The notes under the pieces are model-generated. The model saw only the letters and a list, made by a program, of their open reading frames with translations. It did no database searches and had not been told where the DNA came from. From a virus, in the IMG/VR virus record IMGVR_UViG_3300047325_000054, positions 1 through 38,715 of that record: a DNA stretch of 38,715 nt, one strand, 5' to 3'. The translations under genes were made by a program, and so were the position numbers. Every line of letters begins with the position of its first letter. Within the stretch, counting starts at the first letter, position 1. Of this stretch, positions 1-38,715 are shown one piece after another.

Positions 1-2
1 AT

Positions 3-104
3 GTCGTGGCCTCGGGCTCGCTCACCGCGGGCAGCGTGACCGCCGGCATCGTGCTGGATAGCGACGGCAACCAGAAATACTACCCGCGCGGCTACACCGC
101 GTAA
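3..104 (+). CDS. C-terminal end of a virion head protein (5' partial)
   Basis: An open frame enters from the left edge and stops with TAA at 102-104, giving 33 residues ending in KYYPRGYTA. It has no start in the window. A GGAGG-led small gene follows 12 bases later, then the head-tail adaptor. In podoviruses this position is normally held by the major capsid or another head protein, so that is the likely identity, inferred from position only. The visible residues are too few to assign a family. Confidence 0.6.
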   Translation, partial: VVASGSLTAGSVTAGIVLDSDGNQKYYPRGYTA

Positions 105-116
105 TCGGAGGCGACG

Positions 117-356
117 ATGGCGCTCTATGAAGTTCTGGAAGACAGCTACATCAACGAGCGCCTCGTCAAGGCCGGTTCGGTGATCGATTACACGCCGCCG
201 AAAGCCGTGAAGAAGCCGCCGGCCAATGCCTCGGAAGAGGAGAAGGCCAAGCCGGAATATCAGGACACGGTGATCGGCAAGAACCTGCGCCTCGCCAAGA
301 GCAACGCCGAGCCGCGCGAGATCGCGGCAGAAGTTGTGACCCGCCCCGGCGATTAA
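117..356 (+). CDS. Small hypothetical head-region protein
   Basis: This 79-residue protein starts at ATG 117 behind a textbook Shine-Dalgarno (GGAGG at 107-111, 5-base spacing). It is charged, with a Lys/Glu/Pro-rich middle (about residues 25-50), and has no signal peptide or membrane segment. It sits between the capsid-type gene end and the head-tail adaptor, so a minor head or completion role is likely. I do not recognise a family. The 33 bases downstream hold a small GC-rich inverted repeat (361-375) without a T-run. Confidence 0.85.
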   Translation: MALYEVLEDSYINERLVKAGSVIDYTPPKAVKKPPANASEEEKAKPEYQDTVIGKNLRLAKSNAEPREIAAEVVTRPGD

Positions 357-389
357 TCCTGCCCGCATGGGCGGGGGAAAGGAACGCGC

Positions 390-1256
390 GTGACCTCGCT
401 TGTCCAGACCTGGAATATGGCGCTGGGGCGATTGGGCACGCACCAATTCATCTCATCGCTTAGCGACACTAGCACCAATGCCGGCGTGTGCCGGGCCTAT
501 TACGATCAAGCGCGGCGCGCGTGCCTCGCTGATTATGATTGGCCGTTTGCCAAGGTTCTGATCCCGCTGAACCGCACCAGCAACCAGGCGCCGCCGCCTT
601 GGGATCTGGAATATGTGCGACCGGAATGCATCCGGGTGCGCGGCATCGCCGTGATACAGCCGCCGGCACCTTACAGCGTCGATACCGTGTTGAGCGGCAC
701 CGCGTCGTATATCGACTTTGGCGGGCCGATCTTGCAGACCGGTGGGCCGGCGTATCAGGGCCAGTCGCAACCCTTCATCCAGGGCAACCCGTCGCCTACC
801 GTGATCCCGTTCACGACGGGCTCGGTCATGGCGCCGGTTGCGAACATCCTGACGCTGCCGCCTCCGCCTCCGATGGGCTCGGGCGGTAGCAGCGGGCAGC
901 CGATATACGAAAGCTATTTGCAGCCTGGCGGCGTGACGCGCGTGATCTGGACCAATGCGGCCAATGCGGCGGCGTGGTGCACGATCGACGTGCTAGATCC
1001 GAACGGCTGGGAGCCTGGCTTCGTCAACGCGTTTTCGTGGTTTCTGGCCAAGGAAATTGCGCTGGAAATTACCGGGTCGGCGTCGGTGCAGGAAGCGATG
1101 GCGTCGGGTGCGATGGATGCTATGAGCAAGGCATCTGCCGCCGAGGGCAATGAGGAAACCCAGATCGCATCGTGGAACGCAGATTGGATCGACGCCCGCG
1201 ATGGATTTTGGGGAGGGTATGGCTACGGGCGGGGTGGCTATGGCGGCGGATATTAA
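390..1256 (+). CDS. Head-tail adaptor (T7 gp11/P22 gp4-type connector)
   Basis: A 288-residue protein starting with GTG behind GGAAAGGA. The first 55 residues carry the pattern typical of podovirus adaptors that sit under the portal and carry the nozzle: an NMALGRLG motif, an SLSD segment, a Cys-Arg-x-Tyr-Tyr-Asp helix and a DYDWPFA motif. The middle (residues 125-180) is Pro/Gly-rich and low in complexity, and the C terminus is a Gly/Tyr tail (GYGYGRGGYGGGY). The gene precedes the nozzle gene as expected, but two glycosyltransferase-like genes lie between. The family call rests on the N-terminal motif and gene order; the exact class (gp11-like or gp4-like) is uncertain. Confidence 0.8.
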   Translation: MTSLVQTWNMALGRLGTHQFISSLSDTSTNAGVCRAYYDQARRACLADYDWPFAKVLIPLNRTSNQAPPPWDLEYVRPECIRVRGIAVIQPPAPYSVDTVLSGTASYIDFGGPILQTGGPAYQGQSQPFIQGNPSPTVIPFTTGSVMAPVANILTLPPPPPMGSGGSSGQPIYESYLQPGGVTRVIWTNAANAAAWCTIDVLDPNGWEPGFVNAFSWFLAKEIALEITGSASVQEAMASGAMDAMSKASAAEGNEETQIASWNADWIDARDGFWGGYGYGRGGYGGGY

Positions 1257-1827
1257 GCGCAGGCTGGTCTATTTCCGCTCGGACAAAGCCCCGGAATTGC
1301 ATGGGCAGTTCGATGTGTTTTGGAGCGACTACTCGGATGGGCTGAGCAAGCTGTCGAGTTTCCTGGGCCATTCTGATCTGCACGATTATGAGCAAGTGCT
1401 GTTTATGGATGGCGACTTGACCGTGGTCCGCCGCGATCTGGATGGGCTATTCGATATTGCGGATCGCAACGGTTATGCGTTGTGTCAGCCGGCGGTTGTC
1501 GGGTCAGTCAACCATGAAGTGACCTGGCACCGTGGCATTGGCGGCGCGCGCTGCTCGGGGTTTGTCGAAATCATGTGTCCGCTCTTTTCACGCGCGGCGC
1601 TCAAAACCTGCCTGCATACTTTCGGCGCAAGCATATCGGGCTGGGGCCTGGATTACGTGTGGTCAAAGCTGCTGGGTGCGGCGAACCTATTCGTGGTGGA
1701 TGATGTGGTGGTGCGGCACAACACGCCGTGCGATTGGCGCAGTGGGCCGTTCTACGCCTATCTGCGCCAACTCGGGATTGATCCGTGGCACGAGCTAAAC
1801 GCGGTTCGGGCGGCATACGATGCTTAG
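1219..1827 (+). CDS. DUF707-like glycosyltransferase-type protein
   Basis: About 200 residues resembling DUF707 proteins, thought to be GT-A fold transferases. Visible motifs in order are YFRSD, FMDGDL (acidic, metal-site-like), LCQPAVVGS, GFVEIMCP, SGWGLDYVW and a VVRHNTPC histidine motif. It overlaps the adaptor gene. Starts at 1150, 1201, 1219 and 1240 are all in frame; none has ideally spaced SD bases, and 1219 or 1240 fits the domain boundary best. The next gene starts inside its last codons (1820), so the two are translationally coupled. Such genes are not part of the standard virion set. The likely role is sugar transfer to the virion or to host surface glycan; the substrate is unknown. 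Confidence 0.75.
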   Translation: MATGGVAMAADIKRRLVYFRSDKAPELHGQFDVFWSDYSDGLSKLSSFLGHSDLHDYEQVLFMDGDLTVVRRDLDGLFDIADRNGYALCQPAVVGSVNHEVTWHRGIGGARCSGFVEIMCPLFSRAALKTCLHTFGASISGWGLDYVWSKLLGAANLFVVDDVVVRHNTPCDWRSGPFYAYLRQLGIDPWHELNAVRAAYDA

Positions 1828-2644
1828 GGTCGCGGTTGTCGCAATGGTCAAGAATGAGGCGGATATCCTGCCGGCTTGGCTGTCGAACATTGCGCGCTGG
1901 GCCGAATTCGCCGTGCTGATCGACCATGGATCGAGCGACGGCAGCACTGAACTGATGCACGCCGCTGCGCACCGCCGAAAATGGGAAGTCTGGCACGAGA
2001 GCAATCCGGCCTATCACCAGGAAGCCTACACCACGCGCGCGGTCGAGCATGCATTTGCGCTCGGTGCCGATTGGGTGCTGCCGCTGGATGCGGATGAGTT
2101 GTTGCAGGTATCGGGCCGCGCTGAATTGGCCGCGCGCCTGGCCGATGTACCGCTGGGCGCCACCGGTGCGCTGCATTGGATGAACTGCATTCCGGCGCGT
2201 GACGCGGGTATGTGGTGGTTTACGCCTTGGCGCGCCGGCACATGCAAAGCGGCAATCCCACGCGCACTGTGGCGTCCCGGCGTGTCGCTGCCGCTGGGCA
2301 ATCATCACCTGGAATTCTGCGGCGAGAAGGTGCGGTCCAGCTATGCGGCCGATCTGCTGCATTTCCCGCTGCGGAGCGTGGCGCAGATGCGGCACAAGAT
2401 CGAGCAAGGCGTGGAAGCGCTGCGGCTACGTGGCGACGATGGCGGGCCGTTCCAGCAATGGCGCTGGGGTGCGGCCGCGCTGAAAGCCGGCGTGGACCAT
2501 GAATTGCTGAGCGCGTGGGCCTGCCGCTATCCGTGCCCGCCGCTGCCCGGGTTCGAGCGCATCACGGAGCGGGATTTCTCGCGCTGGGGTTGGCGTTGTG
2601 GCCCCGGGCCGCGCTGTGGGGCACCATGTCGAGAGCTCGCATAA
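1820..2644 (+). CDS. Family 2-like glycosyltransferase (Glyco_tranf_2_4 type)
   Basis: A 274-residue protein with the nucleotide-sugar-binding N terminus of GT2-like enzymes: MVKNEAD at residues 9-15, DHGSSDGS from residue 35, and the metal-binding LDADEL at 89-94 (D90, D92). The rest holds Trp/His-rich segments usual in this family's acceptor half, and the Cys/Pro/Arg-rich C terminus looks unconserved. Its start overlaps the DUF707-like gene by 8 bases, and its TAA overlaps the nozzle ATG (TAATG). With its neighbour it forms a two-gene insert in the virion operon, presumably expressed late with the structural genes. The acceptor cannot be read from the sequence. Confidence 0.82.
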   Translation: MLRVAVVAMVKNEADILPAWLSNIARWAEFAVLIDHGSSDGSTELMHAAAHRRKWEVWHESNPAYHQEAYTTRAVEHAFALGADWVLPLDADELLQVSGRAELAARLADVPLGATGALHWMNCIPARDAGMWWFTPWRAGTCKAAIPRALWRPGVSLPLGNHHLEFCGEKVRSSYAADLLHFPLRSVAQMRHKIEQGVEALRLRGDDGGPFQQWRWGAAALKAGVDHELLSAWACRYPCPPLPGFERITERDFSRWGWRCGPGPRCGAPCRELA

Positions 2645-5600
2645 TGGCAGACCGCGGCGGCGCTGCGTCGGACGGCAAGGACACGGGTGCAATCCTCCAG
2701 GGCAGTTTTGCGTCTGGTGAGCTCGCGCCGGCACTCTACGCCCGCACGGACCTCGCCAAGTTCCACAGCGGCGCGAAGCTGCTTCGGAACTTCTTCGTGC
2801 AGTCGCAGGGCGGTGTGCTCAACCGCGCCGGCACGCAGTTTTGTGGCTTCGTCCCCGGCGGGGATGTCGCCTCCCGGCTGATCCCGTTCAGTTTCAACCT
2901 CATCCAGACCTACGCGATCTTGCTGGTTCCTGGAGCGATTTATTTCGTTGCCAACGGGCCGAACGGGCCCGGCTTCGTCACCGCGGACGGAACGCCAACC
3001 GGAGCGCTGGTTACGGCCACGACGCCTTATGCCGCTGGCGATCTGTTCGACATCACCTTCACGCAGTCGGCCGATGTGCTGACGCTGTGCCACCCCTCCT
3101 ATCCGCCGGCCCAGGTGACGCGAGAAAGCGCCATTTCCTGGGTCTATGCGCCGATCAAGGCCGGCAGCCAGTTGAAGGCGCCAAACGTTACTCTGCTGCA
3201 CGGGACCAACCAAGGATACCCGGACGGCGACACCAATATTCAGGTGCTGCCGAACGGCTTTGAATACGCCGTCACTGCCTGCAAGATCAATCCGCCGGAC
3301 GAAAGCGCTCTCGGCAACTCTATGTCGTGCGTGAACTACGATCTCGGGTTCAATAACTACGGCGTTTACAACGATCTGTATTGGGTTCCTCCGACGGGAC
3401 AGGCGCAGGATTACTTCAACGTCTATCGCTACTTCTTGGGCGCATGGAGCTTTTGCGCTTCCACGGTCGGGCGGCTGGCGACCGGCGGAAACGGCGAGAC
3501 CGGCGGGCAGCTTGCGCTGAACTGGAAGGACACGGGCGTCACGCCGGACACCAACACCACGCCGCCGCAAAACACCAATCCGTTCTATGAGTCGCAGTTT
3601 ACCGGCAGCATCAGCGGCAGCACTCTCAGCATCTCGTCTTTTGGTGACGGCACCATTGCGCCAGGCGATCTGCTTGCCGGGCAGGGCGTGGCGGCTTCGA
3701 CCAGTGTGCTGAATTGCATTTCCGGTTCCTCGTTCACCGGATCCATCAACGGCACGATCCTAACGGCCACGGCTTTTTCGTCCGGCAACATCAGCGTGGG
3801 CGATGAGATCATTCTGCCGGGCACGTCGAACGGGCCGACCGTGACGGCGATCGGCGCCGGCCAGACGGGCGGCGGCGCGGGCACCTACGGGATGAGTGCG
3901 AACAACGTCACCGGCCAGGAGGGCATGCTCGTGCTGTCCGGCGGCGCGGCGACGTTCGCGGTGAGCAACTCTCAGACCGTGGCGTCCGAAACGATGATGG
4001 GCCCCATGGGCACCTTCACGGCCTCGATCACCGGCACCGTGCTGAGTGCGACAGGGTTGACCGCGGGCACGATCAACCTGGGCGATACCATCACCGGCAC
4101 GAGCGTTTCCTCCGGCACCACGATCGCCTCGAACCTCACCGGTGCGTCCATCATCGGGCAGATGAACGGCAAGACGCTTCAGGTGCTGAACCCGGGCGCG
4201 GGCGAGCCGGAGGTGGGGAACGCCGTCGTCGGCCCAAGCATCAGCTCGTCTACGACGATCACCAGCATTGGGCAGAACGCGGAGGCGGGAGGCGACGGCA
4301 CTTACGTGCTTTCGGCCGGCCTCACCACGCAGAGCCAGGGCATGATGTCGTTCACGGCCGGCGCGGCGACCTTCCAGGTCAGCCAGGCGCAGAACGTGAC
4401 CAGCACGGCCATGACCGGCGGTGTGGCCTATCCCAGCGCCTGCTGCTATTTCCAGCAGCGCGCGGTGTTTGGCGGCCCGAATTCAAACCCGCAGGGCATC
4501 GTTTTCAGCCGTTCGGGCAACTATGCGAACTTCAACGCAAGCCAGCCGATTCGGGACGATGATGCGATCTCGCTGACGATCGCTTCGAGCCAGGTCAATT
4601 CCGTGCGGCATTTGGTGGCGGTGAATGACCTGATCGTCTTCACCAATTCCAGCGCATGGAAGTTGAGCGGGCAAAGCAACTCCGGCGACGTGATCACGCC
4701 AAGCAACGTGGTGTGCGTCCCACAGGCCTATAACGGCTGCTCGAACGTGCCGCCGATCGTGGTGAGCCCCGACATCCTCTACGTGCAGGAGAAGGGGAAT
4801 ACGGTTCGCGACCTGTCCTACAACATCTATGCGAACCTGTATTCCGGCACCGATATCTCGATCCTGTCGAGCCACCTGTTCTTCGGCTACAGCATCGTGG
4901 ATTGGTGCTTTGCTCGTGAGCCGTGGAAGATCGTCTGGGCGACCCGCAATGACGGGACAATGCTCGGCCTGACCTACTCCAAAGATCAAGATGTCTATGC
5001 CTGGCACCACCATGACACGGCGCCGTGCGTGGACGGCTCGGGCAACTCCTACCCTTCGACGTTCGAGAGCGTGTGCAGCATCAGCGAAGGCCAGGAGGAT
5101 GTGGTCTATTGCATCGTGCGGCGGTTCCTGAACGGCGCATGGACGCGGACTGTCGAGCGGATGCAGAGCCGGATCCTGGGCGCCGGGGACAGCGACATCA
5201 CCGCGGCCTGGTTTGTGGATTGCGGGCTGCAATATTCTGGGCCGCCGGTCTCGACGGTGACGGGTCTCACGCATCTTGTCGGGCAAACTGTGTCGATCCT
5301 GGCCGATGGCGCGGTGAAGTCCCAACAGGTGGTTCCGATCAGCGGCGCCATTACGATCAATGCCCCTGCCAGCGTCATCACGGTCGGGCTGCCGATCCAG
5401 GCGCAGATGGAAACGCTACCCCTGGATGCCGGCGAGCCGACCGTGCAGGGCAAATACAAGCGCGTCACGAAGCTGCGGCTCTACGAATACAATACCCGGG
5501 GGCTAAAGGCTGGCGCTGTATCGCAGAGCCAGGGACCGCTTTTGCAGGAAACCGGAGCTCAGTGGGGCAGGGCAGTATGGGGCTCGCCGCCAGCGCTCTA

Positions 5601-5727
5601 TACGGGGCAGACGCTGCTGCACATCCCGGGCGTTTGGGACACCTATGGAACGCTGTTCGTGCAGCAGGATTACCCGCTGCCGGCTTGCTTGCTGGGCATT
5701 GAGCCTTGGGTGAGCGTCGGTGAGTAA
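2644..5727 (+). CDS. Tail nozzle protein (T7 gp12/TTPB-like) with repeat insertion
   Basis: The start at ATG 2644 (TAATG overlap) gives 1027 residues; a longer frame back to 2515 lies inside the glycosyltransferase. Residues 20-65 carry the signature of podovirus nozzle proteins: GSFASGELAPALYARTD, then a LLRNFFV segment and QGGVLNRAGTQF. The core resumes after about residue 590 with YPSACCYFQQR, FSRSGNY and a C-terminal part typical of these beta-rich proteins. Between about 318 and 590 lies a Gly/Ser/Thr-rich region of degenerate repeats, which makes this protein longer than T7 gp12 (about 794 residues). The product should form the distal tail tube through which DNA leaves. The next gene overlaps its end by 8 bases. 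Confidence 0.85.
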   Translation: MADRGGAASDGKDTGAILQGSFASGELAPALYARTDLAKFHSGAKLLRNFFVQSQGGVLNRAGTQFCGFVPGGDVASRLIPFSFNLIQTYAILLVPGAIYFVANGPNGPGFVTADGTPTGALVTATTPYAAGDLFDITFTQSADVLTLCHPSYPPAQVTRESAISWVYAPIKAGSQLKAPNVTLLHGTNQGYPDGDTNIQVLPNGFEYAVTACKINPPDESALGNSMSCVNYDLGFNNYGVYNDLYWVPPTGQAQDYFNVYRYFLGAWSFCASTVGRLATGGNGETGGQLALNWKDTGVTPDTNTTPPQNTNPFYESQFTGSISGSTLSISSFGDGTIAPGDLLAGQGVAASTSVLNCISGSSFTGSINGTILTATAFSSGNISVGDEIILPGTSNGPTVTAIGAGQTGGGAGTYGMSANNVTGQEGMLVLSGGAATFAVSNSQTVASETMMGPMGTFTASITGTVLSATGLTAGTINLGDTITGTSVSSGTTIASNLTGASIIGQMNGKTLQVLNPGAGEPEVGNAVVGPSISSSTTITSIGQNAEAGGDGTYVLSAGLTTQSQGMMSFTAGAATFQVSQAQNVTSTAMTGGVAYPSACCYFQQRAVFGGPNSNPQGIVFSRSGNYANFNASQPIRDDDAISLTIASSQVNSVRHLVAVNDLIVFTNSSAWKLSGQSNSGDVITPSNVVCVPQAYNGCSNVPPIVVSPDILYVQEKGNTVRDLSYNIYANLYSGTDISILSSHLFFGYSIVDWCFAREPWKIVWATRNDGTMLGLTYSKDQDVYAWHHHDTAPCVDGSGNSYPSTFESVCSISEGQEDVVYCIVRRFLNGAWTRTVERMQSRILGAGDSDITAAWFVDCGLQYSGPPVSTVTGLTHLVGQTVSILADGAVKSQQVVPISGAITINAPASVITVGLPIQAQMETLPLDAGEPTVQGKYKRVTKLRLYEYNTRGLKAGAVSQSQGPLLQETGAQWGRAVWGSPPALYTGQTLLHIPGVWDTYGTLFVQQDYPLPACLLGIEPWVSVGE
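3595..4415 (+). repeat. Degenerate repeats inserted in the nozzle gene
   Basis: The nozzle protein here contains at least three, probably four, copies of a beta-rich unit. Each opens FTGSISG/FTGSING/FTASITG/IIGQMNG, continues with T(L/V)xxxxxxxGxIxxGDxI, then a Gly/Thr stretch, and two end in AATFxVSxxQxV. Unit length is roughly 65-80 residues with clear divergence, so these are old protein repeats rather than recent DNA duplications. Similar Gly/Thr-rich modules are common in phage surface proteins. Confidence 0.7.
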
Positions 5728-6184
5728 GCGCATCTCCTATGCCATCGCGACACCGCAAGATGCTGCATGGCTCGGTTCGCGTCTGCGGCCCGCTGATGTG
5801 GCAGAAGTTAAGGCTGCGATTGGGTTGACGCCTGAACGCGCTGTGGAGGTATCGTTTCGGGCATCGACCTGCGCCGTCACGGCGCTGTGGAATGGCGAGC
5901 CTGCCGGAATGTTCGGTATCGTGCCTGTGAGCACCCTGGATGGCGTGGGTGCGCCGTGGATGCTCGGCACGGATCGCGCGGACATGCTGGCGCGGGAATG
6001 GCTCGTTGAAGCGCCGCAGTGGCTGAAGCTTTTAGGTGACGGCTATTTTGTGCTGCGAAATTGGGTTGATGCGCGTAACGTGCGGTCAATCGTGTGGCTG
6101 CGGCGCATGGGGTTCAAAATAGAAAAGGCCGAGCCGTGGGGCACGGCCGGATTGCCATTCCATCGTTTTGAAAGGCGAGTGTGA
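5720..6184 (+). CDS. GNAT-like protein at the T7 gp13 (internal virion protein A) position
   Basis: A 154-residue protein starting with GTG inside the nozzle gene end. The sequence reads as a GNAT-fold acetyltransferase relative: an RISYAIATPQDAAWL N terminus, a central GEPAGMFGIVP strand pair, and a C-terminal NVRSIVWLRRMGF segment that resembles the acetyl-CoA-binding end of such proteins. Podoviruses often place a GNAT-like protein here, equivalent in position to T7 gp13. It is followed by a gp14-like protein through TGATG. Whether it is an enzyme or a structural or assembly factor cannot be told from sequence. Confidence 0.7.
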   Translation: MSKRISYAIATPQDAAWLGSRLRPADVAEVKAAIGLTPERAVEVSFRASTCAVTALWNGEPAGMFGIVPVSTLDGVGAPWMLGTDRADMLAREWLVEAPQWLKLLGDGYFVLRNWVDARNVRSIVWLRRMGFKIEKAEPWGTAGLPFHRFERRV

Positions 6185-6687
6185 TGTGCGTTCCAGCACA
6201 AGCGGCTTCAGCCGGATCGTCGTTGGCCGGACAGTTGGTGTCGAGCGCATTTAGCGCATACGGCCAGATACAGCAGGGTCAAGCGCAGGCCGCAGCGGCA
6301 CGGTTCAACGCGAACCAGGCCGACCAGCAGGCGGCTTCCACCATGACCGCGGCGCGCATTAACGAGCAGCAGACCTACCGCGAGGGAGATCAGCTTGAGG
6401 GGAAAGCCCGGGCTGCCATGGGCGCAAACGGCGTCGAATTGAACAGCGGCAGCGCATTGGCTGTGCAGCAGGGTATCGGTCAGCGCACCGGTCAGAACGT
6501 GGCTGCTCAGGATTACAACGCACGATTGGCGCAGTGGGGAGGCTTGCAGCAGGCGAACATGCTCAACGCCCAGGCTTCGAACGACACGCAGGCGGCTACG
6601 ATTGGTGCAGTCGGCACCATGCTTAGCGGTGCTTCTCAGGTGGCAGGGAAATGGGCCAGCTTCCAGCAGCAAGGTGTATTTAGCTGA
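6184..6687 (+). CDS. Internal virion protein B-like (T7 gp14-type ejection protein)
   Basis: ATG 6184 overlaps the preceding stop (TGATG); a GTG one codon earlier is also in frame. The 167-residue protein is Ala/Gln-rich. It has a hydrophobic N-terminal stretch (about residues 5-30, SSLAGQLVSSAFSAYGQIQQ), then a long helical region with heptad-like Ala/Gln/Asn content and a second weakly hydrophobic segment near residues 135-155. This is typical of gp14-like proteins, which leave the capsid and form part of the ejection channel in the outer membrane. Position between the gp13-like and transglycosylase genes supports this. The stop overlaps the next ATG. Confidence 0.75.
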   Translation: MCVPAQAASAGSSLAGQLVSSAFSAYGQIQQGQAQAAAARFNANQADQQAASTMTAARINEQQTYREGDQLEGKARAAMGANGVELNSGSALAVQQGIGQRTGQNVAAQDYNARLAQWGGLQQANMLNAQASNDTQAATIGAVGTMLSGASQVAGKWASFQQQGVFS

Positions 6688-8984
6688 TGCCGACCGTCCC
6701 TACATCTGATGCCCTCAGCTACAACGGGGTAGGTTCTGCGCCCAGCGTGCAGGCGGCGCCGGCCGACTTTGGCGCGCAGATCGGGCAGGCAGAGCAGGGT
6801 GTAGGGCAGGATCTAAGCCGGGCGTCCGATACGCTTGGCGACGTGGCAATGCAGATGAAGCAGCGCCAACGCCTTATCGCGACGAACAATGCGACGAACG
6901 GTTTTCTCGCGGATACTCACACGATTACCTCGGGCGACCCAAACAATCCCAACGATCCCGGCTACTTTGGAAAGATGGGACAGCAGGCGGTCGATGGCCG
7001 GGCTCAGGCCTTTACCGCGCTCAACAATGCTTACCAGCAGCGCCTAAACAGCCTTCAAGGCGACCCCCTGGCCCAGGCTCAATTTGAGCAGGAAGGCAGG
7101 CGTTATCTGAACATGACGCAGGGCATGCTGGACCAGCACTATGAGCAGCAGAGCAAAGCGGCGTTGATCGGCAGTGCGCAATCCACGCAGCAGATCGCCC
7201 TTCAAGGCTTGGGCATCTATGCGCAAAACGAACCGGGCTGGCAGGCGCATTTCAAGACGCTCACAGAGGCGGCGCAGAACGAGGTGGCGGCCAAGGGCGG
7301 AACGGCCGTCGAGGCGCAGGCCGCGGTGCAGAACGTCACGGAGCTTGCCAAAGCGCAACGCGTGCAGACGCTGATCGGGCTGGGCGACCTGAACGGCGCT
7401 CAATCTTATCTTCAGGCCAATGCCCCTGACTTCAAGCCATCGACGCTGGAGTCGTTGAACAACATGCTCACGCCGAAGCTGCGGGCGCAGCAGGCGTCAA
7501 TGGCGGCCGGCAACGCGGTGTCGATGGCTGATGCCGGGTATAACGCCTATCTAACTGGGCGGCCCCCCGCGCAGCCTGGCGCGCCGTCCGCGGGCACGCC
7601 GGGCGTGAACGATATCAAGAACGCCATCTTCAACCAGGAGAGCGGCAGCAATCCGGCTTCGCCCACCAGCGTCAACGGCGCGGTCGGGCAGGCGCAGATC
7701 ATGCCGGCGACGTTCAAGCAGTTCGCGGCGCCGGGTGAGAGCATCACCAACCCTGCCGACAATGCGGCCGTGGGCCAGCGCATCATCGCGCACTATGCCG
7801 CACAGTATGGAAACGACCCGGCGCGCGTGGCCGTTGCCTACTTCTCGGGCCCTGGCAACGTGGCGCCGCCTGGCAGCCCCACGCCCTATGTGCAGGATGT
7901 GGCTGACGGTAACGGCAAGACCACTTCCTCCTATGTCTCGGACGTGCTCGGCCGCATGGGCGGCGTGAACGGCATCCAGAGCAAGGCGGATTACTACAAG
8001 GCAAATTACGCCGACATCATTGACCAGACCCGCCAGCAGGCGATGAAAGAGAACCCGAGCGACCCGCAGTTTGCGGACCTGGCCGTAGCGCGCACAGAGC
8101 AGCAGATCGGCGCCGTCATCCGGCAGCAGGATCTGTCCTACGCCGCGGATCGAGACACGGTGCTTCGCGCGACGAACGGCGACTTGCAGAAGGGCATCCA
8201 TCCGGCATCCGTGGCTGAGCTGGAGCAGATGGGGCCGACCGTGAGCGCGGCATGGGATCGGTTGCAGCAGAACCAGCCGGAGGTTGCTCACGACATCGCC
8301 ACGCGCCTGATGACCGAGAACGCCAAGGGGCAGGGCGACTCGCGGACCTACGGGCCGGCGTTCTACGACATCTTCAACCGGATCCACGCGCCGGACGGTG
8401 ATCCGAACAAGATCACGGACCCGTCGCAGGTATTTTCGCAAGTGGGCAACGGCCTCACGATGGCCGGTCTATCCAAGGTGCGGGAAGAGATTGCTTCCAA
8501 AGGCACACCGGACGGCGAGGCCGAAAGTGCCATGCGTTCTACATTCTTCAAGAACGCGCACGGGCAGATCAGCGGCACCGATGACGGGATGGGCCTGAAA
8601 GACCCGCAAGGCGAGTCGCAATACCTTCGCTTCATGGCGCAGGCATATCCGCAGATCGCGGCGCTAAAGGCGGAGGGCAAGACGCCGGCTCAGATATACA
8701 GCCCCGATTCACCGGATTACGTGGGCAAGGCCATTCCGGCGTTTAAGCGTTCGCTGGCGCAGCGGACGGCCGACATGATGAGCGCTAATGGGGACGTGAC
8801 GACGCAGCCGCCAGCGCAGCAGCCCGGCATTTTCTCGCGGATGTTCGGGGGCGAGGATGAGCCCGACCTTTCGAACCCTGCGGCTATCAAGGCGGCCTAT
8901 GCGGCTGGCAAGATCGACCGCGGCACCGCGATCAAGAAACTCACTGGCATGGCACCGCAGATGCAGCCTGCGCAGACGGAATAA
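6687..8984 (+). CDS. Ejection protein with lytic transglycosylase (SLT) domain
   Basis: A 765-residue protein with a helical Gln/Ala-rich N-terminal half and an SLT domain at about residues 307-415. E318 in NQESG is the predicted catalytic acid. It is followed by NGAVGQAQIMPAT and NPADNAAVGQRI, then a helix ending in AYFSGPGNV. Such domains cut peptidoglycan glycan strands with anhydro product formation. In podoviruses this activity sits in an ejected internal protein (T7 gp16) and opens a local hole in the wall for the DNA channel. Here the domain is on the shorter of the two large ejection proteins, equivalent by position to gp15. The C terminus (about 700-765) is charged and probably unstructured. 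Confidence 0.88.
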   Translation: MPTVPTSDALSYNGVGSAPSVQAAPADFGAQIGQAEQGVGQDLSRASDTLGDVAMQMKQRQRLIATNNATNGFLADTHTITSGDPNNPNDPGYFGKMGQQAVDGRAQAFTALNNAYQQRLNSLQGDPLAQAQFEQEGRRYLNMTQGMLDQHYEQQSKAALIGSAQSTQQIALQGLGIYAQNEPGWQAHFKTLTEAAQNEVAAKGGTAVEAQAAVQNVTELAKAQRVQTLIGLGDLNGAQSYLQANAPDFKPSTLESLNNMLTPKLRAQQASMAAGNAVSMADAGYNAYLTGRPPAQPGAPSAGTPGVNDIKNAIFNQESGSNPASPTSVNGAVGQAQIMPATFKQFAAPGESITNPADNAAVGQRIIAHYAAQYGNDPARVAVAYFSGPGNVAPPGSPTPYVQDVADGNGKTTSSYVSDVLGRMGGVNGIQSKADYYKANYADIIDQTRQQAMKENPSDPQFADLAVARTEQQIGAVIRQQDLSYAADRDTVLRATNGDLQKGIHPASVAELEQMGPTVSAAWDRLQQNQPEVAHDIATRLMTENAKGQGDSRTYGPAFYDIFNRIHAPDGDPNKITDPSQVFSQVGNGLTMAGLSKVREEIASKGTPDGEAESAMRSTFFKNAHGQISGTDDGMGLKDPQGESQYLRFMAQAYPQIAALKAEGKTPAQIYSPDSPDYVGKAIPAFKRSLAQRTADMMSANGDVTTQPPAQQPGIFSRMFGGEDEPDLSNPAAIKAAYAAGKIDRGTAIKKLTGMAPQMQPAQTE

Positions 8985-8987
8985 ATC

Positions 8988-11900
8988 ATGCCCGATGGAA
9001 TGAACCCGCAGGACGCAGATGCTTTTCTCGGCCCGGCGCCGGCCGCCAAAGGCATGTCGGCAGACGATGCCAACGCCTTCCTGGGGCCTATCTCGATCCC
9101 GGGCATGGGCACGTTTCTGCCGAAAGTGCCGAGCCCTGAACAAGACACCTTCCTCAAAAACACGTCGATCGGCCGTGTCATGTCTGCCTTTGGGCAGGGC
9201 GTCGAGAATGCCTGGGGCACAAGCGATCTCGGTCTGACGCCAGAGGCAGAAGGCGCGCTGAAAAAGGCAGGCGTTCTCCCTGACGTGGCAAAAGGGCAGG
9301 GTGGCATCCTTCGTGCGTTCAATGAGGGACTGATCCGGCCAGCAGCGGCGGCGCTTGATGCGGCGTTTCGTGTGCCTGGCGCGCTGTATTCCGGTGCGCA
9401 GGCGACGGGCATGCAGGTGGGTGCCGAGTTGGGTGCGCCTGAGCTAGCGCGTGACCTGGTGCAGTTTCCGGATGCGTTTGCAGGTTCGCCCAGTGCGCTG
9501 CATGCGCCGCATCCGATCGACCTGCCGGCCGCGCGCGAAATGGGCGCCATCGGTGAGCCAGAGAGCGCCTACATGGGCACCTCGGAGCCCGTAAACCCGG
9601 CGCCCGAAAATGCCGTGAAAGCAAACGTGCAATCCGAGGTGCAGGGTGAGCCTGTGCCGGCGGCGCCCGAACCCGCTGCGGCCGCACCTGAACCAGAGCC
9701 CGCTGCCCCAGCCGCCGAGCCCGCGCCGACCCCGGCGCAGGACGTGCACGGCCTAGCGCGGCAGATCGCGCCGGACACGTTCGACGAATACGATCAGCTT
9801 TCCGCCCATCAGGACAATCTTCGTCAGCAGATCACGGCGGCGCAGGCTGAGCTCCAAAAGAACTTCGAGGCGCAGGCGCCCGGAGCCGCCGAGATTGCCG
9901 ACCTTGAAGCGCGGATGCAGGACACCACGCCGCGCCTGGCCAAGAAGTATCAAGCCCGCCTGGATGAGCTGACGCCGGATCGCGATGCGTTTCTGGCCGA
10001 TGAAGATAAGCAGGCGATGCTGACCCGGGACACGCCCGAGATTGGTGCGCTCCGTCAACAGTTGCTTGAGACGGATTACCGGATGCGCGACTTGGCGCCC
10101 AATGTGACTGAGGCATATCGGCAGGCGGCGGAACAGATGCCGGCTGCGGATGAGCCGGCAATAGCGCCAGAAACAGAAACCGCCGCTCCCGTTGAGTCGG
10201 AAGCGGCGGGGGCTGGTACACCGGAAGCCCAGACGGCACCACAAGCCGCCGCGCCGGCGCAAGGCGAATTGGCACCCGTTGCCAACCCTGGTGAGCCGCC
10301 GCCGGTTGAAAAAGCGCCCGTGCGTCCGGTTGCCGATATCGCCGCGGACGTGTCGAAAAAGCTGCAAGCGGCCGGGCGCCCATTGGAAGAAGCGGACGCC
10401 GCTGGCCAGGTCACGAAGGCGCTGTGGGCAACCCGGGCTGATGCGTTTGGGGGCAAGAAGGGCACCGCGGAAGAAATGTATGCCCGCGAGGCGCCGGATA
10501 TTCGCGCCGGAAAGGAACGCGCACGCTCGCTGGAATTGGCGCAGTCCGATACTGTAAAGAAAGGCGGCGCGCAGGGCAAAATCCGTTTGACCGATGATGG
10601 CCGCAGCGTAATCACGCTGATGAAAACCGCCAACGCATCGACCTATCTGCACGAAATGGGCCACGACTGGCTTGAGCGCATGACGCGCGATGCCGCCGAT
10701 CCTGACGCGCCGCAGTCGATGCGCACGGATGCCAAGACGGTGCGGGGCTATCTCGGGCTGAATGATGGCGATGCGATCACGACGAAGGCCCATGAAAAGT
10801 TTGCCCGGTCATTCGAGCGGTATTTCATGGAGGGGCGCGCGCCATCCAAGGCACTGGCCGGCGTGTTTGCCAAGTTTAAGGACTGGCTCACGACGATCTA
10901 TCAGACCGTTGCCAAATTGAAGGCGCCGATTACGCCAGATATTCGGGACGTGTTTGACCGGATGCTGACCAATGAGCCGGATCGTCAGCCGTCGATCGTG
11001 CCGGAAACAGCCGCCGAGAGCGCGCAGGGTGAGTTGCCGGTCGAGCCGCCGGCCGCAAAGCCCACACCGCTCTATCCGAAGCTGCCCAAGCCGCCGATCA
11101 GCATAACGGGCTGGATCAGGAAGCTGGGCGGCGTGCGCGATGAAGGCGGCGAAATCGCGCAGATGCTGGACAAGCGGAAATTGCCCGGTTTGCTCAACAA
11201 GTCGGGCCTGAGCCTCGATGAAATGACCGAACGGCTTTGGAACGATGGGTATTTGCCCGAATTCCACACACGTCCGACAATTCAGGAAATGCTAGCGGTG
11301 CTTGAGGATGACATGAAAGGTCATTCGCCGCGGTTCTCCGAGTTCGACCATGAACAGGTCCAGGCGTATCAGGATGCGGTTGCGCATAACGAGGAAATTG
11401 AACGCCTCTCGCATAACCATGACATCGACACGACCGGCATGACGCGCGAACAATTCTTTGAGGAATTGTCCAAGAAGCTATCCGAGGAAAAGCAGGCCGA
11501 GGAAATCCGTTCCCAGGAAGAAGCGCACGAGGCTGCGTTTGGTGAGTTCGCATCCGAGTTGCGCGAGCATGAGGAAGCGCAGCACGGTTCTTGGGATAGC
11601 GACACGTTTTATGGTATCGACGGGCCGCGCACAGAGGCGGAGTTGGAGGCATCCTATGGACAGGAGAACGCTGCTCGATCAGCGGGACAAGGCGATGCGG
11701 GCGGTAGCGATGCCGGATCTTCCGCAGGATCTGCGGACGATGGCCAAGAAGGCAGCGGACCACGCGGACGTGGCGCTGGGGATGCAGGACGCCCAAGCGA
11801 AGCAGTCGAGCAATCCGCAGCAGGTGGTAAGCAGCCCGGGGATGGTGGTCCCGCAGGCGCCAATCGGCCTTACGGACGATCCGACACAACCCTGATGGAC

Positions 11901-14198
11901 AAGGCGGGCAATATCCGCCTGGACAACCTCAACCAGCCCGAGGACGTGAACGCGGTCATCCGCGAGGCTGCCGCAGCATCTGACGATCATTTGGCGGCGC
12001 GGCGCGGCGTAATCTCCGATCAGCAGGTGCTTGACCTGGCCGACGCGCTGGGCATGCAGGCGTCCGATTTGAATGCCCGTAAGATCGGCCAAGCCTTCAA
12101 CGCCGAGCAGGTGGTGGCGGCGCGCAAACTGCTGATCCAGTCCGCGCAAGCCGTGCGGGACGCCATGGCAAAGGCTGCCACGGGCTCGGATGCCGACGTG
12201 ATGGCCTATGCCGAGGCGGCCGACCGGCACCGCATGATCCAGGAGCAGGTTTCCGGCATCACGGCCGAGGCAGGGCGGGCGCTGCGAGCGTTCCGCGCCA
12301 TCGGGGAGGAGGGGCAGCAGACGAAGGCGCTGGGCGACTTCCTGCAAGCCTCTACCGGCAAGACGCTGTTCCAGATGCGCCGGGAAGCGCAGGCTGGCAT
12401 GCTCCTGGATACGCCAGAGCAGGTGTCCAAATTCATGCAGGACACGGCCAAGCCCACCTTTGGCGATATGGCGTTGGAATATTGGATCAATGGCCTGATT
12501 TCGGGGCCGGCCACCCATACGACCTACGCCATCGGTAACGCGCTGCTGGCTCTGTGGAAGGCGGTGCCCGAGACGGCGGTTGCGGCCGCAATCGGTAAGC
12601 TGCGCGGCGGCGCGGAGCGGGTCTATGCCGGCGAAGTGAATGCGCAGCTATATGGGCTGGTGAAGGGCCAGCGCGACGGTGTGAGAGCGGCGTGGAAAGC
12701 GGCCAAAAGCGGCCTGACATCGGAACTGCCCGGCGAAGGCGAGGCGGAGGCGCAGACCTCAATGCTGGCCGCTCAGCCGCGGCCTGGCGGCGCAATACCC
12801 GGCAAGCTGGGTGAGGTGATCCGGCTGCCGTCCCGCGGCGTGGCGACCATCCACAGCTACTTTCGCGCCATCGGCTACGAGCAGAGCATTGCGCAGCAGG
12901 CTTACCGCCAAGCGGCGGCGGAAGGGCTGGACGGCGACGCCTTTGCCGCCCGGGTGCAGCAACTCACCACCAACCCGCCTCCCGAGATGATGGAGGCAGC
13001 GCGGCAGGGTGCCACAGACCAAACCCTGATGAACCAGGGCGGTGAACTGACCCAGAAGGTGGGCGACCTGTTCGACCATCGGTTTGCAAGCCTGGGCGGC
13101 TTCCCAGCGCTGAAACTGATCGATCCGTTCGTCAAGATCGGCGCGAACGTCATGAGCCAAGCGCTCATGGAGCGGTCGCCGCTTGGTGTGCTGAACGCCG
13201 ATATCCGCGCAAACCTGATGGGCCGTAATGGGCCGATCGCACGCGACACGCAGATTGCCCGGATTGCGGTCGGCTCGGCATTGGGCGCGACCGCCATCGG
13301 GCTTGCTATGCAGGGCCTGATCACCGGCGCCGGGCCGTCTGACCCCAAAGAGGCCGCTGTATGGCGCTTGGCCGGCAACCAGCCTTACAGCGTGAAGATC
13401 GGCAGCACCTGGTATGCCTATCATCGCCTGGGGCCGCTCGCGATGATCGTGGGCGTTGCGGCCGACATGCACGACGTGGGCGCTGCCATGACCACGCACG
13501 AGGCCGGCCAGGTGGCGAACCTCGTTGTGAGCTCGCTTGCAAAGAGCCTGCTGGACGAGTCCTTCATGCGCGGGCCGTCCGAGTTGATCCAAGCCGTCGA
13601 GGATCCGGACCGCTACGGTGCGCGGTATGTGCGCAGCCAGTTGGCGACCCTGATCCCGTTCTCGACAGGCATGGCGCAGGTGGCGCGCGCCGCGGATCCT
13701 TACGCCCGCGAGGCGCGCACGACTTTGGACACGATCAGGGCCCGCCTACCCTTTGTCTCGCAGGGGTTGCTGCCGCGCCGCGATTTGTTCGGCAACGCGA
13801 TCCCGAACGCTGACGATCTGGGCGCCGCGGGGCTTACGTCCATCCAGGAGACGCGCGCTAAAAACGATCCTGTGAGCGCAGCCATGTTGCGGCTTGGGTA
13901 TTATCCCGCGCAGCCGGAGCGCAAGCTTGTCGGCGTGACGCTGAACGATCAGCAATACGACGACTATAGCCGCACGGCCGGCCGCATGGCGAAAATGCGT
14001 CTCGATGCGCTCGTGAACACGCCAGGCTTTTCAGCTTTGCCGGATGGCGTGCAAACGAAGACCGTGCAGGACATCTTCGCCAGTTCGCGGCGTGCGGCCG
14101 GTGAACTGATCAAGATGCAAAATCCGGCTATTATCCAGCAGGCCGTGGACAACAAGCGTGCGTTCATCACCCAGGGGCGGGCTGCCCTGACGCATTGA
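8988..14198 (+). CDS. Giant ejection/internal virion protein with zincin-like domain (polyvalent type)
   Basis: The 1736-residue frame occupies the T7 gp16 position. Residues 1-200 hold short repeats (DADAFLGP, DANAFLGP). Residues 215-470 are Ala/Pro/Glu-rich linkers around a coiled coil (about 260-390). H555-E-M-G-H559 is a zincin-type metal motif, with a following helix containing KFARSFERYF. After about 970 the C-terminal half has features of large polyvalent-protein domains: GNIRLDNLNQPEDV, LISGPATHTTYAIGNAL and a hydrophobic segment near residue 1430. Residues 890-970 are Gly/Ala/Asp-rich with poor third-position GC, exactly where a second gene lies in another frame; M970 (11895) follows that gene's stop as TGATG. 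So the C-terminal 767 residues could also be made separately. The product should be packaged and ejected with DNA. Confidence 0.82.
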   Translation: MPDGMNPQDADAFLGPAPAAKGMSADDANAFLGPISIPGMGTFLPKVPSPEQDTFLKNTSIGRVMSAFGQGVENAWGTSDLGLTPEAEGALKKAGVLPDVAKGQGGILRAFNEGLIRPAAAALDAAFRVPGALYSGAQATGMQVGAELGAPELARDLVQFPDAFAGSPSALHAPHPIDLPAAREMGAIGEPESAYMGTSEPVNPAPENAVKANVQSEVQGEPVPAAPEPAAAAPEPEPAAPAAEPAPTPAQDVHGLARQIAPDTFDEYDQLSAHQDNLRQQITAAQAELQKNFEAQAPGAAEIADLEARMQDTTPRLAKKYQARLDELTPDRDAFLADEDKQAMLTRDTPEIGALRQQLLETDYRMRDLAPNVTEAYRQAAEQMPAADEPAIAPETETAAPVESEAAGAGTPEAQTAPQAAAPAQGELAPVANPGEPPPVEKAPVRPVADIAADVSKKLQAAGRPLEEADAAGQVTKALWATRADAFGGKKGTAEEMYAREAPDIRAGKERARSLELAQSDTVKKGGAQGKIRLTDDGRSVITLMKTANASTYLHEMGHDWLERMTRDAADPDAPQSMRTDAKTVRGYLGLNDGDAITTKAHEKFARSFERYFMEGRAPSKALAGVFAKFKDWLTTIYQTVAKLKAPITPDIRDVFDRMLTNEPDRQPSIVPETAAESAQGELPVEPPAAKPTPLYPKLPKPPISITGWIRKLGGVRDEGGEIAQMLDKRKLPGLLNKSGLSLDEMTERLWNDGYLPEFHTRPTIQEMLAVLEDDMKGHSPRFSEFDHEQVQAYQDAVAHNEEIERLSHNHDIDTTGMTREQFFEELSKKLSEEKQAEEIRSQEEAHEAAFGEFASELREHEEAQHGSWDSDTFYGIDGPRTEAELEASYGQENAARSAGQGDAGGSDAGSSAGSADDGQEGSGPRGRGAGDAGRPSEAVEQSAAGGKQPGDGGPAGANRPYGRSDTTLMDKAGNIRLDNLNQPEDVNAVIREAAAASDDHLAARRGVISDQQVLDLADALGMQASDLNARKIGQAFNAEQVVAARKLLIQSAQAVRDAMAKAATGSDADVMAYAEAADRHRMIQEQVSGITAEAGRALRAFRAIGEEGQQTKALGDFLQASTGKTLFQMRREAQAGMLLDTPEQVSKFMQDTAKPTFGDMALEYWINGLISGPATHTTYAIGNALLALWKAVPETAVAAAIGKLRGGAERVYAGEVNAQLYGLVKGQRDGVRAAWKAAKSGLTSELPGEGEAEAQTSMLAAQPRPGGAIPGKLGEVIRLPSRGVATIHSYFRAIGYEQSIAQQAYRQAAAEGLDGDAFAARVQQLTTNPPPEMMEAARQGATDQTLMNQGGELTQKVGDLFDHRFASLGGFPALKLIDPFVKIGANVMSQALMERSPLGVLNADIRANLMGRNGPIARDTQIARIAVGSALGATAIGLAMQGLITGAGPSDPKEAAVWRLAGNQPYSVKIGSTWYAYHRLGPLAMIVGVAADMHDVGAAMTTHEAGQVANLVVSSLAKSLLDESFMRGPSELIQAVEDPDRYGARYVRSQLATLIPFSTGMAQVARAADPYAREARTTLDTIRARLPFVSQGLLPRRDLFGNAIPNADDLGAAGLTSIQETRAKNDPVSAAMLRLGYYPAQPERKLVGVTLNDQQYDDYSRTAGRMAKMRLDALVNTPGFSALPDGVQTKTVQDIFASSRRAAGELIKMQNPAIIQQAVDNKRAFITQGRAALTH
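11656..11895 (+). CDS. Nested 79-codon gene in another frame of the giant ejection gene
   Basis: ATG 11656 has an excellent Shine-Dalgarno (GGAGG at 11645-11649, 6-base spacing) and runs in the +1 frame to TGA 11893-11895, which overlaps ATG 11895 of the main frame. The protein begins MDRRTLLDQRDKAMRAVAMP and has a normal mixed composition with a helical, Asp/Ala/Lys-rich middle. Third codon positions here are mostly G or C, as in other genes of the window. The main frame over the same bases is a Gly/Ser/Ala/Asp string with many A/T third positions. This suggests that selection acts mainly on the nested frame. I do not recognise a family; a virion assembly or chaperone role is a guess from context. 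Confidence 0.65.
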   Translation: MDRRTLLDQRDKAMRAVAMPDLPQDLRTMAKKAADHADVALGMQDAQAKQSSNPQQVVSSPGMVVPQAPIGLTDDPTQP

Positions 14199-14214
14199 AT
14201 TCCTCATAATTTTT

Positions 14215-14244
14215 GGTCCCCTCTGCCGCGACAGGCAAGGGGCC
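14215..14244 (+). promoter_or_regulatory. Hairpin covering the tail-fibre ribosome binding site
   Basis: An inverted repeat pairs GG, CCCC-T and TGCC on the left with GGCA, A-GGGG and CC on the right. This makes about 11 base pairs with two single-base bulges and a 6-base loop (14228-14233). The right arm contains AAGGGG (14237-14242), the likely Shine-Dalgarno of the fibre ATG at 14249. No T-run follows, so it is not a standard terminator. It could reduce fibre translation or mark an RNA-processing point between the ejection and fibre genes. Confidence 0.5.
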
Positions 14245-14248
14245 GGAA

Positions 14249-16534
14249 ATGGCTGTCGAGACGCTGAACATTTACGCCACGTTCAGCGGGGACGGCGTAA
14301 CCACCGTTTTCCCGTTCAGTTTTCCTGTGCAGCAGCCCACGGATTTGGCGGTATTCTACACCGATCCGACCGGTGTTGTTTATGCCATCCCGCAGACCGG
14401 TTTTTCCGTCACGATCAACGGCGGTGATCCATCCATTGGCGGCGCGGTGGCCTTCTATTTTCAGGGCAGCCCGTGCCCGGTCGGCTCGGTCATTGCCGTC
14501 ATGCGGTATGTTCAGCCGCTACAATCGGTCGAAATCAACAATCAAGACGGTTTTGAGCCTGTCATCGTCACCGATGAGTTTGACAAACTCACCATGGTCG
14601 ATCAGCAGCTCACGGACGGCGTAGCGCGCGCCTTGACGCTGCCGCCCGGTGATCCGGCGACGGGAACGATGGTGCTGCCGGGGCCGACCGGGCGCGCTGG
14701 GAACACACCGGCTTTCGACGGCAACGGCAACCTCATCCTCGTGCCTACGAGCGCAGGTGGTGGGGGAGGCGGGCCCACCGTTCCCAGCAGCGCGCCTTTG
14801 CTGGGGTCATCCTCGGCTGGCTCGCTCGTCTCGGTCGGCATTGGCGCCGGGCTTTCGATCACTGGCGGCGATCTGGTCGCTACCGAGCAGAGCCTTCCGG
14901 TTAACGCCTCGCTGCTGGCAACGGATAGCCTTGGTGATCCGCAGCCTGTCGCGCTTGGAACCGGTGTTTCGATCAGCGCAGGCACGCTTTCGGCCACGGC
15001 CGCGGCGTTGCCGGATAACGCTTCCCTTTTGGCGACGAATTCGGGCGGCACCGCAACCGCCGTTGCCCTTGGTTCCGGTGTGGCGATCACTTCGGGAACG
15101 CTGAGCGCGACCGCGGCGAGCGTTCCGGCAAATGCCTTCCTGCTGGGCTCGAACAGCAGTGGCACGCTGCAAGGCGTTGCTATCGGTCAGGGCATCGGGA
15201 TCACCGGCTCCGGCGGCACTGGCTCGGGCGGCACGCTCTATTGCGCCACGCCGCTCAATGCGTCGCTGCTTTCGACCGGCGCAGTGCATGGGCAGTTTCA
15301 GCCGGTCAACCTTGGCGCCGGCTTAAGCCTCACGACGGTCAGCGGCACGAAGACGCTTCAGGTGGCGGCCAATGCGCCGCCTGCCAGCGCGCCGCTGGTG
15401 GGCACGAATGGATCCGGCGTGTTTACGCCCGTGGTCGCCGGGCCGGGCATCGTCATCAGCTCGGGGACGCTTTCGGCTGCATCCGCTTCGCTGCCGGTCA
15501 ACGCGCCGATCCTGGCGACGAACAGCGGCGGCACGGCGACCGCGCTTGCGATCGGCGCCAATCTCTCGATTTCGGCCGGAACGCTGAGCGCCACGGGTGG
15601 CGGTTCCAGCTTGCCGGCCAGCGCTCAACTGCTGGCCTCGAATTCGGGTGGGACAGCGACGGCAGTCGTGGTGGGCGCCGGCCTGTCTGAAAACTCCGGC
15701 ACGCTCTCCGTCACCGCGGCCTCTTTGCCGGCCAACGCGCCTATTCTTGCGACCAATTCAGGCGGCACCGCTACGGCGCTCGCCATCGGCGCCGGCCTGG
15801 CGTCTTCCGGTGGCACGCTGAGTGCCACGGCGCTGTCTGTGCCGGCCAGCGCTCCGCTCTTGGCGTCTAACTCCGGTGGAACGCTCACTTCCGTTGTGCT
15901 CGGCACGGGGCTTTCGGAATCGGCCGGCACGCTGACGGCAACGGCGGCGGCTTTGCCGACATCCGCCTCGCTTTTGGCTACAAATAGCGGTGGGACCGCG
16001 ACGGCAATAACGCTGGGCACAGGCCTCTCCGAGAGCGCCGGCACCCTCACACTTTCTGGCGGAGCCGGAAGCCTTGCCGTTACTGACGGTTCTCATACGG
16101 TAACTGCGGTTAGTGAGTTTATCCTTTCCAATGGGATCACCTTGGGCGCCTCTGGGACTGGCACGGCGACGCTCGGTGTGAACTCTGGCCCTGGGGACGG
16201 TTTTCCCGTCATCCTTCATGGCTATTCCGGCGATGGCACTCTTTCTGCCAATGGCACTTGCCTTGTCGCAGACCCACCGCCTGGCTATACATATACCTTT
16301 GCCACTTCCTGTTTGAATGTTAAAGTCGGCGTTGCTCCGACCAACAATGCAACTCTTACTTTACGTAATGGCGGAACATCTGTTGGCACCGTCGTCATTC
16401 CAGCAACATCTACAACTCCAACAATCACCATCGCATCCGGTTTTGCGGTCACAACCGAGCTTCTTTTGGCTGGTCCGGCAACCCCTGATGCGACGTTGGC
16501 TCAAGTCCGCTCGACTGTTTTGGGCACACGATAA
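14249..16534 (+). CDS. Tail fibre protein with T7 gp17-like N terminus and eleven repeats
   Basis: The start at ATG 14249 (AAGGGG 6 bases upstream) gives 761 residues. Residues 1-140 match the particle-attachment domain of T7-type fibres: FSGDGVTTVFPFSF, then an IAVMRYVQPLQ segment and DEFDKLTMVDQQL followed by ARALTLP. From about 178 to 605 come eleven repeats of 37-40 residues opening (L/V)PxxAxLLATNS and closing SxGTLSATA. The last 150 residues, from about 16,080, differ in style and base composition, with lower GC and a short beta-rich tip. The stop overlaps the SPRY-like gene (TAATG), which probably encodes the distal receptor-binding part. The frame could start at 14213, but that region forms the hairpin. 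Confidence 0.88.
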   Translation: MAVETLNIYATFSGDGVTTVFPFSFPVQQPTDLAVFYTDPTGVVYAIPQTGFSVTINGGDPSIGGAVAFYFQGSPCPVGSVIAVMRYVQPLQSVEINNQDGFEPVIVTDEFDKLTMVDQQLTDGVARALTLPPGDPATGTMVLPGPTGRAGNTPAFDGNGNLILVPTSAGGGGGGPTVPSSAPLLGSSSAGSLVSVGIGAGLSITGGDLVATEQSLPVNASLLATDSLGDPQPVALGTGVSISAGTLSATAAALPDNASLLATNSGGTATAVALGSGVAITSGTLSATAASVPANAFLLGSNSSGTLQGVAIGQGIGITGSGGTGSGGTLYCATPLNASLLSTGAVHGQFQPVNLGAGLSLTTVSGTKTLQVAANAPPASAPLVGTNGSGVFTPVVAGPGIVISSGTLSAASASLPVNAPILATNSGGTATALAIGANLSISAGTLSATGGGSSLPASAQLLASNSGGTATAVVVGAGLSENSGTLSVTAASLPANAPILATNSGGTATALAIGAGLASSGGTLSATALSVPASAPLLASNSGGTLTSVVLGTGLSESAGTLTATAAALPTSASLLATNSGGTATAITLGTGLSESAGTLTLSGGAGSLAVTDGSHTVTAVSEFILSNGITLGASGTGTATLGVNSGPGDGFPVILHGYSGDGTLSANGTCLVADPPPGYTYTFATSCLNVKVGVAPTNNATLTLRNGGTSVGTVVIPATSTTPTITIASGFAVTTELLLAGPATPDATLAQVRSTVLGTR
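14781..16059 (+). repeat. Eleven tandem repeats in the tail fibre gene
   Basis: Successive units of about 111-120 bases encode proteins starting LPVNASLLATDS, LPDNASLLATNS, VPANAFLLGSNS, TPLNASLLSTGA, PPASAPLVGTNG, LPVNAPILATNS, LPASAQLLASNS, LPANAPILATNS, VPASAPLLASNS and LPTSASLLATNS, plus a first unit VPSSAPLLGSSS. Each continues with a Gly-rich turn, a VxxGxGL(S) strand and SxGTLSAT. The later units are closest to one another, which suggests growth by unequal recombination. They probably form the fibre shaft, whose length would follow the copy number. Confidence 0.85.
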
Positions 16535-17703
16535 TGGCAACAGCTTTTAGCCCTACTCTTACCGCGCTCACTTCAATCGCTAATATAAGCGTCAGTGGCA
16601 CAGATGATTTAACCGTCACAGCCATTGCATCAAACTACGCTCTTGCCCGAGCCGCGCCGCCAGCATTCAAGACCGGACTAAAATATTTTGAGATCTCTAT
16701 CGTTGCTGCTAGTACGACGCCAGGACAAGATGCTCTCGGTTTGCAGTTTTCCCCTGACATTGCGGGGATATATTTTGATTTTAGTGCCGGTTTGATGTGG
16801 GTTACAAAAGATGGAGTAAACTTTAACAATACAGTCGGATCGTCTCCCAGCACTGGTTTGCTTGGAAATGCCTTTAGTGTTACAGGGCCTTTCTTTTTTG
16901 CGGTTAGTTTGTATACTAATCAAAATTTTGTAACTGCAAACTTTGGGCAAGGTCCTTTTTCGTTGCCTGTTGCAAGTGGATTTTCTGCTTGGGGGGCAGC
17001 AGAACAGTTTAATCCAGCAGATGCTAACAGCAACTTGGTGGTTGGCGCAGACGGTGTTTCTATTTATGCTACTCAGACGAGTAGTGGCTGGGCTATGGTG
17101 CGCTCGATTGGAAGCAAATCTTCAGGAAAGGTCTATCTCGAAATTCCATTGGCATGTGGCGCGAGCAATGGCATTATCGTAGGACTAGCCAATTCCAGTG
17201 CCAGCTTAGGCAGCCAGGTAGGGAGTAGTGGTGACAGTGCGGGTTGGCAATGTCAGGCCAGTTTATATGGCTTTTCCGGTCCTGTCGGAGCTTATGGCTA
17301 TGCTGACCTAAACCCAGTTGATAGCACTTCGCTTTCCCCGAATGAGTTTTATTACGCTAGCAATGGATATGGGGAAGGGAACTTTGGGCTTGAAGCATGG
17401 GGTAGCGGCGATGTTATTTCATACGCTGTTGATGAGGTGCACAACAAGTTATGGAGACGGCGAAACGGTAATCTATGGGAGAATATATCTGGAAGTGATC
17501 CTGCAACAAATACTGGTGGTGTAAGTGTTCCTGCGGGAATTGCGCAGATATTTAGTAATTTATCTGTTATTGGAAGTAAACAGGTTCTAAACACTCTCGG
17601 TCCGTTCATTAATTCTTTGCCTGCGGGAGCAGTTGGTTGGGACGCTTCCGGTCCTCCGCCCACAGCAGCGCAAAATCAAGTTACTATCATGTGTGTCACA
17701 TAG
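16534..17703 (+). CDS. Receptor-binding tail protein with two SPRY-like (lectin-fold) domains
   Basis: A 389-residue protein coupled to the fibre gene by TAATG. Two related domains are visible: residues about 45-160 (GLKYFEISIVA, then AGIYFDFSAG) and about 170-375 (GWAMVRSIGSKSSGKVYLEI, IIVGLANSS, GDVISYAVD, LWRRRNGNLWENISG). The second has the SPRY/concanavalin-like pattern in which a GDVIGVAVD-type strand precedes a W-containing turn and an asparagine-glycine-rich loop. Such modules in phage tails bind surface carbohydrate or protein. The gene is clearly AT-richer than its neighbours (for example 25 G/C of 60 bases at 16801-16860), which points to recent acquisition. The receptor is unknown. 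Confidence 0.72.
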   Translation: MATAFSPTLTALTSIANISVSGTDDLTVTAIASNYALARAAPPAFKTGLKYFEISIVAASTTPGQDALGLQFSPDIAGIYFDFSAGLMWVTKDGVNFNNTVGSSPSTGLLGNAFSVTGPFFFAVSLYTNQNFVTANFGQGPFSLPVASGFSAWGAAEQFNPADANSNLVVGADGVSIYATQTSSGWAMVRSIGSKSSGKVYLEIPLACGASNGIIVGLANSSASLGSQVGSSGDSAGWQCQASLYGFSGPVGAYGYADLNPVDSTSLSPNEFYYASNGYGEGNFGLEAWGSGDVISYAVDEVHNKLWRRRNGNLWENISGSDPATNTGGVSVPAGIAQIFSNLSVIGSKQVLNTLGPFINSLPAGAVGWDASGPPPTAAQNQVTIMCVT

Positions 17704-17710
17704 GTGAAAG

Positions 17711-17770
17711 ATGAGAAACTTTCTTAAAATCGGCAGCGTGCAGGTAGGCGGGATACAGCAAGTGCTGTGA
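17711..17770 (+). pseudogene. 19-codon ORF, possibly a truncated gene start
   Basis: ATG 17711 follows the receptor-binding gene by 7 bases with GGTGAAAG upstream, and encodes MRNFLKIGSVQVGGIQQVL before TGA. The opening M(R/K)NFLKI resembles the start of phage 2OG-Fe(II) oxygenase-like proteins found beside tail genes, as far as I recall that family. If so, this is a stump left by a deletion. It could equally be a chance ORF. Confidence 0.25.
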
Positions 17771-17844
17771 TGATCCATTAGTGCGTATCTACGGGAGACA
17801 CACGGTGCTTGAACTGCCGACTCGAAAAAAGACGGGTTACTGAT

Positions 17845-18261
17845 ATGCGTTATTTGGTTCATCTCTGGCAGACTATCGTTGAGCTAACCCATCGTGACTT
17901 CTGGTGGGCAGAGTTCTTCAGCGCACTCGCCCTTATGATCTGGGCGCTTGTCAACATTGAGAACCCCGAAGCGCTTTCATCGCATAACTTCTGGCCGCTG
18001 CTTCAAGTGGCGCCTGAAAGCTTCTGGGAGCGTGCATCCTTGTGTGTTGGCACCATGCAGCTCATAGCGCTTGCCGCGGATAACCGATGGGCGCGGGCAT
18101 TTGGTGCCTTTCTGGCGACGTGGCTTGTTGGTTGCATCTTTGGAAATCTGATGCACCTGGGTCATTGGCCGACCGGCGCTGTCGGTTACTATTTCGCCGC
18201 CCTTTGCACAAGCATAATGGCGCTGTGGAAGAACATCATCCGTCACGGGAGTCCTACGTGA
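17845..18261 (+). CDS. Multi-pass membrane protein, lysis-region (unassigned)
   Basis: ATG 17845 gives 138 residues; an in-frame start at 17809 would add 12 unconvincing residues. Four hydrophobic segments are visible: about 18-38 (EFFSALALMIWALVNI), 65-80 (LCVGTMQLIALAA), 86-108 (FGAFLATWLVGCIFGNLM) and 114-133. A 12-codon reading frame with its own GGGAG (17805-17843) ends just before this start and might couple translation. It is the first gene of the lysis region and could be a holin, antiholin or superinfection membrane protein. I recognise no family. Confidence 0.7.
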   Translation: MRYLVHLWQTIVELTHRDFWWAEFFSALALMIWALVNIENPEALSSHNFWPLLQVAPESFWERASLCVGTMQLIALAADNRWARAFGAFLATWLVGCIFGNLMHLGHWPTGAVGYYFAALCTSIMALWKNIIRHGSPT

Positions 18262-18262
18262 A

Positions 18263-18643
18263 ATGCCGGACCCCCAACTGTCGTCGGGTTTCCAAACCGT
18301 CATTGAGAGTGGCGCGGGCGCATTCTTTGCCGCTGCCTTGGCTTTCCTCCAGCGATATCAGAACAGCAAGCGCATCGATGATAGTGCTCAGGCTTCAAAG
18401 CAGGAGCAGGTGGCTACCGATATCGCGCGCCGCAACCTTGACGTTGCGCAGCAGGCTTTCTTCGAACGGCTCACGGCCGACAATGACCGATACCGTGCCG
18501 AGGCCCAACTTTGGGAGGCGCGAGCGCGGCGCATTGATCGGATCGCGCACGACCAGCGGCACAAATGGGCCAACGAGCGCCAGATGGCCGGCAATTTCGA
18601 GCCGCTTGAGCGACTTCCTTTGCTTGAAGACCCCATAACGTAG
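18263..18643 (+). CDS. Coiled-coil protein with N-terminal membrane anchor (spanin-like candidate)
   Basis: A 126-residue protein one base after the previous stop. Residues 8-28 (SGFQTVIESGAGAFFAAALAFL) form a moderately hydrophobic anchor. They are followed by a long charged helix (about 30-110) rich in Arg, Gln, Glu and Ala with heptad character. This anchor-plus-coiled-coil layout, in the lysis region between two membrane proteins, resembles an inner-membrane spanin (Rz). The first part is weakly hydrophobic for a true transmembrane helix, so another role is possible. No classical nested Rz1 frame with a lipobox was found inside it. Confidence 0.6.
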   Translation: MPDPQLSSGFQTVIESGAGAFFAAALAFLQRYQNSKRIDDSAQASKQEQVATDIARRNLDVAQQAFFERLTADNDRYRAEAQLWEARARRIDRIAHDQRHKWANERQMAGNFEPLERLPLLEDPIT

Positions 18644-18653
18644 GAGATGGCCG

Positions 18654-18995
18654 ATGCCGAGCGTGATTGACAGCCTTCCGCCCGCGCTGCGCACGTCTAC
18701 GACGGGGCAGGGGCTTGCGGGCTTTGCAGCAGCAGCGGCGGCTACCGTGGCGTCGCATTACACCGCCAACACTGAGGTGATCGGTCTAGTCGGCGTTCTT
18801 GCCGGTGCCGTGACCCTTTTGATTTTCCCCCAGGCGACGGGGGCGCCAGCACAATCGCAGGCCATAGCGACCGATTTTGGGGCGCTCATCAAAGCCTATA
18901 GCGCCGGCCTCGCGCACGGTTCTGCTCTGGCCGTTCCGCCGCCGGAGACTCTTTCCGCCATGCCGGCCATCCACCAGGAGACTTCCAATGCGTAA
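18654..18995 (+). CDS. Putative holin (two membrane segments)
   Basis: ATG 18654 follows GGAGATGG. The 113-residue protein has two hydrophobic helices, about residues 20-36 (GLAGFAAAAAATVASHY) and 41-60 (VIGLVGVLAGAVTLLIF), separated by a short TANTE turn, then a soluble tail. Size and topology fit a small holin that opens the inner membrane to release muralytic enzymes. It sits just upstream of a Tat-lipoprotein gene, whose start overlaps its last codons, and of two candidate wall enzymes. Function is inferred from topology and position. Confidence 0.6.
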   Translation: MPSVIDSLPPALRTSTTGQGLAGFAAAAAATVASHYTANTEVIGLVGVLAGAVTLLIFPQATGAPAQSQAIATDFGALIKAYSAGLAHGSALAVPPPETLSAMPAIHQETSNA

Positions 18996-19524
18996 CCTGT
19001 CCCGCCGAACCCTTCTACGCGGCACCGCCGCGGCCGTGCCCGTTGCGCTGCTTGCCGCCTGCACGCAGGCGCAGATCCAGGCGACCATCACGCTCGTGCA
19101 AAGCGACTTGGCCGACGCCACAAACATCCTCGCGGGCGTGAACGAGCTCATCATGGCGGCGGGCGTCAAACCGACCGCGGCGTGGTTGGCGAACGAAGCC
19201 ACGATCGAAGGGTATGCCAGCAAGGCCAGTGCGCTTCTGGCGCAGGTGGCCGGTCAGGTTGGTTCGGCCGTTTCCTCCGTCACCGTCCAGAGCATCTTCA
19301 CGGACCTGGAGACCGCGGCTTCGGACGTGGCGCAGTTCGTGCCTGGCAATCCCTATGTGCTGGCTGCCGAGGCGCTGCTGCCGGTCCTGGCGGCTGCCTG
19401 GGGTTTGCTGGTGCCGGCCGGCGCAAATGCCGTGCCGTCGCCCATGACGCCCGACCAGGCGCGCGCGCTGCTGAGCCAGTTGCCACGACCCGGCTTGCTA
19501 GCCGGCGTGCGGCAGCAGGCGTAA
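18988..19524 (+). CDS. Tat-signal lipoprotein of the lysis region
   Basis: ATG 18988 has AGGAG at 18976-18980; longer frames upstream overlap the holin candidate. The N terminus shows a twin-arginine motif (SRRTLLRG, R6-R7), a hydrophobic stretch and a lipobox LLAAC with C25 as the lipidated cysteine. So the 178-residue product should be Tat-exported and lipid-anchored. The mature part is Ala/Val-rich and helical with no catalytic motif. It could act as an outer-membrane spanin partner for the coiled-coil protein at 18263, although it is much longer than Rz1, or as a surface-exclusion lipoprotein. Tat use by a phage lysis-region protein is unusual, since it implies folding in the cytoplasm. 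Confidence 0.75.
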   Translation: MRNLSRRTLLRGTAAAVPVALLAACTQAQIQATITLVQSDLADATNILAGVNELIMAAGVKPTAAWLANEATIEGYASKASALLAQVAGQVGSAVSSVTVQSIFTDLETAASDVAQFVPGNPYVLAAEALLPVLAAAWGLLVPAGANAVPSPMTPDQARALLSQLPRPGLLAGVRQQA

Positions 19525-19527
19525 CCG

Positions 19528-20232
19528 GTGCCGATGCTCGGCCGCGGGGCCGTCGATCCCGCAGCGTTTGCTGCCGTGCCGCGGCTCTATGCGGAGATGC
19601 AGCCCGCGCCGAAACTGGACCGGAGCGCGATCCCGTTCACGCCTGGGTGTTATCAAAACAATATTCTGCCGAATTGTGTGGCCGTTGCCCTGGCCAACTC
19701 GGCGCGTGCAACAGCTTGGGTGCATACCGGCGCCGACATCTTAGTGAACGATGCCAAGGTGCCGGCAGCATACGCCGCGTGGGTTGGCTGCGATGACACC
19801 ATGGAAGCTATGGCGGCAAGTGATGGCGTCAACATGATCCACGCCTACAATTACGCCGAGGGCAACGGCTTCGACCTGGGCGAGCAAGTCCCGCTGGTGC
19901 CGGTGTGGCGCCGCATCGAGCCCAAGGACCGCATGGCGCTGGCTCATGCTATGCTCTACGGAGGTGTGCCCCTGGGCGTGAACCTGTCGCGCTCCGACGA
20001 TAAGACAACCGGCAGCACATGGACGCTCAACCCGCCAGCGCCAGCCGGAGATCCCAAGCCGGGGAGCTGGGGCGGCCATGCCATCATGGCCTGGGATTAT
20101 ACCGGCCTGGGCGACGACGACATTGTGCGGCTGGCCACATGGGGCACATGGCAGAGCGCCACGTGGGGTTGGCTGGAAAACCGCATGGATGAGGCTTACG
20201 CGGTAAGCTGGCGGCAGTTGGCAGTAGCATAG
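19528..20232 (+). CDS. Papain-like (C1-fold) cysteine peptidase-related protein
   Basis: A 234-residue protein from GTG 19528 (ATG 19534 is an alternative). Q43 and C50 (PNCVAVALANSARA) precede a helix as in papain-like enzymes, H184 lies in WGGHAIMAWDY, and a WGTWQSATWGW segment follows at 205-215. The usual Asn of the Asn-Ser-Trp-Gly motif is replaced by Thr204, so catalysis is possible but not assured. There is no signal peptide, which fits a holin-released or virion protein. In this position, between a Tat lipoprotein and a DUF2778 protein, a peptidoglycan peptide hydrolase is the natural hypothesis. The stop overlaps the next GTG (TAGTG). Confidence 0.6.
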   Translation: MPMLGRGAVDPAAFAAVPRLYAEMQPAPKLDRSAIPFTPGCYQNNILPNCVAVALANSARATAWVHTGADILVNDAKVPAAYAAWVGCDDTMEAMAASDGVNMIHAYNYAEGNGFDLGEQVPLVPVWRRIEPKDRMALAHAMLYGGVPLGVNLSRSDDKTTGSTWTLNPPAPAGDPKPGSWGGHAIMAWDYTGLGDDDIVRLATWGTWQSATWGWLENRMDEAYAVSWRQLAVA

Positions 20233-20603
20233 TGCCCTTCTGCTTTCACCGTGCCGAGGGCTGCTTCTACTCGCCCGATGGCAACCTGATGACGCAGAGC
20301 GCCTACAGCGGGCACGGCAACGGGCTCAACAACCCGTCAATGCAGGACGTGGAGGGTGTGGGGCCCCTGCCGTCCGGGCTTTACACTATCGGCGCGCCGC
20401 GTGTGCCGATCGATCACCTGGGGCCGCTGGCGATGCCTTTAACGCCCAGCGCCAGCACTGTCATGTTTGGCCGCGAGGGGTTTTTCCTGCACGGCGATAA
20501 TGCGGCCGGCAATCACAGCGCGTCGGATGGATGCGTGATCGTGCCGCACTGGGCGCGGGCCGCGGTCAATATGGACAGCGACCGCACGCTGGTGGTTGTT
20601 TAG
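20232..20603 (+). CDS. DUF2778 (Tlde1-like) L,D-transpeptidase-type protein, candidate wall enzyme
   Basis: A 123-residue protein resembling DUF2778, the domain of the Tlde1 wall-targeting effectors. It shows FYSPDGNLMTQSAYSGHG, a GPLPSGLYTIG strand, H87 in FFLHGDNAAG and C101 in SASDGCVIVP. The His and Cys match the catalytic pair of L,D-transpeptidase-like enzymes. Known members cut or exchange D-amino acids on peptidoglycan tetrapeptides. It lacks a signal peptide. As the last late gene beyond a holin candidate, it may serve as or assist the endolysin. Its TAG overlaps by two bases the TAA of the convergent early operon. Confidence 0.75.
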   Translation: MPFCFHRAEGCFYSPDGNLMTQSAYSGHGNGLNNPSMQDVEGVGPLPSGLYTIGAPRVPIDHLGPLAMPLTPSASTVMFGREGFFLHGDNAAGNHSASDGCVIVPHWARAAVNMDSDRTLVVV

Positions 20604-21046
20604 CGCTCATTGAGAGGCTGCATTGCGGTAACTGCCAAGCCAGCTTTATCAAATCGGCCCCAAACGCGCACTGAGTCCCCATATTGATATCCCAGCGCGT
20701 CGCTTGCGATAATTGATGCAACAATGCCGTCGCCAAGGTCAATCCGCGCATGGATCATACCATCGGGTCCCACATCGGTATTTTCGACGCGCGCGGTCCA
20801 GCCTTCGATTGACGTTGGGTGTTGTCCGGTAATTGCAAAATAGAGCTGGGAAATAGGGCGGGCGTGTTCTGCCGCGGTCCACGGCTGCCGGCCGAATAGC
20901 ACCAGAAGATCGTCGTAATGGGCAAGAATAAAGATGGAAAGCATGGCGCTGGTGCCTAACGCCAAGGTGTGGCGGATGACGGGGGATAAGTGCCAGGCGA
21001 CGGCTGGCTTTTGGGCGGGGCTGGGGTAGGTCTGCGGATCAGCCAT
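20600..21046 (-). CDS. Membrane-anchored hypothetical protein, last gene of leftward operon
   Basis: A 148-residue protein with a 27-residue polar N terminus ([10 protein letters not shown]), one membrane segment (about residues 27-43, TLALGTSAMLSIFILAH) and a C-terminal domain of about 90 residues. That domain looks beta-rich (RVENTDVGPDGMIHARIDLG, then YGDSVRVWGRF) and resembles a small OB-like or barrel fold. Its start overlaps the previous gene by 8 bases. It ends convergently with the lysis operon. No family is recognised. Confidence 0.75.
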   Translation of the reverse strand: MADPQTYPSPAQKPAVAWHLSPVIRHTLALGTSAMLSIFILAHYDDLLVLFGRQPWTAAEHARPISQLYFAITGQHPTSIEGWTARVENTDVGPDGMIHARIDLGDGIVASIIASDALGYQYGDSVRVWGRFDKAGLAVTAMQPLNER

Positions 21047-21200
21047 AGTAAGCGCCTCCGTTCACCGGGCAGCCTTTCGTGTCGCAAATAAACGCGACGG
21101 CTTTGGCGTGGCATTTAGGGCAGGTAATGATCGGCAAGATCACGTTGCCGTCCTCGTCCAGCTCGTAAGCTGGCGGCTTGGTGGTCTGCGGGGCGATCAC
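21039..21200 (-). CDS. Small zinc-ribbon protein with QTT N terminus
   Basis: GTG 21200 overlaps the stop of the pentapeptide gene (GTGA) and gives 53 residues; the same frame extends upstream to 21254 inside that gene. After [14 protein letters not shown] comes a beta strand and a Cys-rich half (CPKC, then C-x6-C ending KGCPVNGG), which looks like a zinc ribbon. It shares the N-terminal QTT-K-P element with several neighbours. Role unknown. Confidence 0.72.
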
Positions 21201-22210
21201 GACTTCAACTCCAGTACCTTGAATGATAGCATGCAGTGCCCTTCGGCCAGCCACGGCCCGTCGCCATCCGTGATGACGCTTGTGATCTCGGCCAGCACTT
21301 CGCTGCCGGTATAGTGCATGGCATCGGGCAGATATTCACGGAGCCGCAGGCGATCCCGCTGTTGAAAATTGCGGTCATGCTTCCGCAGTTCCGCAGTCTT
21401 TTCGCCGTGGAACACCATGGCGAACCAGGGCGGCACGGTCTTCAATTCATGGACTTTGCCGGTCGGTCCCTGACCAATGTCTCGGCCTCGGTAATCCTCC
21501 AGGCCGCGAGCCTTCGCCAGCGTGCCAGCGAGACATGCGCACTCGCCGGAATATGTTGAGCCGTCTATCTTGCCGCCGATGATGGCTGCTCGAAATGCCT
21601 CCAACTCGTTCGGCAGCCGCAGCACTGCCGAAAGGAAGTCTGCTTTAATGTCCGACAGATTGGCGCCCGACAGATTGGCATCCGACAGATCGGCGCCCGA
21701 CAGATTGGCGCCCCACAGATCGGCGCCCGACAGATTGGCGCCCCACAGATCGGCGCCCGACAGATTGGCGCCCGACAGATAGGCGTCCGACAGATTGGCG
21801 CCCGACAGATTGGCATCCGACAGATCGGCGCCCGACAGATCGGCGCCCGACAGATTGGCGCCCGACAGATTGGCGCCCGACAGATAGGCGCCCGACAGAT
21901 AGGCGCCCGACAGATAGGCCTTTGCGGCGGCCGCCGCTTCGACCGCGAACCCTAATTGAAACCGGTAAATCTTGCCTGCCACGTCTGCCGACAGGTCACA
22001 CGCAAACTGCACTGCGCCGGTCCAACGGTTCTTGATCTCGAATTTCACTGCTTCGGTCATTGATCTCTCCATCAATTTCAAAACACCAGGCGCGGGATCG
22101 CCCCACGGCAACTCATCCTCTTTCGAGCAGGAACACGACCAGCCATCGCATGTGGGGCACGCCTTTAGGCTGGTGGTTTGTCGGGAGGTGTTATCGGCTG
22201 TCGAAGTCAT
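21197..22210 (-). CDS. Pentapeptide-repeat protein with C-terminal DUF3850/ASCH-like domain
   Basis: ATG 22210 has AAGGAG 7 bases upstream and gives 337 residues. Residues 1-50 carry the QTT element and a Cys cluster ([11 protein letters not shown]). At M51 (ATG 22060) a second start with GGAGAGA 5 bases upstream opens [13 protein letters not shown], the normal beginning of phage pentapeptide proteins, so two products are likely. Eighteen perfect A(N/D/Y)LxX units follow, then a [15 protein letters not shown] segment. The last 85 residues are DUF3850-like, a PUA/ASCH-related RNA-binding fold: [25 protein letters not shown] and LRLREY. Pentapeptide helices can mimic DNA (as Qnr and MfpA do for gyrase), but the target here is unknown. 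Confidence 0.85.
21650..21919 (-). repeat. Eighteen tandem 15-bp repeats (pentapeptide helix)
   Basis: This is an uninterrupted run of 15-base units, plus-strand consensus CGCCCGACAGATTGG with variants at few positions (CCGA/CCCA/TCCGA; ATT/ATC/ATA). It encodes [20 protein letters not shown] and ANLSD/ADLSD units. DNA identity between units is high, so recent expansion or contraction by slippage is likely and copy number may vary between relatives. It is coding repeat DNA, not a CRISPR, because there are no spacers. Confidence 0.95.
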
Positions 22211-22379
22211 CGCCATACTCCTTTGCCCAGCACGCTTCACACAGCGGCGTGTCATCATCGGCGGAATAGCTGAGCCGCACCTGGTCCGCGCGCGACGCGC
22301 CGCACCAGCCGCACGGCTGTTCCTTTGCACACCCACGAAGCACGTTGTCCGGTCGAGGCTCGGCGGTGGTTTCCGTCAT
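22191..22379 (-). CDS. Small zinc-finger protein with TT N terminus
   Basis: A 62-residue protein beginning [12 protein letters not shown]. It has a PCGWCGAS and CEACW arrangement (C-x2-C about 22 residues before C-x2-C), typical of a treble-clef or rubredoxin-like zinc site. It overlaps both neighbours (ATGA-type overlap at its start, 20 bases at its end). Function unknown; phages often carry such proteins as small regulators or host inhibitors. Confidence 0.75.
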
Positions 22380-22567
22380 GCGCGTTTCTCCACAACATCA
22401 AAGCCGCGTTCGTTTAAGAGCCGCAGCAAGATCAGCCCTTGGTCGATTGGATCGCCCACTTTTTGCTCTGGCGAGGCGGCATCCGTGCAGACCTCACCCA
22501 AGCGCCAAGCTATTGTGTTGGGCATGAGGGCTGTCAGCGGCTTGGTGGTTTGATTATCGGCTTTCAT
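22376..22567 (-). CDS. Small hypothetical protein with QTT N terminus
   Basis: ATG 22567 follows AGGAAGAGG and gives 63 residues. The frame is open further upstream, but that part is antisense-like and overlaps the 59-residue gene at 22554. It begins MKADNQTTKPLTALMP and ends in a helical [15 protein letters not shown] segment. There are no membrane segments or metal sites, and no family is recognised. Confidence 0.72.
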   Translation of the reverse strand: MKADNQTTKPLTALMPNTIAWRLGEVCTDAASPEQKVGDPIDQGLILLRLLNERGFDVVEKRA

Positions 22568-22733
22568 TTGCCTCTTCCTTCTCAGGCGCCGCGACATACC
22601 ATCCCGCCACCCACGCTGTTCGCTGCGGGCCTGGCTCGTAAGGGCAGGCGTCACAGGGCAATCCGGCCCGGCGCGCATCCATGCCGTCGAAGCCTGGGTT
22701 GGCACCGGGTGAGCGAGTGGTTTTGTCGGTCAC
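22554..22733 (-). CDS. Rmf/CrpP-like small protein (59 aa)
   Basis: GTG 22733 overlaps the previous stop (GTGA); translation runs to TAA 22554. After MTDKTTRSPG comes GMDARRAGLPCDACPYEPG, with R38, W41 and G44-W45 following. This G-x-x-A...CPY...R-x2-W-x2-GW layout is that of ribosome modulation factor and the related CrpP-type proteins, which phages and mobile elements often carry. In bacteria Rmf promotes ribosome hibernation by 70S dimer formation. The extra Cys pair (C27, C30) is not part of the E. coli Rmf pattern. Family call moderate; ribosome action is inference. Confidence 0.62.
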   Translation of the reverse strand: MTDKTTRSPGANPGFDGMDARRAGLPCDACPYEPGPQRTAWVAGWYVAAPEKEEANESR

Positions 22734-23008
22734 GGGGGCATCCTTTCCCCCCGCGCAGCGGCTTCGCTCCGTATCTGGTCGGCAAGGGTTGTACCCGAGG
22801 CTGTGAGAGCTACAGCCTGGATCGTCGCCAAATGCATCACCAGTTTGCGCTCTATCAGCGATGGTAGGACCACCACGTCATCTGGCTCCAACAGCCTGAT
22901 TTGGTCTAGCTCAACAAGCGCGAACCAACGCGGGCCATAGGCATCCATGAACGCCAAAAGACGTGCCTGCGCTTCCGTAACACCGCCAGGGCGGGTGGTT
23001 TGGGTCAT
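22730..23008 (-). CDS. Small winged-helix-like protein with QTT N terminus
   Basis: A 92-residue protein starting MTQTTRPGGVTEAQARLLAF. The body looks like a compact winged helix: helix 10-22, helix 28-40, helix 50-56 (LPSLIERKLV), then a beta hairpin 57-72 ending ALTASG and a terminal helix. This is a pattern usual for small DNA-binding regulators. The start overlaps the preceding gene (ATGA) and the stop overlaps the next GTG. The DNA-binding role is inferred from the secondary-structure pattern only. Confidence 0.7.
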   Translation of the reverse strand: MTQTTRPGGVTEAQARLLAFMDAYGPRWFALVELDQIRLLEPDDVVVLPSLIERKLVMHLATIQAVALTASGTTLADQIRSEAAARGERMPP

Positions 23009-23415
23009 GCGCTTTCTTCCTCAATGACCGGGCCTCCTGCCCGATAATCCAACCGCGCCTGCTCGTCCGATGCGTCCATGGCGGCCAAAATAGGCCCTAT
23101 CGGATCGCCCGGCTCTACCGTTCCCGCCAGCGTGCGGAGGCGCTTGATCTGGCGTCGATGGGCACCGCTGGCCCGCAGTCGCGCATCCATGTCCGGTGCG
23201 TTTCGCTCCGGTTGCCCGAACCAGCGATTGACCTCATTCCGCGTCCAGCACCGCACATTGAACAGCCCGCGCTCGTTCATGGCGCCGGGGTGAAACTCGT
23301 CAATTCGCGCCGCAATGTTGGCTGCGATTTCGCGCGCAACCCGGTCCAGGGTGACGGCATCAAGGGGGCCAAGGGGCGGCTGAACGGCTAAGGCCGTGGT
23401 CTGGTTATCGCTCAT
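23005..23415 (-). CDS. Hypothetical protein with QTT N terminus (136 aa)
   Basis: Begins MSDNQTTALAVQPPLG, followed by a helix-rich body (VAREIAANIAARIDEFHPG; a CWTRNEVNRWFG segment; a basic AHRRQIKRLRTLAG segment) and an acidic end. No membrane segment or recognised domain. ATG 23415 overlaps the previous stop (ATGA). It lies in the run of genes sharing the QTT element downstream of RecT. Confidence 0.75.
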   Translation of the reverse strand: MSDNQTTALAVQPPLGPLDAVTLDRVAREIAANIAARIDEFHPGAMNERGLFNVRCWTRNEVNRWFGQPERNAPDMDARLRASGAHRRQIKRLRTLAGTVEPGDPIGPILAAMDASDEQARLDYRAGGPVIEEESA

Positions 23416-23558
23416 TGCTTTTCTGCCTTCTGCTTAACGACGCGCCAGCCTTTTCGGGTCAGTTTCCATAACCGCCCTGCCGCGTCTCGGAAGCGGTCGC
23501 TCGTGCCGACCGTGCCGGGCTTTCGGGTGGTTTGGGGATCAGTCTGTTCGGCTGCCAT
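23412..23558 (-). CDS. Very small basic protein with QTT motif (48 aa)
   Basis: ATG 23558 has GAGGA about 6 bases upstream (a second in-frame ATG at 23564 is too close to it) and gives 48 residues. The N terminus MAAEQTDPQTTRKPG carries the shared element. The rest, RFRDAAGRLWKLTRKGWRVV, is basic and amphipathic and ends in a Lys/Glu/Gln tail. It could bind nucleic acid. The stop overlaps the next ATG (ATGA). Confidence 0.7.
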   Translation of the reverse strand: MAAEQTDPQTTRKPGTVGTSDRFRDAAGRLWKLTRKGWRVVKQKAEKQ

Positions 23559-23736
23559 CGTCATTCCTCGCAAGATATTTGTGGGCGATGTCGTGTCCGT
23601 TGGCGCGAAGACGGTTTACAATTTCTTCGCGTTCATTGGCGTACACGATCATCCAAGAGCCCCACCCGGTGGCGCTTTCAAATGCAGCATCTATTTCGGC
23701 CACGCGGGCCAAGTCTGCGGTGGTCTGGTCAGACAT
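23539..23736 (-). CDS. Small hypothetical protein with QTT N terminus (65 aa)
   Basis: ATG 23736 has GAGAGGGAG upstream and begins MSDQTTADLARVAEIDAAFE, which fits the shared pattern. An in-frame ATG at 23832 (MTENATSRPS) would add 32 Arg-rich residues and is coupled to a tiny upstream ORF, so a longer form is possible. The body (WMIVYANEREEIVNRLRANG) is helical. No family is recognised. Confidence 0.7.
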   Translation of the reverse strand: MSDQTTADLARVAEIDAAFESATGWGSWMIVYANEREEIVNRLRANGHDIAHKYLARNDDGSRTD

Positions 23737-23831
23737 GGTTTTTCTCCCTCTCCGCCATCGCTCTGCTACCTTTTCGCGTCGGCGCCCATCTCTGCCCTGG
23801 TGTGAGGGGCGTGATGTGGCGTTTTCGGTCA

Positions 23832-23882
23832 TTACACTATTTCTTGTTGCTTATCGGGCAGGTGCGGGGGGATCGGGCGCAT
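23832..23882 (-). CDS. Possible 16-codon ORF after recT
   Basis: ATG 23882 overlaps the RecT stop (TAATG), and its own TAA overlaps an ATG at 23832 (again TAATG), encoding MRPIPPHLPDKQQEIV. Perfect coupling at both ends is the only support. It may simply carry ribosomes across the 145-base gap to the next gene. Confidence 0.3.
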   Translation of the reverse strand: MRPIPPHLPDKQQEIV

Positions 23883-24760
23883 TAGGCGGCTTGGTCCTCG
23901 GTAGCGTCGATGGTAACGGCATCCGGCTCGCCCATCATTTCCAGCACTTCAAGGCGGTTGCTTTGCCCGATCTGGTGAACAGGCGAGGCGGCTGCCACGG
24001 TGCCGTCGATGATGTTGCGCTGCTCATCGGTCAGCCCTTGGATTGCATCTTCCTCGGCGCGCCCGAGCAAGTCGGCAACGTCTGCCCCGCTTGGCAGCCA
24101 TTTGGAAAGGCGGCGAAAAACGGTTTTTCGGGCCATCTCGCCCCACCACGACACCCATGGACCACTATCTTTCGACTTGCTGACAGCGCGCACCCGCTCG
24201 ATTTCGTCGCGGTCCATGACCTCAAACAGCGGCAGCGATCCGTCTTTGAATTTGGCGATGGCATAGGCGCCGATGGGCTTGCCACGGTCGCCCGGGAACT
24301 TCGGCTCGTGTTCGATATTGCCGTCCATGCCCTGACGCCAAACGAAGCGGTCATGCTCATAGATGACGTGCGCCTCGACGGACGCGACCTCGCCACTGTT
24401 GCGCACCCGCTTTTGGATACCGGCCAGCATCGGCATATACTGGACCTTCTTGATCCACTCGTCTCGACCGCCCGCGCTTTTGGCCTTCGTGTTGAAGATC
24501 ACCAGCGCGGCCTCCCGGCCATCCGGCACCAGCCCATCGGCCGCGCACTTCATGCACGACGCCAGAAGGCTCTTGCGATCCGCCACCAACAGATCGGGCG
24601 TCATGCCGACCACGGTATTGACCACGCGGGTGAACTTCTCCGGCTTGATGTGCGCCGGTAGCGCGCTTCGGATTTCCGGCGTCAACGCGATGAGCTGCTT
24701 GCGCAAGACCTCGATGGGCGCGGGCGGGCGAACCTGGGTGGAAACTTGGCTATCGCTCAT
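23882..24760 (-). CDS. recT: RecT-family single-strand annealing protein
   Basis: A 292-residue protein with RecT features. It has a short N-terminal tail (MSDSQVSTQVRPPAP), then the conserved core including a segment near residues 70-110 (SLLASCMKCAADGLVPDGRE, ALVIFNTK), YMPMLAGIQKRVRNSGEVAS, a VIYEHDRF strand, GAYAIAKFKDG, WWGEMARKTVFRRLSKWLP and an acidic C-terminal tail. It would coat single strands left by the adjacent exonuclease and anneal them, in recombination-dependent replication or repair. The start overlaps the exonuclease stop by 4 bases, as in many recE/recT-type pairs. Confidence 0.92.
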   Translation of the reverse strand: MSDSQVSTQVRPPAPIEVLRKQLIALTPEIRSALPAHIKPEKFTRVVNTVVGMTPDLLVADRKSLLASCMKCAADGLVPDGREAALVIFNTKAKSAGGRDEWIKKVQYMPMLAGIQKRVRNSGEVASVEAHVIYEHDRFVWRQGMDGNIEHEPKFPGDRGKPIGAYAIAKFKDGSLPLFEVMDRDEIERVRAVSKSKDSGPWVSWWGEMARKTVFRRLSKWLPSGADVADLLGRAEEDAIQGLTDEQRNIIDGTVAAASPVHQIGQSNRLEVLEMMGEPDAVTIDATEDQAA

Positions 24761-25698
24761 TCTGTTTTTTCCTTCACGATGATGCGCCGGGACTCAGCCC
24801 GACCCTTGATGATTTCCCCGACCCGCGCGGGCCTGTCTGCTTTCTCGGGCGTCACCGAAACGCTGACGCTATATCCGCCGCCCCAGCCCCGCTTATGGTC
24901 GCCCAGCAGCGCCGCAAGCCGATTGCGGGCCAAATCGTAAGCCTCGCCGGCCTCTTTCTTGGCCGCAGATGCCGCCAGAAAATCCGCGCACGCCTCCGGC
25001 CATTCATTGGAGGCCGTCATGTCCGCAGCGTCGTCCCGGACCTCGGGATACATGGCGCGCAGCACATCGGCCGCGCCGCCGGAGCCATCCACGGGCGGGG
25101 GCGTATCGGCTTTGATGGATTGCCAGAACGCGGTGACGCGCCGGCGAATGTCCTGGATCAGTTTTGGCCGGGCCAGATAAGGATAGGCGCGCGCCGTGTT
25201 GCCGCCGATGAAGCCGCCGATAGCGCCCCAGGTGTAACCCTTGCACGCGAGCTGGTGCTGTAACTGGAGAAGGGTGTGAAGCGGCGGCTCGCCGTTGGTC
25301 CAGGTCCGCTTCCACTCGGCATAGTCAATGTTCTTGCATTCCAGGATGCCGGGACCGGATGCGCCCTCGGGCAACTCGCCGCCCGTAATTTCCCAGTCCG
25401 TTGTGCAGGACATGCCTGGCGTTGTTGGGTCAATCGCAAAGCTGCCGCGCTCAATCGTCCAGCCGTTCTCATGCGCCACCAGATGCGCAATGGCATCTTC
25501 CAGCATGATGCCAGCGCGTGTGCGCGGCGTGTCAATCTGCGGCGGCGGCACCAGCCCGGCCTTCACATGCCACAAGGTAAAGTGCGACATGGCATAAGGC
25601 GGCTGGCATCCAAACAACGCAGCAACCTCCGAACTGCCCACGTTGTTTGCGCGCTGGGCGTGCCAGGACTCTGGCTTGATAATCTGGGCGCCACTCAC
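24757..25698 (-). CDS. YqaJ-family (lambda Exo-type) recombination exonuclease
   Basis: A 313-residue PD-(D/E)XK nuclease. It shows the YqaJ opening (VGSSEVAALFG, residues 20-30), the helix GIMLEDAI (E67), D101 in TTDWE, the catalytic E120-x-K122 in ILECKN, and LLQLQHQLACKGY. It would resect double-strand ends processively to make 3' tails for RecT. The gene overlaps RecT by 4 bases downstream and a small membrane protein gene upstream by 4 bases. Confidence 0.92.
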   Translation of the reverse strand: MSGAQIIKPESWHAQRANNVGSSEVAALFGCQPPYAMSHFTLWHVKAGLVPPPQIDTPRTRAGIMLEDAIAHLVAHENGWTIERGSFAIDPTTPGMSCTTDWEITGGELPEGASGPGILECKNIDYAEWKRTWTNGEPPLHTLLQLQHQLACKGYTWGAIGGFIGGNTARAYPYLARPKLIQDIRRRVTAFWQSIKADTPPPVDGSGGAADVLRAMYPEVRDDAADMTASNEWPEACADFLAASAAKKEAGEAYDLARNRLAALLGDHKRGWGGGYSVSVSVTPEKADRPARVGEIIKGRAESRRIIVKEKTE

Positions 25699-25877
25699 AG
25701 CTTAACCTCCACCACGCCAACCGCCGCACCCATGCACAGCACGATCAGCGCAAACTTGCTGACAAGCGCACGCCACACGCGCACCCAAAGCGGAAACCGC
25801 GTCCTGCCACCTGGAAGATGCCGCACCGTGCCCCATGGGCGGCGGGGGCGAAGGGTGTATGCGCTGGGGTCGGTCAT
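25695..25877 (-). CDS. Small single-pass membrane protein
   Basis: A 60-residue protein with a basic N-terminal half (RPRRPWGTVRHLPGGRTRFP) and one C-terminal membrane segment (about residues 38-58, LVSKFALIVLCMGAAVGVVEV). The positive-inside rule puts the N terminus in the cytoplasm. It overlaps both neighbours by 4 bases. Function unknown; early phage membrane peptides of this size are often exclusion or host-takeover factors. Confidence 0.65.
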   Translation of the reverse strand: MTDPSAYTLRPRRPWGTVRHLPGGRTRFPLWVRVWRALVSKFALIVLCMGAAVGVVEVKL

Positions 25878-26767
25878 GCTGCTTCTCCCGCGAACAGGTC
25901 CACGGCGTTACTTTCGGCGTTGGCGATGTTCTTTGCCGCGTGCCGGAAATAGCTCTCCTTTAGCTCTACCCCGACGAACCGCCTTTGCTGCTTGACGGCC
26001 ACGAAACCCTCCGAGCCGACACCGGCAAACGGCGAGAGCACCACGTCGCCTGAATTGCTCCACATAATGACCGCGCGCTCGATCAGATCGAGCTGTAAGG
26101 GGCATAGGTGGCGCTCGTCTTTGCCGTCGCGTGCCATCGCCACGTTGAGCGTGTTCGTTTGGCGAATGTCCATCCACACCGGGGACGCCCACTGCTGCCA
26201 CTGCGTGACCGGGAACACCGCCTTGTCGTGACCGACCGGCTCGGCGTTCTCACCTGGCGCACGAAACACGAGCAGGTAGTCAGGCATGCCCTGGCGGCTG
26301 CGGGTGCTATCCTTGCACAGCTGCTTGTAGAGCAGCCCCAGCGCCTTCGTGCGAGTCATCTCAACCACAGGATCGCGCCAGATGGTGACGCGGCTATGCA
26401 GCACCCAGCCGGCCGCCTCGTGCATGCGGATGATATCGCCGGGGAAATCCTTTATCCCGATCAGCCCATCACGCCACTTGGTGTAGGGCAGATCGGAGCA
26501 ATGCACGGCGCTCAGCCGACCCGGCATTGTCACGCGCGTCATCTCGCGGAGCATGTAGCCGTAGTGCTCGCGAAACTCGGCATCGTCGGCGCTATTACCC
26601 ATGTCAGCAGCCGACTCGCTGTAAACGAACAGTTGCGTGAACGGCGGCGAGTAGATTGAGAACCCCACGCTGGCATCGGGCAACTGGCCGAGCACGGACA
26701 CGCAATCGCCGTGATATAGTACCCAGTTCTTGCCATGCGCCTCGTCTAAGCAGCGGATTTCAGCCAT
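25874..26767 (-). CDS. DNA methyltransferase (class beta, N4/N6 type)
   Basis: A 297-residue enzyme. Motif IV is Y-S40-P-P-F43 near the N terminus. Motif I is FAGVGSEG at 247-254 near the C terminus, preceded by HLCPLQLDLIERAV and followed by VGVELKESYF. The motif IV before motif I order is that of class beta. SPPF instead of DPPY/NPPF leaves N4-cytosine or N6-adenine open. There is no linked restriction gene, so it is an orphan enzyme, probably protecting phage DNA or marking replication or packaging sites. The start has GGGAGAA 7 bases upstream and overlaps the helicase end by 22 bases. Confidence 0.88.
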   Translation of the reverse strand: MAEIRCLDEAHGKNWVLYHGDCVSVLGQLPDASVGFSIYSPPFTQLFVYSESAADMGNSADDAEFREHYGYMLREMTRVTMPGRLSAVHCSDLPYTKWRDGLIGIKDFPGDIIRMHEAAGWVLHSRVTIWRDPVVEMTRTKALGLLYKQLCKDSTRSRQGMPDYLLVFRAPGENAEPVGHDKAVFPVTQWQQWASPVWMDIRQTNTLNVAMARDGKDERHLCPLQLDLIERAVIMWSNSGDVVLSPFAGVGSEGFVAVKQQRRFVGVELKESYFRHAAKNIANAESNAVDLFAGEAA

Positions 26768-28122
26768 GTGGGCGTTCTCCCGATATATGTTGGGTTGTAG
26801 GTGACTTTCGGGCCGGACTGCGCCGCCATTACCCGCTTCATCGCCGCAGCCATGGCGCGTTTCATGGTGATATGGTCGCAGGACTTGCGATCAATCACTC
26901 GCCCGATCTGGTCTTCGCCCTCGGCCACCATCAGATGAACCTGGACGCACCGGGCCTGCCCATAACGCCAGCACCGGCGCACAGCCTGATACCAAGCCTC
27001 GTAGGAAAACGAGCGGCCTACGAACGCCATCCGCGCGCAGTGTTGCCAGTTTAGGCCATAGCCGCAGATCGAAGGCTTGGTGATGATGACGCGGGCCGAA
27101 CCATCCGCAAACGCTGCAAGCGCCGCCTCTTTGCGCTCTATGGAGAAACCGCCGCGAACCTCGACAGCATTCGGCATACGCTTGGCGAGCGCATCGGCCT
27201 CATAGTCGGTGTCGCACCATACCACCCAGCTTTCGCCCGGCTCCGCGTGAACCAGCGCGGCCACGCTGTCGGCTCGGGCCTCTGCGGTCTGCCGCTTGAT
27301 ATCGTGCAGGTTGGTCGCGCTCACGTCTTGGACGAACAGCATGCCAGCAGGCGCACGCACGTCGCCGGCAACTTGATGGCGGGTGATTTGCATGAGCGGC
27401 AGGGTGAACCCAGTCGCGTCGCATCCAAGATCTGCAGGTGTCTCAGCGCATCGCGACCACGACGCCATCCAATCCCAAAAGCTCGCCGCCGCATGGCCTT
27501 TCAAGCGCCAGTTCTGGCTGGCCGTGGACGTGTCATTGATGAACCAGCGCGACAGCATTTCCATGCTGCTCATCTGACCTAGAAACTCTGCATGCTGGCC
27601 GAGTTCCATGTGATCGTTTGGAGCCGGTGTTGCCGTCGCGCAAAGCCGGAACCTGTGGCCGGTGAACGCAGCGATCAGCGCGCGTGTCGTGCTGCCGGTG
27701 AAGCTCTTAAGGATCGAACTCTCGTCCATCGCGACGGCGCCGAACTCGTCAGGCCGCAGCAGGTCGAGGCGATCGTAGTTGCAGATGTTGATGCCATCGT
27801 CAGCGTCGTCCTGCGACCGGATCACGCGCGCCTTGTAGCCCCAGCGGTGCGCCTCGGCCTCTATCTGGCGGGCGACGGCCAGAGGCGTCAGAAGCAGCGC
27901 GCGCCCGTTGCTGGCATCGGCAGCCTGGCGGCACCATTCCAGCTCACACGCCGTCTTGCCGAGCCCCGTGTCGAGGAAATTGCCCGCGCTACCCATGCGC
28001 AGCGAGAACGCCGTCACGTCGCACTGATAGTCGCGCAAGTGCGATGGCATCGGCTGCGGCTCTATGCCGATCGCGCGAGACACTGGCGCTTTGCTGGCGA
28101 GGAAGTCGGCGTAGGTAATCAT
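26746..28122 (-). CDS. SNF2-like superfamily 2 helicase/translocase
   Basis: A 458-residue protein with SF2 motifs: LDTGLGKT (K56), AMDES (133-135 in place of DEAH), TATP (163-166), the segment VIITKPSICGYGLNWQ and the motif VI-like YQAVRRCWRYGQ. Its layout is that of compact phage DEAD/SNF2 proteins lacking extra domains. Start ATG 28122 overlaps the preceding stop (TGATG). It directly precedes the methyltransferase gene, and the pair may act together on replicating DNA. It may help replication, recombination or anti-restriction; the exact job is not readable. Confidence 0.88.
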   Translation of the reverse strand: MITYADFLASKAPVSRAIGIEPQPMPSHLRDYQCDVTAFSLRMGSAGNFLDTGLGKTACELEWCRQAADASNGRALLLTPLAVARQIEAEAHRWGYKARVIRSQDDADDGINICNYDRLDLLRPDEFGAVAMDESSILKSFTGSTTRALIAAFTGHRFRLCATATPAPNDHMELGQHAEFLGQMSSMEMLSRWFINDTSTASQNWRLKGHAAASFWDWMASWSRCAETPADLGCDATGFTLPLMQITRHQVAGDVRAPAGMLFVQDVSATNLHDIKRQTAEARADSVAALVHAEPGESWVVWCDTDYEADALAKRMPNAVEVRGGFSIERKEAALAAFADGSARVIITKPSICGYGLNWQHCARMAFVGRSFSYEAWYQAVRRCWRYGQARCVQVHLMVAEGEDQIGRVIDRKSCDHITMKRAMAAAMKRVMAAQSGPKVTYNPTYIGRTPTWLKSAA

Positions 28123-28346
28123 CACGCCCCCACCCCCATCGCCCGAGCCCGCACCTCATCCGCAGGCAAACCAGCCGCAGCCAACGCGCCAGAGGCAGAG
28201 GCGATGATCGCGTCCAGGTCAGCGCGGATGTGAGCAATCGCGTGCTTGTCTTCATAAGGCTCACGATAGCGGCGGTCGAAGTCGCGGATGGACTCGAGCG
28301 CGACTAGAAGGTTGGCGTATTGGATGCCGTGACAATCGGTGATCAT
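28122..28346 (-). CDS. Small hypothetical protein (74 aa)
   Basis: Begins MITDCHGIQYANLLVALESI and is mainly helical and acidic, with an Ala-rich stretch (SASGALAAAG) near the C terminus. It overlaps the previous gene by 4 bases (ATGA) and the helicase start by its stop. No recognised domain. Confidence 0.72.
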   Translation of the reverse strand: MITDCHGIQYANLLVALESIRDFDRRYREPYEDKHAIAHIRADLDAIIASASGALAAAGLPADEVRARAMGVGA

Positions 28347-28522
28347 TCTGCTGCCTCGCTGCTAAAGATGCGCGTCTGCGCGTCCAACTCATCCGCAATC
28401 GCCAGCCGTTCGCGGCGCAATATCTCCGCGCGCTCCTGCTCAAGCATCGCCACCTGGCGGCACTGCTCGAAACTGTCGTCGCTGTGACGGTAGGCATTTG
28501 GAAATTCGAGGTAGGGCAGCAT
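28343..28522 (-). CDS. Small charged helical protein (59 aa)
   Basis: ATG 28522 overlaps the previous stop (TGATG) and gives 59 residues from MLPYLEFPNAYRHSDDSF; the longer upstream frame is antisense-like. The second half is a Glu/Arg-rich helix (EQERAEILRRERLAIADELD), possibly a coiled coil. Function unknown. Confidence 0.68.
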   Translation of the reverse strand: MLPYLEFPNAYRHSDDSFEQCRQVAMLEQERAEILRRERLAIADELDAQTRIFSSEAAE

Positions 28523-28689
28523 CACGTTGCCACCCGCATGTTCGACCGCGCGAAGTTCTGCGCCTGCTCCAACGCCTTCTCCGCGGTTTCCCACAGCAGC
28601 GGATCGGTGATGGTGCCGGCGCGCGTGGACACGGCCCAGGACCAGCCTTCGAGGCTGTGACGGATGATGAATAAGAAAACGGGGTCCAT
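28522..28689 (-). CDS. Small hypothetical protein (55 aa)
   Basis: ATG 28689 overlaps the pilin-like gene's stop (TAATG), and TGA 28522 overlaps the next start. The 55 residues begin MDPVFLFIIRHSLEGWSWAV, followed by a short strand pair and an amphipathic helix (TAEKALEQAQNFARSN). Overlaps at both ends support it. No family is recognised. Confidence 0.65.
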   Translation of the reverse strand: MDPVFLFIIRHSLEGWSWAVSTRAGTITDPLLWETAEKALEQAQNFARSNMRVAT

Positions 28690-28946
28690 TAGATTGACCG
28701 CCCGATGGTGCTGAACAGCGTGGACAGGTGCCCGGAAAAGCTGTGCATTGAAGCCAACAGCACGAGCCCAAGCACGCCGGCGATGATGCCGTATTCCAGA
28801 CTGGTGACCGCGGCCCGGTCAGTCCGCAGCTCGCGGATCAGCGCGCGGAGGATGGCAAACTTGCGGGGGTCCGGCTCGTAAGCCGCGGCGTTGCACAGGT
28901 CCTGGCGCACTGCGGCGCGAGCGGCGATTTCGGCGGGGGTTGTCAT
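28689..28946 (-). CDS. Flp/Fap-type pilin-like protein
   Basis: An 85-residue protein. The last 45 residues (from 41) match type IVb Flp pilins: RTDRAAVTSLEYG, then IIAGVLGLVLLASM and a GHLSTLFSTIG end. The invariant Glu-Tyr (E51-Y52) lies five and six residues after a possible prepilin-peptidase site at A46/V47, where the usual -1 Gly is Ala. The first 40 residues are an extra helical, charged extension not seen in ordinary short Flp leaders. In hosts, Flp pilins are polymerised by the tad system. A phage copy without tad genes may cap or poison host pili, or may just use the fold as a membrane anchor. Confidence 0.72.
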   Translation of the reverse strand: MTTPAEIAARAAVRQDLCNAAAYEPDPRKFAILRALIRELRTDRAAVTSLEYGIIAGVLGLVLLASMHSFSGHLSTLFSTIGRSI

Positions 28947-28949
28947 TGT

Positions 28950-29129
28950 TCAGCCCTCCACAACGATGCGGCAGCCGGCGCGGCGCACCAGGGTTTCGCG
29001 GGCGTTCTTTTTGGGTGCAAACCCGCCCTTTGCGCGCTTTACTTCAATGCCGAACCAGACGTGGGCAAGGTTGGCGTCGCCGGTATCGCGAACCAGAAAA
29101 AAGCGGTTTTGGGTGTCCTCTACAATCAT
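28950..29129 (-). CDS. Small basic hypothetical protein (59 aa)
   Basis: ATG 29129 gives MIVEDTQNRFFLVRDTG and a beta-rich start followed by a basic stretch (GIEVKRAKGGFAPKKNARET) ending CRIVVEG. AGGA lies just upstream, and the in-frame extension to 29177 overlaps the previous gene. No family is recognised; nucleic-acid binding is possible from the charge. Confidence 0.68.
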   Translation of the reverse strand: MIVEDTQNRFFLVRDTGDANLAHVWFGIEVKRAKGGFAPKKNARETLVRRAGCRIVVEG

Positions 29130-29142
29130 TGTCCTGGCTCCG

Positions 29143-29304
29143 TTATTTGCTGAGGGTGATGCGAAGGCTGCGGGCAAAGGTCAGCAGCCGGCGGCGCAGG
29201 GCGCCTGAAAGGGGGTGGCCATCAAACGATCCGGCTTCCTCCATGAGGTCCGCGGCGCGGCTCAAGAGCTTGCGCAACCGGCGGATGGTTAGCGCATCCG
29301 TCAT
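29143..29304 (-). CDS. Small helical protein, first clear gene of the leftward operon (53 aa)
   Basis: ATG 29304 to TAA 29143 encodes MTDALTIRRLRKLLSRAADL, then a Gly/Pro turn and a second basic helix (LRRRLLTFARSLRITLSK). Two amphipathic Arg/Leu helices suggest nucleic-acid or protein contact. The Shine-Dalgarno is weak; the start could be coupled to the uncertain ORF upstream through ATGA. Being first after PL makes an antitermination or regulatory role attractive but unproven. Confidence 0.6.
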   Translation of the reverse strand: MTDALTIRRLRKLLSRAADLMEEAGSFDGHPLSGALRRRLLTFARSLRITLSK

Positions 29305-29501
29305 GCCGCACCCGTGATCACGTTTTGGGTGGGTCGTTCCGATAAGTTACTCGAAGTGTTGCGCTGCAAGCCGTTGCAATTGCGCAGGATTTTACGATCA
29401 CTCACGAATAACGTGTTGGCTAAGCCACATGCTTGCGCAGTCAACCAAAGGGTGCATTGTCCGGGACGGTAAAAATATCTGGAGTTGACGATGCCAAACA
29501 T
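29301..29501 (-). CDS. Doubtful leader ORF of the leftward operon (66 aa)
   Basis: ATG 29501 with GAGG 8 bases upstream runs to a TGA that overlaps the next ATG (ATGA), which would suit a real first gene. The product (MFGIVNSRYFYRPGQCTLW...) is mixed and matches nothing I know, and codon third positions are less GC-biased than in neighbours. It may be a leader sequence with a chance frame. Confidence 0.3.
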   Translation of the reverse strand: MFGIVNSRYFYRPGQCTLWLTAQACGLANTLFVSDRKILRNCNGLQRNTSSNLSERPTQNVITGAA

Positions 29502-29546
29502 TGGAAGAGCCTCAACGGCGAGGCGGAATGCCCCGGCGATGAAGGG

Positions 29547-29576
29547 ACACTAACCGCTGCGGTTAGGTCTTGTCCA
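29547..29576 (-). promoter_or_regulatory. Predicted PL promoter with operator OL1
   Basis: On the minus strand, TGGACA (29576-29571) and TAGTGT (29552-29547) are separated by 18 bases. The palindrome TAACCGCTGCGGTTA (29551-29565) lies 5 bases after the -35, and its final TA forms the first two bases of the -10. The same geometry is found at PR. A repressor bound here would block polymerase. The -10 is weak (3 of 6), so the promoter call depends on this symmetry. Confidence 0.65.
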
Positions 29577-29584
29577 GCAAAAAA

Positions 29585-29599
29585 TAACCGGAGCGGTTA
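29585..29599. promoter_or_regulatory. Operator OL2
   Basis: TAACCGGAGCGGTTA, a palindrome with perfect 6-base arms matching the other operators. Its centre is 34 bases from OL1, the same spacing as OR1-OR2, and it lies upstream of the predicted PL -35. It could support cooperative repressor binding. Confidence 0.8.
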
Positions 29600-29700
29600 G
29601 ATTTATCGTTAGGGGTGTCGGCCAGGTGCCAGAAGATCAGCTAAGGCAAGGTAATGTGGTCATATTTCCGGCCCGTCAGGGCCCAAGCAAAAATCTAAAC

Positions 29701-30078
29701 CTAAGCCGCTGTCCGGCCGCGGGCCTGGGCAAACGCCTTCGCGGCAAGAAGCAGACTGTCTTGCTCGGGCACGTCCAGCAGATCCCACAGGACGAACATC
29801 GCTCGCCGGCGATTCAGTTGATCCGTGAGGTGGCTTTCGCCTTCGGTGTCGGGGAGGAATTCGACCGCCGGATCGATGAGCGCCGATGGCCGGACCTGTA
29901 GCACCTTAGCTATGTCCACCATCCAGCCGTGAGTGAGAGGGTTGACCTGATTTTCCAGTTTGTAGATTTGCTGGAGGCTGGTCGGCCCGATCCCCTTGGC
30001 GATCTTTTCTAATGATACGTCCGCCCTAAGCCGCAGCTCGCGGATCCGGTTAGGCGGGTTTTTCGGGCGGTAAGCCAT
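29701..30078 (-). CDS. CI-like repressor (HTH_XRE, no protease domain)
   Basis: The start at ATG 30078 (MAYRPKNPPNRIRELRLRAD) gives 125 residues; ATG 30114 is in frame but would put operator OR3 inside the gene. The N-terminal helix-turn-helix is clear: LRLRADVSLEKIAKGIG, then a TSLQQIYKLENQ recognition helix and ITHG-like end (NPLTHGWMVDIAKVL). The C-terminal 60 residues are short and helical and lack the Ser-Lys self-cleaving domain of lambda CI, so induction must use another route, such as an antirepressor. It faces the Cro-like gene across three operators and presumably binds all five TAACCG palindromes. Confidence 0.85.
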   Translation of the reverse strand: MAYRPKNPPNRIRELRLRADVSLEKIAKGIGPTSLQQIYKLENQVNPLTHGWMVDIAKVLQVRPSALIDPAVEFLPDTEGESHLTDQLNRRRAMFVLWDLLDVPEQDSLLLAAKAFAQARGRTAA

Positions 30079-30089
30079 CCCTTCATGAT

Positions 30090-30104
30090 TAACCAAGGCG
30101 GTTA
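30090..30104. promoter_or_regulatory. Operator OR3
   Basis: TAACCAAGGCGGTTA, with one mismatch in the left arm relative to the other four operators, 12 bases upstream of the repressor start. Its centre is 24 bases from OR2. As the imperfect, repressor-proximal site it may be the weakest, and may serve autoregulation or Cro control of repressor transcription. Confidence 0.72.
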
Positions 30105-30113
30105 TCCGGTCCA

Positions 30114-30128
30114 TAACCGGGGCGGTTA
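30114..30128. promoter_or_regulatory. Operator OR2
   Basis: TAACCGGGGCGGTTA, a perfect-arm palindrome whose centre lies 34 bases from OR1. It sits just upstream of the predicted PR -35 (30137), a place where bound repressor could also contact a polymerase moving leftward. Confidence 0.8.
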
Positions 30129-30136
30129 GATTTCGC

Positions 30137-30166
30137 TTGCCAAGACTTAACCGGTGCGGTTAGGAT
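30137..30166 (+). promoter_or_regulatory. Predicted PR promoter with operator OR1
   Basis: TTGCCA (30137-30142) and TAGGAT (30161-30166) are separated by 18 bases. Operator TAACCGGTGCGGTTA (30148-30162) begins 5 bases after the -35 and shares its last TA with the -10. This is the exact mirror of PL. Transcription should start near 30173-30174, at the ATG of the Cro-like gene. Confidence 0.7.
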
Positions 30167-30173
30167 GTTGGCT

Positions 30174-30374
30174 ATGACGCTTCGTGAATTCCTAGACACT
30201 GAGAAGATCAGCCCCTCGGTCTTTGCCGTGAAGATCGGCGTCACTCCGGTGGCTCTGTATCGATACATGGCGGGGGACAGGCAGCCGCGCCGTGCCGTTG
30301 TGCAACGGATCATTGAACAGTCTGACGGCAAGGTGACGCCCGGCGATTTGTTCGTCGTGAAGGCGGCCGCGTAA
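30174..30374 (+). CDS. Cro-like HTH regulator
   Basis: ATG 30174 gives 66 residues; ATG 30165 is in frame but falls within the predicted -10. The protein shows a helix-turn-helix (FAVKIGVTPVALYRYMAGDR) and a C-terminal QRIIEQSDGKVTPGDLF segment often seen in small phage Cro/YdaS-like proteins. It is the first gene rightward of the operators and so is the expected opponent of the repressor. If transcription starts where the promoter predicts, its mRNA has no leader. The stop overlaps the next ATG (TAATG). Confidence 0.82.
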   Translation: MTLREFLDTEKISPSVFAVKIGVTPVALYRYMAGDRQPRRAVVQRIIEQSDGKVTPGDLFVVKAAA

Positions 30375-30433
30375 TGGCCGTTTATATGATCCAAGCTGGC
30401 GGCCCTGGTGGCACCGTGCAGGCATCCGCCTAA
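30374..30433 (+). pseudogene. 19-codon ORF, remnant of a GIY-YIG-type gene start
   Basis: Encodes MAVYMIQAGGPGGTVQASA. It is coupled by TAATG to both the Cro-like gene and the next gene. The opening VYxIQAGxxG is that of phage GIY-YIG (T5orf172-like) proteins, where the normal continuation is a PVKIG motif; here it breaks off at once. It looks like a stump whose reading frame was kept as a coupling spacer, or a tiny real peptide. No GIY-YIG core follows. Confidence 0.4.
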
Positions 30434-30618
30434 TGCCCCGGATCGGAATTCTTCCCGACATCGCTGAGCGCATGCAGGCGAAGGCCCGCCCGCGCCGCGG
30501 TCTGTCGGATCACGCGCAGAACAACCTCACGAAGCTGCTCTGGCTCGGCATCATCTGCTGGATCGTCATTTCGTTGGGCTGGGTGTCCAGTCCGTATTTT
30601 GCGGGCTGGTTCCGATGA
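30433..30618 (+). CDS. Small single-pass membrane protein (61 aa)
   Basis: A basic N-terminal half (RMQAKARPRRGLSDHAQNN) is followed by one membrane helix (about residues 34-52, LLWLGIICWIVISLGWVS) and a short tail. It is coupled to both neighbours (TAATG, ATGA). Function unknown; an early membrane protein near cro is a usual place for superinfection-exclusion genes. Confidence 0.65.
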   Translation: MPRIGILPDIAERMQAKARPRRGLSDHAQNNLTKLLWLGIICWIVISLGWVSSPYFAGWFR

Positions 30619-30818
30619 TCTGCCGCACCCCAGGCCCGGCTCTGACGCCGTGGCCACAGTTCCTTCAATCGCATCTTGACGCGCTTCAGCTTGCCGGCGA
30701 CTACGCGTCTGGTCTTCCACTTCGTAAGCCCTCCGTTTCGTCTGCACCCTTTTTAGGAGCGCAGACATGGGAAACAGTAGCCGAACGAACCCCCGAAACT
30801 TTCCAGGCAGCGCGATGA
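30615..30818 (+). CDS. Uncertain small protein (67 aa)
   Basis: ATG 30615 overlaps the previous stop (ATGA), which is the main support. The sequence is Pro/Leu/Thr-rich with no recognised features, and its last 52 bases overlap the well-supported HTH gene in another frame. It might be a real coupled gene or a run-through of an intergenic stretch. Confidence 0.4.
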   Translation: MICRTPGPALTPWPQFLQSHLDALQLAGDYASGLPLRKPSVSSAPFLGAQTWETVAERTPETFQAAR

Positions 30819-31111
30819 TCGCCGCCGCGGAATATAGCCCTTATCAGGCCGCGGTTTTCCGCATCCTGGACAGCCATTACCGGCCGCTGCGCAACGCCGC
30901 CAAGATACTGGCGCGACACGGCCGTGCGACGCCCAAGACGGCTGAAAACTGGCTTGCAAAAAAACACGCGCCCCGTGGCGATCAGTTGATTGCCCTGTGC
31001 GCGAACTGTGACGCCCTAGCCGATGAAATCTTCCGCATGGTCGCGGAACTGAAAGCCTCAAGGAATGAGCCAACACCAAGTCAATTACGAGGAACGGATG
31101 GCAAGGCATGA
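30767..31111 (+). CDS. HTH-type DNA-binding protein (CII-like position)
   Basis: ATG 30767 with GGAG 8 bases upstream gives 114 residues. Residues 30-75 contain a helix-turn-helix pattern (NAAKILARHGRATPKTAENW, then a HAPRGDQLIALCANCD segment) as in phage regulators that bind as small helical bundles. The N-terminal 15 residues look disordered. Its position after cro suggests an early activator equivalent to lambda CII, but sequence does not prove this. Confidence 0.72.
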   Translation: MGNSSRTNPRNFPGSAMIAAAEYSPYQAAVFRILDSHYRPLRNAAKILARHGRATPKTAENWLAKKHAPRGDQLIALCANCDALADEIFRMVAELKASRNEPTPSQLRGTDGKA

Positions 31112-31235
31112 GCGAGCCCTTACCGCCGCACGCGATTACATGACGGAAGCGTTGCGCCGCATTGACGATGCGACCGACGCTATTGAGAAACTGCGCGCCC
31201 AGGTTGTTCGGCTTGGAGGCACGCCAGATGCGTAA
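31098..31235 (+). CDS. Small coiled-coil protein (45 aa)
   Basis: ATG 31098 with GAGGA 4 bases upstream; an in-frame ATG at 31065 would add 11 residues. The product (MARHERALTAARDYMTEALR...) is one long amphipathic helix with an Ile/Leu heptad pattern ending VVRLGGTPDA. It overlaps both neighbours. Function unknown. Confidence 0.6.
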   Translation: MARHERALTAARDYMTEALRRIDDATDAIEKLRAQVVRLGGTPDA

Positions 31236-31398
31236 TTCAGAGATCCCGCTTGTCGGGCTGTGCCACCTGTCACGCCATACAGGGACTAGCGTTTCCTCCC
31301 TCAACTCGGCGCCGGGTGTTGCACCATCCGGCGCCGCTTTTGGGCACACTCCCGACGACGCCGAAGACGGCCAGAAGGAAGAAGGCGAAGAGCAATGA
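31228..31398 (+). CDS. Small hypothetical protein with acidic tail (56 aa)
   Basis: ATG 31228 with GGAGG 9 bases upstream gives 56 residues: a mixed N-terminal half (PLVGLCHLSRHTG) and a Glu/Asp-rich tail. The stop overlaps the next ATG (ATGA). No family; part of it resembles an out-of-frame product, so confidence is moderate. Confidence 0.5.
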   Translation: MRNSEIPLVGLCHLSRHTGTSVSSLNSAPGVAPSGAAFGHTPDDAEDGQKEEGEEQ

Positions 31399-31619
31399 AC
31401 GCTTTCAACGCCGCAGTCGCCATAGGCCTCGCTCTCTGCCTCGCCGGCTGGCTCAAGGCTTGGTCCGAAGCCCGCTGGCTGCGCGATGTCAACAAGATCG
31501 CCATGAAGCAATTGGATGCCGCGCGGCAGCATGCCGATCGCCAGCGCGAGCGCGCCGAGGCGGCCAACAAGCGTTGGTCCACGGCCATGAACGCGATGCA
31601 GCGGCGGACGCACTCATGA
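31395..31619 (+). CDS. Small membrane-anchored coiled-coil protein (74 aa)
   Basis: An N-terminal membrane helix (residues 4-20, FNAAVAIGLALCLAGWL) is followed by a charged helix (VNKIAMKQLDAARQHADRQR, then ERAEAANKRW). The layout resembles small phage spanin- or exclusion-like proteins, but its early-gene position argues against lysis. Coupled by ATGA at both ends. Confidence 0.65.
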   Translation: MNAFNAAVAIGLALCLAGWLKAWSEARWLRDVNKIAMKQLDAARQHADRQRERAEAANKRWSTAMNAMQRRTHS

Positions 31620-31804
31620 TCCCCGCCTGCCACTGTGGCGCCGAGAGCGTCGTTCTTTTCCCGGGCACCGATGCTGAGCGTTCTGACCTGTTCGATTTCG
31701 CATTGGCGCGCCCCGTGGCTGACCTCGCGTTCTGCCTGCCCCACGCGAAAGAGCGCGGCTGGCCGAACCTCCAGCAAGAGCGGAGTGGTCGCCATGCAGG
31801 TTGA
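31616..31804 (+). CDS. Small Cys/His protein (62 aa)
   Basis: ATG 31616 overlaps the previous stop. The protein begins MIPACHCGAESVVLFPG and later has FCLPHAKERGWP, so C5, H6, C7 and a C-x2-H pair could hold a zinc ion. The next gene's start lies within its last codons. No family is recognised. Confidence 0.62.
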   Translation: MIPACHCGAESVVLFPGTDAERSDLFDFALARPVADLAFCLPHAKERGWPNLQQERSGRHAG

Positions 31805-32066
31805 GCCGGCGCCGTCATCGTTCAGCACCTTTGCCGTCCTGACCACGCAGCGCCTCTACAGCGGCCGCACGCGCTCGGGCGAGGTTTTCGAGTTCGGCCA
31901 TCGGTCGGACGGGCGGTTCACCTACAGCATCTACGGCAATGGTTTCGACGTTGCCGGGTCGGCGAAGTCGCTGGCCGATGCACAAGATACCGTCGCGGAG
32001 ACGATCCGCGCGCGGTGCCAGATCGGCGGCAATCATGCCGCTGGTGAAGGAGTCGCCCATCCATGA
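31794..32066 (+). CDS. Hypothetical protein (90 aa)
   Basis: ATG 31794 with GGAG 8 bases upstream. The body is beta-rich (FAVLTTQRLYSGRTRSGEVF, FTYSIYGNGFDVAG) followed by a helix (SLADAQDTVAETIRARC), a compact alpha/beta shape. The stop overlaps the next gene (ATGA). Function unknown. Confidence 0.7.
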   Translation: MQVEPAPSSFSTFAVLTTQRLYSGRTRSGEVFEFGHRSDGRFTYSIYGNGFDVAGSAKSLADAQDTVAETIRARCQIGGNHAAGEGVAHP

Positions 32067-32614
32067 GCGACTTTGAAGAGACGGTCATCCGAAAGCTCTG
32101 CGCCATCGCTGATGCGGTGAACTGGGGCGATCAGCAGGCCGTCGAAATCCTCCACAGACTCCCGCCGAGGCCGCTTCTCAAGGCGCTGCTCGGTATCGTC
32201 TACAACGTCCAATCAGGAGCTATCACACCAATGTCAGGCACCGACACCATCAACCTTACGAATGCCGCAAACCCCGCGGCCGCAACGCGTTATCTCGGCA
32301 TCATTGACGTGGCTGGCGGCACCGCCCTCCCCACGTTGGCAGTGACCGCAGGCACCGCTTCGCTCGTTGCCCTTGTGCCCGCCACGGCATTGTCGGGCAT
32401 CAACCAGAACCAGTTCTTTTTCGGCGTTTATCCGGTCGATACCGCCAACGAAACCAACGATGCGGTGACGGTGACTGCAACGTTGCCGGATGGCTCGCCG
32501 CCGGTTGTACTGAACTTTCTGATCAGCGGCACCGGCGAAACCGAAACGCTCGATACCAATAGCGCCGTTGGCTCGTGGGCCAATGCCCCGACCGTTCCGA
32601 CCTCGCCTGTTTAA
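32063..32614 (+). CDS. Hypothetical protein with beta-rich C-terminal domain
   Basis: ATG 32063 gives 183 residues. Residues 1-55 are helical (FEETVIRKLCAIADAVNWGD). From about 57 on the sequence is Thr/Ala/Gly-rich and beta-like, and an internal ATG at 32231 with AGGAG upstream starts MSGTDTINLTNAANPAAATR, so two proteins may be made. The beta half looks like a carbohydrate- or surface-type domain, odd among early genes. No family is assigned. Confidence 0.6.
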   Translation: MSDFEETVIRKLCAIADAVNWGDQQAVEILHRLPPRPLLKALLGIVYNVQSGAITPMSGTDTINLTNAANPAAATRYLGIIDVAGGTALPTLAVTAGTASLVALVPATALSGINQNQFFFGVYPVDTANETNDAVTVTATLPDGSPPVVLNFLISGTGETETLDTNSAVGSWANAPTVPTSPV

Positions 32615-32630
32615 TCACTAGCCTGCAACC

Positions 32631-32654
32631 GGCCCCGTCTTAGGCGGCGGGGCC
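32631..32654 (+). terminator. GC-rich hairpin, possible weak terminator
   Basis: GGCCCCG and CGGGGCC form a 7-bp stem around a 10-base loop, between the end of one early gene and the GapR-like gene. Only GTGTTT follows rather than a proper T-run, so it may attenuate transcription or protect the RNA rather than terminate fully. Confidence 0.45.
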
Positions 32655-32669
32655 AACTTGGGTGTTTCA

Positions 32670-32927
32670 ATGTCCGACGATGCAGAACCAGTGACAGGCG
32701 GAATTGCGGCGGATCGGCTGCGGTCGATTGTGGATCGCGTGGAGCGGCTGGAAACTGAGCGCAAGGATATTTCGGAAAGCATTCGCGATATTTTTGTCGA
32801 AGCAAAATCTACGGGCTACGAACCAAAGGTGTTGAAGCAGGTCATTCGCCTGCGCAAACTTGACCCTTCTGAAGTCGAGGAAGCCAGCACGTTGCTTGAC
32901 CTTTACATGCGCGCGCTAGGAGGCTGA
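32670..32927 (+). CDS. GapR/DUF2312-like nucleoid protein
   Basis: ATG 32670 gives 85 residues with the DUF2312 pattern: GGIAADRLRSIVDRVERLET, a KDISESIRDIFVEAKSTGY helix, then PKVLKQVIRLRKLD and a final SEVEEASTLLDLYMRAL helix. Caulobacter GapR binds AT-rich and overtwisted DNA ahead of forks and stimulates type II topoisomerases. A phage copy just before the replication genes could support phage DNA replication or compete with the host protein. Confidence 0.9.
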   Translation: MSDDAEPVTGGIAADRLRSIVDRVERLETERKDISESIRDIFVEAKSTGYEPKVLKQVIRLRKLDPSEVEEASTLLDLYMRALGG

Positions 32928-32930
32928 TCC

Positions 32931-33149
32931 ATGTCGGACCTGCCGCACATGCTGACCGAAACAGAAATGCGCTACGAGTTGCAGCGGCGCTGTGTTGAGG
33001 CTGGATCGCAGCGCGCGATTGCCCGCGCATTTGGTCTGTCGGAAGGTCAGCTTTCTAGTATGTTGAGCGGGCGCGAAGGCATCACAGACTCAGTGGTCAA
33101 CGCCATGGGTTATAGTGGCGGCAAAAGATATTGGCGGGTTGTCGCATGA
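32931..33149 (+). CDS. Small HTH regulator (72 aa)
   Basis: Begins MSDLPHMLTETEMRYELQRR. A helix-turn-helix is visible at about residues 25-48 (GSQRAIARAFGLSEGQLSSM), followed by SGREGITDSVVNAMGY and a short C-terminal strand (RYWRVV). This is the plan of short XRE-type phage regulators. Its stop overlaps the RusA start. Confidence 0.78.
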   Translation: MSDLPHMLTETEMRYELQRRCVEAGSQRAIARAFGLSEGQLSSMLSGREGITDSVVNAMGYSGGKRYWRVVA

Positions 33150-33556
33150 GCGCGCTGCTGATCGAGATACCCGGCGAAATGCGTGGCAAGGGACGCCCGC
33201 GTTTCTCGCGCTCCGGTGGGCGCCCCTACACCGACGCCAAGACGGCCAATGCCGAAACCTGGGTTAAGTGCTGTGCCATCGACCAGATCGGGCAGCCCTG
33301 CCTTGAGGGGCCGTTGCGCCTCTCGGTCGATATTGGTGTGGGCATACCGGCAAGCTGGCCCAAGAAGCGCCAGGCGGCTGCGCTGCTGCGCTCCATCCAT
33401 CCAACCGGCAAGCCCGACGCGGACAACAGCGTCAAGCTGATTTGCGATGCGCTGAACAAGATCGTCTGGAAGGACGATAGCCAGATAGTCAGCCTGTCGG
33501 TGCAAAAGTTTTATGCGGCTGAACCGGCGACGAGCCTGACTGTGTGGGCACTATGA
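33146..33556 (+). CDS. rusA: RusA-like Holliday junction resolvase
   Basis: ATG 33146 overlaps the previous stop and gives 136 residues. It shows the RusA pattern: IPGEMRGKGRPRFSRSG near the start, and the catalytic acidic cluster KPDADNSVKLICDAL (D91, D93, D101) followed by VWKDDSQI (D110, D111). RusA dimers cut Holliday junctions symmetrically. Here it would resolve intermediates from RecT recombination and concatemers before packaging. Confidence 0.92.
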   Translation: MSALLIEIPGEMRGKGRPRFSRSGGRPYTDAKTANAETWVKCCAIDQIGQPCLEGPLRLSVDIGVGIPASWPKKRQAAALLRSIHPTGKPDADNSVKLICDALNKIVWKDDSQIVSLSVQKFYAAEPATSLTVWAL

Positions 33557-33828
33557 GCGGCAAACTATGGTCCGAAGCTGAATATGCCACGCTGCGGGAT
33601 CTCTACGCTAGGCAGATGCCTTTGATTGACATGGTGCAATATCTGCCGGGCAGGTCCGTGAATGGCATCTGGCAAGCCGCCGTGCGGGCTAAATTGGTTA
33701 AGGCCAAAGAGCCGTCGCCTTTGCTGCCGCAGAAGGGTGAGAACGAGGCTTATTCGGCCGCAGCCATTGCGCGGTCGAGCGCGCGGTTTGTGGCTGATGG
33801 GCTCAAGTTGATGGCGGCGCGGGCATGA
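33553..33828 (+). CDS. Small HTH/SANT-like DNA-binding protein (91 aa)
   Basis: ATG 33553 overlaps the RusA end. Residues 3-48 (KLWSEAEYATLRDLYARQMP, then LPGRSVNGIWQAAVRAKLV) resemble a Myb/SANT-type trihelical DNA-binding unit: a Trp near the first helix and an R-x3-I-x2-A third helix. The C-terminal half is Ala-rich. Role unknown; the stop overlaps the next start. Confidence 0.68.
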   Translation: MSGKLWSEAEYATLRDLYARQMPLIDMVQYLPGRSVNGIWQAAVRAKLVKAKEPSPLLPQKGENEAYSAAAIARSSARFVADGLKLMAARA

Positions 33829-34079
33829 AACGCGCGCAGGCATATCATCCGATCGAAACCGAGGCGATTATCCATCTTGTGCAGTCGGGTCTTCAATGGA
33901 AGCAGATCGCGCGTGCGATTGGCCGCGATGTGGATAGCACGTCGCTGCGCCAGCACGTTGAGCGGGTCGCGCCGGAATTATTGAAAAGCCACAGTTATCC
34001 ACAGGCCGTAACGCTGCATCGCGGGCGCGTGTCCGGGTATGTTGATGGCCGGAAAAACGAAAAGCAGGCATCGGCATGA
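33825..34079 (+). CDS. Small HTH-like protein (84 aa)
   Basis: Begins MKRAQAYHPIETEAIIHLV. A GLQWKQIARAIGRDVDSTSL helix-turn-helix-like segment is followed by a basic C-terminal half. It seems related in plan to the preceding gene's product, with which it may act. Coupled to both neighbours by ATGA overlaps. Confidence 0.65.
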   Translation: MKRAQAYHPIETEAIIHLVQSGLQWKQIARAIGRDVDSTSLRQHVERVAPELLKSHSYPQAVTLHRGRVSGYVDGRKNEKQASA

Positions 34080-35002
34080 CCGAGTTACCAGAACCAATGA
34101 CGCCAGACTACTGCGACCTGCGCGGCTACGACTACATGCCCCTGCACGGCACTCGCCTGTTCGGCAGTAAGTTTTACAGCTTGGCGCGTCGAAATCCGCG
34201 CGCCGGCTTGGCTGGATTGAAGCTGTGGTGGGAGGCGTGGAACCAGTGCCCGGCCGCGAGCCTACCCAACGATGACTTTGATTTGGCCGATTTGGCTGGG
34301 TTTGGTGAGGACAAGAAGGCATGGGCCGCAGCGAAGGCTACCGCTCTGCACGGCTTCGTCCTGTGCAGCGATGGGCGTCTCTACCATCCGACACTGTCGG
34401 AATTGGCGATGGAGGCTTATGACAAGCGATTGATCGCGAGCAAGAAGCGCGAAGGCGACCGTGAACGGTTACGTAATTGGCGTGAGCAACGCAAACTGAA
34501 ACGCGTTTCAAGCGGGGACGGAAACGGAAGCCCTCCAGTTTCAGAAGCCCCAAACGTAACGCGTCTCGAAACGCCGATGAAACGCGTTTCCGGCGGGGTA
34601 GAAGTAAAGGGAAGTGAAGATAACCCCACCTCCCTTCGGTCGGTAGCCCCCTTGAACCGTGGAACGCGTTTGCCGATCGACTGGAAGCCTGGCCCAGCGT
34701 TTTGCGAGTTTGCGACGGAGTTGGGGCTCAACCCGGACGCGGTTGCGGCGAGATTTCGGGACCATTGGCACTCCAAGGCCGGCAAGGACGCCTGCAAAAC
34801 CGACTGGCTGGCTACCTGGCGAAACTGGTGCCGCAGCGATGCGCAGCGGGCGACAAAACCCACCGTCATGTCGGCCCACGAACGCCGAAAAGCCGCCAGC
34901 GACGCCGTGATGCGCGGCCTCTGCGCCGAAATCCAGGCAGCGGACCAGCCGCCATGGGAACCCGATTTGCTCGCGTTGGAACATCAGGGATGGACGCAAT
35001 GA
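34076..35002 (+). CDS. DUF1376-like phage replication protein
   Basis: A 308-residue protein. The N-terminal 120 residues resemble DUF1376: MPLHGTRLFGSKFYSLARRN, LKLWWEAWNQCPAASLPNDD, GRLYHPTLSELA. A charged linker follows (KKREGDRERLRNWREQRKLK, then Ser/Pro/Thr-rich). The C-terminal part has the FRDHWHSKAGKDACKTDWLA and TWRNWCR pattern seen in phage replication O-like and helicase-loader proteins. It is the most likely initiator or helicase loader, so the phage origin could lie inside or next to it. No clear iteron array was found by eye. Confidence 0.75.
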   Translation: MTELPEPMTPDYCDLRGYDYMPLHGTRLFGSKFYSLARRNPRAGLAGLKLWWEAWNQCPAASLPNDDFDLADLAGFGEDKKAWAAAKATALHGFVLCSDGRLYHPTLSELAMEAYDKRLIASKKREGDRERLRNWREQRKLKRVSSGDGNGSPPVSEAPNVTRLETPMKRVSGGVEVKGSEDNPTSLRSVAPLNRGTRLPIDWKPGPAFCEFATELGLNPDAVAARFRDHWHSKAGKDACKTDWLATWRNWCRSDAQRATKPTVMSAHERRKAASDAVMRGLCAEIQAADQPPWEPDLLALEHQGWTQ

Positions 35003-35469
35003 ACGCCGATATTGACCGCTGGCTAGGCACGCTGGGCGCCTTGCTCAACCCCATGTTTCCAGGTGAGCCAACCGCTGCACTCAGGGCGTTCAAGCCGCAT
35101 TTGCAGGGGATGCCAGCCCGATGCTTCACGCCAGAAACCGCCCGGCTGGTGGCCGAGGCTGAGCGGTTTGGGCCAGTGCCATCGTGGGATGTCGTGGCCA
35201 AAGTCCTCCGCCAGCATGTTCGCGACACCACGCCGATCAACTCGGCTGGGCTGCTGTCGGCACCGCGCAATCCGGAATACCAGCGCCCAGGTCCGGAGGA
35301 AATCGGCCGCATCGCTGCCATGGTTGCCAGCCTGCGCAAGCCTGAGCCAGTGCCGTTGCCAGCACAAGTCAAAGACCTTGGGCCGATCCCGTTGAGCGGT
35401 GAGGCGCTGAAAGCCGCGCGTGTTTCGACCGGTATTCATCCGCGCGACCTGGAAGGCGCAACGCCATGA
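34999..35469 (+). CDS. Hypothetical replication-adjacent protein (156 aa)
   Basis: ATG 34999 overlaps the previous stop and gives 156 residues (ATG 34990 is an alternative). Begins MNADIDRWLGTLGALLNPMF; helical, with an ETARLVAEAERFG segment and a Pro-rich C-terminal tail. Its position directly after the replication protein suggests a loader partner such as a P-like protein, but no ATPase motif is present. Confidence 0.68.
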   Translation: MNADIDRWLGTLGALLNPMFPGEPTAALRAFKPHLQGMPARCFTPETARLVAEAERFGPVPSWDVVAKVLRQHVRDTTPINSAGLLSAPRNPEYQRPGPEEIGRIAAMVASLRKPEPVPLPAQVKDLGPIPLSGEALKAARVSTGIHPRDLEGATP

Positions 35470-35660
35470 CCCCCCTCGAAATCCTCCTGCTGATCCTCGT
35501 GATCGTGGCCATTGGCGGTGGCTGGCGATACGGGCCATGGCGCACGCCGGCTGTAAGCTGGCGCTGCTTAACCGGGGGGTGTGGTGATGATTTCGCTTGC
35601 ACCGCTCACGCCGACGTGTGTTACGCGCGGACATGGCGCGGAGGGGCCGATGGCGCGTAG
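35466..35660 (+). CDS. Small membrane peptide gene (64 aa)
   Basis: N-terminal membrane helix (PLEILLLILVIVAIGGGW) followed by RYGPWRTP and a Cys/Asp/Ala-rich tail. ATG 35466 overlaps the previous stop. The tail beyond about residue 35 may be poorly conserved. Function unknown. Confidence 0.58.
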   Translation: MTPLEILLLILVIVAIGGGWRYGPWRTPAVSWRCLTGGCGDDFACTAHADVCYARTWRGGADGA

Positions 35661-35967
35661 GGCTTGGGTTTGGACGGAGGATCGGGTGCGGGCGGTGCAG
35701 GCTTCGGTTGCTGTGCTGCCTACGGTTGCGGCCATCGCGCAGGCTCATGGGCTGCCGGTGAAGACCGTCTCGAACGCCTGCGACCGCGGCATCATCGTGC
35801 GGCCGGTTTACTCCAAGCGGGACGACGCCGAAGTGACCGAGCTCATCCCGCGTGACTGCCTGTGCTGCGGCAAGCGGTTCAACGCCGAGACGCGGTTCAT
35901 CAGGTCTTGCGATGACTGCCGGACCAAGGGATCGCCGCTGGGCGATTGGGGCATGGGGATCGGGTGA
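35650..35967 (+). CDS. HTH and zinc-finger protein upstream of terminase
   Basis: ATG 35650 has GGAGGGG at 35639-35645; in-frame starts at 35581 and 35587 are possible but overlap the membrane peptide gene. The 105 residues contain a helix-turn-helix-like half (VAAIAQAHGLPVKTVSNACD) and a four-cysteine site (CLCCGKRF, then CDDCR). It might be a late-gene activator or packaging cofactor: such genes often precede terminase. The stop overlaps the next ATG (TGATG). Confidence 0.72.
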   Translation: MARRAWVWTEDRVRAVQASVAVLPTVAAIAQAHGLPVKTVSNACDRGIIVRPVYSKRDDAEVTELIPRDCLCCGKRFNAETRFIRSCDDCRTKGSPLGDWGMGIG

Positions 35968-36401
35968 TGGCACACGACAAAGCGACGGACCAACGCGCGC
36001 GGTTCCTCAAGCACCTAGCCAAGACCTGCAACGTCACCGCCTCGGCTGAGGTGGCGATGGTGAACAGGGCCACAGTCTATCGCTGGCGAGGCGAGATCGA
36101 GGCGTTCCGGGAAGCGTGGGACGACGCCATGGAGCAGGCCACGGACGCGCTGGAGGCTGAGGCACGGCGCCGGGCGCTGGAGGGCACGCCTGAGCCGCTG
36201 ACGTGCAAGGACGGGCTGATCTACGGCGAGGATGGCAAGCCGGTGATGGTGCTGAAGTTCAGCGACACGCTGATGGCTCTGCTGCTCAAGGCGCATCGCC
36301 CAGACCGCTTCCGTGAGCGCTCGACCGTGGACATGAACGTGACGTCCGACCTTGCGCTGAAGATCGAAGAAGGGCGCAGGCGGGCTCGTGGCGAGTCTTG
36401 A
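35967..36401 (+). CDS. terS: Terminase small subunit
   Basis: A 144-residue protein starting MAHDKATDQRARFLKHLAK. An N-terminal helix-turn-helix (CNVTASAEVAMVNRATVYRW) is followed by EIEAFREAWDDAMEQATDAL, the usual second part of small terminases, and a FSDTLMALLLKAHRPDRFRE segment. It would recognise the packaging site and recruit the large subunit. The large-subunit gene starts with GTG inside its last codons. The cos or pac site is usually near this gene; I could not identify one. Confidence 0.88.
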   Translation: MAHDKATDQRARFLKHLAKTCNVTASAEVAMVNRATVYRWRGEIEAFREAWDDAMEQATDALEAEARRRALEGTPEPLTCKDGLIYGEDGKPVMVLKFSDTLMALLLKAHRPDRFRERSTVDMNVTSDLALKIEEGRRRARGES

Positions 36402-37896
36402 GGAGCAACTCGCTGGCGACATAGCCAGCTTCGCCTATGACCCGGCGGCGTTCGTTCGATACGCCTATCCGTGGGGTGTGGCCGGCACACCACTGGCCGA
36501 CGACAGCGGGCCGCGGGCTTGGCAATCCGATGTGCTGGGGCAGATTGGAGACGCGCTGAAGGCTGGCTATGAGCCTGGCCGTGTGCTGATGCCGGTTCGG
36601 GTGGCTGTGGCGTCAGGGCACGGCATCGGCAAGTCCACTCTGGTCTCGTGGCTGGTGCATTGGGCGCTCTCGACGTGCGAGGATACGAAGGCCGTCATCA
36701 CGGCCAATACCGAGCCGCAGCTTCGCACCAAGACGTTTTCCGAGATCAACAAGTGGTTCAGGCTGGCCGTCAATTCGCACTGGTGGAAGGTGTCGGCCAT
36801 GTCGATCAACTCCACCCAGCGAGGGCATGAGAAGACTTGGCGCGCTGATGGTGCGACCTGGTCAGAGGAGAACCTTGAGGCGTTCGCCGGCCTGCACAAC
36901 AAGGGAAAGCGGATCCTGCTGCTGTTCGATGAGGCGTCGGGCATCGCGGACAAAGTGAGCGAGGTTGCTGAGGGTGCGCTTACCGATGAGGGCACCGAGA
37001 TCATCTGGTGCCAGTTCGGCAACCCGACCCAGCCCGCCGGCCGGTTCTTCGATTGCTTCAACCGCCATCGGGATCTGTGGCTGCGGCGCCAGATTGACAG
37101 CCGCGATGTTCCTGGCACCAACAAGGCGCTGTTTGCCGAGTGGGCGAAAGCCTATGGCGAGGATAGCGACTTCTTCCGCGTCCGGGTGCGGGGGCAGTTC
37201 CCGCGTGTCGGCTCCACACAGTTCATCTCGACGGAGGTTGCCGAGGCTGCCACGCACAATGAGCCGTTGCCGCTGCCGAGTGATGCGCTGGTGCTTGGCG
37301 TTGATGTGGCACGCTTCGGTGACGATCAGAGCGTGATCTGCCCGCGCAAGGGGCGTGATGCGCGCTCAATCCCATGGCGGACATACCGCGGCCTGGACAC
37401 GATGCAGCTTGCCGGCGTGGTGGCGGAAATGGCGCGGGAATTGAACGCGGACATGGTGTTCGTGGATGAAGGCGGCGTGGGCGGCGGCGTCGTGGATCGC
37501 TTGCGTCAGCTCAACGTGATCGTGTCGGGGGTCAACTTCGGCAGCAAACCGATCCGGGTGCCAGGTGGTGAGCCGTCTGAGGGCGCGGTGCGCTACGTCA
37601 ATCGCGCGGCCGAAATGTGGGGGCAGATGCGCGAATGGTTACCGCGTGGCGCAATCCCGGAAGATCAGGAATTGATTGTTGATCTGTCGAACCGGCAGTA
37701 TGGTTTCAATTCCGATAACGCTATTCAGTTGGAGCGCAAGGAAGACATGAAGCGCCGCGGCCTCGCATCACCGGACAAAGCCGACGCCCTCGCGCTCACG
37801 TTCGCAGAGCCAGTCCTTCCGGCGCGTGATGGCCGTGCCGGCATCTATGGCGTGGGCGGGAGGGGCGTAGTGGCAGATTACGACGTGTTCGCGTGA
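36388..37896 (+). CDS. terL: Terminase large subunit
   Basis: A 502-residue packaging motor from GTG 36388. The ATPase half has a deviant Walker A, GHGIGKST (77-84), and Walker B ILLLFDEAS (D181, E182). The nuclease half shows GVDVARFGDD (D306), FVDEGGVGGGV (D360) and SPDKADAL (D463, D466), as in RNase H-fold terminases. It packages concatemers into proheads through the portal, which is not in this window. It overlaps both neighbours. Confidence 0.95.
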   Translation: MASLEEQLAGDIASFAYDPAAFVRYAYPWGVAGTPLADDSGPRAWQSDVLGQIGDALKAGYEPGRVLMPVRVAVASGHGIGKSTLVSWLVHWALSTCEDTKAVITANTEPQLRTKTFSEINKWFRLAVNSHWWKVSAMSINSTQRGHEKTWRADGATWSEENLEAFAGLHNKGKRILLLFDEASGIADKVSEVAEGALTDEGTEIIWCQFGNPTQPAGRFFDCFNRHRDLWLRRQIDSRDVPGTNKALFAEWAKAYGEDSDFFRVRVRGQFPRVGSTQFISTEVAEAATHNEPLPLPSDALVLGVDVARFGDDQSVICPRKGRDARSIPWRTYRGLDTMQLAGVVAEMARELNADMVFVDEGGVGGGVVDRLRQLNVIVSGVNFGSKPIRVPGGEPSEGAVRYVNRAAEMWGQMREWLPRGAIPEDQELIVDLSNRQYGFNSDNAIQLERKEDMKRRGLASPDKADALALTFAEPVLPARDGRAGIYGVGGRGVVADYDVFA

Positions 37897-38186
37897 CCGC
37901 CCTCCCCAAACTCAACCGCTCCGAGCAACGCGTCCTCATGCGCGAAAAGCCGGAAGAAGTGCTGTTCCCGGTCAACCGCATGTTCATCGACTTCGGTTTT
38001 CCGCCCGAGGCGCTGCGCCAGGAGCTTGAGGCTGGGCGGCTTACGGCTGTCCTGGCCGGCATGGAGAAGACGCCGTGCATTTCGTGGGCATCGCTGCGGG
38101 ATTGGATGACGAGCGCGGATAGCCCGGGCGTGCTGGTGAACCACGTCAAGGTGTATCTGGATCAGAAGCGGAAGGGGGCGTGCTGA
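37893..38186 (+). CDS. Hypothetical protein after terminase (97 aa)
   Basis: GTG 37893 overlaps the terminase stop (GTGA). Begins MTALPKLNRSEQRVLMREK, then a hydrophobic FPVNRMFIDFGFP segment and a helical body ending HVKVYLDQKRKGAC. No domain is recognised; such genes between terminase and portal may be small head factors or regulators. Confidence 0.72.
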   Translation: MTALPKLNRSEQRVLMREKPEEVLFPVNRMFIDFGFPPEALRQELEAGRLTAVLAGMEKTPCISWASLRDWMTSADSPGVLVNHVKVYLDQKRKGAC

Positions 38187-38386
38187 TGCCAACCGTAGCC
38201 GAAAAGCTAACCCAGCTTCTCGCCCTGGTGAACAGCGGCGAAATCACGGCAGTTGCGGTTGCCACGGTCCACGCTGATGGCTCTGTCGGCTCAAGCTGGG
38301 CGCTGGGCACATCGACACGCGGCGCGGTTCTCGGGGCGCTGGCGACCGTGCAGCACCATTTGCTGATGGCGGAGAGGGATGGTTGA
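38186..38386 (+). CDS. Hypothetical protein (66 aa)
   Basis: ATG 38186 overlaps the previous stop (TGATG). Begins MPTVAEKLTQLLALVNSGEI. An alpha/beta plan (AVAVATVHADGSVGSSWALG, then a helix LGALATVQHHLL) is visible. Its stop overlaps the next start (TGATG). No family is recognised. Confidence 0.7.
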   Translation: MPTVAEKLTQLLALVNSGEITAVAVATVHADGSVGSSWALGTSTRGAVLGALATVQHHLLMAERDG

Positions 38387-38592
38387 TGGTCCAGCTTCAC
38401 CCCACTATCCCGGTCGAAACCGATACCGGAGAGCGCGGTCAGGCGTGGTTTGTGACCGACTACAGCGCGGAGCATGACGTGCTATGGGGCGTGTGCTTCG
38501 ATGCCACGCGGCAGATTTGGTGGGTGCCAAACAGCCGCATCCGCGGTCAGGTAAACGTGAGCATGAACAGGCCAGCTAATGCACGCGCCTAA
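38386..38592 (+). CDS. Small beta-rich hypothetical protein (68 aa)
   Basis: ATG 38386 gives MVQLHPTIPVETDTGERGQA, with several Trp residues (AWFVTDY, LWGVCFD, IWWVPN), typical of a small beta-barrel. Coupled to the previous gene. Function unknown. Confidence 0.7.
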   Translation: MVQLHPTIPVETDTGERGQAWFVTDYSAEHDVLWGVCFDATRQIWWVPNSRIRGQVNVSMNRPANARA

Positions 38593-38715
38593 CCCCTGCG
38601 CCGCCAAAGGCCATTTCTGGACGCCCACGCCGGCGGACGCGCGCTCAGCCATGACGCTGGTTGGCCTGTGCCGCTGCCTGCGCTGCCGGAAGGTTGCGAC
38701 CGCGGACGACATGCG
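38579..38715 (+). CDS. Small zinc-ribbon-like protein, 3' partial
   Basis: ATG 38579 starts within the previous gene's last codons and reads MHAPNPCAAKGHFWTPTPAD, later CRCLRCRK, up to the edge of the window without a stop. The Cys pattern suggests a small zinc-binding domain. The portal gene would be expected next. Confidence 0.5.
   Translation, partial: MHAPNPCAAKGHFWTPTPADARSAMTLVGLCRCLRCRKVATADDM

Follow-up and report, generated by a model that had tools for sequence, protein, structure and literature searches.

Layout of the locus

The window, by which we mean the whole stretch of 38,715 nucleotides that was analysed (IMG/VR record IMGVR_UViG_3300047325_000054), carries a giant gene of the ejection type. 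Tail tubular genes, two internal virion protein genes and a transglycosylase (SLT) gene lie upstream of it, and a tail spike or fibre gene lies downstream. The features of the giant gene are as follows.

8988 to 14198, plus strand: giant ejection (internal virion or polyvalent-type) gene, 1736 codons; open reading frame with tblastn and PHROG matches to internal virion protein D
10575 to 11006, plus strand: HExxH zincin-like peptidase domain of the giant protein, with HEMGH at residues 555-559; HMM map
11064 to 11537, plus strand: module X, encoded after the peptidase and ahead of the nested gene; HMM map
11645 to 11649, plus strand: Shine-Dalgarno sequence GGAGG of the nested gene, 6-base spacing; from the sequence
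11655 to 11894, plus strand: main-frame linker, Gly/Ala/Pro-rich, open and not conserved in sequence; same DNA as the nested gene
11656 to 11895, plus strand: nested gene in the +1 frame of the giant gene, 79 codons, type A; open reading frame, homologues and codon usage
11895 to 11897, plus strand: ATG (M970, codon 970) overlapping the nested stop; not conserved and probably not a start
11898 to 14156, plus strand: gp16-like (internal virion protein D) C-terminal part of the giant protein; tblastn, PHROG and HMM map

In the protein, the peptidase corresponds to residues ~530-673, module X to ~693-850 and the linker with the nested gene to 890-969. The C-terminal part resembled internal virion protein D in sequence and lay in synteny behind other internal virion genes, and the HExxH motif was kept in 52 of 53 peptidase domains among the relatives. 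A search of the giant protein of the window against Pfam gave no match. Pfam LPD3 is present in a relative (L048), and this, together with the zincin-like HExxH motif, would place the giant gene among the phage polyvalent proteins (PMC5512222).

Two other genes of the window are recorded here for their composition or position. A glycosyltransferase-like gene (1820-2644, PHROG 13126) lies among the tail tubular genes. The open reading frame at 16534-17703 adjoins the tail spike or fibre gene, and its sole PHROG match is a PHROG of unknown function. GC content falls to ~0.49-0.51 in this region (16001-18000), and GC2 exceeds GC3 over most of the length of the frame, unlike the rest of the contig; this is perhaps a recently acquired gene.

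A second reading frame within the giant gene

The nested gene starts with the ATG at 11656-11658 and stops with the TGA at 11893-11895. A first-pass annotation had drawn attention to this 79-codon frame, to the GGAGG at 6-base spacing and to a TGATG shared with codon 970 of the giant gene, and all of these coordinates were confirmed. Its remark that the third positions are GC-rich was likewise borne out: GC content at the three codon positions was 0.71/0.45/0.80 when the DNA was read in the nested frame and 0.80/0.71/0.45 when it was read in the main frame, i.e. a third-position value of 0.80 versus 0.45. The rest of the main gene gave 0.69/0.48/0.75, and the bias flips precisely at the nested gene. 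Among the large genes of the window, the nested start is the sole internal ATG that combines a strong Shine-Dalgarno sequence, at least 50 codons and a reversed codon-position GC pattern. The whole frame lies inside another one and has its own initiation signals, as is characteristic of overprinting. The openness of the +1 frame was dropped as evidence for a gene, since this frame stays open in 93.5% of synonymous recodings of the Gly/Ala/Ser-rich main frame (P = 0.935). The case therefore rests on the codon-position bias, the Shine-Dalgarno sequence and the homologues.

Occurrence at the joint between peptidase and gp16-like part

A search with the full protein returned six relatives, all with a +1 nested open reading frame at the same place. 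The nested frame was recovered in homologues through its own similarity, with identities to the nested protein of the window of 57% in L006, 70% over 50 residues in L002 and 36% in L003, an AT-richer relative in which the nested gene is also present. The seventh match of this search, L008, shares the peptidase alone; its giant open reading frame (3924-14849, 3600 codons) contains a tandem pair of peptidases, of which the second lacks HExxH, and is free of nested genes. Querying with the C-terminal part added 46 loci, some of them repeats. A genome search contributed seven, mostly in Alphaproteobacteria MAGs and in the cultured Paramagnetospirillum kuznetsovii LBB-42, whose prophage (L070) has a nested gene, and six came from type B nested sequences used as queries. 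Removal of duplicates left 50 giant genes with both a peptidase and a gp16-like part, which form 44 clusters when the C-terminal part is grouped at 70% identity; for 44 of these genes the nested sequence played no part in the discovery.

At least one nested +1 gene was present in every nonredundant giant gene that has both a peptidase and a gp16-like part (50/50), compared with none of the eight that have a gp16-like part and no peptidase (Fisher p = 5e-10, uncorrected for ancestry). It was also absent from all 11 giant genes with a peptidase and no gp16-like part, which include those of Bordetella phage BPP-1, Xanthomonas phage CP2 and Pseudomonas phage AF; the idea that the nested gene simply accompanies the peptidase was rejected on this ground.

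The nested small proteins are of types A and B/C, both predicted helical hairpins, and the profile link between them is weak (hhalign probability 7%, score 19.9 versus at most 14.5 for shuffled sequences). Type B/C genes mostly start 45-47 codons past the peptidase, and the type A gene sits after module X. Two nested genes within one giant gene were found in L020, L032, L042 and L085 (type A plus B/C) and in L028 (A-type plus C-type). In the main open reading frame of L028 (1595-9517) the A-type nested gene lies far upstream of the peptidase and inserted modules separate it from the C-type copy, a layout suggesting that modules travel together with their nested gene. An exception to the pairing of X and type A is L081, where the peptidase, a type B nested gene and an X-like module precede the C-terminal part, with no type A gene after X.

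Start signals, selection and codon usage

The start codon was ATG in 47 of 52 nested genes. A Shine-Dalgarno match of at least four bases was found at 43 of the 52 nested starts, some of which were picked partly with this signal in view, versus 7.2% of 2429 control ATGs in other frames. Instead of a preserved linker over an interrupted nested frame or a lost Shine-Dalgarno sequence, we observed the opposite: the nested frame was open in all 50 giant genes and its ribosome-binding signal was mostly kept. For seven close pairs, simple counts that do not fully model overlapping frames gave a dN/dS in the overlap of ~0.49 for the nested frame (p = 6e-9) and of ~1.34 for the main frame; selection on the amino-acid sequence was thus detected in the internal frame, where it is purifying, and not in the main frame. 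The nested protein showed 92% identity where the main protein downstream was 70% identical. Codon usage fitted the nested frame better in 36/38 loci and in 0/38 control spans. The main frame was always open, even though the median chance of this, given the nested protein, was 0.045; the loci share ancestry, and summed log-probabilities overstate their independence. From the constrained nested residues and the unlikely openness of the main frame it follows that what is preserved in the nested frame is the amino-acid sequence, and in the main frame the ability to be read through.

On these sequence data, 11656-11895 is very probably a genuine, conserved overprinted gene and the main-frame linker its by-product (probability about 0.85). 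That the linker could be the by-product of a gene in another frame had been proposed in the first-pass annotation, and the constraint on the nested frame, set against its lack in the main frame, supports this proposal.

Proposed translation of the nested frame

The nested protein would be made by internal initiation on the mRNA of the giant gene, from its own Shine-Dalgarno sequence and ATG in the +1 frame, which appears to be the simplest route to this frame. The main frame would be open solely to keep the peptidase and X modules joined to the gp16-like part, its residues acting as a free-form Gly/Ala/Pro linker. An account without any gene, in which the openness and coding appearance of the +1 frame are side effects of a Gly/Ala/Ser-rich linker in a GC-rich genome, agrees with the outcome of the synonymous recodings; it is nonetheless highly improbable, as the nested amino-acid sequence, the Shine-Dalgarno sequence and the start are conserved, purifying selection is seen in the nested and not in the main frame, and one family occupies one joint in 50 diverse genes, that of the AT-richer L003 included. 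Programmed frameshifting from the main frame has in its favour that frameshift products are common among phage structural genes. Here we consider it scarcely credible: in 21 of the 52 nested genes the frame is closed by a stop no more than five codons before the start, so that a frameshift would have almost no space in which to occur, and the Shine-Dalgarno sequence and ATG are conserved. A further proposal of the earlier annotation concerned the TGATG, which would couple the nested stop to a restart at M970, such that the C-terminal 767 residues are also made alone and the 5.2-kb frame yields three products. The TGATG is present in the window and, among the relatives examined, peculiar to it. 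At 2 of 52 joints the main frame has a start codon in the interval from -30 to +18 nt around the nested stop, against a background rate of 69%. These two joints are those of the window (ATG) and of L024 (GTG), neither has a Shine-Dalgarno sequence, and M970 is replaced by Ile (ATC) in the closest relatives, L006 and L002. A conserved in-frame restart was consequently discarded, coupling to M970 is very unlikely even in the window, and the sequence evidence favours two products instead of three.

Predicted properties of the nested product

The type A protein of the window was predicted as a helical hairpin with a disordered tail, and the confidence of the predictions was high (pLDDT 94 for the type B hairpin; residues 1-50 for type A). 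Cysteine accounts for 0.1% of the residues of the nested proteins, and no hydrophobic signal segment was seen on reading the sequences. The putative product would be small and soluble. An embedded o-spanin (Rz1) was rejected, as the nested proteins are almost free of cysteine and do not provide the lipobox Cys.

Comparison of the nested family with Pfam, PHROGs, PDB sequences and isolate phages gave no match that we accepted; a hit to PHROG 5120 (E = 0.076) and other weak PHROG, Pfam and PDB matches were scattered over single members and were taken as chance. A search of 384 other alphaproteobacterial genomes and of isolate phages gave no standalone copy. Foldseek searches with the type A and type B hairpins returned no significant match. 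Matches obtained with VIA-align, with Z up to 9.4, were within the common range of this tool for helical bundles, and no function was drawn from them.

Discussion

It is moderately likely that the nested gene predates the linker and was caught in a fusion of its neighbours. Codon usage favours the nested frame, which under the genealogy criterion given in the review PMC8227390 makes this frame look the older one, and an older nested frame suggests a small gene that would have been trapped when the two genes flanking it fused. With close to an even chance, a podovirus ejection-protein lineage was built by fusion through such small genes, the linkers being small genes read out of frame, the joint cassette having been duplicated and its product serving the protein in which it lies; the duplication is proposed on the basis of the giant genes with two nested genes each. 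Classical overprinting, in which the small gene originated de novo within a linker that was already present at domain fusion, appears less probable, though far from negligible. The nested family is without relatives outside these joints, and genome-like codon usage can, according to the same review, be attained by older de novo genes. On the other hand, in 36 of 38 loci codon usage points to the nested frame as the more ancient, and the fast-evolving frame is the main-frame linker. As to function, the nested product may act as a chaperone, an adaptor or an internal core component in the assembly of the ejection protein, whose mRNA it shares; the odds of such a partnership are somewhat below even, and the fixed position in the ejection protein and the hairpin fold are consistent with it. 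A role as specific inhibitor or pro-segment, which would keep the HExxH peptidase inactive until ejection, has in its favour that most type B/C genes start 45-47 codons past the peptidase and that the peptidase retains HExxH. We consider this role unlikely because the family also has members in BPP-1-like and other giant genes that lack a gp16-like part, and no nested gene accompanies them there; moreover, module X and not the peptidase precedes the nested gene in the window and in six relatives.

The nested gene, if correctly identified, represents a conserved and apparently unannotated phage gene family that extends over ~44 diverse lineages, prophages of Alphaproteobacteria included, and that a one-frame gene finder is expected to miss. 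The joints form a large natural sample indicating that an existing gene, read in a second frame, can supply the linker between two domains. This route has been proposed for hepatitis B virus; for phages we found no description in the literature searched, nor any report of the present overlap. Low-complexity linkers of giant phage proteins should be treated with caution, since they may conceal real genes, which codon-position GC can expose.

Several known systems resemble parts of this arrangement. The polyvalent proteins of Iyer et al. 2017 (PMC5512222) are likewise giant multidomain proteins with a zincin-like peptidase encoded in a virion-protein operon; the word 'overlapping' is absent from the text of that article. 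T7 gp16, or internal virion protein D, belongs to the same family as the C-terminal part of the giant protein, which differs in being fused to a peptidase via an overprinted linker. In the Rz/Rz1 spanins (PMC6139136) a phage gene also lies wholly within another in the +1 frame and has its own start. Rz1 is a lipoprotein encoded in a lysis gene, whereas the nested product here is a predicted soluble hairpin, almost free of cysteine, encoded in a structural gene. Counterparts in layout come from eukaryotic viruses, with unrelated proteins, and are described here after PMC8227390. In apple stem grooving virus, an RNA virus of plants, the movement protein overlaps the linker between RdRp and coat protein, and this linker diverges ~10 times faster; a conserved small protein over the linker of a large one is what we find too, and the duplicated arrangement seen here is not reported in the passage on that virus. 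For the polymerase spacer/preS region of hepatitis B virus a trapped-gene origin has been proposed (Pavesi model, reviewed in PMC8227390): as in the giant phage genes, a small gene lies between two protein parts, the frame across it is a linker, and both are kept. In that virus both frames vary similarly in spacer/preS1, whereas in the phage genes the nested frame is the constrained one.
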